Assembly: GCA_950295325.1 (NCBI GenBank)
Contig: OX485803.1
Location: 67,843,554 to 67,907,553 of the forward strand
Length of the DNA: 64,000 nt
Reading direction: 5' to 3'
Origin: Polytrichum commune
Lineage: Eukaryota > Streptophyta > Polytrichopsida > Polytrichales > Polytrichaceae
Position numbers and translations under genes: made by a program. The notes below the pieces were generated by a model that was not told where the DNA came from, made no database searches, and saw only the letters and a program-made list of their open reading frames with translations. Below, one piece after another: positions 1 through 64,000 of this stretch. Within the stretch, counting starts at the first letter, position 1. The number at the start of each line of letters is the position of its first letter.

Positions 1-223
1 ATCAAGAATCTCGATCCTTCAGCCGCAATAAGTGTTTACATCAAAAGCTTGCTGTCTACATGGAGGAATCAAGCATTTCGATAATTTCGCATCACAAGTG
101 TTCTGCGGATCAAGAGCTTGCAGTCTCCAAGAAATTTATCAAAAAAATTGATCGTAACGGATATGGGTGTTGAGATCAAGTCTAGTCCTAAGATAACAGT
201 GTGGAATTGGAGGTGGTACCTAC

Positions 224-2010
224 CTCAATGTAAAATTTTTTGCCACACTTGCGGCAGCCGAATGGCTTCTCGCCCTCGGAGTGTTTGCGGCCGTAGTGTC
301 GCCGAAGTTCGTACAGGCCGACGAACGTCTTCTTGCACTTGGGGCAGCGCGAGGGGATCTTCTTGTTTTGGCCCGCCTTGAGGGACGAGGTGAGAGTGGG
401 GAGCGTCATGAGGCCGCCGCGGTTGGCAGCGCTGCCATCCGTGTAATGCGTCTTGTGGTGCATCTTCATGGTCTGCGGATTCTTAAACGTCTTGGCGCAC
501 CCCTCGTGCCCGCACCGGAACGGCCGTCGGTTCTGGATCAACGCCACGGGCACAACGTCCGCCTCCATGTCCTCGTCCACGTTCAACTCCACCTTCTGTA
601 GTTAATTCACACATTCACTCAACTATTGTAGCTTCACATCATTTAAGTAAGTTCACACATCTGCAATGTCATCATCGTGACTCGACGAGCAACACATCAC
701 TGTTCCACGAACTTAATTATTCCTCATCATTATTTGCAAGAAACTAAAGCCTCGAAATCTAAGCCTTGGAATTGATGGACAATGAGAATCTAGTAAGCCT
801 TGAGATTCGAAAAAGTGAATATACAAGAAATTTAAGCCTGGATATATAACGCCTAGGATTGATGGACAGTGAGAATCTAAGATTTGAAACTAAGTCATGA
901 TTCAATTGGTGGCCAGCGAAAATGTAAGAAATATGAGTCTGGATATCTAAGCCCTGGAGTTGATTGATGGACAGTGAGAATCTAAGCCTTCAAAACTAAA
1001 CCTACAATTTGATGACAGTGAAAATGCAAGAAATCTGAGCCTCGAAATTGATGGGCGAGGATATTAAGTTCTGTCATGAAACTACGTATGGTTTCTAAAC
1101 AAGTGACTGGATGGACTTGAGCCTACTAGACTCGTGATGAACCAGGAACAACACCTTCAGTCTAACGCGGAGGAATCTGTAAGTTAAGGAGAGGATAGAG
1201 GAGCACCTGCAAATCAGCCTGGGGATGATCAGGGGGTGGGAGGGAGGCTAACGGTAGAGGCTGTGACTCAAACACTGAAGTGGGGGTTGTCACACCACTG
1301 GCTACTGCATCCATTCTCGGCAACTCAGATGCAACCACTTGTTGATGGCATTGCCCTTGGAAGGCCGAAAACAAGGTCCCCAACCCTAGTGAATCCGAGT
1401 GCTGCTGCTGCTGCTCAATGAAATGATGCAAGGGAGAGTAACAGCCTAAGGGTGCTGCTGGCTGCACCATGTTCTTAAGAGTGCTAACTAGGTTAGGGTG
1501 CATGACTGGAGTGCAACCAGTGAGTTGCTGCAGAAACTCGGAGGTTTCACCGCCCAGGAGGATGTCCTCATCAGTGGGGTACACAAGTTGGGGGTTGCCA
1601 TGAGTTGCTGAAGAAATTTGGTTGAGAGGGTTAACATGAGAACCACTTGAGGGGTGCGGGCTGAAGAAAGGTTGGGTGGAATTAATTGCAGAAGAAGTAA
1701 CGGTGGTGGTAGTGGTGGTGGTGGTAATGGTGGAGGAGCTGGAGGGTTGTAGCTGCTCCCAGCAGCAAGCTCCTGATGATGATGGTGACCCAAAATTGTT
1801 GTTGGGAGTGCTGTCAGCTCCATGATTATTGTTGTTGTCGTTGTTGTTGTTGTTGGTGTTGGTGAAGAGAGATTGCCCAGCCATGGTCACCGCCCCATTG
1901 TTGTCGATAGAGGTCCCAGCGCTCAAAACTTGGTGGTAGAATAAGCTTTGGTGAGGGTCGCTGATGTGAAAGCTGTGTAGATTGGAGCAGGGGGGTGGAG
2001 CCACTGCCAT
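224..2010 (-). CDS. C2H2 zinc-finger protein, 5' part (two exons; continues beyond the left edge)
   Basis: Likely nuclear DNA-binding protein. Exon 1 runs from an ATG at 2010 to 1207 (268 codons) and is rich in N, S, T and Q runs. It ends CAG|GTGCTC. Exon 2 runs 595 to 224 (124 codons), preceded by an acceptor (ctacag) and followed by a donor (GAG|GTAGGT). Both junctions are phase 0, so the exons join in frame across a 611-bp intron. Exon 2 has finger 1 (C-X4-C-X12-H-X3-H, after NRRPFRCG), finger 2 (C-X2-C-X12-H-X4-H, in the CPKCKKTF stretch) and the start of finger 3 (CRKCGKKFYIE), which is split by the next intron. The order and linkers look like a conserved plant C2H2 family, but I cannot name the orthologue. 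The frame is open upstream to an ATG at 2277, so the protein may be 89 residues longer; I prefer 2010 because the peptide after it (MAVAPPPCS) looks like a normal start. Confidence 0.85.
740..1070. repeat. Degenerate tandem repeat in the zinc-finger gene intron
   Basis: The intron (596-1206) contains several diverged copies of a unit of roughly 85-110 bases. Each has a core like ATTGATGGACAGTGAGAATC followed by words such as CAAGAAAT and TAAGCCT. Copies of the core lie near 770, 853, 963, 1009 and 1047. Confidence 0.7.
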
Positions 2011-2277
2011 GATGAAAAGCCACGCCGCAAAATTAAGGATTTCAATCGCAACTCTAGAATTTTCACAGGTGATCAAAATTCTGGGTAAATTCAGCTTGTT
2101 CAATTTTGGAATGTCATCATTAACCTGCTGGAAAACCAGCTCGCGAGCGTGATTGAAGAATTGATCTCTCTGCAAGTCTAACGCAGTCGAAAAATCGGTG
2201 GCAATCCTGTCTGGATTCTCAAGGTTTGCAGGGGGGTGACAAAGGATAGGCAGACTTCTAAACCTACTAGACTCCAA

Positions 2278-4500
2278 GCAGCAATTTAGTCTTTGTTTCT
2301 TTCTCGGCCATTTATGGTAAAGAGATCCGACACTTGTTCCTTTTGGAAAAAAATCTCGAAACAGTTACAGTACTCAAACCCAAAACCTTGATGAATCCAT
2401 AACCTTTTATATGCGGGACCACTACTGAACTTAAATTTCCATCATGGACACACACTCAAATGGCGATCTAAACTTGTACAACGCAAGTTCCCCCTTCCGC
2501 CGCCTTAAACTCCAACACTCACAACTCCGAAACCTAAGAGGAAGTCTAGAATTGATGCGAATTTTTTGATTACTTGTCAAACTCCCTGCTGCTAGACATA
2601 TGTAGATCTAGTGTAACTGCTCCTGTTCAGATCTACTCAACTTGAACTACCCTCTCATACAGAGACTTAGAATGCCAGCTAGACTTATGCGAACCTCCTT
2701 GGAGATCGGAACTACTCTCAGGGCCTTGCATTGTATTGCTTTTAACACTAGTACTAGCACTTAGCAACTCATGATCTCGATCACCAAGCTAACTTGCTCA
2801 AACTACTTGCAGCACACTTCTTCATCATCACAACTCATCACACCCTCCCTACCATTCTTAGTGAGTACTGATCCTCCTCTCTCCCTCTCCGAGACGCTAG
2901 AATGTCTCTCTGCAATATCTGGTAGTAGACACATATTTTGCACTCCGCCTCCGCAACTGGCATTCAAAATGTTGCTGCTGCTGCTTGATCTCCCAAGTCG
3001 ACGATTTGTGGAACAACTTTATGCATCTTCGGGTTACGCTAAGCTAAGCTAAGCTAATCTAGCTCAGATGCATTCCCTTCCGAGGTTGCCGAATGAAATG
3101 GAAGAGGAAGTTGGAATGCTCTTCTGTAGGCTCAACGATCATGGCAGACAAAGGCATCTAGATTCACAAACAAGGATACACTATTAGTTGGCGGAGCATC
3201 TATGAATATGATGAGTAAACTTTGGCACTGCAGGCCCACTGACACTGGGGCTCTCGGCCCCCTTGCTTACATTAGCAATTGCAAGGTTTCATCTGTCAGC
3301 TGGTGATGGCCCCACCTCCATAGCTCCACATCCCATACTATACCATACCAGAACCTATAACTAGCGGAGTCCCAATATAATTTCATCCTGCTCTAATTCG
3401 ATCGGCCAGCGATTACATTAAGCTAAGCCCGCCCCCTACACTGACACATCACGCGGTAGCATCTTGTAAAACCTCATCATCGACACATGCTGATCATCAC
3501 TCTAACTTAACAACAATAACAGCTTGGTGCTCATATATACTACTAAGTTCCTAAACTCACCAAACAGAGATTTCAGAGAGGCAGCTTAAAGGTAATGTGG
3601 GTGGTGTTCGGTTTATTTTTCATATTCTCCAACTTAATTCTACGCAACAAAACACGTGCGATTAGAAGACTACAATGAAGCATATTCAAACACTAGCTTA
3701 CAAATCAGATCTTGCATGATTTCGTTACGATGGTTACCGGAAGTGCATGTTTGTTGTTTCCTCGATTAAATAAGTAAGTCCTTCCAAGTGTGCTGGCTAT
3801 TGAGTGTGAAGTGATTAATCATATTTGAAGACGTAGTCCAATGCCTTGGAAACATGTGTCATTACGGTGTTTGTTCTTTGATTCTCACTTAACTACACAC
3901 CAATCAAATATATGTGTACAAATCAAGGAAAGTAACTAAACAACACCCACATGCCCTAAGTTGTTGTTGCAATAAAGCACCCACAACTGGTGGAGAATTT
4001 TAACAGAATTGGCAACGTGTTTGCCACGATCCACGCACATATAAGAAATTGTAATTGTGCTTAATTCAAGTAAGTTGCACCTGAAATACGTAAGTACTCT
4101 ACGAGACTAGTTCCACCTTGCATTTGTGCCCCAAGTTCATACAACTAAGTTAGAGGTTCCCCTAGCCATATAAACTCATCATGTGAGACGTAAACACATG
4201 GGGTTGTGAACAATTTCATCCCTAATATTATGTAAGACCATGTTAATTACTATAATATTCAAGAAAATCATCCGCTTTCAATCTTCAAAATGTGTTTACC
4301 TCCAAAGAATAGTTGCTAGTAGTATTTTCCTTTGTTAAAAAAACAAAGAAGAAGAAGAAATTATCTAAATAATACTTTTCAAAACATTGAACTTAAATAA
4401 ATTATAAAAATTACATGTTGTATCAATTTCAAATTTGGCATGTGTATCATTGAGATGGTTATGTATGCATGATAATTAATTTTGAATACAATATTCATCT
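2278..4500. other. Upstream region of the zinc-finger gene, no gene recognised
   Basis: No convincing coding frame. It must hold the promoter and 5' leader of the minus-strand zinc-finger gene. A short AAGCT tandem run is at about 3038-3057. The stretch beyond 3.6 kb becomes AT-rich like the repeat-derived sequence to its right. Confidence 0.5.
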
Positions 4501-4509
4501 TTGATGAAC

Positions 4510-4700
4510 TAAATGACAAATTTTTAACAATGGGCATGGTACCATTTCAACAATGTGCATGGATTTCATAGGGCCAATTGAGCCAACAATGCGTTATGTG
4601 CATAATCGTTATATACCAGTAATCATTGAATATGTCAAAAAGTGGGTAGAGGCTAAAGCCTTATTGACATGGTGTGTTGCATATCATAATCATTTGATCA
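4510..4700 (+). pseudogene. Ty3/gypsy integrase core fragment
   Basis: The frame reads MDFIGPIEPTM, then NRYIPVIIEYVKKWVEAKAL. This matches the beginning of the gypsy-type integrase catalytic core, where the first catalytic Asp sits in W-x-x-DFIGP and is followed by (Y/R)YI-x-x-x-x-DY-x-x-KW-x-EA. The Asp of DFIGP is present. Similarity fades after the KWVEAKAL block and no RT, RNase H or LTR was found nearby, so this is an isolated scrap. Confidence 0.7.
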
Positions 4701-4849
4701 AAGAGAGTAAGTTGAGAAAAAATGACCATTTGCATGAAAGTAGTTGTTACAAAATAAATTTGAGAATTAGAGATATATTTGTCTTCCATATTCAAAACTA
4801 TGCATTTGGCAGTCAAAAATAAAAACAAAAAAATCATAATCATTGTACA

Positions 4850-5640
4850 CGTGTAAATTGTCTTAACAAGAACTTGTATAAATCACAAGTGCATTTATAG
4901 AAGAAGAAGAGCAAATGATCAGAGATAGATAGAACCTCCGGTCCCTTTTTGCAAGGGGCCGGCGTGAATAAAGTGTCCATTCGTAATGCCAATGACCCGA
5001 TGCCCGCAAATGATCACAAATATATGTTGTAACTCCTTCAACTCGATGGATAGCTAAGAGAAGGGTTCATCCTCACATGTGCCCATGCCACCCAACATAA
5101 CCACAAATTTGTTAAGATTCGCGCATTTGGTGTTTATGACCACATTTGTATATGGTTGATTATTGTTGTGATGACCGCAATTTGTAATTTTAATTTTTAA
5201 TTTTTGAACAATGCATAAGCCCAAATTTACTTAAGTCTTGGTTAGAAGCATACACAAGGTTTCTTTAGATGAACACAACTTCTTATTGCATTGACAACTA
5301 CATTGATTCTCCCAATCAGAGCATGTGATACCGATTTCTAAAACACATACTATTTTGGCAAGTCTCAAAATTAGCAAGGACAATTTTTTTTGATAAGTGA
5401 AACTAAATTCATGAATACATGCTCATTTACCATACATTTCAAGAAAAATTAGTTTGCGCTCTCAAGTGTAAAAAAAATGCAAAAGTGAATAGTGCTAGGC
5501 TGAATAGTGTTGGTACTTTCAGTGAGTAGTGTTGCTATGGATACTAGTATTTTCATAGAATAGTATTGGGATGAACAAAGCTTCCTAGATCTTTTGGTGA
5601 CACTAATTTCATAGTACAAAAATTTAGTATCACCTTCATT
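4850..5640. other. AT-rich stretch without a gene
   Basis: Only short ORFs with no recognisable protein content. It ends at the target duplication of the next MITE. Confidence 0.5.
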
Positions 5641-5648
5641 AATTTCCC

Positions 5649-6056
5649 CACGGGGAGGTCACTCCATTGTCAAGTTGAACACCACGTGCGAACAAAAAAA
5701 AATATAAAATAATATAAAGCATCACCAAAATGGGTCAAAATTTTATCAATTTTTTTTCATGAGTAGATATACAGGGTATCTATTACATAGTAAAAAATGG
5801 TAACCAAATTTGATGATTTTTTTTCTTCTAAAACATATTGTTTCTAACTAGAATGATGCATAATTGAACTAAAACGAATACTAAAAAAAATGAAGATGAC
5901 TAAATCTTTTTTAAATGTACAAAGGATACTATCAATGGTTATGTATATGTAAAAAAAATATCATAAATTTTGAAATGATCTATGGCATGTAATATAGGGG
6001 TAGCAAACTTTGTTTGCATGTGGTGTTCAACTTGACAATGGAGTGACCTCCCCGTG
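5649..6056. mobile_element. MITE with ~48-bp TIRs and perfect 8-bp target duplication
   Basis: The ends are inverted copies starting CACGGGGAGGTCACTCC and running on through TTGTCAAGTTGAACACCAC, matching over about 45 of 48 bases (5649-5696 versus 6009-6056). The element is flanked on both sides by AATTTCCC (5641-5648 and 6057-6064), an exact 8-bp direct repeat. Eight-base duplications are typical of hAT-superfamily elements. The 408-bp body is AT-rich and has no ORF, so it is non-autonomous. Confidence 0.9.
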
Positions 6057-6340
6057 AATTTCCCACATGCACTATTTGCCCTCCCTCACTAATTGGGATA
6101 ACTAGTGTAGTACAAAGTTAATTTACTTCAACAAGTATAAACATGGTCATATATGCTAACATTTCTCTATCTATGAGCAAGGTGGGTGTTATTTTATGCA
6201 CCTTTTTTTATTACATGAGGTAAGATGCAAGATATAAATGTGTTCGGGTCCTATTATCTCTTTACCCTTATAAAAAATCACATACAAACTAAAAGTCGTC
6301 TGCAATCATAAGAAATCTAGCAAATGGTCCAAAGCCTATT

Positions 6341-6706
6341 TTGAACTTCATGTTGTTTCTTTATAGCCTAGGTTGCAACTAATATTCATCCATAAGTGAT
6401 CTCATCTTATTAAATGACAACATAGATGTCTTTGATCCTAATTGAGCCTTGAGGCATATTTTTTGAACTTCATGTTGTTTCTTTATAGCCTAGGTTGCAA
6501 CTAATATTCATCCATAGGTGATCTCATCTTATTAAATGACAACATAGATGTCTTTGATCCTAATTGAGCCTTGAGGCATATTTTTTGAACTTCATGTTGT
6601 TTCTTTATAGCCTAGGTTGCAACTAATATTCATCCATAAGTGATCTCATCTTATTAAATGACAACATAGATGTCTTTAATCCTATTTAAGCCTTGAGGCA
6701 TATTTG
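6341..6706. repeat. 122-bp tandem repeat, three copies
   Basis: The phrase TTGAACTTCATGTTG recurs at 6341, 6463 and 6585, an exact 122-base period. The first two copies are almost identical and the third has a few differences near its end. No coding content. Confidence 0.95.
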
Positions 6707-6910
6707 GATTGATCTCATGACATCATATGTGATAATTAAAAGTTGTTGATTTATATGATGGCAGGTGCAATAACTTAAGAGTTACTGATGTATATGACAA
6801 CAAACACAATAACTAAGAGTTATTAGATTACATGACCGCAAATGTAATATCTAGTATAAGTACTGAGATAATTCTAGGGGCCACTTATAAATGAGGAGAT
6901 AGGCAACCTT

Positions 6911-6932
6911 AGAGAGAGAGAGAGAGAGAGAG
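6911..6932. repeat. (GA)n microsatellite
   Basis: Uninterrupted GA dinucleotide run of about 22 bases. Confidence 0.95.
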
Positions 6933-6939
6933 TCGAATG

Positions 6940-7840
6940 GGATGTACTCCAATTGAGTCAATCATAAACTTGTAGGGGGTATATTTTGAATGCTAAGTCG
7001 CTTTTGAATGTATTTACCTGGTTTGCAACTAAGAAATTGTAATTATAACCTAACTCAAGTATTAATGACACCAACATCCGTAAGCATTGCGGCATACAAC
7101 TAACAAAGTTTGATAACATCTTGGAATTTGTTTGATGGTCCCCTTGGTTTAACGATGAGACCACCCAAATAGGTTGTCTCAACAAAATTAATGATGATTG
7201 TTTGCTTGCTATTATGTCCAATGACCAAGGCTTTTAAAATGTGATGTGGAATTCTCTCTATCATGGCTCCAGACCAAGAGGCCATGACCATGGGAAACCC
7301 TCAATCATGTTTACTCTCCACCCTTGGTCACTATTGCAAGCAGGCACATAGAGATTATCTAGTCGCAATGATTTATATAACCAAACGAAAAATGCCTAGT
7401 AACCGCTCCAACAAGTCTTTATGCATTTGTGTCCAAAGTTCACACAACCATGTAAAGTCAAGCTCATTTGGAGGGATTGAAAAAGTGTGAACTGTGAAGT
7501 CAAATTCCATAGACAACATATAGTTGTAATGTGCATTTCAAAATGAATGAAACATGTTGAAAAAAAAGTATTCCAAATGTGTTGAAACGTTTTGAAACAC
7601 ATGAATCTCATGGGAAAAAACTAGAGTATGTTATAAGCTCTAGGATTGCAATGCATCATTTGTACAAAGCCCTTACAAGGCTAAAGTATGGTTTTTTGCG
7701 AGAATGAGCATGAGGTCATCATAAATGTCAAACCCTTGTGAACCATAAGAAATTAAATCATCTTAACTACTCAAATGGTCATCATGACTACCAATTTTGA
7801 AATCATCATCATCATCATCATCATAAGTGTTGCTTTCCAA
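6940..7840. other. No gene recognised
   Basis: Short overlapping ORFs on both strands, none recognisable. An (ATC)n run lies at about 7804-7824. Confidence 0.5.
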
Positions 7841-7845
7841 ATCGC

Positions 7846-8644
7846 TTATTGCAAGAAAAAACTTTGGCTTGAAGTAGACATTTCTTGAAATTGAGATTCA
7901 TTTGTTGAAGCTTGCATGGTCAAAACTTCACTCAAACTCTTAGATTCCCATTTCCATGGCACACGTTGAGATGGCCAAGCTCTTTCTTCATACAAGAAAG
8001 AGTAATGATCTTTACTTTCCAACCGAGAAGACAAAGAAGGAACCTTGGTAATGTCAATTTCATCAAGATTTAGTACGTGAATGGCATCATCTATTCCCAT
8101 GCTCTCCAACATCCTCAAGTTCGTTTGAATAAAAACCAACTTTTTCATTTGAGAGAAGGATAACATGTTGCATCTTTTAGTTTGTACCAAGTTGAAGGTC
8201 GTCCAATTCTACTCACTCACAAAGGAACAACAATCTTATGATAACACATGTAATGCCGTATATATGCTGTAAATGTAGCATTTGTTTCCCATACTTTTCC
8301 CACCAAGAAACACGTCTCAATGTTGGTTCTCTCAAAATAGCTTCTCCTCTAGAAAAATGTCTTTCTTTGTGTAAACACTTTAGAAGAGAATCTTCCAGCT
8401 CATTCTTCATAATAGAATCAACACATACCATATCCAAATATGCACTCCATCCATCTTGTAGAAGAGGGGAAATAATGCTAAATTCAAACTCCACAATGGG
8501 TGCAATATTTGAGATACCATATGCAGAGGATGTTGGAGCCAACTCCATCTCGATGTTAATTTGTCCTTCACCTAGGAAACATAGGAGCAACACATGCACA
8601 ACCTCAACAAAATTCGAAACCCTAAACCCATACTCTTGTTTCAA
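7846..8644 (-). pseudogene. hAT transposase C-terminal region (decayed)
   Basis: Two open pieces lie in different frames. The upstream piece (8644-8213) contains FSRGEAILREPTLRRVSWWEK-like sequence followed by YGKQMLHLQHI. The downstream piece (8190-7846) reads VQTKRCNMLSFSQMKKLVFI then QTNLRML. This is the layout of the hAT dimerisation domain: a P-x-x-WW segment, a VLS...S...CERNWS segment, then K(K)RN-L...L-V-x-x-x-NLRL. The middle segment survives only in another frame and has TAA and TAG stops, so the gene is broken by a frameshift and stops between 8190 and 8260. The N-terminal BED finger and catalytic region were not found. Confidence 0.75.
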
Positions 8645-8769
8645 AACACCAATCGAAACGAATGTTTCTATTCATTTCAAAACGGACAAAAAATGTGTTT
8701 CATTACAATTATGAGAAATAACAACCCTAAAATTGACCAAGTAATTATAAACCTTATTGTAGGGAGTAA

Positions 8770-9122
8770 GGGCCGGTTCACACTATGGCCAAACTTTGAG
8801 AGGAGAAGCGTTTGGACCAATGAAAATGCATAAATGTCCAAAGTCCGTCCTCTCGGCCTTCACACTAGAGGCCGAAGTCCAAAGGACGTCGCCTCCAAAA
8901 GAGCCTAGGTGGCAGTACTTTTAGGAAGTTATGGCGCCAAGAGTTCGGCCTCTCAAGCCAAGTTTGGGTTGAGCAAAATGCTCGACCCAAACTTCCGTCG
9001 AGAGGCCGATCTTTTTTTTCATTAAAATATTCAAAATCTGAATATAGCTTCTCCTCTCGACATAGTTTGGTCCAGAAAAGTGACGCTTCTCCTCTCGACT
9101 TGGGCATAGTGTGAACTGGCCC
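8770..9122. mobile_element. MITE with ~40-bp TIRs (GGGCCRGTTCACACT type)
   Basis: Left end GGGCCGGTTCACACTATGG and right end (reverse complement) GGGCCAGTTCACACTATGC; both continue into GAGAGGAGAAGCG, about 40 bp of inverted repeat. A second, internal hairpin is formed by GGCCTCTC...GAGAGGCC arms around 8943-9008. The ends resemble PIF/Harbinger MITEs. The expected 3-bp duplication is weak (TAA at 8767-8769 versus CAA at 9123-9125). No ORF of its own. Confidence 0.8.
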
Positions 9123-9129
9123 CAAGTTT

Positions 9130-11000
9130 TCAGTAGAGTCGGCACTCCTCATGGCTCATGGACCATGACGGACATGTTTAGGGTTGGGCCTTAAGTGGCT
9201 TGTTTTCTTGATTGGACCCCTATATATTTAATTGGTATGTGATTTGGTGAGGATCAAAGAGCAAACATCATAAAGACACATGTTTAAAAGAGATTGGACT
9301 ATGCCTTCAAATATCATAACTACTTGACATTGAATAGTGAACACAATTGGGAGGACCTAACAAACACACTTGTACTTCCAATAAGCCATTACCACATCAA
9401 GGGAGGTTAGATTTTCAATCCATTTTTTCCCATATTTTTCATAGTAGATTTGCAAATGATACACGTGTTTTGTAGTGGAAATCTAATTCGTGGAAGCTGG
9501 AGAACATGAAAAATGAATCAAATAAAACCCACATACATGAGTGGAATTGGTAGCCTTTGGAAATCTGGAACACAAGTTAAAATCATTCTAATGAACTACA
9601 ATGATATGTGCAATTAATAGGTTGCCTTTGCAAATAAGTCACCTCTTTACCCATGCAAATTACCATTGCTCAAAATCAAATTACGAATACTCATAGCTTT
9701 GTTTATCAACCCACGTGGCAACCACAGTGAGAACATATTTCATTTATAATGTTATTGTAGTAAAAAATATCAAAAATACTGTGGAATATCAATAAATTAG
9801 AGTCAGGCAACCTAATTGCACATATTAGCATACACAACAATCCTTAAATCGTGCAACTGAAGAGGGTCATCAATACTTAGGCTTGATATCCAAACACCCC
9901 ATTCTTTTGGCACTTACTTATAGCCTCCCCACACAAGCTGGTGGTGAGGCCAGTCAGAGGCTCCCACCAGGAGGGGTGAATTTTTAAATAACTTTACAAC
10001 AATGTCATCGACTGGTCGCATCTGTCCTGCCACTCGCTCGTTCGCTGATGCGCAAGGTAATTCGCACTACATAATATTGAGCGAGATAATTTCGCACTTC
10101 TAGATAATTTCAAGCGAGATAAATCACTACGTTTTCACCTTCGCAATGAGTGACTCTACATAGAGGCCACAAAACTCATCTCTCTCCATAGCTACACTGA
10201 ATATGATACCTAGGTATACGACTTTTCGGCAAAGAGACCGAAGGGGGACTTCATTGAACGAGGATAAGTAATAACGTCAGTATGCTAAGTTCTGAATGAG
10301 AAGATGTGGATGAGAAGAACCTCTCTCCTCACCTAGAGTATAGGCTCTAGAAAGAGCACAATTAATGACTAATTTCCAAAACCTTGATTAATGAACCCAT
10401 TGAAGGCTATAAAAAAAAGCTGCGGTATAATAATAATTTGGCACTCAAGTGCATTATCCGCACTTGGACTCGTAGCTTCCCGGATCGATGCCACCTCAGG
10501 CCCACTCAAACCCTAGAAACATACTCCGAGGCCCATCACATTGTAACATGTTCGTCCATTGCTGAGTGGGCCAACTTCGAACCCTCCGACTCACCAAACT
10601 ATCTTGTTACTTTTTATTGATTAACATCATTGAAGTTGTGTTGTGTCATCATAACTGAAGACCTGATCAAAGGCCTCACCACATGGCCGGCAGTTAATAT
10701 TTAGCTGCAATTGTGGTGAGTCACAGCAACAAAAGAACCGGATATTAATCCCGCCCACTTTTCTGGAAATCGTCCAGCGGCCAAAAATCCATGGGAAAAT
10801 TTCAAGACACCTGTGGGGATCATGATTTGGTGCAATTAATTGGCATGCACAAGTTTAATTGTAAACCCACAAAGTCCTCAACAAGCGGCTCTACAAACGC
10901 TACTACTGTGACTATTTCCTGGTAATATGGGCAAGAGGGGATCCTTGCATAAGAAAAAGAATCACTAACATTGGCATTATTACCGACGTGAATTCTGATT
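9130..11000. other. No gene recognised
   Basis: AT-rich sequence with only short, unrecognisable ORFs; the longest is 78 codons at 10384-10620. Confidence 0.5.
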
Positions 11001-11017
11001 TTCTTGGTTTTGTTGCG

Positions 11018-11226
11018 TTTTTTTTTTTTTTTTTTTTAAAAAAAAATTTTAGTGAGATAGAAGGCCGACAAGCCAATGCCAAAGCACAGGATGCAGTTGA
11101 TCACCTGGAAAGTTTTTCATCAAGTAGAGAGGAGATTTCACAGCCGGGATTCGAACCGCCAACCTCTTCCTTGAGATTTGGGTATCTCTCCACCATCATC
11201 CGGTAGTTTAAGGTCATCTCGGACCC
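11018..11226 (-). mobile_element. tRNA-like SINE with poly(A) tail and 15-bp target duplication
   Basis: On the minus strand the element has an internal Pol III B-box-like word GGTTCGAATCCC (plus positions 11146-11157), a body, and a terminal segment GGCTTGTCGGCCTTCTATC. It ends in a homopurine tail seen on the plus strand as a long T run (11018-11037). The flanks are TGGTTTTGTTGCGTT (11005-11019) and TGGTCTTGTTGCGTT (11227-11241), a 14/15 direct repeat. The left copy overlaps the tail by two bases. It has not kept a full tRNA fold, so it is not a tRNA gene. Confidence 0.85.
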
Positions 11227-11614
11227 TGGTCTTGTTGCGTTCAAGAGCCTCTTTGGTGCATGATGGGGTATACTGTCTACTTTGAAGTAGGTGGGTTCTA
11301 AATTTTGAGTGTTGTGTTGACATATCGAATGCCCCTATTGGGGGAGGGGGTTGTAATATGTTTGTTTAGAACAGGGTATGTGAGATACTTGATAGTTATT
11401 TGGTGTGTTATTTTCATTGGTTGCTATCAAAAAAAAAAGTAACCTCATCACTACACTATACACAACAATTAGGGAGTGTGAGAAATTAGCGAAGGTGATA
11501 TTGAATTACTTCACGTTATGAATTAGTGCCACCAAAAGATCCTAGATCTAAGACCAGAAATCATCATTCATCTCAACACTTGGCACTATTCATTAAATGT
11601 ATCGGCACTTGGCA

Positions 11615-13040
11615 CTATTCACTAACGCAAATCCTTGGTCGCCAATGATTAAGGTCCTTGTTGTCTCCTTCCTTTGGGATACAACTGAGGAGCCCTCTAG
11701 TCACCCCTTTGTGGAACGCAACCAATTTTGTATTTTTAAGAATCATCCAGTGGAAATCAAAGCCAAGGGTTGGCCAAAGTTGTTGGAAAAACTCATAGGG
11801 GATCACAACATGACCTAGACCTTTCTCTTCAGCCATAGAGTCTAATGTTGTTGAAAGTTCTCTCTGTGTACTTTCTTTGATAATTAGTCAATCATAGCTT
11901 CGGTAAAAGTAATTTGAAAGCCTCAAAGGCCTTGTGAAAGGCTTTCTCTAAAATTTCCTTTTGCTTGTAAAGATTTTGATGAAAATCATGGCAAATTCTA
12001 TCCAAATCTTCTCTCTTGGGGAACTTCCTCCCATGAATGTCCCTCGGTCCATAAATAATAATAATAACATAATTCTTTTGACGAACCATCTTAAAAAATT
12101 CCACAATGCATTTGTCTCCCACTATACTCCATTTAACCCTTGACCTCATTGTTGCACCCCTAGACTTTCTAGTCTCGATGTGTCTAAAGACCTTTTAAGT
12201 TCACTAACCTCTCCATGTTTGTGAATGTTATAGATATCTTCATGTAGGTTTGCAGTGGCCACTTCAAGCGTAGCCCTCGTGTCTACTTCTTCTTTCCTAT
12301 AGACATTAGCATGTTGGTTACTAAGTTGTCTATAGAATCTTGACATGTGCCATAATTTATTTTTACAAGTAAAAGCTTCCTCCAGGAGCATGTCCCATGC
12401 ATCTCTCCCTAAGTTGATTGTTGACCTCTCCTTGCAAATGTGAAACATTCCATTTGAATGGGGATGTCCTAGGAACCTCATTGCCTGAGCTTAAAGTGGT
12501 TTGGACCGATTCCTTTGATTTTGGAAGGCAAAAAAATTAATTGCTTTGAGACGGAGGTGGTGCAATACAAGTCCTCCATTTGTTGGCCGCGGCCACCTTG
12601 TCCTCGATGGACCACATGAAGTTTGCTCCCTTGCCGGCATATTGTGCTTGAGTATGGACTCTCTAATCATATGGATACATTCAAGAACCAACAGCGACCA
12701 GGAGGGTTGAGTATTCAGGGTAGGGCTTGACTAGAGAGGATCCCAAATTTGTGACTAATAGAACTTGTAGTTCCCCGGGGAGGTAGCCTTGCCATTTGTT
12801 TGTTGCCGGAGTAGTCCATGCAGTTTGGTCGATGACAAAGCCTCTACCAAACTTCGTGGTGTGATCAAGAAGGTGCAACCTCTCCATCCATCTCCAATGA
12901 TGTGTGTCCCAATTAAGAGTGGTTGTTTTGCTATGGAGAAATGAGATTTCATCTTTCTTTCGCCCTCTAGTGGTATTAACAACTTTTGACCTCGTGAAGA
13001 AATCCAATCATGTCGGTCATGGGGTTCTCTCATTTATTAA
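11615..13040 (-). pseudogene. LINE ORF2 5' portion (endonuclease-to-RT linker), decayed
   Basis: Several minus-strand frames carry LINE-type sequence. A piece with DTHHWRWMERLHLLDHTTKF near 12.85 kb resembles the W-x-R-x-D-R-x-Y/L segment near the end of APE-like endonucleases. A later piece (12149-11892) reads RSRVKWSIVGDKCIVEFFKM, then a D-x-x-G segment and ICHDFHQNLY, the usual linker (R-x-x-KW-x-x-x-GD-x-x-x-x-FF ... F-x-x-LY) just before the RT. Stops and frameshifts separate the pieces. The RT itself is missing, so this is a truncated copy. Confidence 0.65.
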
Positions 13041-13149
13041 GGCATTGGGAATGAGTTCCTACTGTGAAGCATTTAATTGGAGAGGCATGGAGAAATGTAG
13101 TGATGGATGCAAGACATGGTGAAGGCGGTTGAGCATCACACTATGAAGC

Positions 13150-13790
13150 TAGGTCTGGCTCCTATCTCTATAAAGCCCTATCCATTGACCGGGGAGTGTG
13201 ATGTCCGGATCCTCGTCCAACAAGTGAGCTAAATTGTTGGTCATAAGCGTGATCTAGTCATCCCAATCGGGGCAAGGTAAAAACCTCATCCCACATGAAG
13301 AAATTCTAGTCCTCACTATTCCAAATGTCATATGTGCATTGAATACCCTTGTAGTAAAGCTCATGGGCCCTGGCATAGGAGAAATTGTTGCCAATGAGTT
13401 CAAGCTCAATATGCCACCAAATGTTTGAATGGAGTAATTCCATAAGGGTGTGAGAGGGAATTTGTTAAGTATTTTTTACCATAATTTTCCAAGTTTTACC
13501 AATGTGCTCCCAAACCTTAGACATGGAGAAGCATTGGTGTTGCTTAGTAGTGAACCTATGAAGACTAACCTCCCAAATTTCTTCCTCTTTTAGGATTAAA
13601 TATGGTCAATATGTACCTAAGCATGAGTTGAAGATTGAATTCGCTAGGTTATATGACCTTCACAATCCACTTTCTTAAGAGGATGGTCTTGGCGGCCTCT
13701 AGATCCACTAGCCCTAGCCCACCATACTTATTTCACATATGTTTAACTAAATCTAGACATGTGAGATGTCCAAAAAATAGTGCATGAGTC
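13150..13790 (-). pseudogene. LINE ORF2 3' portion (post-RT), decayed
   Basis: Reading the minus strand from 13.78 kb downward: NKYGGLGLVDLEAAKTILL then RKWI, the post-RT block typical of plant LINEs (GGLGL-x-D-x-x-x-x-x-x-x-LL-x-KW). Next come HIELELIGNNFSYARAHELY and IWNSEDQNFFMWDEVF. It lies upstream of the 5'-type LINE fragment at 11.6-13.0 kb, so the two are different insertions in tandem rather than one LINE. Several in-frame stops are present. Confidence 0.65.
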
Positions 13791-13845
13791 TTGGTATGCC
13801 GTCGGTGGTGGGTAACTATGCATGTATTCTTCATAAACTAACATG

Positions 13846-13871
13846 TACTCCCTCCGTCCCAAAATTATTGT
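13846..13871 (+). mobile_element. Stowaway-like MITE terminus
   Basis: TACTCCCTCCGTCCCAAAAT matches the well-known terminal inverted repeat of Stowaway (Tc1/mariner-type) MITEs, including the TA target. I could not find the opposite end within the next several hundred bases, so the element is truncated or diverged. Confidence 0.6.
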
Positions 13872-13879
13872 CCTACTCC

Positions 13880-16200
13880 CCGGAGTTTAATATCCCAAAA
13901 TGTTTGTCTGATAGTATATAGACTATTCTTCTATTTGATAAAGAAAACTAAAAGATGTCAACATATGACCAGTGGATATGCAAAACATTGGGATCTCGAC
14001 CATTAATGCCCAAAAATCTCCACAAACGTTGATCTACAAAACTCACCTTCTTCATAAACAAGGAGGTGAAACATATTGCAGGAATAATTTACATCATAAA
14101 TATGGTGCACAAGGTTACCTTTTGAGGAGTTGTGTAATTGGAGAAGGTGAAGTGAAGTTACTTGAAAGTTCACATGAATTGCAGGTTGGTCATGATGAAG
14201 CATGTGAAAGTTAAAGTACTTTCATATATAGTGAAGGTGTTTGTCACACATGGTATATCTCATCCAAATACTCGGGATGCATGCACGGGGAACTCACTCT
14301 CTTGCATATGAAAAAGTTAAGTGCAAATGCAGATGCAGATGATGAGTGGGCTTGCCCTCATGTTTGTTTCATTTTGCACCTTCTTGACCACTTTTCGAAG
14401 AAAGTAATTGACGTCACTGAATGAGTTTGGCATCTTGGTCCCTCTGTTCTCCATTTGCGGAAGCTCATGATCAAGTGACTGAACTTTTTATGTTGATTGA
14501 TTGATGGCACTGTAATATTACAAAAGATATCATGACAAAGATGACATTATTTTCTTCGCCCTAATTCTCATACTGGTTTATTTAAGGCTTAGCTTCGGTC
14601 TTTACTCGAGACTTTCTGGAAAAGTGAAATTAAGACTTGACATGTAGATTTAGGGCAATGGGCATCTTGAGGCGATGGGTGGTTTAGGGTTCTCCACTTG
14701 TGAAAGTCCGAAGATGATCGATGACAAGGAATTAACTGCAACAGATAAGGAAACGAGCTTTGTTGATACCTTATTATTTTCGACCCCAAACCCATGCACC
14801 TTCTGCTGGCTGGCCAGGCCAGCAGCTCCCGATTTCCAAACATCACATGTGCATCAATTATCGAGTCTTCTTTTGTATTTAGTAGAAAGCAAATGACAGA
14901 AAACATTTATGGCATCTTCGATAATTGATTGCAGAGTGAGTTGCATAGGACAGAGAATTGAATGAAATTTACCTTCTAGAGCCTACGTTCTCTCCTCATG
15001 GAGAAGCGTCCGCTTTGAGGTCACCTTAACTTATTGTTTTGCAGAAAGTGAATGACACGATAAGATACGTACGTATAAGTTATTATTGTTGAGTGCGTGC
15101 TTTCTTCTTCTTCTTCTTCTTCTTCTTCTTCTTCCTCTCCATTTGTGGAAGACCCAAGATGATTGGGGACCCAGTGTGATTGCATAAGACAGGGACTTGA
15201 ATGTGGTTACGTCTCGTTTCCAATACCTAGGTGATGAGTGCCCCTCCCCCAGGTGTTGAGGACAAGAACATGGTGTAAGCATTCGTTGGGACCTTGGGAG
15301 GTTTTCGTATATGATACCTCATGCTACCATATTACGAGCACTTCTTTAATTCCAGAGGACGAGAGGGCGTGTACCAAAGGTCAACTTAGTATTCATTGTC
15401 TCAAAGTGACTTGTTTTTAATGCCGGCGTGTCTGCGGAATCAGCCTGGACAAGTGGACTGTGAGACGGCTGGAGTTATATACGCTACAGGGAACTCGGTA
15501 TCAAACGTATCTAGGATTTGCAGGGACACTAGAGTTTAGTAGTTCGACTCCTATGAGTTCTAGACAATCATCCTACGTCGGTGCAAGAACAATGCAAACT
15601 ATGACGGGTAGATTTCGAGGTCTCCAACGACATGGGGTAATTTTCACATGTCAATCGTCCAAGACACATATGCTTCTAGTGTTCGTGTTTATGGGATGTT
15701 TCCTTACAACGGTGCATATGCCTTTGATGTTTATATACAATTGTTATGGTGGCTAGTTATCACCCTAGCTATCATAACAATTGTAATAATCATGATTGAG
15801 CAAGTAATGCATGCTTCGGGATTACATATAGACTTAGACCAACTCTAAAATGAAGCAACATCGTAATTAACATTGGTGCCAATGTATGAGCCGTAATTCT
15901 TTCTTACTTACACTTAATCGAGACCCTTACCCCAAAACAACTTTTATTCTTGTTTGAAATGAACAATTTTTTTATGTGAGAGCCTAGGGATAGTATTGGA
16001 CTCACCTATGATCTCCAATATTTCTGAATTTGTGGCTTCTTCAAATGGTGTCCAAAAATTCCATGCTAGGATGTGTCAAAATCCTCTTTCCATTATTAAC
16101 ATGACCTTAAAAACTATTGTACTTTTTTAATGATAGAAATGTCTTTCAATTGTTCAAATGTAATGAAATTGATTAGAGTCCAAGAAGCCAAAAGGCTATG
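13880..16200. other. No gene recognised; (TTC)n at 15102-15134
   Basis: Contains a TTC microsatellite and several unassigned ORFs under 110 codons (for example 15460-15756 and 14589-14906). None shows a recognisable domain. Confidence 0.5.
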
Positions 16201-16289
16201 GAACTAGATGTATATCAAGGTGTTGTCTAAAAGGCTCATTCCTTAGGGTAATGGAGTGCAACGGCCATGGTAAGATATAACCTAATATC

Positions 16290-16770
16290 AATTTGATGGT
16301 CCAGCTGAAAGAAAAAAACTTGGACTACCTAATACTATATTTTGAAATAGGGAATGGAATCTACATCTAATGTTGTTGTAGCGGAAACACTTCAACACAT
16401 ATTGTGTTTTATTTTTCATTTCCTTTTATAAAAGGAGTTGGCATAATCTTTAATCCCTCAAAATTGGGATTGTCGACCACTAACTAATTTTCATAAGTCT
16501 ATGATTTGAGGTGCGGTAAGCAACAATGGTTTTGCATTGGGGTGTTGTCATTGGTTGCTTCAAGTAAAACTCACATCCATAGTTGAAAAAATCCTTGAGA
16601 CGAAGGTATTCTAATTTCTTTCATGTGAGGTGGAATAGTCCCACTTTAGCAAGAAAGGCATGTTTGATGGCATCAAATATGATTTTTAGGTGGTGTTGGG
16701 ATGTCCAATGTTTCTCATTATGACCAACCCCATGGTGCCTTCTAAATGGATGTCAATTTGTACCAAGTGT
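16290..16770 (-). repeat. LINE 3'-region repeat, copy 1
   Basis: Recognisably the same sequence as 18770-19260, in the same orientation. Shared phrases include TAAGTCTATGATTTGAGG or close variants, GGTTGCTT, and AAAATCCTTGAG(A/G). The copy is more decayed than copy 2 and has no open frame. Confidence 0.75.
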
Positions 16771-17003
16771 CAAATCCTCATTTAGCTGGATGTTGAGAAA
16801 GTGAGGTTGTTGGATTAACTAAATAAGAAGATGGTAAGTGAGCAAATCGTTGTTGGAAACCTATAGCTAGTTCAAGTGCATATAGTTCCATGCAAAGATC
16901 CCCAAATTCAACCAACAATATTTGTAGGATGTCAAAGAATGTGAATCATCATGTGTATCCTCATGCCTTTCTCACAAAACCTTCCAATGGAATTTCTTCA
17001 CCT

Positions 17004-17017
17004 CCCCCCCCCCCCCC
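17004..17017. repeat. Poly(C) run
   Basis: Fourteen consecutive C. Long G/C homopolymers recur across this window. Confidence 0.9.
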
Positions 17018-17229
17018 AATCTCTACGTGTACCACATGAAAAAGTTGAAAACCCTACCGCTTTGAAAAGATGGATTTTGAGTTCCCAACATGTGACTCTA
17101 ACTATTGCTTCTTCCTCAAGGTGGCCATCATAGCTTCCATACCTACAATTTGTTGCATTTTCCTTGAAATCTCACATGGTGAACGAGTATGGGTCAGTGG
17201 TTAGCACTTAGTCAAACACAAAGCTTGAC

Positions 17230-18760
17230 ATGCTACTTCAACTAAAGCTTCTCCACAACCTAGTACATGGGAGAGACCCTTTAAATAGCAATTGTAGATC
17301 TTTCCCAGTGACAAAAGCCTTGTATGTTCCAGTCCTTAGAATGATACTAAGGTCAACTTTACACGAGGGATCGAGGCCTCCAAAATTTGAAGCCAATTCA
17401 CACAAAACATTGACTCGGGCCAAGAAAAGAGGAATCACTAACACAACTGCAAGGAAGCAAATTGGGTTTCCATTTTGGTTCAACCTAACACTCTTCCCTT
17501 GGACCATATTAGATTTTGTCTTTAATGCACTAAAATATACTTTCACCTTGTTAGAATATCATTCTCAAGGAATGTCCTTGACTCCATCATGTAAAGGCCT
17601 TGGGGTTGATTTAGGGTGAGTTTCCATGTAGGCTACTCACTAACTAGATTCTAGAAAAGAATGGGTCGGAGATGTTCGCATGTAGTTAAGCACAAGCCAC
17701 CATCCAACGATGTTTTGGTGGGCTGCTAGAATGTGGAGGGTGTTGGATAGGTGCAGCTAGAATTCCATGTGTCCCACTAAAGAATCGTTAACCTACAAGT
17801 GCCAACTACCAAAGGATTGAAGACATGTTTTAGAAGGAGGAGGAGGTTTTAACATGAAGGAAGGAGGTTAATGGGTGAGCCCAAATATGAGAAGATGGGA
17901 GTAGCTAGTTGACACATACGAACCCCTACCCCACTGGATTCCCTCTACATTTCAGGAGATTTGTCCTTATTCACACTAGAACCTGGTGGGTGAACGGCCT
18001 CAATGAAAACTCACCCTTGGTGAATGAGACCAATCACATACAAAAAATTATGCATACAAAGCCCCAAATTGGCCTTGACATTCATGTAAAGCGGCCTACC
18101 TAATTATCGACCCTCGGGCTTCCTCATCATTAGGTATTGTTTTTCTAAATTTGCAGGAGAAACTTGACCTCCTGCTAGGGCCTGGGCTATGACAACAAGT
18201 ACAAAAGACAAGTATGGATTCTTCTGACTAAATTTTCCTTTAGGTTGCTTCCTGATGCCTCAAACACCTAAAATGCAAACCACAGTTATACCCTCTCTCG
18301 CTGCAATTGCCAAAAATTTCTAACATAATATACACACAACATGATGCTGGCAGCTAGTCTTTTAGATTTGTATTTTTGAACGAGCAGTTAAGTTAAGCTA
18401 AAAAAATTAAGCGAGAACATGCTAATAAGTGCGTTGGAATAAAAACTAAGCTACATTTGTCCCATGTTTTCCTTATGTACCGAGACCTTTCAGACCAGCA
18501 CCTTGCGAAAGCATCTCCCTGGTGTAGGAATAGATAACCCACCTGTAATCAACTATATGTGAGGCACACTCATGATCATCTATGATGAATATGTTATTCT
18601 CCCGGTTAATTTATGTTGATGAGACGGAGCAATGTCGTGAGATGAAATTGGTTTTATAGTCCCGGGAGCCAAAAGGCTTACGGGGACTAATTAAGTACAT
18701 CGTTATGATGTGGCCGAACCGGCTAAATCCCATAGTGGCAAACTCCCAATAGCCTTCGTG
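17230..18760. other. No gene recognised
   Basis: Contains an unassigned 129-codon plus-strand ORF (17230-17619) without any domain I can recognise; it may be chance. The rest is non-coding. Confidence 0.4.
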
Positions 18761-19310
18761 AGATAGAGGCTAATAATGGCTAAAGAAAGACTTAAGATTC
18801 CCTAATACTATGTTTTCAATACGTGATTGGAACTTATCCCTACCGGAGTTATATACGGAACACTCCAACACAAAGTGTGTCTCGATTTCAATTACGTTGT
18901 AAGATCAAAAGTGGCATAATCTTATTATCTTTAGAGATAGGATCGAATTGTCAACCACCCTCTGGTTTCACTGGCAAGTCTATGATTTGAGGCACGGTAC
19001 GCAACAATGATCTTGTGTTGTGGTGGTGTCAATGGTTGCTTAATGTACGATTTACGCTCGTATTTGAGAAAATCCTTGAGGTGGAGACAGTCTAGTTTCT
19101 TCCCAAGAGATGCAAAGAGTTCCACTCTTTAGCAAGAATAACCTCCTTGGGATCATCAAATGTGGGTTTTGATAGTGTTGGGTTGTCTTGGGTTTCCCAA
19201 TGAGACAAACCCCATGATGCCTTCCACATGGTTGTCCATTTGTGCCACGTCTCAAATCCTTGTGCAATAGATCATAGAGGTCTATGTTCCACGTCTCTCT
19301 AGTAAACAAT
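18700..19310 (-). pseudogene. LINE C-terminal domain, copy 2
   Basis: The minus frame at 19125-18931 reads LFASLGKKLDCLHLKDFLK, then IIVAYRASNHRLASETRGW. Just beyond, in another frame, comes CHF-x-SYN...IETHFVLECSVYNSGRDKF. This is the LINE C-terminal arrangement of (R-x-S-x-H-x-L-x-x-E-x-G-x-W) followed by a zinc-knuckle C-x-x-C...H-F-x-L-x-C. The parts lie in different frames with stops. Confidence 0.65.
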
Positions 19311-19319
19311 TAGGCCCAC

Positions 19320-22300
19320 TAAGGCAGAGGGTGATTAAACCGTCACTTTAAACTATGAGCATAACTCTTAGTATAATACAAATTTTTTTATCATTATTGA
19401 TCTAATAAATTAATAAAAATATATTAGCAATTTAAAAGGGACTCCAATGCACCAAAGTATGTCTTCTTTAGATTTTGTGTGCAGAAGTTATAACGGTCCA
19501 AAGTTTTATTGGTAGATTACCGAAAACTAGTAGGGGGGCTTGATGTTAAGGTGGTGGATATTCTCATAATTATGATGTACTCATTGTGCAAGATTTTAGG
19601 GTGTGGATATTAAGTGGAGTGTTGGTTATAGCACCCTTACACTAGAGTGCGAGTTGAGAGCTCAAACTTGCAAAACTATTGGGAAATTTTAAACCCAAGA
19701 TCTTAACCTTTTTCCGATATCACCTTTTTTTTGTTACTACTCCATGTATATACAATTTACATCTTTTTGATACCATTAGGGTACATGTATTGGAGGATAA
19801 TTTTTTTATATACCAATTGGGTATATGGACATTCAAAGAACCTTCATACCTATGTAGAATTACCCTAATATCAATGGTCGTAGGATAGTATTGACCCATA
19901 TAACGACTTGGGTATACGAATATTCTCTCATTTGTGATACTTACCAAGTGTATCAATATTTGACTAGTACTAGTACTTTGATATTGGTCATGTATGTTCT
20001 TCAATTGATAGCACTAATGCATACCATGCATTCGCTTATATCTTGGTCCAACATTGGTCTCAACTAACATGGATCCCATGGGAACTCCAAGATTAAGTTG
20101 CCAAATGCCGGAATGGTATTGGGTTCAATGACCTTCCTAACACTTGATTTTTGGTGCACCCTACCACATATGGTCCACCCAGTCATAGTAGGGGTATCTG
20201 GATAAACTTGATATTTTGACCAACCATGTGAGAACCTAGGCAACTCCCCTCGGAGGAGATAGGTGAATGCCAACTTATCTCTGCATGTTCAAGGTATTCA
20301 CCTTTGAAAGGTGGAAGTAGTCCTTGATGTTTGGAGGTCCTCAATTTCTTGTACAACCCATTTCAAGATTATATAAAGATTTAGACCAACTAAAAAATGA
20401 AGCAACACCATAATTTCCTTCTTCTTCTCCCTACCAACGAGAAGGCTCCTATCATTAAGCTCTCAAATCTCTCTAGTGTAAAAGGGGCCTTCATTCTTCT
20501 ACCCCTTATGACCATGTAACTTAGAATGAAGACTTTCACACTATGATCCAAAAAAAAAGTCATTAGTTTCACTACATGCCTCCAACTAGTAAGTTGATGA
20601 GAACCGTAGTTAAATTGATGAAATCAATAAACCATGGACAATTTTGTGTGGTTGAGACTATGAGGATGGCTTTAGGAGCCCTAAGTCGGTTACACTATTG
20701 TCTCTTTGTTTGCCATAAGAAGAGAGGTGCATCATGGTCGGCATGTTTTTCTTAGAGTTTTGAGCACAAAGAAAGAAACTATAGACTTGCCTCCCTCAAC
20801 ATAGTAATTACATGCGATATTTTTCTTCTTCTTAAGGATATTTGTTTTTCTTAAGAGTGTGAAGTCGAGAGTTTGATTATCAGAAGGAGTGATTCTTGTA
20901 CTTGAACTACTATCGGAGTCTTCTTCTGAATTAGGAATGTATTACCTTGTTATAGAAATGGGAATGTGTCCATAGTTGGTTTATGAGACATTGTGCAACC
21001 ATAATCGTGTAGACTTTATTTGATTGTGATTTGAATGCATTGTGTATTTGTGTTGGTCACTAGTGTCTCTTATGTGTGAATGTCAAGTTGAACATAAATT
21101 GAGTGGTGTTGAAAACACTATGAACATTGTTCAACAACAATTGTCTGTAGCAATTAGTTATAAATTTCTAAGTGTCTTCAAATGGGAAGGATTGAGTAAT
21201 TTATGTGATAGAAATAAAGCATGAGACTGAAATTATGAGATGAGTGAAATACTTGGATGATAAAAAAGATAAAAAATACAAGAGCCAATGAGATAATTAG
21301 CCAATGAGAGATTGAATGTAATAATATGTAATGAGGAAGAATGGTTTACTATAATCTACCAACACTTAGAGAGTGAGGTCTCTAAGAAGTTAGGGCGGAG
21401 TTGAGATTCAATCAAATTGTGGAAACGATAAAGGGAGTCCATTGATGACTAAGATTGCAACATACACTGAGATAGTGAGGATGAGAGTAGTACCCTATAA
21501 ATAGAAGAGTTTTAACTATTGAAAGTTGAGAGGACATTGATTGTCAAGAGAATGTTTTTAGAGTTTCCAAGGATTAAGCTAAGAAAAAAGTACTTGAAAA
21601 TTGTTGATATATCTATGGGAGGAAGAAAAAAACATAGGAGATAGAATATATCTTATTGAAGTTTATAGCTATAGTCGAAGAGAGAACCAGTCATATTTTT
21701 GTTTGTTTAATGGATGTTGAATGAAAGATTTCTTTAGAAGCTGAAAACGATGAACAATTGTATAACTGTGGAAATGACATGTGTGAGAGAGATGTCCTCA
21801 CTATAGAGATATGGTATGTAGTATTGAGATGATGATTTTTGAGGTATGAGTCATCCTAGGCTAAGTGAATGTATGAGATCGATACTTACACTCAGACTAT
21901 GTATGCTAACTACTTGTTGCATGGTTGTAAGCCAAAATGAAAGATTGGATTTCAACAATAAATGTTTTGACTTGTATTAGAATCAATATTGATCAATTAA
22001 TGAAGGAGCTTGATGTGATTTGAAGTTGCATTGGCCAATGGTTACAAATACAATTGCTACACTCAAAATCATTGTTACCAAGACAATGGTTCTACTTTAG
22101 AATTAGGAGATGAAAAATTACATACCACATCCAAAAGAGAAATTAGAATGAGATACTGAAATTTAGATCCCAAGAGGATTTCTCAAGAGAAAGAAGAGTG
22201 AAAGACATGCTAAGTGTGTTTCCACAACGAAATAGCTATTCTATTATCTAAATTTAAAGAATTATAATTTGACAAATGCTTGTATGAAACACTAGGTAAC

Positions 22301-23400
22301 CCTTCCTTGAGAAAATGTACCCTAGGTTTTGTTCTTATTTAGAAGATGGCAAACTACAAACACATAGTCTCTTTGTCTAAAAAACAAATGATCGGGATGC
22401 TTAATGTCAAAAGTCAACTAAAAACATGCATGTTGATTAATCACGTATTTGTATATTGGTAACTTAAGTTGAATGAATCTCTTAGACTAAACTCAACACC
22501 ATGGGAATTGCGGGGTATTATCATTGATTTTCTTCCATTGGATGGCTTTGAGATCTCTATATGGATTTCAATTTACTCTTACATATAATGTCATAAAAAT
22601 CATTTCATGGTGGAGGAGAGCTACGTTGATGTGTGCAATTAGGTTGCCTTCACGAATGGGTTACAATTTACCTTTGGACAATATCATATTACACAAACTT
22701 ACACCTTAGTTTACCATAGCTCTCTTGCATCTTGGGCTAGAAAAGAATTAATTTGAAAGGCGCCTAAATTTTTGGGAAATTAATTTCGCTAAGTGTAAAA
22801 AAAAATCAAAATCAAAATCAAAGAGTGCCTAAAATAATAATAATGCAAGTGACATTCACTGGACACCATAGCAACATAGTCTCTCACAAAGACCACTCCG
22901 TATAACTCTCACACAAAGCAAAATTTGTTGCCAAGCAGAACCGCGACATACAAGTAGAAGACAAACTTTAGGGTAAGGAATGTTGGTCATGGGAAGTGTC
23001 AAGGTTAATCGTAGCCGACATAGATGAAATCAGAAAAACCATCCATGAACTACATAAACAACTTGAATGAGTTCTGAATCTGCCCCATTTTAGAATATCA
23101 TTTTATGGGTTGCCTTACCTACTTTTGCACTTTAATTGATTATTAAGCAGAAAGGTGCCATGCTACTAGCTAGAGAGCTATGGCATTCATATGTATAGAT
23201 CCCACGATTGATGAATATATTACAATCTATTACTGAGGTCATGAATGTACAAAATAGTATGGAATGTGGATAAATGAGCGTGGGGGCAACCTAATTGCAC
23301 ATATCAGTGTAAGTGTTAAGTTTACATGGATCCCTGTAGTGCTAGCTGTTGCTTAATTAGGAGTCGTTTGCAGCCACTTGCTAGCCGCAAGCTAAGTTAT
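19320..23400. other. No gene recognised
   Basis: AT-rich, with only short ORFs. A minus-strand piece at 20273-20064 may come from a retroelement but I cannot assign it. Confidence 0.4.
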
Positions 23401-23711
23401 TGAGGAATTTTGCACAAGCATGAATGATTCACAAAACAACGTTATGTCCTCCGTCTACTCGTGCTGTGAAGCCCCGACTAGATCTGCCAATTAGCCACTG
23501 CCCATAGAATCGCCACTCAAATATAGTAAACAACAGATTGAAACATGTGGCTTCTAGAACGGGCTTAATTTGGTTTGTTCGGGATCTAATTAAAAAAAGA
23601 CATCGTAGTTTGAATCGCCAAGGTGGCACAGCAGAAATTGGAATGGTAACATGATGGTGTGTATACACATGTCTCGTTTTCAACAACTTACACAGCAAGT
23701 GGGGATGAAGT

Positions 23712-23713
23712 AG

Positions 23714-23748
<35 letters not shown>

Positions 23749-23990
23749 TTTATTTTTATTATTTTTGTTTTGAGATATATAGGAGGCCAAAAAGCCAACA
23801 TCAAAATGTATCGAGAGCCAACACTACTAGAATTGTGGGTATCGCCACATACTTTCATTTGACACAATGATCCTTTGTGTCGAGGCAACAATGGTCATTT
23901 TGTAAATGGTCACCTTGTTGAATGGTTCTTACACCAAAGGATCATTGAGTTAATTGCAAGTATGTGTTTGAACCCACCATCCTAGTTATA
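23712..23990 (-). mobile_element. SINE-like element with (CAA)n tail
   Basis: On the minus strand a B-box-like GGGTTCAAAC (near 23966-23975) is followed by a body ending GATGTTGGCTTTTTGGCCTC and CTATATATCTC. It terminates in an A-rich/(CAA)n tail, seen on the plus strand as (TTG)n at 23712-23745. Its 3' segment matches the 3' segment of the SINE at 11018-11226 (TTGGCTT..GGCC..CTAT..CTC), so the two belong to related families. Confidence 0.6.
23846..23968. repeat. Inverted repeat inside the SINE-like element
   Basis: Arms around CACATACTTTC...AATGATCCTTTGTGT and ACACCAAAGGATCATT...AAGTATGTGT pair with each other, giving a stem of about 35 bases with interruptions and a loop of about 50 bases. 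Confidence 0.65.
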
Positions 23991-24569
23991 GAAAGATTTG
24001 CCCACTCAAGCACACATATGGCCACTTTGTGAGCTCCTTGTTGTTTGGCCCTGTGACCATTGCATATCCACAAATCCTAAGACAAACTTTCAAGCATATA
24101 AGAGAGCTTGGAAAACTTTCACAAAAATCTATAAGGTTGAGGCATCTATAAATGACAAATCAGAGAGTTTGCATTTGTTTAGGAGGAGTAGTAGCGGGGA
24201 AGTATTTTTCTTGTGAAGAGAAACATATTATGAGGAGAATGCATTTTTTTAAAGGTTTTTCACATGAATATGGAAATTGCTACAAATTTTGAAGCGGTGA
24301 GGTTAAGGTAACACATAGTCGATCTATAGTTAAACCCATAATTGCTCATCTAAATGCTAAGGCTTGATTGTGATAGTTATCAAAACTCTTATGAGGATGA
24401 TTAGTCATAACATGTCATCACATAAACTATAACTTCGTTCGCCCAAAAAATATAGATCTCATCCATGTTGGCATAACATGACCCTAGTAAGCAATTAATT
24501 AAACTTGGTTGACTTTGGATGCCTCAACCTTAGATCTGGTAACAACTACAAAGTCTACAACCTTTTGTC

Positions 24570-24905
24570 AAAAAAATTTAAAAATTCATGTGCAACCTAT
24601 AGATACTCACAAAGAATGTAAAGAAATGAGCCCTTTTAGGCAAGTTAAATAGCTTGAAAATAAAATTCCAAAAAAAATCCATAGAGTTGAAATCTATAAA
24701 GAGTCTACATTATTATTTTAAAAAAGATAAAATCTATATGCAACCTAAAGAATTTTTCAAAATTATTCTACCAAATAAGCCTTTTAGGCAAGTTAAATAG
24801 GTTAAAATAACTCCAAAAATTTCATAATTTTGAAACCTATAAAAATTTTATATAACTTTTAAAATTATAAATAAATTAGCAACCTACACAATTTGCAAAC
24901 TCTAT
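24570..24905. repeat. Diverged ~149-bp tandem duplication
   Basis: TTTTAGGCAAGTTAAATAG recurs about 149 bases apart (near 24632 and 24780), as do GCAACCTA words near 24593, 24743 and 24880. AT-rich, no coding content. Confidence 0.75.
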
Positions 24906-25007
24906 AGTAACTCTAAGTAGTAACTATGTACAATAATTATGTGCAGTAGCTCTGTTACCCAATAACTATGTTACCTACTAATTATGTGCACATGTAATGT
25001 GAGCAGA

Positions 25008-25150
25008 GTTGATGGCTTAAGGAATGGTTTGGAATCCATGGGGTCCCAAGTTCAAGCCCCCCCCCCTCCCCCTGGCCTTCCACTTCTCCTAGGCTATCAC
25101 CCTAGGCACTTGGGGAAGATGTTGGCCCACTCTGTCAGTATATTTGACTA
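25008..25150 (+). mobile_element. tRNA-like SINE head
   Basis: An A-box-like GATGGCTTAAGGAATGG is followed about 30 bases later by a B-box-like AAGTTCAAGCCCC, the spacing of a Pol III internal promoter. A C-rich run and a TTGGGGAAGATGTTGGCCCA segment follow. No clear tail or target duplication was seen. Confidence 0.5.
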
Positions 25151-25778
25151 CTTACTATGTAGGTAAATTTGAAATATTAAACAATGATATTAAAAATCAC
25201 CTTACTAAAATGAGAATGAAGCGGATCCCATGACACAAGGTGTCAAAATATTTGTAGTTTAATCAAAATAGTTAATAAAAACGAAGTGAGTCATGCATCA
25301 GAAGTTGTCACAATATGTGCAATATAATATACTTACCACATAAAGAGTGTGAAAATAACCATGGTCATTATGACACGACCCAAAGGATAGCCATTGGATT
25401 GGAGGTGTTAGATTTGGACAATATATTGATTGTAGTCATATTAGTCATTTTCAATAAAAACAGAGTAAAAATTGTTGTCACCTTGGCCTTGCAATTTGAG
25501 TAGTGCGAGGAAGACGCACCCACTTCAAGGGGAGGCATGCTCCTCACACACACCACACCGCCACGTAAAAGTAACAAAACCCATCGAACTGCCATCCAAG
25601 CACCACCCCCAAGCCACCAAATGACCAACCAATTGTATACCAACGTAGTTGTGTTGTCTTTTCTAGCTAAGTGATATGTAAATTGTTCCTTGTACAGAGG
25701 ACATTTCTAGCACCCCAAGTTTGGTCAAAGAGCTTTGGCCGAGTAGGCAATAGTCCTAACAAATTTAATAACCCTTTC

Positions 25779-26027
25779 TCAAGTCGCTTTGGCGTACATG
25801 ATGAGATCGTCCCAAATGAGGTGTTTGATTAACTTTGGACTCATGCCATTGTTCATGATTGAACAACCTATTATTGCGCTCCATCCAAATTGGCCAAAGA
25901 ATAATGCCATGGAGAATATACCAAATCTTGATTTTTCTAACAAACTTCTTAGGAATGTTCTCCCCAAAGAGGGCTTGTTTCCAATGGAAATTATCTTAGT
26001 TGTCGGTTTTAACGACATGGAGTTCAT
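25779..26027 (-). pseudogene. LINE-like C-terminal fragment
   Basis: The 82-codon minus frame contains LLEKSRFGIFSMALFFGQFG, then WSAIIGCSIMNNG and IWDDLIMYAKA. This resembles the extreme C-terminus of plant LINE/RVT proteins (F-x-x-x-x-W-x-x-x-x-x-R-x-x-x-F-x-x ... W-x-D). No neighbouring RT is visible. Confidence 0.45.
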
Positions 26028-26439
26028 GCATGATGAAGGTAACCATTTCCGTGGTCTCTAGGCTTAGATGCAAATTCAAATTTTGTGTTGAATTGACTTG
26101 CTCATGTTCGGAAGGCAAAAAACACATTGGTTGGATATGGAGGTTGGAGCGGTGAGTGGTAACATGTGAGCAATTAGTCCAATTTATGAAAAAAAGTTAC
26201 GGGTTTAGGGTTCACCTTTCAAATGTGTCACATTGATTGACTATTTTTTCAACTATATTTAACAAACAATGACTATAAATGACTATAAATGGTGGGGGGC
26301 TATTACCATGTTAAATAGGAAAAACTTTCAACCACTTGCTGATTTTTATTATAAAATCCAAAACATTTATGTGTACAACCACATATGTTTCCAAACATAT
26401 TGTGTCATAAACTATATGGGGAATACTACACTAGAATCA

Positions 26440-29400
26440 ATACTAGCACTGGACAATGTTGGCCAACTCAAGTACTTATATGACCTCGTTGTAGGTGGAT
26501 GTTGGAGCATGAATGAACTTGTTGTTGTCGTAATCCACCTTGCAAAAAAAATCTAAACACGTAGTAAAGGTGTTTGTAATACACGCATATCCCTTTCTTT
26601 CCCAAAATTTGAGAGGACATCTTTGTGAAATCCGAGCAAATGCATTGTGGGATGTTGCCAATTGTAACATGATAGGTATTGTCCTTCTTTGAGATGATGT
26701 TGATGATAGCTCCAAATCTTGGGTAAGGAATGGTTGTGACTACAACAACATAGTACATGTCCATTAATCCAATGCTCTCCCATTTGTTTTTGTGATTGGA
26801 TGTTGGTAGTGTCGGATTTCGTCTAATTGTCTTGGAAAATCTTGAAGTTGGATGGAAGTTTGGGTTTGGGGCAACATGAAAATGTGACCAAGGAATGGGG
26901 AGTGTTGTAATTGTTGAAAACCTATGACAAGGTGAAAGTGCCTCCTTATATTACAATTAGAATATGACATCTTCAAGTGCCAATACCTTTGCTCTTGAGA
27001 TATTCATTCCTATCTTCACATGCCACATGTTGGGTACTATAGGCCAATCCAAACCATACTTTTTCTTGTTGCCACTCACACAACGTCTGATGTTGTCAAG
27101 GTAGAACTAGAATTCAGACTCCACGTTGTTGGTGGAGTAGAACTTTTTTTTTTCCAACCCTTTGTATGTTGGTGTAGGGGTGTCATGTTTGCATGATCCG
27201 ACTTTAGCATTGCACATAGTTCGTGTGTTGGCATACATTACACAACACCTTTTGGCATAGTTCAGTGGCAATCTTGCAATGTGCCATCGTAAATGAGGGC
27301 AGTCCGTCTCCAACACTAATGTGGTATGCGCCACAACATTCAATGCCTCCTCAATGCATTGATGAGTGGCATGAGTGTTAGGATGAGGAATGGAGTACTT
27401 AACCTTATTAGGTTGATGTGAGTTGCAATTGGCACCGAGTGGCAAGTCCAATTTCAATTTGGAAGAACCAAACAACTTTGACCCCTCCAACATATAATCT
27501 CAAGTGTTAAGCTCTTATTGCCTTTGGATAAAACTTCATGCATCTACTAAAAACTTTGGATCTCCATTTTTGGCAACAACCTTCATTTTTTTAAGGACGC
27601 TAAATCAAGGCCTTTGCCACCGCTACTCCCTTTCAGCCATGCCCTATGATTTGCATCTTTATGAATGTCAGGATCAAATCATTCATTGTGGCTTCGTATA
27701 GGCAAGTCATCTTGTTCCTTGATTTTTGCAACCACTTGTTGTGCACTCTTTTGGTAAGGTGGCAATTTGGCAATTTTGCACATTCGTCTATGGTCATATC
27801 TTGAATACGTAATTCTTGTTAAGATTAGATGCCCACCACAAAGAACCATGTGGAATACTACATATCAAGGACAAACAATGAATAAAATTCAATAACCAAA
27901 CAACCACATGAAACAATATTCACCAACAACATGTGGCCACCCCATTGTCTATATCAATACATCTAGTTGGCCATTCTCTACCATAGCAACGTTCAAGTTC
28001 TCCCAAAAGAAAGTTATGGTTGTTCCATCCATGGATTGCAAATACCTTATAATATTTGATATTGTACACAACCCTAAACCAATTCCACTCCACTCCACTC
28101 CCGTGGAGATCCACCGACATCTTGAAAACAAATACTTTGTCTTTTGGATTGCTCAAGGAACCAACTCCCATGGACAAACTTGAAACCAAAGTGGTCCTTG
28201 ATTGCCATAACTATCCATGGTACCCATCCCACTTTGCACGAAACATTTGGCCCCAAACAAAAAATTACGAGAATTGGGCAACGTTAGTGTTGTAAACTTG
28301 TCCATAGCAACTTCTAATGATGCCCCCTGAATATCATGTCCCTCACCTTGTGACAAAGATTTTAATAGTTGTTATGCCAAAATTTGTTTTCTTGTTGCCA
28401 TCACAATGGCTAAGTTTTTTTTTGGCACTGGGTGTTTTCATCGCCTCATTGGTAACATATTGATATGCAAGGTCCAAAGACTCACGACATGTGCTGTCAG
28501 ACATAAGGTGGTCATGCGCCCCCAAATGAATGCATGCCCTAGACATCCTAGGAGTTGTGGAATGAACGTCAATTATGTGAGCATTGCACGAAACCATACA
28601 AATAGGTGTGGAATGACACACTCTACAATCCAATCTAGATTTCCTTGGGGTCACACTACCCACAAAAATGGTAAAGGGGTGGTTTCGATCCACTCGCTAG
28701 AATTTCAAACACCAACATCACAATGAAGTCCATGAGCGGCCATGAGGTGAATAAAAATCGACAATGCAGTCATTTTTTGTAGGGACTCCTAAGTTTCTCA
28801 AGCTTGTCCATCAATGCCCTCTCGCACACTATGTACATGAGGGTGGATGTGACCATGCCCATGTAGTCATCCTCCAACATGTGGTTCCTCCTAGTTACCG
28901 TGGTGCAATCAACCTTAATTGGCACCAAATTTGTTGACGGCTCATGTCCCTATCCCCTTGAGTTTCCACCCGCGCCCTCAATTTGGTCCTTGGTTGGTAA
29001 GCCTTGCTATTCATTGTATACCCTTGCAAGAATGGCCAATTCCTCAATGCGGCTTGGCTTTCAACCCTTTGACCTTGTTCGCGTGTTCCAAGTAGACCAA
29101 CTCCATTTCATGTTTGTGGTTTGACTTGCACTTTGCCAATTCAACCCTCAATGCCTCCACCATGTCATTATCAACAACTACTAGTGGTGGTGTTGGCACC
29201 TCTGATGTCATATCCACATCAACTAGTGAAGACAGTGGACAAACCAAGCATGGTTCATGTGGTGGTGTCATGTGGATTCTTTGTCGCTTGGCAGGTGGTT
29301 CATCAGAAACCCCTAACACCGTGTTTGTATTGTCGAGGTCTATGTGGTTGGAGAGTGGAGTTCCTAGAGGTTGATGACCTTGGACCCAAAGGTAATCAAA

Positions 29401-29475
29401 ATAAGCTTGAACCGTTGGAGGATTTTTTTGGAGGTTGCCAAGCCAATGGGATTGGTTGGTCAACGATTGGGCCAC
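26440..29475 (-). pseudogene. Dead transposon-type gene ending in a SWIM zinc finger (MULE-like)
   Basis: A succession of minus-strand frames covers 3 kb with the same C-poor plus-strand bias. The N-terminal piece (29475-29044) is charged and probably coiled. A middle piece (28693-28343) has CRVCHSTPICMVSCN and RACIHLGAHDHLMSDSTCRE. A later one (27493-27107) includes LPLNYAKRCCVMYANTR. The end (26764-26468) reads YHVTIGNIPQCICSDFTKMS, then GICVYYKHLYYVFRF. This is a C-x-C...C-x-H-type SWIM finger; the Cys normally just before KH is replaced here (YYKH). It is followed in another frame by FIHAPTSTYNEVI. SWIM fingers close MULE/FAR1-type transposases. Many stops and frameshifts: not functional. 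Family assignment beyond SWIM is inference. Confidence 0.6.
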
Positions 29476-29489
29476 GCATGGAATTAGGT

Positions 29490-30107
29490 AACACCCTACT
29501 CTAGTGCAATGCTCTCAATTCTATATTGGTACATGGGATGGTTGACTAGTTAATTTGTAAACCCAAAATGACCTCACATACACCATTTGACACAACCACA
29601 TTTGCCCACGATCAAACTCTCTGCTCTCCCCCCCCCCCAAATATACTCCCAAACTTCCTTGCATTGGTCTCCAAAAATCATATGGCTCACTTCCTTCCAT
29701 AACACAACATTTTGTTTGGACATCCAATCGACATTCACATTTGGAACAAACATCCTCATCATATTTGTCCACTCCACATACATTTAGACATTGCTATACA
29801 TCCACATACCTCTCTCGTCTTGTCATCCGGAATTAACAAGACATTTGGCATCATGTGCAACTTGTGCAACCTCCAACTTGATGGGGTATGGTTTACCCCT
29901 TGGTGCATTTGGTCTTTGTCTAGGTGTACCTCCTAGTGTTGACCTTGGAGTTTGTACCAAAGTCCCCCTTGAATCCAATTTCATGCCACACAAAGGTTCT
30001 CGGTGGTGTGTTCTCTTTATCCACCATCGTTGTTGCTAAGCCGAACGTTTTTTTGCCTTAAATTAATTTAATCTAATAAGGTAGGGCTTTCAAACTAAAC
30101 GCTAATA
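29490..30107. other. No gene recognised; poly(C) at about 29629-29638
   Basis: Short ORFs only. Sequence lies between the dead SWIM gene and the LTR-like element. Confidence 0.5.
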
Positions 30108-30112
30108 CCCAA

Positions 30113-31956
30113 TGTCAGCCTCAAACCCCCACCCTTATGCGTTGTAGTCCGGGTGAGAGCCTATGGCTCACATGTGACTAACCAATATCACTCAGCTCCG
30201 TTGATGCCAGCCCCCAATGTCTCCCACAACAATGTTATCACACGTACAACTTTACTCCAAAGAAAACGCAATTACAAACATTTAAAAATGCTAGTCCATC
30301 CCATGAACATTGCTCAACATCTTCACTCATCCAATCTTGAACACGTCACACCATGTCACCCTCAAATCCACTCAAATTCTAATTGACTCAAAACTAACAC
30401 TCACACTTCCACCACACCCTTAATATGGGTTTTACTATGTGATTACTCATCACCTAATCATGCTCATTAAATGAGCTTGGACACTCAACCTAAGGTTATG
30501 GCCATTAGACCCAAATCAATTCAATTCACCTGGCAGCTCTAATAAGCTACCACCAATGTTGCCCAGCGAGGCATTGCCCCCGGCACTCATGGCCTCACTG
30601 CTGGCAGTCTTCCAACCTTAGGCCAACAAGCTTTTTCTTCCACCTCACAACATTGTTCGACTGCCAATGCAGTCCAAGCCTCGCCCAACCGCCACGTTAT
30701 CTCAGAGTCTTCCCCTCCAGCTGATCTAAGACTAACCCGAAGGCCCCTGTTCTACCAACGACACCTGATATGAGCTCGGGGATCACCAACCTCCTTTGAA
30801 GCTCCCTGCCACAATGCGGCAACCGACTAAGCGCCTCCTTGCAACTCATTGCCGCCAATGCCTCCTCCGCATCACAACACCGACTTCCACATGAAGTCTT
30901 CCCTCCCTCTCACTTTCTAATTTCAATTCGCTCCTCCTCTCACCCTGCCAAGTTATGCTTCGCCCATCAACCCAACTTGCGCCGAATGCTCTGTGCCTCG
31001 GTGCCGACATTCACTTACACCCAGCAGTCAACGCCCTCAACCTGAGATCCAAGCTCTCAAGGATGGACCCACATTCTTCGCGACCGAATCGAGGTGAGGC
31101 AACCTGCCCGCCTGGTTGAGGGTGATCTAATGCTACAACTCGCTGCTCTTGCGGTTGTCAAGCTATAATCATGTTCTCTCCTAGGTCCTGGCTCTGTTCC
31201 AGCTAGCTACGGTAAAACAAATTCGATTTCAACGTGAAGCTGCCATGCCGCATCACCTCAACCCAATCCCCACTTGGTTTGTTCTTGCGCTAGTTCTCTC
31301 CCTGTTGCACACCCTCTACCCTCGCATTCACCCAACGATGGGTCGACTACTCCCATCAATCCCATTCGTCCTTCTAGCCTCCTGCGCCTTGCCACATTCT
31401 TCAGCAACCCACCAATGCTTGGCCGGGGCCTCTCTAGCTGTAGACCAGCAAGCTTGCGGCCTGCTTCAGTCGGTCCATCCTTTTCTCTACCCTGCTGGGA
31501 TTCTTCCCAGCGCGCTCAAAACTTTGAACCAAGAGAGCTCGAGAGTGGACTCTTCCGAGCCTTCCAGGGGACCCCAGCTTGCCGACCCCGGAAATCCAAA
31601 TCTAATCTAAACCGGGAAGGGACCCCCCCCCTTAATTGAACATCGATTAAGCATGAACGGCCAATATCCTTCGCATCAAGCCACTTGGCTTGGTCTACCT
31701 AGTCTCAATCAAACCAATTAACTCGTTCGTGATTTATTCTTTTTCCTACTTAACTGCCAAGGTTTAACAATTTAACTCCATCAAAGTCCGACCTATAAAC
31801 CCCTATGAAATCCAATCTCGCACTAACTCAACAATCACTAAGTCTAATGTTTTTTTGGAATTTTAAAAGTTTAACCTGAATGGTGAGCACGAATCGGGCT
31901 CACCCTGAACATAATTTTAAGTTAAGTTGAAATGTGGGCACAGAATTGGGCTCACA
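30113..31956 (-). mobile_element. LTR-like element B (1.84 kb, TG...CA, 5-bp duplication)
   Basis: Read on the minus strand it starts TGTGAGCCCAATTCTGTGCC and ends AAGGGTGGGGGTTTGAGGCT-GACA. The flanks are CCCAA (30108-30112) and TCCAA (31957-31961), 4 of 5 matching. Both ends closely match those of element A (40345-45945), which lies in the opposite orientation. The interior is GC-richer than the surroundings and carries no recognisable gene. TG...CA ends, a 5-bp duplication and the same size as element A without its insert suggest a solo LTR. Confidence 0.7.
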
Positions 31957-31959
31957 TCC

Positions 31960-32770
31960 AATGAGTTTATTTAACATAAAAGCCCATAGTTATGTTATCT
32001 AGACAATAACCTATTATGTAAAGCACTTCCAAAATAAGTGTTTACATTTCAAAAGTTCCGGTAATGTATCAAAACTCTATCCCATATTCTTAATAAATAA
32101 ATCCCGTGGATTATGGTGTCACGCATGGAATGGAGAATGTATGCGCATATGACATACATAAGTCGATGTGGTGCAATAAAGTATTATTTCCCAACACAAA
32201 CCCACAATGTGGGCCCTCCAACTCACCTTGGTCTCTAAAGTGACAATTTACCTAAAGTAAATTATTTGCCCTCTCCCCTTGGATGTGACGTTGTTGGGTC
32301 CAACATCATGTCGTTGTCAAAAGACGTGACGCTGCATGATAGACACTAACATGAAAATCCTTGGGCATTACTCCGCTCCCCAACATCACTACAACCAAAA
32401 ATCAAAATCATAAACATAGTCATTTTCCAAGAATAGATATGCATTCCATATCGCCTTTTTTTGGTACCCAACATCAAAAAACTTGACAAACTACTCATGC
32501 ATACAATTCACAAAATTTATTCGGAACATTCTAGTGACTTTCCCATGTCTTCACACAACTACTTAGAGAAACATTTGGAATTGAAGGATTTTTCGTTCTC
32601 CCTAGATATACCACCAGACTAGTGAACAATTGAGACAAACCCTCAATGACCCATGCCCCCTCGGTCAAATGTACAAGGACTAGTAAAAATATAGTAAATT
32701 AACATGATGGGGCTAAGCACCTCCCATGATTAAGATCTCAAGCATGTACTAGATCACCCACCACACAATC
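31960..32770. other. No gene recognised
   Basis: AT-rich, short ORFs only, between LTR-like element B and the next LINE-type block. Confidence 0.5.
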
Positions 32771-32779
32771 CTTATATAT

Positions 32780-33610
32780 CCTCAAAGATTGTTTTCATAT
32801 ACACATCAACTCAATAGACACCACCATCCCTCTCAACAACTCCCTATCGCATGACGAATGGTATAAACGCACATTGTACCCCTTTCTCATCCCACACCAT
32901 AAATCCAACATGGCAAGATTCCTCAACAAATTAGCCTCCTATAACATCACAACTCTACCCGAAATCCAAGACCCCACTAACACCCGCATCCTCACACACA
33001 TAGAATTCCAAGCCAAATACCACACCAAATTAAAAAGATGCTACAAGCCATTGTTATTTTCTCCCAACCACCCTCACACAAACTCAACTCCCCCCACCAT
33101 TACCCCCACCCATGGCAAACACCACTCACACACATGACACAAAATACGCTTTCACAACCACTTGGCATTCCTATCTCGTACATAACCTCCGTCAAAACCA
33201 CATACCAAAAAGAAAAATGAAAAAAAGATAAAAGAAAACAAATGAGGAGCCAAAAAAATGCATCTATAACTTTCATTATCACATGCAATCCCCACAATAC
33301 AATTACTCAAATGGGTTCCTCAAACAACCCTTCTAAACCCAAACAATATACTTTATGAACAAAATTTACTCCTCACCACCAAAATGTCACAACATATAAA
33401 ATAAAAAACCATACAAGACAAACTACTAGACACCCACAAAGCTCCACAATCGCGTGACCAATGCTCAATTTGCCCCAACATGAACATACCGCACCTCACC
33501 CTTCAAATCCTCAAATGTCACTCAGACAAGGACATCATTACAACATCATCTACCATACAAATCCATCCCCGCCTAGCCCAAATACATGACAACATATAAA
33601 ATTTCCAACC
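32780..33610 (+). pseudogene. LINE-derived coding fragment
   Basis: The plus frame reads YPFLIPHHKSNMARFLNKLA, then SYNITTLPEIQDPTNTRILT and EFQAKYHTKLKRCYKP. After a break comes DQCSICPNMNIPHLTLQILK then CHSDKDIITT, a C-x2-C...C-H zinc-knuckle-like unit. The strand bias (C-rich plus strand) and style match the LINE at 36-46.7 kb. I cannot tell whether it is the same copy or an earlier one. Confidence 0.5.
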
Positions 33611-33619
33611 TCCCTAACA

Positions 33620-35750
33620 CTTGAAGATTAACTTGGCTATGGGAAAGATACTCCACCTACTCCACCACATTAAACTCTACTTTCTCTCTCCCCCCCCCCA
33701 ATTTTGCTACAGAAGAACTCCTTCTACTAAGTCGCTACGTTACCCCACTACCTAGAAAATAACCTAATAGCATCCCCCTCCTCCATAACCATCACACCCT
33801 CCAACCACAAATATGAGCACAACTCATACAAACCTTCTTGTTAACACATTCATATTTCTCTAGCCCCTCATATGCCCCACACGCCTTGCACAATATCACT
33901 CTCCATATGTGAGAGATATAATATTTGGTTGATGTGGACATGCCTTCTCAACAAAATGGGCAAGCCATAGATATGCCTATAACAATTATGCTTAACTTTC
34001 CAAAACCATAAAATGTGCCAAACTTGTGGTCCATTCCACAAACACATTTACCACGATTATTACCATCACGTACAAAGATTAGTCCAACCATCAATGTAAT
34101 CCACTGTAACAACCCAATGATACACCTATAATTACCATCCCACCTCTCATCATGCAATACCCCACCTCCCCACCCTTCCCTACATACTACAGTAGTAAAA
34201 ACCTAGCCTCTCCCCAAGGTAGTTCACTTAGAGCATTTTAAAAACAACGTGCATCATAATAATTCCAAATAATGATGGGTCCATTAAAAGTAGACAATCC
34301 CATTCCAAGGTAGATAGGTTTAAAATGTGGGCTATTCCTTTTTTGTAAAAATAATTTAGGGGTTGAAAATAAGGATCCTAGGATGTAAGTTTAGTAGGAT
34401 CAATTTCGTGCACATGCCTCACAAGGGATGGATGAAAAATGGCTCATCATTTGTCCAAAATGGATGAAAATCACAACACCTATTATTGGTCATCTTCTTG
34501 CATTGGTGTTTGTAAAAAAACACCTAGGGTTTGGTTTCTTCCTCAAGTTTGTTGTGTTTTGGACAACTTTTTGTTGAAGCTCCTCGTAGAAGATTATGGT
34601 AACAAAGTCCAACATGTATGTCTTGTTGTAGTTGGTTTAGGATCTCCTTTGTAGAGTCTCCTTTGTAGTTGCTTTAGGATTAGGGACGGCTTTGAAGTTC
34701 CATATACCCTTAACCCACCTGCACAAACCTGTAGGGAACCACATGACTTCTGCATAGCTGCAATAATTGAGGGTTTTTTTGGGCAACATGGCAGAATTTG
34801 GTGTGTTTCCTCCACGCCGGAGTGCATTTCAAGGGTTGGCAATTGCCGACAACATCAATGCCCACATATAGCTATTGCGTAAATCTTGGGTTCTAAATAG
34901 CCCAATGTCCGACCGCTTTCGCATGAGCTCTTTTGCACGCCTTGACATAACAAACCTCTATACAATCGGTCTACACCTCAAGTGAGGCTAACCATGAGAA
35001 TACTTTGTCCGTCATGGTGGTGGTTTAGGTGACAATGTGGAAGTATGGGTAATCCCTACTTTTAGATATTGACATTTGTATTTTTTTTTGGGTCGTAAAT
35101 CGCTTGTTTTTTTGGTGCATGATTGGACACTAAGGTATGGGACATGGTTACATAGGTTTGTTTTGTTTTGCATACCCTAAACCCATTTGCGCAAACTTGT
35201 AAGGAACCACAAGATTTATGCATAGCTATAATGGTTGTGATTTTTGTGTGTTTGGGTCCGACTTTTATGGAGTGGGTGTTGTGTTTGTGAATACATGCTC
35301 ACTCTTGTTGTGCTTCCACCCTAAACCTTCTTTTTTGATGCATAAAGGTTATGTTCCATGGACTGTAAAATTGTAAATTTTACGGCAAATTTTAAACTGC
35401 ATTATGCTTTAGTATCTTTGTGATCTTCATCACTTGTAATTGTATGATATCATCGAGGTTATGGTCTTGGAATGATATGCATCATGTTATCACACTTGTT
35501 CTTCTATGATGTGGTACATATATATTTATCATGCAATTGTATCATACACATATTTTGCACAAATTAAGATTTGTTTTGGTAAGCACAAGTCTTTCACTTG
35601 TAAGATAAAAATTTTCACTTAATTTTTGCAATGGTATGTATGCTTTATGCCTTCTTGTTTCCATGTTTTTCCCCATCACTTTTGCATTGCATACACTTTT
35701 AAATTAAAAAGAATGAAGAGTACAAAAAATTGCAATGACATAGGTAGTAT
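33620..35750. other. No gene recognised; duplicated segment at 34690-34790 and 35160-35250
   Basis: Two related segments about 470 bases apart share GCACAAACCTGTAGGGAACC / GCGCAAACTTGTAAGGAACC and a downstream TGCATAGCT. An 18-base tandem (TCTCCTTTGTAG) is at about 34646-34670. No gene. Confidence 0.5.
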
Positions 35751-35757
35751 AAGTAAT

Positions 35758-35976
35758 GGGGGGGGGGGGGGGTGCAAAAAAAAAAAGGTCATTTTAGAGA
35801 AGTTATTCTAGGGAGCTTTTGATTCATGCCTTGGAGGTAAATAGCCCAACAAATACCCCTCCGCCGCACGTGGTAAACAAAAATCCTATAGAGTGACCTC
35901 TCCATACTCATGATCTCCCATAGCACCCACACCAATCAAATTGCAACATTTATCAAAAGGCTCCCCCCCCCCCCCC
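35758..35976. repeat. G15 ... C14 homopolymer pair
   Basis: G15 at 35758-35772 and C14 at 35963-35976 face each other across 190 bases, the same polarity as the ends of the G-run MITE family at 48.5-62.0 kb. I see no target duplication here, so family membership is only suspected. Confidence 0.45.
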
Positions 35977-36512
35977 AATCCTCTTGTGCAATTTACCAAA
36001 CCCCATTTCCCCAAATATAGACGCCACTCACAAAAACTTCCAAAGCATGGCATACAACCCAACCACCGCCAACCTCCACCCTCCCATTCATACTCCCCCT
36101 CTCCCCTTTCCACCCTCCATAACAAATATCCTCCCCTTACATTTCACCTACACTATCCTATAATACAAATAGACCATTCACCCATCCAAATGGGGAAGGT
36201 ATTGGTCACATCATAGGTTTTGGCATTTTTAATAAATAATTACAAACACATATCTCCGCCCGACTACCTAGATGCCCAAACATCCTTTGAGCAAAATTAT
36301 ACGCAATCTTACTAGCAGTGGAGCACACCAAGACATTCACCGCAAACATATTTATATTCACATGTAACCTCAACAACATCCACCTCCTACTCAGTCACAT
36401 GTGCAGCCCTTCATCTCAATACAACCACATGACAAACTTCTCATCATTCGCATAATCCACACTAATCAAAATTCACCCCACAATTTGCAAAGTTTGGGCT
36501 CACACAAACATT

Positions 36513-36783
36513 TGTTGAAGATAGAGCATTAGGTTGATTGTAGTCATAGGATAGTGTTTGCTAGATGATTAAGAGTGAATAAGGTTTTAATAAACCCATA
36601 TGGGTTGTGGGAAAGTGGGAGTTGAGATATCCCATGTGCATTGTATGAACCATGGAGGAAAAACTCAATAAATAGCAAGGGGTGAGGATGACCATCTCGT
36701 TCCAAGCATTGTTCATATACCTTTGTTTATGTGTAGTTGTTTGTGCAATCTGATCTCTAGTTTTGTTATTCTTCAATAAGTAA
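36513..36783 (+). repeat. 5' LTR of the copia element
   Basis: Matches the right LTR over its length, for example AGTGGGAGTTGAGATATCCC. The last bases (after TTCAATAA) diverge from the right LTR, so its 3' boundary is approximate, and no standard tRNA primer site is obvious after it. Confidence 0.8.
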
Positions 36784-37019
36784 TGGGCCCACTCATGCAA
36801 GATTTAGAGTTAGAGATTTGATTGTTTGTTGGTTAGGGTATGGACATTGAGAGATTTAGTGCTTGGAGGAGTTTTGGGGGTGATTCTTGTTGGAGGTGAA
36901 GTAAAGCACGTTTGGGCATCGATTGGTGCTTGATGGCTCGGAGGTCTGGAGCATTGGAGCATTGCAGGTGCATATTTGGGGGTTGAAAGTGTCGATTCAA
37001 ATTTTTGTATTGCTTGAAT

Positions 37020-38170
37020 GCAAATTTGATGCATTTGAGTGGTGATATGAGTTGGTTGAGTGCATTTGTACATCCTTGAGTGTATTGAAGGTCATTTGGG
37101 TTGAAGAGGATATGATTTGAGGTTGTGGAATGCAATTATACACATTGAGGTCATTTGAATTGAAGAGGACTTGATTTGAGGGTGTTGAGTGCAAATTGTG
37201 CACATTTGAGTGTATTAAGGTCATTTGAGTTGAAGAGGACATGATTTGAGGGCGTTGAGTGAAAGTTGTGCATATTTGAGGGTATTGAAATCATTTGAGT
37301 TGAAACGGACTAGAGTTGAGGTTGTTGAGTGTAGCTATACACATTTGAGTTTTAAAGCCATTTGGGTTGAAAGAGGACCTTGTTTAAATTTGTTGAGTGC
37401 AATCAGGCATATTTATAAGTTTTTTTAGTTTTTTGAGAGTGCAAAGGCATATTTGAGTTGAAGAGGCTTGATGTGAGTGTAATGGGAGTGCAAAGGCAAC
37501 TTTCGAAGGTTAGAGGTCTGATTTGAGTGTATTGGGAGCACAAAGGCGCATTTGAGTTGAAGAGGGTTTGTTTTGAGTGGTTTGAAGATGCCATGGCACA
37601 TATGAGTTGAAGAAGGCCTCACTTGAGTTTATTTGGGGTGCAAAGCCACCTTGAGTTTTAAAAGGCCTAATTTGAGTGTATTGGGAGTGGAAAGGCGCAT
37701 TTGAGTTGAGAAACGCTTGATTTGAATTGAAGAGGGTGTAATAGCACATTAAGTTGAAAAAGGGGGTGGGGCAAACCGACCTGTACATTGGCTCCTTGGA
37801 GGCACGAGTTTAGGCATCCAACAAGGAATAAGTGTATGGGTTGGTTCGCACATATCTTGAAGAAAGCTTGATTTAAGTATATTGGGAGCGCAAAGGTGCA
37901 TTTGAGTTGAAAAGGGCTTGTTTTGAGTGGTGTGAGGATAAAAATGGATTTTTGTGTTCAAGAGGGCATGATTTAGGAGGATCAAAGGTGCAAAAGCATA
38001 TTTGAGAACAAAAGGGTTTATTTGAGTGGATTTATTATTCAAATGCACATTTCAAAGACAAATGATATGATTTGAATAGGATTGAGGTGGAAGGGCACAT
38101 TTTGTAGCAAAAATGTCTGATTTGAATGGATTGAGGTTTAAGGACACATTTGAGTCCAAAAAAGGCTCAT
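37020..38170 (+). repeat. Degenerate tandem repeat in the copia leader
   Basis: About fifteen diverged units of roughly 70-85 bases. The recurrent words are CATTTGAGTTGAAGAGG(G/C), TTGATTTGAG and AGTGCAAAGGC. They fill the space between the 5' LTR and gag; the ORFs within are repeats of the same short peptide and are not genes. Confidence 0.8.
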
Positions 38171-38186
38171 AAAGCTTAAAAATGGG

Positions 38187-38809
38187 TTGGCTTCCGTGGA
38201 TATTTGGGGCATTGTGGACGAATCCGAGGGAACTCCACCATCCAATATTGATCTCAAAATAAATAAAGAATATCAAAGGCGTGCAAAGAAGGAAATGTCC
38301 GTCATTGTGCTCAACTTGGAGGACAACCAACTTGCGCACATTAGGAGTTGCAAAAAACCAACGGAGGTATGAAAAATCCTTTGCAACATCCACAAGATGA
38401 GGAGTTTGTCAAACATTCTTTTTGTTCACTACAAGTTCTTCACGTGCAAGATGAAAAAAAAAATGATGACTTGTTGGAACACATCAATAAGTTCAAGGCA
38501 CTTGCAAATCAACTCGTTTGCTTGGAGGTACCCATGAGAAAGAAAGATGTTGTCATGACTTTGCTTGAGAACTTGGTACCCTCGTACATGGCCTTGGAGA
38601 CGATGCCGATGATGAAACTCAGTGGTATTGCGTCCAAACAAACCCATGATCCATCTTGGCGCAAAGATGTCAAGACGTGCTACTATTGTAGCAAACCGGG
38701 CCGCATTGTACATTTTTGCTACAAAGCAAAGAACAAAAATGAAAAGAATGCTAACAACATCAAAACTGATGACTATTCATTCCGAATGCACCATGGAGCG
38801 TATTCATAG
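38187..38809 (+). pseudogene. Copia gag with stop, frameshift and altered zinc knuckle
   Basis: The first part (from 38187) has VDIWGIVDESEGTPPSN ... LEDNQLAHIRSCKKPTEV, the usual copia gag (UBN2-type) N-terminus. A TGA at 38370 stands where Trp is conserved. A one-base shift in the A run at 38453-38463 moves the frame, after which NDDLLEHINKFKALANQLV and LLENLVPSYMALE follow. The zinc knuckle near 38677 reads CYYCSKPGRIVHFCYK, with Arg in place of the ligand His after Gly. Confidence 0.8.
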
Positions 38810-38811
38810 GT

Positions 38812-38900
38812 GACGTGTAAGTGGATTATAGATTTAGGAGCATCAAACTATATGACATCTTGTAGGACGGCATTTGACACATATGGGGTAATTGCTCATT
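38812..38900 (+). pseudogene. Copia aspartic protease remnant
   Basis: CKWIIDLGASNYMT corresponds to the copia protease active-site block (W-x-x-DSGA-x-x-H-M-T). The catalytic-loop Ser is Leu here (TTA where TCA is expected), so the enzyme would not be expected to work. Confidence 0.75.
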
Positions 38901-39982
38901 GTAATTTATATTTGGGTGATGATAGCGTCGTGGAAGCAATCAGAATAGGTTTTATTATAATTTAAGGGCTGGTGAGAGGCAAAATCAAGGGAATTTGTAT
39001 CGAAGATGTCCTTCATGTGTCCAAGATGTAAGCAAATTTGCTCTTGGTGAGCAAGTTTTTGTCGAATGGATTGAAAGTGCAATTCAACCTAAATGAATGT
39101 ATTGTAAGAGGTCTTGATGGAGAGGTGGTTTCAATGGGACTACATAATGACAACTGTATGAAATACATTTCAAGAAGGTGTACAAAGCATATGCGGTCTA
39201 TTTGACACAATCATGAAGAGAAAATAGTGCATTTCATCATGAGAATCATCGGCTTGGGCATTTGAATGGGAAATATGTTCATGCACTTAAAAGTATGATG
39301 AGTGGCATGAACCTTAGCGAAATTCCTTGTACCATGTCTTTGTTGATTTGTGAAGTATGCATTGAGGGACACCAACTCAGAGTGGCATTTTATAGTGATA
39401 GGGGAAGGTGATCAAATAAGCCGTTGGATATAACACATTTTGATGTATTTGGGGGTATGAGATATATTGTGTTAATAGATGATAGTACGAGTAGTGGAAG
39501 TGATTTAAAAATGCGTCTAAGTGGGAGAAATAAGGCTCCATGGTGGTTGGAGTGGCCGAATCTTCCAAATCACATACATTTGATCTTGGTGAAGATATTG
39601 AGGAGTGTGGGGAACAAGTGGGAGATAACCTAGTTGCAATTTAAGTACCATGAGGAGAACTAGCAAACAAAGAGTGTTTGTGAACACCTGCCCCTAAACA
39701 ATTCTAACGAGGGAATGCAACCACTTTTAGGTGTTGATGGATAGGGGTGGCCTTTAGAGGAGCAAAGATACATCACAAGGGTGCGAAGAGTATTTAGAGA
39801 ATGGTAGAAGAACCATATATTGCACCAACATGCTGTAGAAAGGGAAAATAAAACATGTTTGGATGAAAATTAAAGTTGTATGAAACCATGTCATTTGGAA
39901 ATATGGTATTTAGAAATGATAGGTAACAATCACTATCAAGGGCAATGAAATTGAAATCCTTTGACTGCTCACAAAGTGGGAG

Positions 39983-40263
39983 TGTTGAAGGTACATCATT
40001 AGGTTGCTTGTAGTTATAGGATAGTGTTTGTTAGATGATTAAGAGTAAATAAAGTTTGAATGAACCCATATGGGTGGTAGGAAAGTGGGAGTTGAGATAT
40101 CCCATATGCATTGTATGAACCAAGGAGAAAAGTGCAATAAAGGGCAAGGCAAAGGGGAGGATGACCATCTCACTTCAAGTACTGTTCATATGGCTTTGTG
40201 TATGTGTATTTTCTTGTGCAATCTAATCTCTAGTTTTATTGTACCTCAATAACATCTTCAACA
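39983..40263 (+). repeat. 3' LTR of the copia element
   Basis: 281 bp, TGTTGAAG...CTTCAACA, preceded by a purine-rich tract. It differs from the 5' LTR by numerous substitutions and a few short indels, so the insertion is old. Confidence 0.85.
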
Positions 40264-41571
40264 ACAATGAAGCAAACAAACTAGCCAAAAAAGGAGCAAA
40301 AGAACCTCGCATCATGGGCACCCCCTTCCACCTCATTGGTCACCTGTGAGCCCGAATCCGTGCCCACAATTCAATTTAAACTTCAAATAGATCAAAACAA
40401 ATAAAAATTGCAATTCTTGAGTTAGTTGATTAGGAGATTAGAGTTGTAGAGTAGGAATTATACTTTAATGTTGTTACAAGGATAAGCTTTGGTTATTGAG
40501 TGTGAAAAATGTTAAAACTAGTTAAGTAGTTAACTAGATGTAGGTAGGCCACATGCACATGGCTTTTAGTTAAATTATTGTTCGTATTAGGCTTCGGTTG
40601 GTTTTGTTCTAGATATGGGCATTGGTGAAAAGTGTTATTCTGTGGAGCCAACCGGCAAAGGGATTGAGCTGAATTCTCGTTAGGTCTGAAGGTGTCTCGG
40701 GAGGCAGGGGATCCTATCCCTCTCTCTCTCTTCTCTCGGCGGTGGTGGCGCACACAGGAGCCGGGAGACGGCTCTTGGTTGGGCAGCGAAGGGATGGACA
40801 TGGGATTTCAATGGTGGTGTGAAGGCCTCCAAGGGTGGTTGGACGCCAAAAATTGAGTGCTTCAGGGGAATCAAAGAGCGGAGAGTGAGCATCTGGGCGG
40901 ATGATCAAGGGAATGGTTAGGAGGGGCAGTAGCTGGTGGTTAATGCATAGAGGGGATTGGCTTTTGGGTGATTCAGATTTGAAGATTCAGGCATCACATT
41001 GCCCACTGTGAAGGATTCTGGGCTTGATTCACAAGGTGAATTACGAGGTCACTAGCTGGAAACAGGGGGCTTCATGCCCTGCCATGGCTCTAGAAGTTTC
41101 GGAAACTTACAATGCAATGTGGCTGCGATGCCAAAGTATTCAACACACTCACGTGGCCAGCAGATATCATCTAGAATTCAACGCAGATTTGGAACTCGGG
41201 CAGTCTGCTAGATCATTGAAGAGACTGGGTGAGCTGTCTGGAAACAAAGTCGGTGTCTGAATCTGTGCAGCATTAGTTGGCTACCAGGAGGGAGTTGTGA
41301 AAGTGGGTGATCGAACGCCTGCATCTCATGAGAATTTGTGGGCTCGAGAGATGGGAAGAGGTGAGCCGCAGGTGCTAATCTGAGAGCTTCCGCTGGAACG
41401 TCACCTAGTTCGGAGAGGAAGAGCCTACGGAGAGGCTAACATCAGGAGAAGGTGCCGGGTGGCACAACTGCGAGGACGGAAGCGTTGAACGACTGCAACC
41501 TGGGCCAAGACTGAGGCCAGGAACTTCTCGGGACCAACACAGTCCTAGGGGTGAACAAGGGGAAGGTGAGG

Positions 41572-44500
41572 TGTCGCGGCCCGCATTTTCTTAAAATCTT
41601 AAGAAACCTCGTTTTAAGTTTAAAGAATAGGTTTGAGCAAGGAAAACATAATAAGTACAGTACTTTATAGGTAGATTGTTAGGTAGGTTATTTAGGATTG
41701 AGAAGAAAAACTAAAATCCTTAAAGTAGTAAAAAATATCGAATTGAATTAGTATTAGGAATTCCGTTTCGACTCGGAAACCTTCGAGCGGAGCGGACCGC
41801 ACAGGCGACGGCGGGCCGCAACCACCATGGCCACCCAAATACGGAAAATGATCGCGGACAAGCCGCTAGCCCTCCGCAAGGTGTACGTGGTCACCCCCAC
41901 TGGTCGCGAGGAGAGCAATGACTTGGAGGCAGACTTGAGGCGCATAGGCTGCCTCGGATTATGGGAAAAATCTTGGAGAGTGCGCTGTGAGGAGATGGTA
42001 AGGGAGTTAGTCACTGGGGAGGTGGACCACGTTTACGCTTCCACCATCCGGGGCCGACCGGATAGGTGGAATGCGAAATTGTGGAGTCGGGTTTACGGGT
42101 TCCAGTAGGGAGGGGAAAATATGGCCACTAAGAGAGAGGATTGTACCAGGGACAAATTCTCCCAGAAGTTGGATCCCAAGTATGGTTACTTCGTGAAGGA
42201 TTGTAAAGACGAGAGGAAAATGAGGATGTTAGCCTTTTTAGTGCATATCTTTAGCCCGGAGAAGCCTTATAACATCACTCTTACCCTTGCCACCACCTTA
42301 CTCCTTGAATACTCCGAGAAAAAGATGGTGGATTGGGGAAGCATCATTGGGAAGTTGGTGCACAAGTTGGCAACCAACACTAAGTGCGGCCTACCTTCCT
42401 ACATTGGGTCTTTCCTCTTCCACCTTTACGCACACGAAAACCTATTCACGGACGAAGAGAAAACCCAATGGACATCGCATCAGTTTATGCGGAAACTTCA
42501 GACTACCGACTCGGAACCGGAGATGGGCCATGAGGGTTTAAAGGAGGAGGATGTGATAGAGTTGAGCAACGAAGAGCGGCCCGTGACCAAGAAGCGGAAA
42601 CTAATGTTGGAGAATCGTGCGACGCGGACCAGGTCCGCCACCAAGCCGGTAGAAGGTGGAACCTTCACCTTCCCCTTGGGGGACAATCCGGTGGACTCCA
42701 TTATCCGCGACTTGGAGGGAGTACGGTCCCGGATTGCGGAATATGAGCTGCAAATGCACCAAGTAGGGAAATTGGTGGGCAACCCTCCGCGGGAGCGTTT
42801 GATTGCCGCAATATAGGAGGCCATCCGAGATCCGCGCCGGTTGCGGGAGCTGGAGCGTAAGGTGGACCACCTTACGGAAGAAAAACGGAAGACTGCGGAG
42901 CAAGTACAGAAGTTGGAGGCGGAGCGAGAGAAGCTTCTTAAGCAGGTAAAAGATATCACCCTCACGGTACAAAATGTGAGTAATATGGTGGAAATCCCGG
43001 GGAACGTATGGTGGAAAGCCAAGATGTTCGACGCAGAATTGAAGAACGGGGGCCACGTTTCCGGGTCGAAGATGGTTACCTTCATCATGGATCAAGGGAG
43101 TAAGATGGATGCATCTTGGAAAGCAATGAAGGCCCTCATTGCTAGTTGCACGGAGTTGTTTCCCGTCGTAGTTGAGTCATCGGAGGAAAGGGAGTCCTCA
43201 TCGGACTACTTCGACTTGACTCCTCATGACATGGTGGAAATTTAAGGTGCCGCGGTAGAAGGCGGAAACTAACATGCGGAAGAGGTGGACCAGGTGGAGG
43301 ACATCACGGCGATCACGACCCTGCCGGTTTCCACCACTGAGGTGTTCATTCCCAATGCCACCCCAGTTTCCGCCGCGGTTGGAGAGAAAACCTTGGGTGA
43401 TTGCCACGTGGCCGAGGTCTCAACGCCGATCCTTGCCACGGACTTCCAAGTGGTTGCCCGGGATCCGCCGCCACTTGCAATTTTTGCTCCGGAATTTCCG
43501 CCGGACAACCAACTGTCCGCACCACTTGCACTGGATGCGGCGGAAACGGTGGACCGCGTGGGAGCGATTCCCGGACCCGATGAACACGAGGTGTCAGTGC
43601 CACCACAATGTGCTCCATCTTTGGCAACGGACAGAGTGGATCGCCGCGAGGAGCGGAAGCAGAATAAGAAGGAAGCCAAGTTGAAGAAGCGGAAGGATAA
43701 GAAGTAGATTTTAGTTAGGATTTCATTTTGGTTTGTTTTGGGTAAGTAGTTAGGTGGCCCCGGGTTGTGCGCCTCGTCATTTTCTTTGTTTAGGTTTTGA
43801 TCTCTCCATGAGGTGGATTGTCAGAACTGCCACGTGGCCCGCGATTTCCGGCATGGAAACCATGGCATGTGGGTGTTAGTTTGGTTTTTAAAGGGAGAAC
43901 ACTTCGGTGTTTCTCTCATCATTTTGCAATGCAAGTGTTCTTTTGTTAAATTCAGACCTTATGCTTTACTCCACCTTCGGTTTGAGTTGAGTCTTAAGTC
44001 CATGTGTAATGCAAGCGGCCCCTCCTTTCCGTATTTGAGGTTTCCGAGTTTTCCGCCATTCCCTATCACTGTGTAGGTTAGTTAGGTTAGTATTCCGTGA
44101 TAGGATAGGGGATCAGTAATACCCCGAGGTGCGTGTAGTTAAAACGCCCCTGTGTGAATAGGTGATGGGCAGAGGAATCTTAAGCACGGAAAGGCGGAAG
44201 GGATTGGACGAGCAAGGGAAAAGAACCCCACCGTGGGGTTGTTGGGCAAGGGGAGTTCCGCGCACACGGTAGGTTCTTCCCCACTTACTCCGTCCAACTA
44301 GGGACCGACAATGAGTAGCAGTGGATAGACCTGTCCAATAGTAGGGGGAGAGTTCTGGTTTACGCCTTCCGCTTGCCGTGACCTGGAGGTGGATCACACC
44401 AATCAGCAGTAACGAACTGGTCTAGAACACTCATGCATCTGCCGCGACTGGCGTTTGGTCCCACCGCGGATGGTAGGCATGGTAGCCCCATCCCTATGTT

Positions 44501-45395
44501 AGCCCCGCCGTCACGGAAAACAACAGACCTTAGGTCCTATCTTGTGTGACCTGTGGAACAGCACAAGCTACCCATTGTGAGGATAGGAGTGAAGATGTTG
44601 TGTTTCCACCTTTCTCGAGGGAGGATTCGGTTTCCACGTGCGGTATAGTGGAAACTGTGCCATTACGGAAACCGGATCAAGCTGGTTTTGTAGACCCAAA
44701 ACTTCCTCCATCTTTTCCCCTGTCAAAGAGGGTGGCACGCGTCGGATATTTGAGTGGGACACCTTGCCGAGGGAGGGTTGCCCCCATCATAGCACTAGTC
44801 TAAGGGGGTAGTAGTTAGAAGGAGGAGGTGGAGATAGGGAGACAACCCTAAGAAATCAACTCAAAGGGTGAAATCCTGATGAACAACTACCAAGTCTCTC
44901 TGAGCATTCTAGCCTAAACCACTAGAATTATGGTCCTTGTGACACGGTCAAAAATCTAGCGGATAGTGGAAATACAGGTTAGATCCGCTACCTCTATCGC
45001 GGAAACCTTATCCCGGAAGTCATGACCCGTAATAAAAAATCTTAGAATGGAGTGTATATAGTTGTTATACTATGGATTCGGGACGCTGAGTCTATTGTTG
45101 TTACTACTCTAGGGTGGGAGCTTGTCCATACTTTGTGTTGTGTTCCCTACCTCGGTCCACTACCGAGAAGGCGGAAATTTCCGTGCTATAATTTCCGTAA
45201 TATCCCGGATTTCTTAATCCGATTTGTGTTATCTTAGTTTCTGGTGTTTCTTGTGTGTGTGTGCTAGTGAAAGCTTTCCTCCCTCTGTGTTGTGAACAAC
45301 CGCAGGTTCTTCGTGGGAACGAACTTGGCGCGGCTGTGACGTGTTACGCGTTTATCAGGTTAATTTAATGAATACGCCACCACCGTGCTACGACA
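41572..45395 (+). mobile_element. Nested TG...CA element (3.82 kb, TGAGG duplication)
   Basis: Starts TGTCGCGGCCCGCATTTTC and ends CACCACCGTGCTACGACA. It is flanked by exact TGAGG copies (41567-41571 and 45396-45400). The first and last 13 bases are imperfect inverted repeats (TGTCGCGGCCCGC versus TGTCGTAGCACGG). Its left third carries the gag-like frame at 41827-43707; the right 1.7 kb is non-coding, GC-richer and rich in CGGAAA words. I found no internal LTR pair, so it may be an LTR element with unrecognised LTRs, a giant solo LTR, or another class. Confidence 0.75.
41827..43707 (+). pseudogene. Gag-like reading frame interrupted by four in-frame stops
   Basis: Four open blocks lie in the same frame: 41827-42108, 42121-42816, 42841-43245 and 43285-43707. 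They are separated by TAG (42106), TAG (42814), TAA (43243) and TAA (43270). The second block has a globular, Leu/Lys-rich part (KYGYFVKDCKDERKMRMLAF; then NTKCGLPSYIGSFLFHLYAH). The third begins with a coiled coil (ELERKVDHLTEEKRKTAEQV). The last is Pro/Ala-rich with a Lys-rich tail (KKEAKLKKRKDKK). No zinc knuckle, protease or polymerase is visible. The first two blocks each begin MAT, so they might be separate ORFs. Not assigned to a family; gag-like is inference from layout. Confidence 0.55.
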
Positions 45396-46699
45396 TGAGG
45401 GAACTGTCTACTCCCACAGCAAAATGCTGCACTGTCTTCTGGGGTGAATCCTTTTCCGAACAGTTGAAGGCTCTGCTGCCAGTGAGCTGCAGAACTACGA
45501 ATTACAATGGGCTCAAAGGCTCAAGCTTCTTGTGATGAATAGGTAGTTAGGTTGAGGCATTAATTTAGTGTAGGTGGCTATGGTAGGTAGGGAGATGAAG
45601 TGGTGTGACAATGCATAGGCAAGCCATATGTAACTTTGGTTTGGCTTAATGTTGTTTTTGGGGGAAGGGTTACTTAGAATGATTAAGAGTTGAGGGTTGG
45701 AGTTAGGGAAGTGAACTAGTGTCGAAGTGTAGTGGGTTTGTGTCTGGAAGTGACCAGAGGGGGAAAGTATTTATGAATACTTGTAATCATGCGTCAAATG
45801 AATAAAAAAAAAGTGGGTATTAGATAAGTGCTTGTTGGTGCTTGGGAAAGCCAAGTTCTGAGGACTAAGTGCGGAAACAAGTGCATGTGAGCCATAGGTT
45901 CCCACCCGGACTACGACGCATAAGGGTGGGGGTTTATGGTTGACATCACCAAACCCCATACTAGCTTGTAATGTCACCAACCCTCACACAACATGATGGC
46001 TCAATACACAACCTCAAAATATATATTAAAAAAAACTACAAAATGCCCTCGTTGCCAGAGCCAAGAATATGATTCTCAACGTAGAGTAAATGGTTCTCTA
46101 ACATAGACATCCACCCCCAATGGTCAAACCTATATTTGGGACACCCCTTGGATCACAAGTGCGTAAATCATGAAAACCCTCAAAATTAGATTCGGGAGAT
46201 ACCTAGGTAACTACCATAGGAAATATATCTTTAAACATGACATATCCCCCCTATGCAATCTTTGTACATCTTGCCAAAACGATACGCGTCTCCACCTACT
46301 ATCATGTTGCAAAAACATACACATAAACAATCTAAGAACCAACTGCCACAACAAAGCAATCCATGCCTTGGTGAGCACCCTATTAGCCCACCCCACTAAT
46401 AGATGCTTCACCCTAATCAACATAGGAAAATTCAATAACAGAACCCTCAACAACACCATCGTATCGTGGCTACTTCCACTCATTGCTACCTACCAAAGCG
46501 CCAATGCCATGCTTGCCTGCGCCCAAATATGCTATGTATTATTGGTGCTCCACTCATATTCGAACTTCCCTCCACACCTAATCCAAATCTTAAAAAAAAA
46601 AAGATTTGAACTTGCTTATTATAATAACAAATTCCCAATAGAAGCCACTACTTGTAAATTGAATAAATATGCAAACTTCCATCCACTGCTCTAGCAACA

Positions 46700-48508
46700 A
46701 GGCTAGAATGTATTACCAATATTTCATTTCGGCAAGTATCAGAGGCACCATCCACACAACCACAATAAAAACAACTCCAAGAACTACACATTCCCACACC
46801 CAAAATACATAGAATCATGAGAAACTCTCACAAATCTCCATTAAAGTATTTAACACACATTACCTTTAACAAACAAAAATTTAAAAAGAAAAATGTCCCA
46901 TCCCATTGTACTAATATGAATATCGTAGGTTACTTATTGTGTGGCACTATCGCTAACCACGGTCCACCTACAAAAGTAGGCACTAAGTCACCCCTGCTAC
47001 CCCCATAGCCACCTTGCCATAGGCAAGAGGTGGTGAACAAACATTGCATGACAACGTGAAATACACTGACATTCTTTATTCTTTTATTTTCTTAATCGTT
47101 GTGGTACCCTCTGTGAATTTCAAGACCTGAACTTAAAGTGGTAGGACCCCTATGACCTTCTATTTTTGTCAACACTAGCATGTTTATACACAGACTCTCT
47201 CTCTCTCTCTCTCTCCAAGACAAACTTATCAATATTAACCAAATATGGCTACTTAGGTTGCTATGATGATTGTTATGATCCTTTCCATGAAATGCGATGT
47301 TTGGATGACCCCTATAACCGCATGTCTTTGCCACTGCTAACATGATTATGGAGTCTCTCACTCTCTTATTGCAAGCCAAACTTATCAATGTCATGGACCA
47401 ACTACAGGTAAGGTATGTGGATGTTAATAAGTCATTTTTTCATGTTTTCCAACTTCTACCAATTAGATTGACGCAACAAAACTTGTGCTGCATCAACAAA
47501 TCTTTGATGAAGGATCCATCAAAATTGGATTCAAAACATGACCTCCCTTTACGATTATCGAAAGTGCATGTGTGTTGCTTTTCTGACTAGGTATCTAGGT
47601 GACTCCAATTCTTTTGACTATTAAATCTAGTACGATGGTTCGTGTGTCTTCTCATGGTTCCATTCTTAGGGTCCACCTAACTCCACACCACTCAAATATA
47701 GGTGTCCGATTAAGATAATCAACCAAATGAGGTCTGCATATATACTTTGGATTGCTTTGCAAATTGAGGTCAAGCAGTACTCTCCATGACTTTCAACAAT
47801 TGGATCTAAAGCAATGGAGCCAATATAACCGCCCATTGACATTACGTGACATTCACACCAGCTTTCGGCATCACCTCCACCCTTTTCTTTAGTTTTTTTG
47901 TCGGCACAAATTTAGTGTCTGATAGGAAGTGCATGGTCACGCCTCCTCCCAGACTCATTTGTCCCGGTGCTAAAGACACTTATTCACGCGCTTCGAAGCA
48001 TGTGCTTAATGATCACCATGTAGCCAACATTGATGGCCTCGCTCGCACCATGTTCCAATCGCGAATAGAAACAGGGCCAAGGGCCAAGTTCCAAGTCCCA
48101 ACTCTTTGTTTGTTTGTAGCAGCATGCATGCGCCTTGTTTTTAAGACTCGAACCAAAGCAATAGTCTCTGCAACGACCTTTGCAACTTAAGAATAGCACT
48201 TATTCACCGCACTTACAGAATAGTTCGTTGTTGCTCATGAAACACACACTGTTAGAGACTGGCACTATTAGAGATCCACAAGTGGTTGCCTCACCTATTT
48301 CTTTGAATAGGTGGCACTATTGTGAGATTGATAACTTATCGTTTCTTGCTGGATGGGGATATTAACTAAAATGAGACAAATGGTCCGCTCATTTTAATGT
48401 GGGGAACGTGATGGGAACGCAATGATTGATTTTTTTGTACGAGAGAATACCCGTAGAGGTTTTAGCCTCCACAAACCAAGTGTTCCAATGAAACCGGGCA
48501 AACAATCA
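46700..48508. other. No gene recognised; ~155-bp duplication and (CT)n
   Basis: Two related segments (about 47140-47240 and 47300-47395) share GACCCCTAT(G/A)ACC, GGAGTCTCTC-like CT runs and AAACTTATCAAT(A/G)T. The first contains a (CT)n at 47193-47215. A 114-codon ORF at 47846-48190 has no recognisable domain. Confidence 0.5.
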
Positions 48509-48516
48509 ATTGTAAT

Positions 48517-48852
48517 CTCGGGGGGGGGCAGTGTGTTAAAAAGTTAAGGATATAGGTGCGAACAACCACTATTTTATAGGGGGGTATTACTTTCAATTCT
48601 CTTCTTTTTTTCACATGCTATCATTATGTAAATTTCTACTTTAGGTTAATAGAAAAATGGCTTGCATTACTTATAATTCCAAAGTACCTATTATTCCATA
48701 CCCTATAGTACTTTAAAGATGTCCAATGCCATTTTTGATACCCTATATTACTCTTAAGTCGATTTATAATTTTTAGCTCCCATGATTTTAAAATACCCTA
48801 TCATTTGTTCGCACGTATATTGCTACTCCAACCAATGACTACCCCCCCCAAG
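48517..48852 (+). mobile_element. G-run MITE, copy 1
   Basis: Begins CTCGGGGGGGGGCAGTGTG and ends GACTACCCCCCCCAAG. It is flanked by a perfect 8-bp direct repeat ATTGTAAT (48509-48516 and 48853-48860). It is 336 bp and contains repeated TATAGGGTA/TACCCTATA words about 45-50 bases apart and GTGCGAACAA near both ends in inverted orientation. No ORF. Nearly identical, in inverse orientation, to 53834-54177. Confidence 0.9.
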
Positions 48853-48904
48853 ATTGTAATATGGAGGATCCCATCAAGGAAGACAAAAGGATTGTGCCTA
48901 CACT

Positions 48905-48924
48905 CCATGGGTGAACACCCGTGG
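48905..48924. repeat. GC-rich palindrome, downstream copy
   Basis: CCATGGGTGAACACCCGTGG: one base off a perfect inverted repeat of CACGGGTG arms. It lies about 270 bases beyond the stop codon of the DUF7869-type gene. Confidence 0.85.
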
Positions 48925-49190
48925 ACTATTAAACATTGGACGACATTGGACGACTCCCACATATTAAACATGTTGGCTAATATGACAATGCACATGAAAA
49001 TTCACAAAAAAAGATGCCTTTAAAAGTGGTAGTTTGAACATCCGTGGGACAAATGTCAATGTCTACGGCTCTCTAATTAATGCTCACAAAATTAAAATTG
49101 AGCTCCAAACATGCTAGATGGTGTCAACCATCTAGCCCACCCATGAGAGTCCACCCGTAGATACCCAGGAATGAGCAAGGCAACTTTAAT

Positions 49191-52166
49191 CTAGAGGTCT
49201 TCTGTTGGTACCCCATCCTCGAAAGTATCTCCATCAGTCATTTTCTCACCTCTAGTGCATCGATCTAAATTATCCTTTGCGAAAAGAATTTGCCGAGCTG
49301 GGATGAGAACATTGTCATCGGACGCATTCCTTTGTCTTGCCCATGATGCCACAACACAATCTAGGGATTGATGTTGTGGTGCATAGTCCTTGAGCCTCGT
49401 CCATCGAAAAGATTTTGCCGTGTCCCATTCCTCATAACGTTCGTCTAAGGTCTTCTTGTTCCTTTGGCCAAGGACCGGTACATAATAGACAATCTCAATG
49501 GAACGAGGATTAGGACCGATATGTGCCAAATTCGGCTCAGAAATCACTCGTCCCATCCACACTGGATTAGGACAATCCTCACTAGGACGTAGTAACACAT
49601 AATGGCCAATCCTGATATGTGCGCCGGGACGGAAGGTCTCAACAGGTCGAGAACTAGCTGGCCCCACGTAAGCATAATCAGTGATGTTTTCCTCAAGTAG
49701 ATGCACATTATCCACATGGAGGGTTGGTGCAATGGAGAACCGTGTAGCTGGCCAGAATGGCTCGCTAAGTTCAGATGGAGTTGGGAGTAAAGGTTGATCC
49801 ATAGCCGCAAGCACATTCTCCCAATATAAAATTGTTGGTGCAATGGACTCCATATATTGACCCGAACTATCTTGATTTGCTGTATCCTTCCAATACTTAA
49901 TAAAACCTTGCACCCCAAGCTTTATGTTCACGGAATCTTTCATCTCCCTTTTTGGAACGGGACGGGGGCACCCTACAAAAACAAACATACAATGAGCTCG
50001 GAGCAATACCACGGACTAACTGCCCACGGGTGATCACCCGTGGGCCACATACTTCACACCATGTATTTTCTAGTGCACTTCCAAAGCAATACAAACAAGG
50101 GACCCACTAACCTGTTGGGACCATGGTCTTCTTTGTGATAGGGTCCACCTTCCAAAGAGCAATTCCTCCATCAGGCACCCAACTTGGATCTGTACAATAC
50201 ACTTTGTACTGCATCAATGGCACTCCTTGAGGATCTACATAAAAACGGAATTGGTGCGCCTTGGAATGCCCAATAAGTCGATCTTGACCATACTCATTGT
50301 AGTATCCCTTCACCCATTCCTTGAAATCTGCAACCTCGTGGATTAAGGACGGGACAATAGTGGGTTCCCCAGCAGCCATGAACGATGCCATGAGGTCTGG
50401 GAGTGTATGGCAATCCTCAATCTTCAGCCTTTGTCCAAACCTCCCAAACATTGCATCCACATCCTCATGCGTATGTCCAACAATAAGGAAAGACACCCTG
50501 ACTTCCCGAAAAATTCCCTTTGCAGTCAGAGCTGACCAAAACAACATGTTGTATTTTGATTTGTTGTCCTTCGCACAATTGTTCATTTGAACAAGGAGGA
50601 GGGGTGGCAAACCTGTAGGAGGAATACTTGCGGGCGGTGGCAAGGGAAGTACTCCTGAATACTTCTCTACACCAACCACCAATGCGTCGTGTAAAGGATC
50701 ACCTATGGACGAAATCGGAATGTGTCTACTAGAGCAAACAGGTTGTACCTCAAGTTGACAAAGCAACTTCATCATCGAGGTGATAGTGAAGTTGGCATCG
50801 GATGGGTACATATCAAGGACATAATGCGCATAATTCACATCTGAGTGACCATGTGCAATCATCCCCGCAATGGATATGGGGAATCGCTCGTATTTGTCAA
50901 CACGTTTGTTTTTGTGCGCGAAGACGGGAAGAGCCGTTTTCCCATAATCCATTTTGTCATGGATTATACAAAGCACCTCATTGGGAGCATACTTTGACAA
51001 AATCCTATCTTTATAGTAACTGTTTCTATGAGCCTCCTGCAATGTTAGATGACGAAGGCTAGCATTCGAGATGGCCAAGTGACCAGTTGTGTTCTTTGTG
51101 TGTATTCGCAACAAATCCTTGAATGCTGCACAAGTTCCACAACGCGAGAAGTTGTCGCCGGGGCTCTTTATAACATACTGCTTGAAATGTTGTCGATGTA
51201 GGCGGCTGAAGGTGGACGTGGAGATAGGCGTGTACCCTAGGTCTCCGTCCAAGTTGTTCACTTCCTGCAATAGGTTGCACCACGTTGTTCCCACAGGGAG
51301 CATCTCCGTCCCTATCTTCTCACCAGTTGGAAGAGTCCGAGTCATATGGGGCATGGCGTCCGCCCTACCCTCAACCAATACTCCAAGGGTGGCTCGTGCT
51401 TGCACTGTATTCGCCCGTGGTTTTCTAGTTCCTGTATTTCCATGATCTCGAGATCTAACCCCCATCAAGCTTTCAGCCTTGTTCCTATTATATTGTGCCC
51501 TTGATATCATATAGATGTTCATCCATGCTCGAGTGCATATTGTTCTCCCTTCCAACTGCACCATTTCACGTCCGTTGTGCTCATGTTTCTGGATCGATTG
51601 GAACACCGACAGGGCTATGAGCTTCCGAGCATTGAATGGCAATGCGAAGTAGTGTTCCCGAATACTCATCAACAAAGGCCTTGGGAATACCTGGCAACAA
51701 TGCTCGGAACAACAATCCACCGCTGATAACATCCGCGCATGCTCCTCAGTGGCTCCCCAAATTTTCTTCCCAGGTGGCCGAGGTGCACACATCCTCACAG
51801 TGTTGTATTGGCGTTTTCCAAGCAAGCGCCGATGACTTTGAACTTCGCGGGTCGCATTATGATGGACCAACAATATTTCCGCTAATGTATGTCCTTCAAA
51901 TTTGGTGAGTGAAAGTGGCCATCGGTGCAGCATATTCTCCCAATCCCGCGAAATAACATTGTCAGTTGGGTTCAAGATAATAACTCCAACATCCTCAGCC
52001 CCTAGGATGCTATTGTCAACACAATCCAACGGATTTGTGTTGCAAATCAATCCATCACACAAAGCATGGCCCTCATCATCAAAGAGCACAACGGCCTTCC
52101 CCTTCAAGTCCGTCCTCGACAGTCCAATGTAATGTGGAATCTGAGCATCGATATCAAAGTATGTCA
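49191..52166 (-). CDS. DUF7869-type protein (two exons visible, 5' exon(s) undetermined)
   Basis: The upstream exon is open from 52170 to a donor at 50112 (ACAG|GTTAGT). The downstream exon starts at 49972 after a TTTTGTAG acceptor and ends with TAG at 49191. The 139-bp intron is phase 1 and joins in frame as Gly. Counting from codon 52170: a Cys cluster (CCSEHCC, 153-159), RCGTC (343-347), DKMD (405-408), QMNNCAKDNK (528-537) and VGHTHEDVD (564-572). The last three blocks are the hallmarks of the DUF7869 family, whose acidic/His pattern suggests an RNase H-like fold; its function is not established. The second exon has a BAH-like segment (GHYVLLRPSED ... VWMGRV). There is no ATG at the 5' end; an acceptor at GATGCTCAG (about 52146) is likely, so the true start lies in an unseen exon. 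No frameshift or stop interrupts about 940 codons. Confidence 0.75.
49973..50111 (-). other. Intron of the DUF7869-type gene, carrying a palindrome
   Basis: GT...AG on the minus strand, 139 bases. It holds a perfect 24-base palindrome at 50022-50045 whose half is GCCCACGGGTGA. Splicing keeps the frame exactly. Confidence 0.8.
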
Positions 52167-52186
52167 ACACACATTGACCAGAAGCT

Positions 52187-52204
52187 CACGGGTGTTCACC
52201 CGTG
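52187..52204. repeat. GC-rich palindrome just upstream of the large exon
   Basis: CACGGGTG-TT-CACCCGTG, within the putative upstream intron about 40 bases before the likely acceptor. Confidence 0.85.
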
Positions 52205-52700
52205 GGGGACAACATTGACATCTCAACAGAATATTTACATTCATATAGGGGTGAGCTCTACACCTCACTTCACACAACTCAAGTGAAGTATGTGTTACTT
52301 ATCATATCCCCATTGGGAGAATGACCCTTATTACCAGTTTCCACAAAGCCCAAACACCAAAACTATCACCCCTAACACTTACTTGTGTACAATTATTACT
52401 ATGCATGTAGGTGTCACATCTGCTGGCCCAAGTGCTAGCGAAATAGTTGCCATTCAGGATAGTGTCAACATTCCAGTTTAACGAATATCATCGTCATCAT
52501 TTATCATAATGCATCACGAAACTCCCAACTCGTAATAATATGTACCAATTACCCATTGACAACATATTTCACATACTCAGCAGGAAATTTACAAATAAGC
52601 ATAATTGCATATACAACTATTGAGTATGTCACACACATGATACATGCCTATCTTATAACCACACATATGTAGGGAGAACTAAAATACAAATCATGAACTG

Positions 52701-53046
52701 CCACGGGTGAACACCCGTGGGGGCTTCCATGCTGGTGCCGGATTCTCCCACGGGTGTTCACCCGTGGGAGGCTACCATGCTGACATCTACTACTAGAAAG
52801 TTTGTCACACACATGAGCATATGGATAACTTCTATTCTGACATATGCTAGGATAACCAAAATAAAAACCATAAGCTCCCACGGGTGAACACCCGTGGGGG
52901 CCCCAAACCCGGTACCAGAGTCTCCCACGGGTGAACACCCATGGGGGCCCCAAACCGGGTGCCAGAGTCTCCCACGGGTGAACACCCGTGGCAGACTGGC
53001 CGTACAGGAGGGGTACGGCCAGAGTGTTGTCACGGGTGCACCCGTG
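52701..53046. repeat. Palindrome array with a 47-bp tandem unit
   Basis: Six palindromes of the CACGGGTG..CACCCGTG type, at 52701, 52747, 52877, 52924, 52971 and 53031. The pair at 52701/52747 and the triplet at 52877/52924/52971 are spaced exactly 47 bases because the whole unit, including a GGGGGCCCCAAAC..GG..CCAGAGTCT spacer, is tandemly copied. The last (CACGGGTGCACCCGTG) is a perfect 16-base palindrome. Minus-strand ORFs here (52648-53061, 52758-53111) just translate the repeat. Confidence 0.9.
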
Positions 53047-53099
53047 GGAAAGTGGATGCACATTGGGGTTATAAAACCAACCTCTTCACTCATGTGAGG

Positions 53100-53825
53100 C
53101 ACGCTCTCCATGGTTGCTCCTCAAGGGTGAAGGGGGGTGGACTCAAATGAGGAGAAAGAAATGACCCTCCAAATGGTGGCCTTTATATAGGTCGTGAGCA
53201 TGGCCATCAACTTCTCATGAGGAAGTACAAGGCATTCCCTCCAAATTCGTAAGTACATAGACGTCATTCCCTCCAATTCCTATCGCTATTAGCTAATCAC
53301 GTTCTAACCTTCCTCATATTGAATAATGATGACCTTCGGTAGTGGGGTTCTACATCGTATGTACATGGAGTGAAAATTTGTTACAAGGCGAAGGAGAGTC
53401 TTTGCGGTACCAATGATCATTGGATAACCTTTGCATACACCTCATACCACTACCAAGCATACTCATGCCAAAATTACATAAGGACATGTGCACACATAAC
53501 AGGTCCACCACTTATGATGGGCACCCTTGCAAAATGAATAGTATGAAGGTTAGGTATTGTTTCATCCGCAAGAGTTAACAACGACATGGGATTCTCTCAC
53601 CAGAGTTATAGTTCCTTTATATTTTATAATTGTGAATAGGATGCCTATTTTGTGGGCAAGGTGCAAGGATAACCCGGTCAAAGCTACTATTATCTTTCAT
53701 GATTGCAGTCTAATTTGGGAATATGATTGCACCCAAATTCAAGGTTTGAAGCTCAACACTAGCCTGCTCCTTTTAGAGCAACTAGCATTGTGGCCCATTG
53801 TGTTGCAACTTCGGAATAGTTTCAT
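53100..53825. other. Upstream flank of the DUF7869-type gene
   Basis: No recognisable coding sequence. The promoter and 5' exon of the minus-strand gene may lie here or in the palindrome array. Confidence 0.4.
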
Positions 53826-53833
53826 ATACTTCT

Positions 53834-54177
53834 CTCGAGGGGGGGTAGTCATTGGTTGGAGTAGCAATATACGTGCGAACAAATGATAGGGTATTTTAAA
53901 AACATGGGGGCTAAAAATTATAAATGGAGTTAAGAGTAATATAGGGTATCAACCATGACACTTGACAGCTTTAAAGTCCTATAGGGTATGGAATAATAGG
54001 TAATTTGGAATTATAAGTAATGCAAGCCATTTTTCTATTAACCCAAAGTAGAAATTTACATAATGATAGCATCATTGTGAGAAAAATAAGAGAATTGAAA
54101 GTAACACCCCCCCTATAAAATAATGGTTGTTCGCACCTATATCCTTAACTTTTTAACACACTGCCCCCCCCCCCAAG
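53834..54177 (-). mobile_element. G-run MITE, copy 2 (inverted)
   Basis: Starts CTCGAGGGGGGGTAGTC and ends CACTGCCCCCCCCCCCAAG. The flanks ATACTTCT (53826-53833) and ATACTTAT (54178-54185) match 7 of 8. By eye it is about 95% identical to the reverse complement of 48517-48852. Each copy has its own target duplication. Confidence 0.9.
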
Positions 54178-54189
54178 ATACTTATACTT

Positions 54190-55920
54190 TCCTAGCCTTG
54201 TCAACTTGCCTCGCTCCACCCCATTGTCCAATGTTGTATTTCATGAGCAAATGTTTTGTTGTATCCCCATGATCATTCTTCTTAACCGACTTGACATGTG
54301 GCACACCTCAATTTCATGATAGTGGACATTTATCTTTATCAACTTTGTGAATCTTCCATATCAAGTTCACACTTTATGGTTTTTTTATTTCTCAAATTCT
54401 CGCCGCCTCATTTCGCATTCTTTGCCTTCTCATTGTTTTGTATTTACTTGGAAGCCTCTAGCCTTGATGTCAAATTTTCTTTGGTCTTCATTACACTACC
54501 TTGGAGTTAGAAGCAAGCAATGTCATTTTTCCTTTGGTCTTTGATTATTGTACATCAAAGCAAACAACTCATACCCAACATAGTTGGAGTGCGTAATCTC
54601 ATGGGTTTGAGAGTGTACGTAGTGTAGTTGGGGGTTTGATTATGGGAAGAGTGTTGGTAGCGTGAGCAAAGCGCATAACGTTTTTGGAGTGTAGTGTATA
54701 GTTGTGCGGAATAGGGAGCAATTTGTTTACTAGGATAATCCTATACATGATGTAATGTTCTTTGTGAAATAGAGTTATGCATTTCCTAAAATTGATTTTG
54801 TGAAGTTTTGAATATGGGTACCAAATCATGAAATTGTTCACAACATGTACTGAAATTGGTTGTTTAAATAATGAACTTGGTTCATATTTCCAATGAAATT
54901 GGAAGAACCTATCGCTAAATTGCTTTGTTAAATCATGAATTTGAGTTTGCACTTTTGTGGATTCATCTTACCAAAGGAGTATGTGTCACTTTCCTTTATA
55001 AACCTCTTGGTTTTGTTCACGACTTTGAAACATTAAACATCAAAACCCTAAGGTCACAATCATGTACTTAAGTTATCGAAGATGACCATTGAGAATTATT
55101 ACATCAAAACATAAAACCTTGAATTTATAATTATGAAGTTAAGTGGACCACCTTTCCCAAACAATCTCAACCTTAACCTCAAACTCAACCTAAACCCCGA
55201 TGGTTCACAGCAGTTTTTTCAAGTTAAGTTATCCAAGATGATTGTTGAACACTCTTCCCAAACAACCTCAACCTCATCATCAACGGTTCACAATGGCTTG
55301 TGGTGGTTTTATCAAGTTAAGTTATCCAAGATGCCCATTTAATAACTTTCTCATGTGACCTCAAATTTAGCACCAATGATTCGTGACCATGCCCAGCCTT
55401 GTCAACTTGCCACAACCTTGCCTCGCCCACCCCCATTAATAGTATGATATAGGATGTGATGACTCAATACCTACCTAGACTCCTACTATGGCATTATACA
55501 CAATTTGACAATTCGACCCTTCTCCCAATAGCTCAAGCCTAGGGTTAATCCATCTTTGACTTGAAAGCGCCACATGTTACAAAATGAATTTGCATGTATT
55601 TGACTGAAACATGCAAAATGCCACCAAAGAGAGAGAGAGAGAGGGAGAGAGAGTCCATTTTCATGGCACCTCTTTGATTTGCACAACCCATTTTTCATCT
55701 TTTAGCATCACTCGTCATTCTTATCAATCATGATGTTGGACATGTAGCAACATACCATAGAGTTCCTTTGCCACAAATATGTGTGTGTGTGTCTATATGT
55801 ATGTATGTATGTATGTATATATATATACATATATATATATATGTGGCCAACTCGGGCGTCAATGCCCTATTTACACTGGGGAAATCATCAAATTTATAGC
55901 ACTACGCTAGAGATGTTGAT
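54190..55920. other. No gene recognised; microsatellites
   Basis: Short ORFs only. A (GA)n is at about 55628-55651 and GT/ATGT/TA runs at about 55778-55843. Three related phrases around AAGTTAAGTTATCCAAGATG (55220 and 55314) and CGAAGATG (55078) indicate small duplications. Confidence 0.5.
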
Positions 55921-55931
55921 CCATTTATAAA

Positions 55932-56207
55932 CCGGTTTAGGGTTTAGGGTTTAGGGTTTAGGGTTTAAGGTTATTTATTTCCTTAGCATTTTCAGCTCTG
56001 GGTTAGTAGGATAGGGCCTTGCATTACTTATATTTCCAAGTTACCTATTATTTCAAACCCTATAGTGCTTTAAAGATGTCCAACGCCATTTTTGACACCC
56101 TATATTATTCTAAATCATTTTGTTCATTTTACGTCCCCATATACCCTCTCAATTTTTCGCACGTATATTTCTACTCCAATACATCACAAACCCCCCCCCC
56201 CCCCCCC
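55932..56207 (+). mobile_element. G-run MITE relative joined to a TTTAGGG array
   Basis: About four TTTAGGG units (about 55936-55968) run into TTATTTATTTCCTTAGCATT and then into the right half of the G-run MITE (CTTGCATTACTTAT, CCCTATAGTGCTTTAAAGA, GCACGTATATTTCTACTCC). It ends in a C17 run (56191-56207). The usual left end is missing. Confidence 0.75.
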
Positions 56208-56209
56208 GG

Positions 56210-59200
56210 TATGTGTCCACTACATTTCTAGCTGCACTTCCTAGGTTTTACGCTATATACTTATGGGCCCACCACTTATGCCCTTTGGATGACCGTTTTG
56301 AGATCCCATGTCGAAATGATGGCTTAAGGCTGACCGATCGACAAGGCTATAGAAAAACGCGACTCCAATCATTTGACATGTCCTTGGATAATGCACATGT
56401 TTGGGTAGACTTAGTTTGGACACCACGTGTGTGATTGGAACTCCCAATGCAGCTAGAGGACATATACTCCTCAACCTAAACCTTATGCCACAACACATAC
56501 ATTGAAACAACAATACAAAACAAACACATACAACCCCTTAATAGATGCAATGAGATACAATGGTTGCAATGTCAACCCCCTCTTCCCAAACTTGGATGCC
56601 CCAAATAGATAGTTGCACCCAACATAGCCCGGCTTCCAAAAGGAAGGCAATAAGCCCTATAATGAGCCCCCCCCCACCACCCCCAAACTCATGTACATTA
56701 TAGAGCAAACATACTCAATTTTTCCTAATAAAAATTTCTTCCCCTTTTCAGGATGTGCTCTTCCATATGTGGAGAAAAACCTCACATTCAAGAGTACCTC
56801 TCATCGATCCGACAGAAAATATAAAACTAAACCCCCTTGGTTTAGACTAATTCCGTAACTTTGAAGCTAATTACGGTGTCAAACCAATTGAATTTTTAAA
56901 TAAAATGTTTTTGGATGAATGTTGGGTGTGCTTGTATGTGAGCATGTTTTCTTGTCTTTGCCCTCGGATTGATAGGCTTTGCCTACGCATGGGGAATTTG
57001 TGATAGCATTTACATCCTCAAGGGCTTGGGCTTCTAATGTGAGGCCCTATATACATATCAATGTTTTTTTGGCCAACGAAATGGGATTATCGCATACGAG
57101 CATATTACTCTCATTCATCCAACAATGAAACTTTAAACTAGTATGTAGTAAGGAGGTTATTTTTCAAAGTTTATTGGAAACCCTATTTAGTTGAATTGAC
57201 CCCAAATTAGTCTAGCCCAAGTTAGGGCACATTTTCATGTACCAATCGTTTTGGTGAAACAAAATAGAGTTCTCTGACGTTGGTGAAGGTTTTGCCGGTA
57301 TCTTCAAGCATCTTTTGGACTGAGCACTCCCATGTGGAGTGGCAATGGTGGTTGGGGGGGGGGGGTAGCAGATTCGGCTCGTTGCCCAAAACACAAGTTG
57401 AAACGTGGCCATCCTTGTACTGACGCACTTTAGTTGTTGATTGACTAGACTGATTGATTTTTAATCATGGGATGCTAGAAAAATGAAAAACAAAATCTCC
57501 ATAAATTAAGAAAACTTTGGGCAAGGTTTGAATAGTAAGAACATGGCATCATGAACTCTCAATGTAAATACAACAAATTATGGTTCACACTAACAATGTA
57601 TATAAAAACCAAGGTTTCTCCGCTCAAATGAAAATCAATTTCCATGTGCTAGAATACCAACCTAGTCAAGTTTCCCTCCTCAAACTACAACTATCAATGA
57701 GCCCCACATACCTTATTAGTTTGGGTATGTGCCATCCTGACCCATTACACCAGTCCGTATGAATCATTTTGGGTTCATATCTTGCATGAACCCAACCACA
57801 TACATTAACCCTTGCAAACCATATGCCCATGCCCCTGTAAAACCTTCATGTGCATGTACGCACATAGCCCCACTCATAAGCCCCCGTGACCCGCTTTGGG
57901 AAAAAAAATAAAAAAATAAAAAAATAATCTTTGTTAACTAATTGTTAACTAATTGTCTTTTTTTAACTAATTGCTAAAATAAAGAATGAATTTATTTAGT
58001 TATGTAGCATGTGAGCTCTCAAAACAACAGTCAGTACTCAATGCAATAAACTCTAATTGTTGCACCATAGGTAGGTATCATGGGATGATTCAATACAACA
58101 TCTACTAAGGGGAGGGAGACCAAGGGAGGGGAAGTCGAAAGCATTGGTAACAATAGGACTAGAGATTTCTATTTAGAGATTATTAAACTACTCTTTAAAA
58201 TCGGGGTCAAATACCTTTGAGTAACCTTTAAGTAACCTTTCCATAATGTCATGCTCCAATCCATGGGTATGACTTGTGGACTTGCCATAAAGTATTTTTG
58301 AAATCACCTTTAAGGAGAATATAAAAGCTCAATTTTGGACCGTGTAGCCATAGATGTTGCATCCATGTGGGATTTGTTGTTGCTCAAATTTAGTACTTTG
58401 GTACTTAGGTTGTCAATCCATGTGCACTATCGACCCTACAATGACCGAAAATATTTTGAGAGTGTGCGATTGACTATGTTAGGTTATAATAAGGCTCTAT
58501 GTGATAGCATGGTTATACTTACATGAGTACCCTTAGATGTGCACTTTGGGAAGGACATTCGAGGCCGTAAATATGAAAGTCAACAAATACCTTAACCGTA
58601 CAAGCCCACTTGAAATGGCCGGGGATTCGTGGCACTCAAGTAAAGTCATCCGGTAACAAATGAGTCCATCAAGAAGCTCGGATGGAGCTTACTTTAGTGA
58701 AATACCTCCGAGTTGGCATGTAAGACCTACTTTCTCCCTCATAGTTATTTTATAAATATTAATTTGTTGGCAAGGGGCAATGATGTGGCCTTGGATGCTC
58801 TAAGCCTATTTTCCAACCTCCCATGAGATGTTTCCAAGGCCATGATGTGGCTTTGAATTTCACATGGTTATTTTGATAAATATTGTAAGATATCAATGTG
58901 TGCAATATATAATTATGAAGTGTTGTCATAGACATCTTTTTGTTCATAATTCATTTATTTTGCACATGTGTGATTGTTCAAACATTTGTAATATGGCACA
59001 ATAATATATATCACCTTATGATAAATTGGTGAACTAAAAAACTCAATTCAATATTAGTATTAGTATTGTTATTATTAGTATTTGCATAATAGTATTAGTA
59101 TTAGTATTAGTATCATATAATTATATTTATTTAAAAGTAACGGTTATACACTATGTGATTTGAAAGATAATACAATATGTGATGAGGATAAATTATTAAA

Positions 59201-59500
59201 TAATTCAGATAGGCTATAGTCAGAAACTTATGATTTTCTCAGTAATATATACCCCATCTATAACGTTGTCCCACGAGTCTAATTCCAAATAACATATCAT
59301 TTATTTATACCTTATTCTCTTATAAACACTTGCACTAATCTATCATTAGAATGACAAATATAAGTTATTTATGGTAAGTCAAGCGGATTTTAGTGCACTC
59401 AATATGGGATTTGTAGTCAAGCGGCCTTCAAGAATGCAATTTTTGGTCGGGTTTAGAAATTTTCTCTACAAGATTGCCCCAACCCAGATTAGATACCTCC
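56210..59500. other. No gene recognised; homopolymers and AT repeats
   Basis: Poly(C) near 56670, poly(G) of about 12 near 57355 and a (TTAGTA)n-like microsatellite at about 59050-59113. Short ORFs are unassigned. Confidence 0.5.
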
Positions 59501-59510
59501 AAAAGTTCGT

Positions 59511-59745
59511 GAGGGGGTATTTAACGTCCGCCCATGTTAAAGCAAATATAATATGGGGTGTCAAAAATGACACTGGGCATCATTAAAGTACTATAGGGTA
59601 TGGAACAAATCGATTATTTGGATTTGTAATTAATGCAAGGCCCTTTTCTACTAACCCGACTAAGAAAACTACATAATCATAGCATGTGAAGAAAAAAATT
59701 GAAAGTAATAACCCCATATAAAATAGTGGTTGTTTGCACATGGAT
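59511..59745 (-). mobile_element. G-run MITE relative, decayed inverted copy
   Basis: The reverse complement reads GTGCAAACAACCACTATTTT near one end and CCATACCCTATAGTACTTTA in the middle, matching the MITE copies at 48.5 and 53.8 kb. The G/C-run ends are reduced (CCCCCTCACG). Confidence 0.7.
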
Positions 59746-59857
59746 GCGTGATAAAAGAGAATTAGTTGTTACTAGACTCCTAATTGCATATGAGTAGGAC
59801 ACAAATAGATGGCGAGCAACTAGTAAGGTCCAACACTAAGTGGACTACCACACTAAT

Positions 59858-60055
59858 GGGTTTAGGGTTTAGGGTTTAGGGTTTAGGGTTATTTATTTCA
59901 TTAGCATTTTCAACCTTGGGTTAATAGAAAAAGCCTTGCATTTCATATAATTCCAAATTACATATTCTTCCATACCCTATAGTACTTTAAAGATGTCCAT
60001 TGCCATTTTTGAAACCTTATATTATTCTAAGTCCTGTTGTTCATTTTTAGTGTGG
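59858..60055 (+). mobile_element. Second MITE relative joined to a TTTAGGG array
   Basis: About four TTTAGGG units, then TTATTTATTTCATTAGCATT and the MITE right half (AATAGAAAAAGCCTTGCATT, CCATACCCTATAGTACTTTA). The same junction occurs at 55932-56207. The C-run end is lost. Confidence 0.75.
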
Positions 60056-60059
60056 CCCA

Positions 60060-60684
60060 CTGTAATATTATTGTACTTTCCTTGCCTTACATTGGATTTT
60101 CATCCAAATATACAGATGAAAAACCCACAGTAATGGAAACCCCTATTTTGAAGGGTATGCTATGTTATATTGCAGATTAACAACAACACCGTAAGTGTCG
60201 TCACATGACACTGGGTGTTTGAGTGCACTTATTAAAATCTTGACATGACATGCCATTAGTATGCTTAAGGATGTATTCCTCTTAAATATTAAAATGAAAC
60301 ACATGACACTTGCCAATAGTGAGCTTAAGCATCTTACCCTTGGGAATGTAGTGGGAATTAACAAAACCATTTAATATGAACATGTACGTTATCACTATAT
60401 CACAGTAGACAATATAGCAATCATCCATGACAATGTTGCATCACAAGTTGCTAACATGAGAAGGTCAATGGATGAACTCATCCATCATCATGACATGGCT
60501 CTAAGTTATACCTCATGTAGCGTTCACATATGAAGAGATAGTCTGGCATACAATGGGGTATGGGTTGGCATGTGAACTATGTTGAGGATCTGTGATCATA
60601 TGTTTACTAATTTCCAATCTCAATATGATATCCTTGTCCAATAATTCTTAAGTGAGTCAGTGCCTTTAGAATTCAAGTTGATGT
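60060..60684. other. No gene recognised
   Basis: AT-rich, short ORFs only. Confidence 0.5.
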
Positions 60685-60692
60685 TCCCTAAG

Positions 60693-62013
60693 CTCGGGGG
60701 GGGGGGGGGATTCCCTTGTATATTTGCATACACCTGCGATAATGACCTATTAAAATGGGGGCTATTTACCTATGAGAAAGGATTATAAGGGATGCTAATT
60801 TTTGAAATAATGGTAAATTGTTGTGATTATTTGCACCCTATTGGTAATTATAAATTCTTGGATGGTTGATTTTATGGTACCCTATATTACTTATATGCAA
60901 TTTTTCCCCCCTGATTGCCCCCATTCCTTAAAGTGTATGATACAGTAGAATTCTCGTTAGAAGCACGTGTACAAAGTAAGAGAAACAAACATTTACTAGG
61001 GTTTAGGGTTCAGGGTCACACTGAAGTCCGGGCAAAGCAAAACACTAAACAATAACAACAAAAGATTGCAATTACATGTCATTAAGCAACACGAGCCAAC
61101 GAATGAAAGTTGTGTTGGATAACACAGTTAGAAACCTTGAGGTCTTAGGGAACAGGCCAGCCACATGTGTCTCAAAGTCACATTTACAAGGTTTGCAGAA
61201 GCCCTACAATTGATGCCTTGATCTTCCAATCCTACACATTGGTAGAAAATCCCACGCCATGCAAGCAAAATCCACCTAAACTAGCTAGGCTACCATTTAC
61301 ACATGTGGGAGATATGAGGGTAATCGAACTGAAATGGCTACTACAGATTTCAAGGTATACTAATGATCATTCAGCCCTTTCTCCAAATTATATCTCCACA
61401 TGTGTGAGATAGTACAAATTTAGCAGGTTTTATTTTTTATTTGAAATGAACTCACTCAATGAGTTTGCATCTACCTCATCTAAGGTGTAGATTTTGCTAG
61501 TTGATTCATTGTTACTAGAGACACTGTTGAGAGAATAGCATCCACATCAACCCACACACAATCACTCTCAACATACTTATATTTGTTGAGACCCAGCTGT
61601 TTTTTTAACCAATGGAGGTAAGCCATAGTAGTTGGGAAGAGCGTCTCTCTATTTCCGTTCTGGACTGCACGTTTCATCAAGTCAATGGGTTGCCAACAAT
61701 TGCCCCACTTAGTACCAACCTTCACCCTTATCTTTTGAACCCTTCCTATATAGAACATGCCATATTTTGGTGGCAAAGTATTTAATTTTTGAAACTATCG
61801 CTTTTTGTCCATGCTATTTTATATGTACCACTTAGGTAATTTAATCATGTTTTGTCAAATGCTATATTACATATAATCATGTTTCACAATCCCAAAGCAC
61901 CCTATACTACATCTAATAATTTTACAAATTTTACGCCAAATTTTTATACAAGACCCTATATTTTATCGCACGTAGTTCCTACGTTTTTCGCCAGTGCCCC
62001 CCCCCCCCCCGAG
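60693..62013. mobile_element. Long member of the G-run element family, perfect 8-bp duplication
   Basis: Begins CTC plus G14 (60696-60709) and ends C14 (61997-62010) plus GAG. It is flanked by exact TCCCTAAG copies (60685-60692 and 62014-62021). Both ends contain TGCGATAA words about 35 bases in, as in the short MITEs (GTGCGAACAA), and TATAGGG-type words. At 1321 bp it is four times longer than the MITEs and includes a minus-strand 98-codon ORF and a short TAGGGTTTAGGG stretch at about 60999. Confidence 0.85.
61480..61776 (-). CDS. 98-codon ORF inside the long G-run element
   Basis: Starts MPPKYGMFYIGRVQKIRVKV and ends in LAKSTP. It contains GTKWGNCWQPIDLM and AYLHWLKKQLGLNKYKY, and ends with VWVDVDAILSTVSLV. 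Composition and aromatic spacing look like a real, folded protein fragment rather than chance. The FYIGRV segment recalls VWMGRV in the second exon of the DUF7869-type gene, but I cannot claim homology. It may be the 3' exon of a transposon gene or a captured host exon. No upstream exon was identified inside the element. Confidence 0.45.
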   Translation of the reverse strand: MPPKYGMFYIGRVQKIRVKVGTKWGNCWQPIDLMKRAVQNGNRETLFPTTMAYLHWLKKQLGLNKYKYVESDCVWVDVDAILSTVSLVTMNQLAKSTP

Positions 62014-62019
62014 TCCCTA

Positions 62020-63680
62020 AGACATTAATGTCAAAGCTAAGTGTTCATGCATGTAAATCATTCTCATCTCTAATAACTTATGGAGTTATTTTTATCTCTT
62101 TCATGGATTGAATGACCTACGTATTATTCTTCCTCTATTCAATTATATTTCAATATTTCAATTTGAAAGAGTCTCAAGACTTTATGTATTCCTAACCTAC
62201 TCCTCGCTAAAGTATCTTTACGAGATTCCACAAACCATTCAATTCATAGAGTACACATGATTTACATGAATTCATTCATTGAAGTGTTTGACCCATTTCC
62301 TATTCAAGTTCTCATTTCCGTAAATCTTATGCCATCATTTAGAATTCCCTTTAATCGATGAGGTATGGTTATGGAGATGCAATCTTAATATTGCTCGAGA
62401 TTCATGTGGTGCTTGATGTGGCCCACTCGTTGGCCACCTCCTTTGTCATCCTCTCAATATGATTTCGATTCCGATGTCTCCCGCGGCCTTGCATATCACC
62501 TTGTACTTCAATATGTTAGTTTCCAAAGTCCTTTCTCTTTAGTTGACCGCTAATTTTGGCTAAGTCCATATGTGTTGCATGCAAAACAACCAACCCCCAC
62601 CCAAAAATTTGAGTGGGATAAATGATAACTCTAGTGCCTTTGAGAAGGTCATTCTTGAATTTGTGTTATCGCAAGCATGTGTGTTCATATTAGATGTCGA
62701 CTATGAACGTCAAAAATCTTAGCCAATGAAGAGCACATAATGAATCTAGTAATAATATAACTTAAGATACAATTACAAGAATAAACGCTAGGAGAATGAC
62801 TTTAAAACCAAGTTATGAAGTGATTCTCAATGCATGGGGGTGAGGGCAAAGCCACAAAGAGATTTATGCTAAAATTGCCTAAATTTTTTTTTATGTTAAA
62901 CGATTTATGTTCATTCCTAGTAGTATTTACCTATCCAGTAGGGTTTATTGGGTATGGGAGGTGGGCATGTACCCATTATGCGCGGCAAGTATTATGTGTG
63001 ATGATTTCTAATGGCCAACAACTTTGATGCTTTATAAGTATCCATGGCCGCTTCTTATGTCATGCCATTATTTTCGTTGCCATAATATATGTTATATTTA
63101 AAATTTTGAATTCTTGGAACTCTAATGGTTCATAGTCCAAGAGAAAACAAGAGAACAATCGAACTTGAGTTCATGGGCTAAGGTGAAAGTGGGCCTATTA
63201 TGGATGCTCACGACTTCATCAATAAGGAATTGGAAATCATAGCTATGCTTGATGTCAAGCGCGATTGAGCATCTTACACGCATATTATGAGAATGTGCAA
63301 TTGACTTTGGTATGTTATAATAGGAATCTATGTTACAGAGTAGAATGTTAAAGTATGGAATCTATGTTATAATATGAACCTATTTTAAGCATTATCAATA
63401 CTATTACCATTTATCGATTGAAAGTGATTATTATTATTACTATAAATCACTACTAGTCAGCCATTAGTAATTCATAATTATTAATCACTATTAAAAATTA
63501 TTAATGACTATAATGACCTATGAAGCACTAGCATTCACTATTATTCACTACTAGTCACTATTAGTTACTATTACTGGTAATTACTATTAATCACTATAAA
63601 TCATTTTTACTAATATTACTAATATTACTAATATTAACAATAGAGTGAATATGACAATTTACTAACAATAAAAATAATAT
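62020..63680. other. No gene recognised
   Basis: AT-rich, short unassigned ORFs. Confidence 0.5.
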
Positions 63681-63686
63681 CAATCA

Positions 63687-63900
63687 TACTAATATGAGTT
63701 ATCTTAATAAGTACTAATAATGAACTTACTAATATGAGTTATCTTACTAAGTACTGATAATTATCTTACTAATATGCAGTTATCTTACTAATTACTAATA
63801 ATTGTCTTACTAATACTTAGATATCTTACTAAGTACTAATAATTATCTCACTAATACTTAGATATCTTACTAAGTACTAATAATTATCATACCAATAGGG
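63687..63900. repeat. 40-bp AT-rich tandem repeat
   Basis: About five or six copies of a 40-41 base unit with TTACTAATA, TTATCTTACTAAGTACT and AATAATTATC words; successive starts are near 63687, 63727, 63767, 63808 and 63849. Confidence 0.85.
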
Positions 63901-64000
63901 CGAACCTTACAAAGTACCAATAATTTTTTATCGCTACGTCCTAATACCATCATACCGCCCATCCCTCCTCAAAACGTACTTTAGCCGCCAAATCGCATAT

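Follow-up and report, generated by a model that had tools for sequence, protein, structure and literature searches.

A DUF7869 gene set among palindromes

In the window, that is, the whole 64-kb stretch of DNA that we analyzed, one gene (gene 1) matches the DUF7869 profile (PF25273) with 153.9 bits against a cut-off of 26 (Table 1; gene models were based on homology and splice signals). In a 502-amino acid family (P4), the frame continues through the position of its 139-bp intron, which is absent there. DUF7869 is present at at least 150 places in the genome; 150 out of 1,491 candidates were scored, and all were above the cut-off. The Pfam name of PF25273 assigns no function, and a literature search for DUF7869 found no paper. 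Acidic motifs, judged by eye, are conserved in the domain and suggest that it may be a transposase. A single-sequence fold model of the DUF7869 exon was too poor for use (pLDDT 31).

The gene is accompanied by a palindrome made up of CACGGGTG and CACCCGTG, with two bases or none between them. Seven exact copies were found in the window, compared with a mean of 0.00 in 100 shuffles, and two further copies (48906 and 52926) have one mismatch, which makes nine between 48906 and 53046. The sequence-only reading had described nine such palindromes around this gene and none elsewhere in the 64 kb, and a scan allowing up to three mismatches and a spacer of 0 or 2 returned exactly these nine. Two more of its local observations were also borne out: the copy in the GT..AG intron is perfect over 24 bases, and 0/9 lie in the open frames that form the DUF7869 exons. 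Its placing of the copy at 52187 just before the acceptor of the large exon is tentative, the 5′ end of that exon being uncertain.

Table 1. Positions of the genes, palindromes and mobile-element features in the window
Feature	Position	Strand	Remarks
Left ~15.6 kb of transposon	48353..64000		99% identical to A and B up to the window's end; left flanks unrelated
23-bp terminal inverted repeat ATGGGGATATTAACTAAAATGAG, left copy	48353..48375	+	Inverse at right ends of A and B
Nested MITE-like insertion	48517..48852		8-bp target duplication ATTGTAAT at 48509-48516 and 48853-48860
Palindrome, one mismatch	48906..48923		Downstream of DUF7869 gene
3′ exon of DUF7869 gene, C-terminal part	49194..49972	-	Without Pfam match
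139-bp GT..AG intron	49973..50111	-	Ends worked out by hand
Perfect 24-bp palindrome	50022..50045		Inside the 139-bp intron
Large exon, 692-aa open frame	50112..52185	-	PF25273, E 4.9e-45; 5′ end uncertain
Palindrome	52187..52204		Directly 5′ of the large DUF7869 open frame
Six-palindrome upstream cluster	52702..53046		Partly 47-bp tandem repeat; members at 52702, 52749, 52879, 52926 (one mismatch), 52973 and 53031 (spacerless)
Second MITE-like unit	53839..54175		Inverted relative to the first

The palindromes belong to a ~25-kb DNA transposon

The palindromes of the window are part of a ~25-kb DNA transposon that starts at 48353 and extends beyond the window end. Since the window holds its left part only, the right end was taken from two complete copies, A (C5:45654791-45679882, 25,092 bp) and B (C1:48452758-48477718, 24,961 bp). 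The inverse of the 23-bp terminal repeat is exact at the right end of A and has one mismatch in B, and both copies are flanked by 4-bp target duplications (TACC for A and ATCC for B). At least 40 left ends of this transposon are present in this green-plant genome (like our other genome-wide search counts a lower bound, with part of the candidates scored). It carries the DUF7869 gene, a second large gene (gene 2) and an NLI/FCP1-like phosphatase gene. We describe a type of ~25-kb transposon built around DUF7869, a domain without known function; among the papers listed by literature searches, judged from titles and the beginnings of abstracts, none concerned this element.

The ~330-bp inverted pair that flanks the gene was considered as a candidate for the terminal repeats and rejected, because the left unit is absent from other copies: it is missing at that place from all of the 25 other copies with the left part aligned. 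The right unit was found in most copies aligned through that region. Judged from these alignments, the pair is two separate small insertions.

Gene 2 gave no significant match to any known family in profile searches. A relationship to ParB was rejected, as the gene-2 alignment had no Pfam, NCBIfam or PDB match; the sole resemblance is a G-x-H motif, seen by eye. A homologue of gene 2 noted by eye beside arrays of another palindrome, P2 (locus L029), was rejected as well, being unmatched by a profile built without L029; alignment A2, used in the Pfam, NCBIfam, PDB and viral-contig searches with gene 2, still included the L029 row. Searches of viral contigs for relatives of gene 1 and gene 2 gave 0, 91 and 133 pattern matches, none of them confirmed.

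Palindromes lie mostly in noncoding DNA of two genes

Genome-wide, we found 953 exact palindromes, compared with 0 for a reversed control. In the element, the palindromes are located mostly upstream of, and in the introns of, the two large genes, the DUF7869 gene and gene 2. Copy A has 21 exact sites, 20 outside exons and one inside, with exons (limits placed by hand) occupying 7,995 of the 13,393 bp (60%) in the two gene regions (P 1.7e-7 for exon avoidance). When the sites were clustered, 1/10 fell in an exon (P 0.0018). The proposed avoidance of exons is strong, but one palindrome of the element lies in frame within a gene-2 exon; P1′, a sister family of P1, has four such palindromes.

The sequence-only reading further suggested testing whether the palindrome tracks copies of the DUF7869 gene. 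It does so insofar as the element carries that gene, but gene 2 is marked just as much, both upstream and in its introns, and at 9 of the 50 first-listed places (of the 953) the same palindrome occurs inside P2 arrays. Among the other 41 listed places, 28 are in examined or element-matching stretches and 13 in a cluster at 19.77-19.84 Mb. A tie of the palindromes to CACTA elements was rejected, since the Transposase_21 gene near a P2 array lies outside the element when two P2 copies are compared.

In CACTA (En/Spm) elements, subterminal repeats are bound by an element protein and overlap the promoter; the superfamily has CACTA termini, a 3-bp duplication and Transposase_21. Our element resembles them in its repeated short motifs, which overlap the promoter and would likewise be recognized by an element protein, but differs in its ends (ATGGGG..), its 4-bp duplications, DUF7869 instead of Transposase_21, and motifs that are internal and intronic. 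The palindromes could be transposase-binding sites serving transposition itself, as do the subterminal repeats of CACTA (Spm). Their specificity to element and family fits this reading, and so do degenerate copies close to the right terminus of A (33434 and 33625). However, most palindromes lie upstream of genes or in introns, away from either end of the 25-kb element; the outermost in A are 209 bp from the left end (the first site, with one mismatch) and 614 bp from the right end (the last exact site). Moreover, the termini have only a short repeat in common, and loci found through gene 2 likewise have palindromes upstream and in intron 1. We consider such a role in transposition unlikely.

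The flanks of ten dispersed sites had a similarity of 0.295, compared with 0.287 at random places; being as unlike as random places, they argue against larger repeats as the explanation. Both AA and TT spacers occur among the sites, indicative of a free orientation. This freedom speaks against RNA hairpins in introns or leaders that affect splicing or small-RNA production, as do the position of the largest clusters upstream of genes and the exact sequence that the sites have in common beyond pairing. Intronic sites in all six families compared, together with pairing kept by symmetric changes, would suit RNA hairpins, which we nevertheless regard as improbable.

Dispersed sites that are alike in the palindrome alone would also be expected of mobile or self-perfecting palindromes, arising from inserting hairpins or template switching and without a binding function. 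At gene-2 loci, very long palindromes with arms of 34, 54 and 57 nt reach far into the locus-specific flanks, suggesting that palindromes can also become perfect through some kind of copying; the P1 element contains palindromes with arms extended to 17 and 14 nt. In addition, copy A has a palindrome in intron 2 that P1′ lacks, along with most of that intron, so sites can differ in presence between families. On the other hand, matched sites persist while their sequence shifts symmetrically and, throughout the element, in one direction. One short core recurring at unlinked sites also calls for an explanation, and a free hairpin would not be expected to prefer the noncoding parts of the genes of its element. 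Mobile or self-perfecting palindromes without a binding function appear quite unlikely to us.

Each family has its own palindrome

Relatives of the element have palindromes of other types; ten types were found in the genome, two pairs of which are close variants. Of 13 DUF7869 loci examined, additional P1 copies left aside, 10 have recurrent palindromes, which fall into six types; L018, L021 and L022 have DUF7869 but no palindrome that recurs within the 7.1 kb read. All seven loci picked by gene-2 homology alone have palindromes, with 1-11 each compared with shuffle means of 0-0.05; these loci represent three families, five of them (L030-L034) belonging to one family, with a palindrome type in common, and not being independent. 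In 6/6 families compared, gene-2 intron 1 carries a palindrome of the type proper to that family, which in P7 has one mismatch.

P1 and P1′ allowed matched sites to be compared. At six matched dispersed sites, T..A in P1 corresponds to C..G in P1′ at 4/6 and to C..A at 2/6. In the P1′ locus L037, 5/24 sites with a two-base spacer are half-changed, while the spacerless sites of P1′ are mostly half-changed or T..A. The T..A/C..G difference equals the outcome of CpG decay on both strands.

Across 34 hand-picked sites, 11 cells were changed on both sides, compared with 5.9 in shuffles (1/500 as high), and the covariation score was reached by 2/500 shuffles; no excess was seen in pairs changed on both sides (2 compared with 1.7) or in further pair types (6 compared with 6.8).

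Concerted evolution and CpG decay alone, with tandem duplication spreading the arrays and family differences due to drift, would account for the tandem periods of ~47, 54, 62, 78, 97 and 127 bp, for a CpG-type transition between T..A and C..G, and for half-changed sites in P1′. Yet dispersed single sites with unrelated flanks conform to the family type, and several types differ throughout, beyond CpGs. The other CpG of the P1 arm is also mostly kept, with 8 changes (7 at C and 1 at G) in 118 arms, as counted at 59 sites within two mismatches, copies of one family included. We regard this explanation as highly improbable.

Candidate recognition sites for an element-encoded protein

Among the options raised by the sequence-only reading, a site bound by one of the element's products fits the comparisons above best, a mobile hairpin or an intronic RNA stem appearing less likely. 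We propose, at about an even chance of being correct, that the palindromes are cis recognition sites through which an element-encoded protein controls the chromatin or transcription of the element, much as VANC proteins do. The sites, repeated across noncoding DNA of the transposon's own genes, would be bound most likely by the product of gene 2, probably as a homodimer, given the dyad symmetry of the site. By analogy with VANC, the bound protein may counteract silencing, and with a separate palindrome for every family, the action of each factor would be confined to the family that encodes it.

How transposons recognize themselves and evade silencing without waking other transposons is an open question, and VANC/VANDAL is the one such system that we found in the literature. 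VANDAL elements have a Mutator-like transposase and a ~9-bp target duplication. In Arabidopsis, VANC proteins bind family-specific motifs in VANDAL noncoding regions and remove silencing; VANC21 occupies introns as well as intergenic and terminal noncoding DNA, and the motif that it binds occurs in tandem repeats and differs from family to family (PMC5735166). Both VANDAL elements (PMC5735166, PMC10398659) and the element described here are multi-gene plant DNA transposons with tandem-repeat arrays and short family-specific motifs in noncoding DNA that diverge between relatives, the in-frame gene-2 sites being the exception here. They differ in that our palindromes are mostly 16-36 bp, whereas the VANC motif is the 9-base YAGTATTAY, and in that binding and demethylation were demonstrated for VANC, whereas for our element binding is predicted. 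Our element also has DUF7869 as a transposase-like gene, other termini, a 4-bp duplication and no VANC domain found: DUF1985 and DUF287 (PMC5735166) were absent by Pfam from gene-2 exons 1 and 2, the core alignment and exon 3 (whole for P1′, first 349 aa for P1).

More tentatively, and in our judgment rather doubtful, gene 2 may found a new class of dimeric proteins that each read the long palindrome of their own family as an address tag. The tag would be read at gene 2, both in its intron 1 and upstream, and also at the partner gene, and the gene-2 protein would protect or activate its own family only. Tag and reader would co-evolve stepwise and symmetrically, leaving half-changed sites as intermediates that can still be seen, and a switch of tag could give rise to new transposon families. 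If this is true, the co-evolution of a DNA-binding protein with dozens of its sites becomes testable in a single genome with ten palindrome types, where a sister pair differs by one symmetric base pair and the putative intermediates are preserved.

Palindromes in the window and across the genome

The nine GC-rich palindromes that the sequence-only reading had placed around, and not inside, the exons of a DUF7869-type gene proved to be the only ones in the window: a scan of all 64 kb allowing up to three mismatches returned these nine alone. Seven are exact CACGGGTG..CACCCGTG palindromes (mean of 100 shuffles, 0.00), and two more, at 48906 and 52926, carry one mismatch. The palindrome at 50022-50045 is, as claimed, perfect over 24 bases and lies inside a 139-bp GT..AG intron, and none of the nine falls within the exon open frames of the gene (gene 1; DUF7869, PF25273, E 4.9e-45). 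Outside the element, 48 kb of the window contained one long palindrome by a fixed criterion.

Genome-wide, this palindrome (P1) occurred 953 times in 407.8 Mb, and its reversed control 0 times. Among the first 50 listed of the 953 places, on which locations were judged, 9 lay inside arrays of another palindrome, P2 (GAGGCCTCGGATCCGAGGCCTC; 1,903 genome copies, control 0), and 41 outside; 28 of these 41 fell in stretches that were read or that matched the element. The flanks of ten dispersed sites had a mean identity of 0.295 vs 0.287 for random places (45 pairs), and the dispersed sites have in common the palindrome only. The P2 arrays (L005-L009, L029, L038-L040) are long, with a period of ~127 bp in L005, and lie beside unidentified genes; they contain P1 sites, two of which, in L009, are in a C..G state at the seventh base pair.

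The element, its ends and its genes

From 48353 onwards, and beyond the window end, the element matches copies A and B at 99% identity. These two copies are complete (A, 25,092 bp; B, 24,961 bp); they have ATGGGGATATTAACTAAAATGAG, a 23-bp repeat, at either end, with one mismatch at the right end of B, and are flanked by the target duplications TACC and ATCC. The right end is known from A and B, the left end also from the window copy; at least 40 left ends are present in the genome (40 of 196 candidates scored). As a guide to the element, the 330-bp inverted pair flanking gene 1 was misleading: its left unit is a separate small insertion, bordered by an 8-bp target duplication and not present in the 25 other copies with an aligned left part. 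Both MITE-like units have G-run ends and 8-bp target duplications (that of the right unit with one mismatch, by eye); the left unit occurs only in the window copy among those aligned, the right one in most copies.

Gene 1 occupies the left side of the element on the minus strand. Gene 2, a plus-strand gene with at least three exons that gave no significant match to Pfam, and an NLI-interacting-factor-like phosphatase gene (PF03031, E 4.6e-11) are situated some 13 kb past the 5' side of gene 1. Phosphatase genes of this kind lie within the transposons. In gene 1 of the window copy (50107-52185), one of the conserved acidic residues in a DDE-like motif is altered; A, B and a further copy (L010) retain it, and on this ground the window gene may be inactive.

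Coordinates of features
Feature	Location	Detail
Complete copy A	C5:45654791-45679882	
Complete copy B	C1:48452758-48477718	
NLI-interacting-factor (FCP1-like) phosphatase gene	L016:1331-2152	copy A
NLI-interacting-factor (FCP1-like) phosphatase gene	L001:6411-7181	
MITE-like unit, left	window 48517-48852	~330 bp; inverted to right unit, 94% similar
MITE-like unit, right	window 53839-54175	~330 bp
Palindrome P1	window	
Palindrome P1'	L023-L025	CCCACGGGCG..CGCCCGTGGG
Palindrome P3	L028	TTTACGAACG..CGTTCGTAAA
Palindrome P3'	L026, L027	AGGTTTACGGACG..CGTCCGTAAACCT
Palindrome P4	L013	GGTTTGGGTCG..CGACCCAAACC
Palindrome P5	L019, L020	GGGTGAGGCA..TGCCTCACCC
Long palindrome	L035:2902-3009	54-nt arms
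Long palindrome	L031:3216-3332	57-nt arms, 3-base spacer
Long palindrome	L030:1488-1555	34-nt arms

Palindromes avoid exons and accompany gene 2

Copy A contains 21 exact palindromes, clustered upstream of gene 1 and of gene 2, with singles and pairs in and between genes; the site nearest the left end, with one mismatch, is not among the 21. With exons placed by hand and the two gene regions counted (the site-free middle of ~12 kb left out), exons make up 7,995 of 13,393 bp, yet only one of the 21 sites is exonic (P 1.7e-7), or one of 10 clusters (P 0.0018). This one site is in frame within an acidic part of gene 2, where the sister family P1' has four in-frame palindromes at 54-bp spacing, two with one mismatch. 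Because of these in-frame sites, the proposed avoidance of exons is strong, not absolute.

The proposed link to DUF7869 held in part. We examined 13 DUF7869 loci, namely the window, L013 and eleven picked for diversity from the genome's DUF7869 matches (L018-L028), leaving the P1 copies A, B and L010 uncounted. Recurrent palindromes of six types were present at 10 and absent from three (L018, L021, L022). Gene 2, however, is tracked at least as well. A genome search with its first exon gave 91 matches, and from the 15 most divergent (23-28% identity) seven were taken, their palindromes not known beforehand; all seven had long palindromes by the fixed criterion, 1 to 11 each (only one in L032), vs shuffle means of 0-0.05. 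They are of three new types, P6 (L030-L034), P7 (L035) and P8 (L036). In the six placeable families (P1, P1', P3, P6, P7, P8), intron 1 of gene 2 follows a conserved TGGAA motif and contains a palindrome of the family's own type, with one mismatch in P7; the only palindrome found in that intron of L031 (P6) was a shorter one. P3 is also the type present in a neighbour of copy A that has a gene 2 and a phosphatase gene of its own.

A further palindrome, GAGACTTTCCAAAGTCTC, is common to L026-L028 downstream of the DUF7869 gene (e.g. L026:6918-6935) and also lies upstream in L028. The 502-aa DUF7869 family (L013:2653-4158) is without the palindrome-bearing intron of the window gene and has an apparent intron elsewhere, which suggests that introns were gained or lost between the two families.

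A symmetric change between sister families

The DUF7869 proteins of P1 and P1' are ~86% identical. Counting two-base-spacer sites within one mismatch outside the seventh base pair, that pair is T..A in P1 (21/22 in A, 19/20 in B, 8/8 in the window, 15/15 in L011, 13/13 in L012) and mostly C..G in P1' (8/10 in L024, 18/24 in L037, presumably the same element, 5/6 in L023 and 3/4 in L025). Half-changed C..A sites number one in L024 and five in L037. Spacerless P1' sites follow the family type less well (L024, two C..A and one T..A; L025, one C..A; L023, one T..G and one C..G).

Six dispersed sites of A have positional counterparts in L024/L037. In P1', the site in intron 1 of gene 2 and both sites before the phosphatase exon are C..G, the one after that exon is C..G with one other mismatch, and the one near the right end is half-changed. 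The gene-1 intron site is half-changed in L024 and C..G in L023 and L025, its AT centre kept in the A and P1' copies compared. In a set of 34 sites picked by hand, 24 of them distinct, 11 cells had changed on both sides vs 5.9 shuffled (1 of 500 shuffles as high), and the covariation score was 0.138 vs 0.108 (2 of 500); the sites are related to one another, and nearly all of the signal is due to the seventh pair. The same sites showed no excess in pairs changed on both sides (2 vs 1.7) or in further pair types (6 vs 6.8). Since both seventh-pair changes are CpG-type transitions, CpG decay may be the source of the mutations. The arm's other CpG, though, is mostly retained (8 changes in 118 arms of 59 P1 sites with up to two mismatches).

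A candidate reader of the palindromes

A dyad that recurs at unlinked noncoding sites in either orientation, is nearly the same throughout a family but not from one family to the next, and has changed on both of its arms is what would be expected of a dimeric DNA-binding protein that the element itself encodes; this protein would bind the palindromes and control the element's expression or chromatin. That sites lie in introns and upstream of genes favours such a role over one in cutting and joining during transposition. Gene 2 would be the likeliest source of this reader, since the seven loci chosen by gene 2 alone all have palindromes; the searches made gave it no known fold.

Against a reader we count the three DUF7869 loci lacking palindromes, the in-frame sites in gene 2, site turnover (the intron-2 site of A is gone from P1' with most of the intron), the half-changed and spacerless sites that break P1' uniformity, and the very long palindromes with arms of 34, 54 and 57 nt. 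The last suggest that palindromes are also made perfect by template switching; such copying would help to keep arms matched but leaves the common core at unlinked sites unexplained. In L030 and L035 the long palindromes reach beyond the family core into flanks particular to each locus.

The closest system described in the literature searched is VANC/VANDAL (PMC5735166, PMC10398659), in which VANC21 occupies introns, intergenic and terminal noncoding DNA and binds YAGTATTAY; its targets are arranged as tandem repeats, which have diverged from one family to another (PMC5735166). By analogy, the palindrome system may work similarly. The element is not a VANC/VANDAL member, as it has no VANC domain, another transposase and another target-duplication length. 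No paper in the literature searched mentioned DUF7869, and the accessible parts of the literature on transposon palindromes and bryophyte DNA transposons held nothing on the element; as far as that literature goes, neither this type of element nor its system of palindromes seems to have been described.

The same genome is that of a green plant, as its 58 matches to chlorophyll a/b-binding protein genes in 407.8 Mb show; 14 of these matches are clustered at C5:1.75-1.85 Mb with identical scores.
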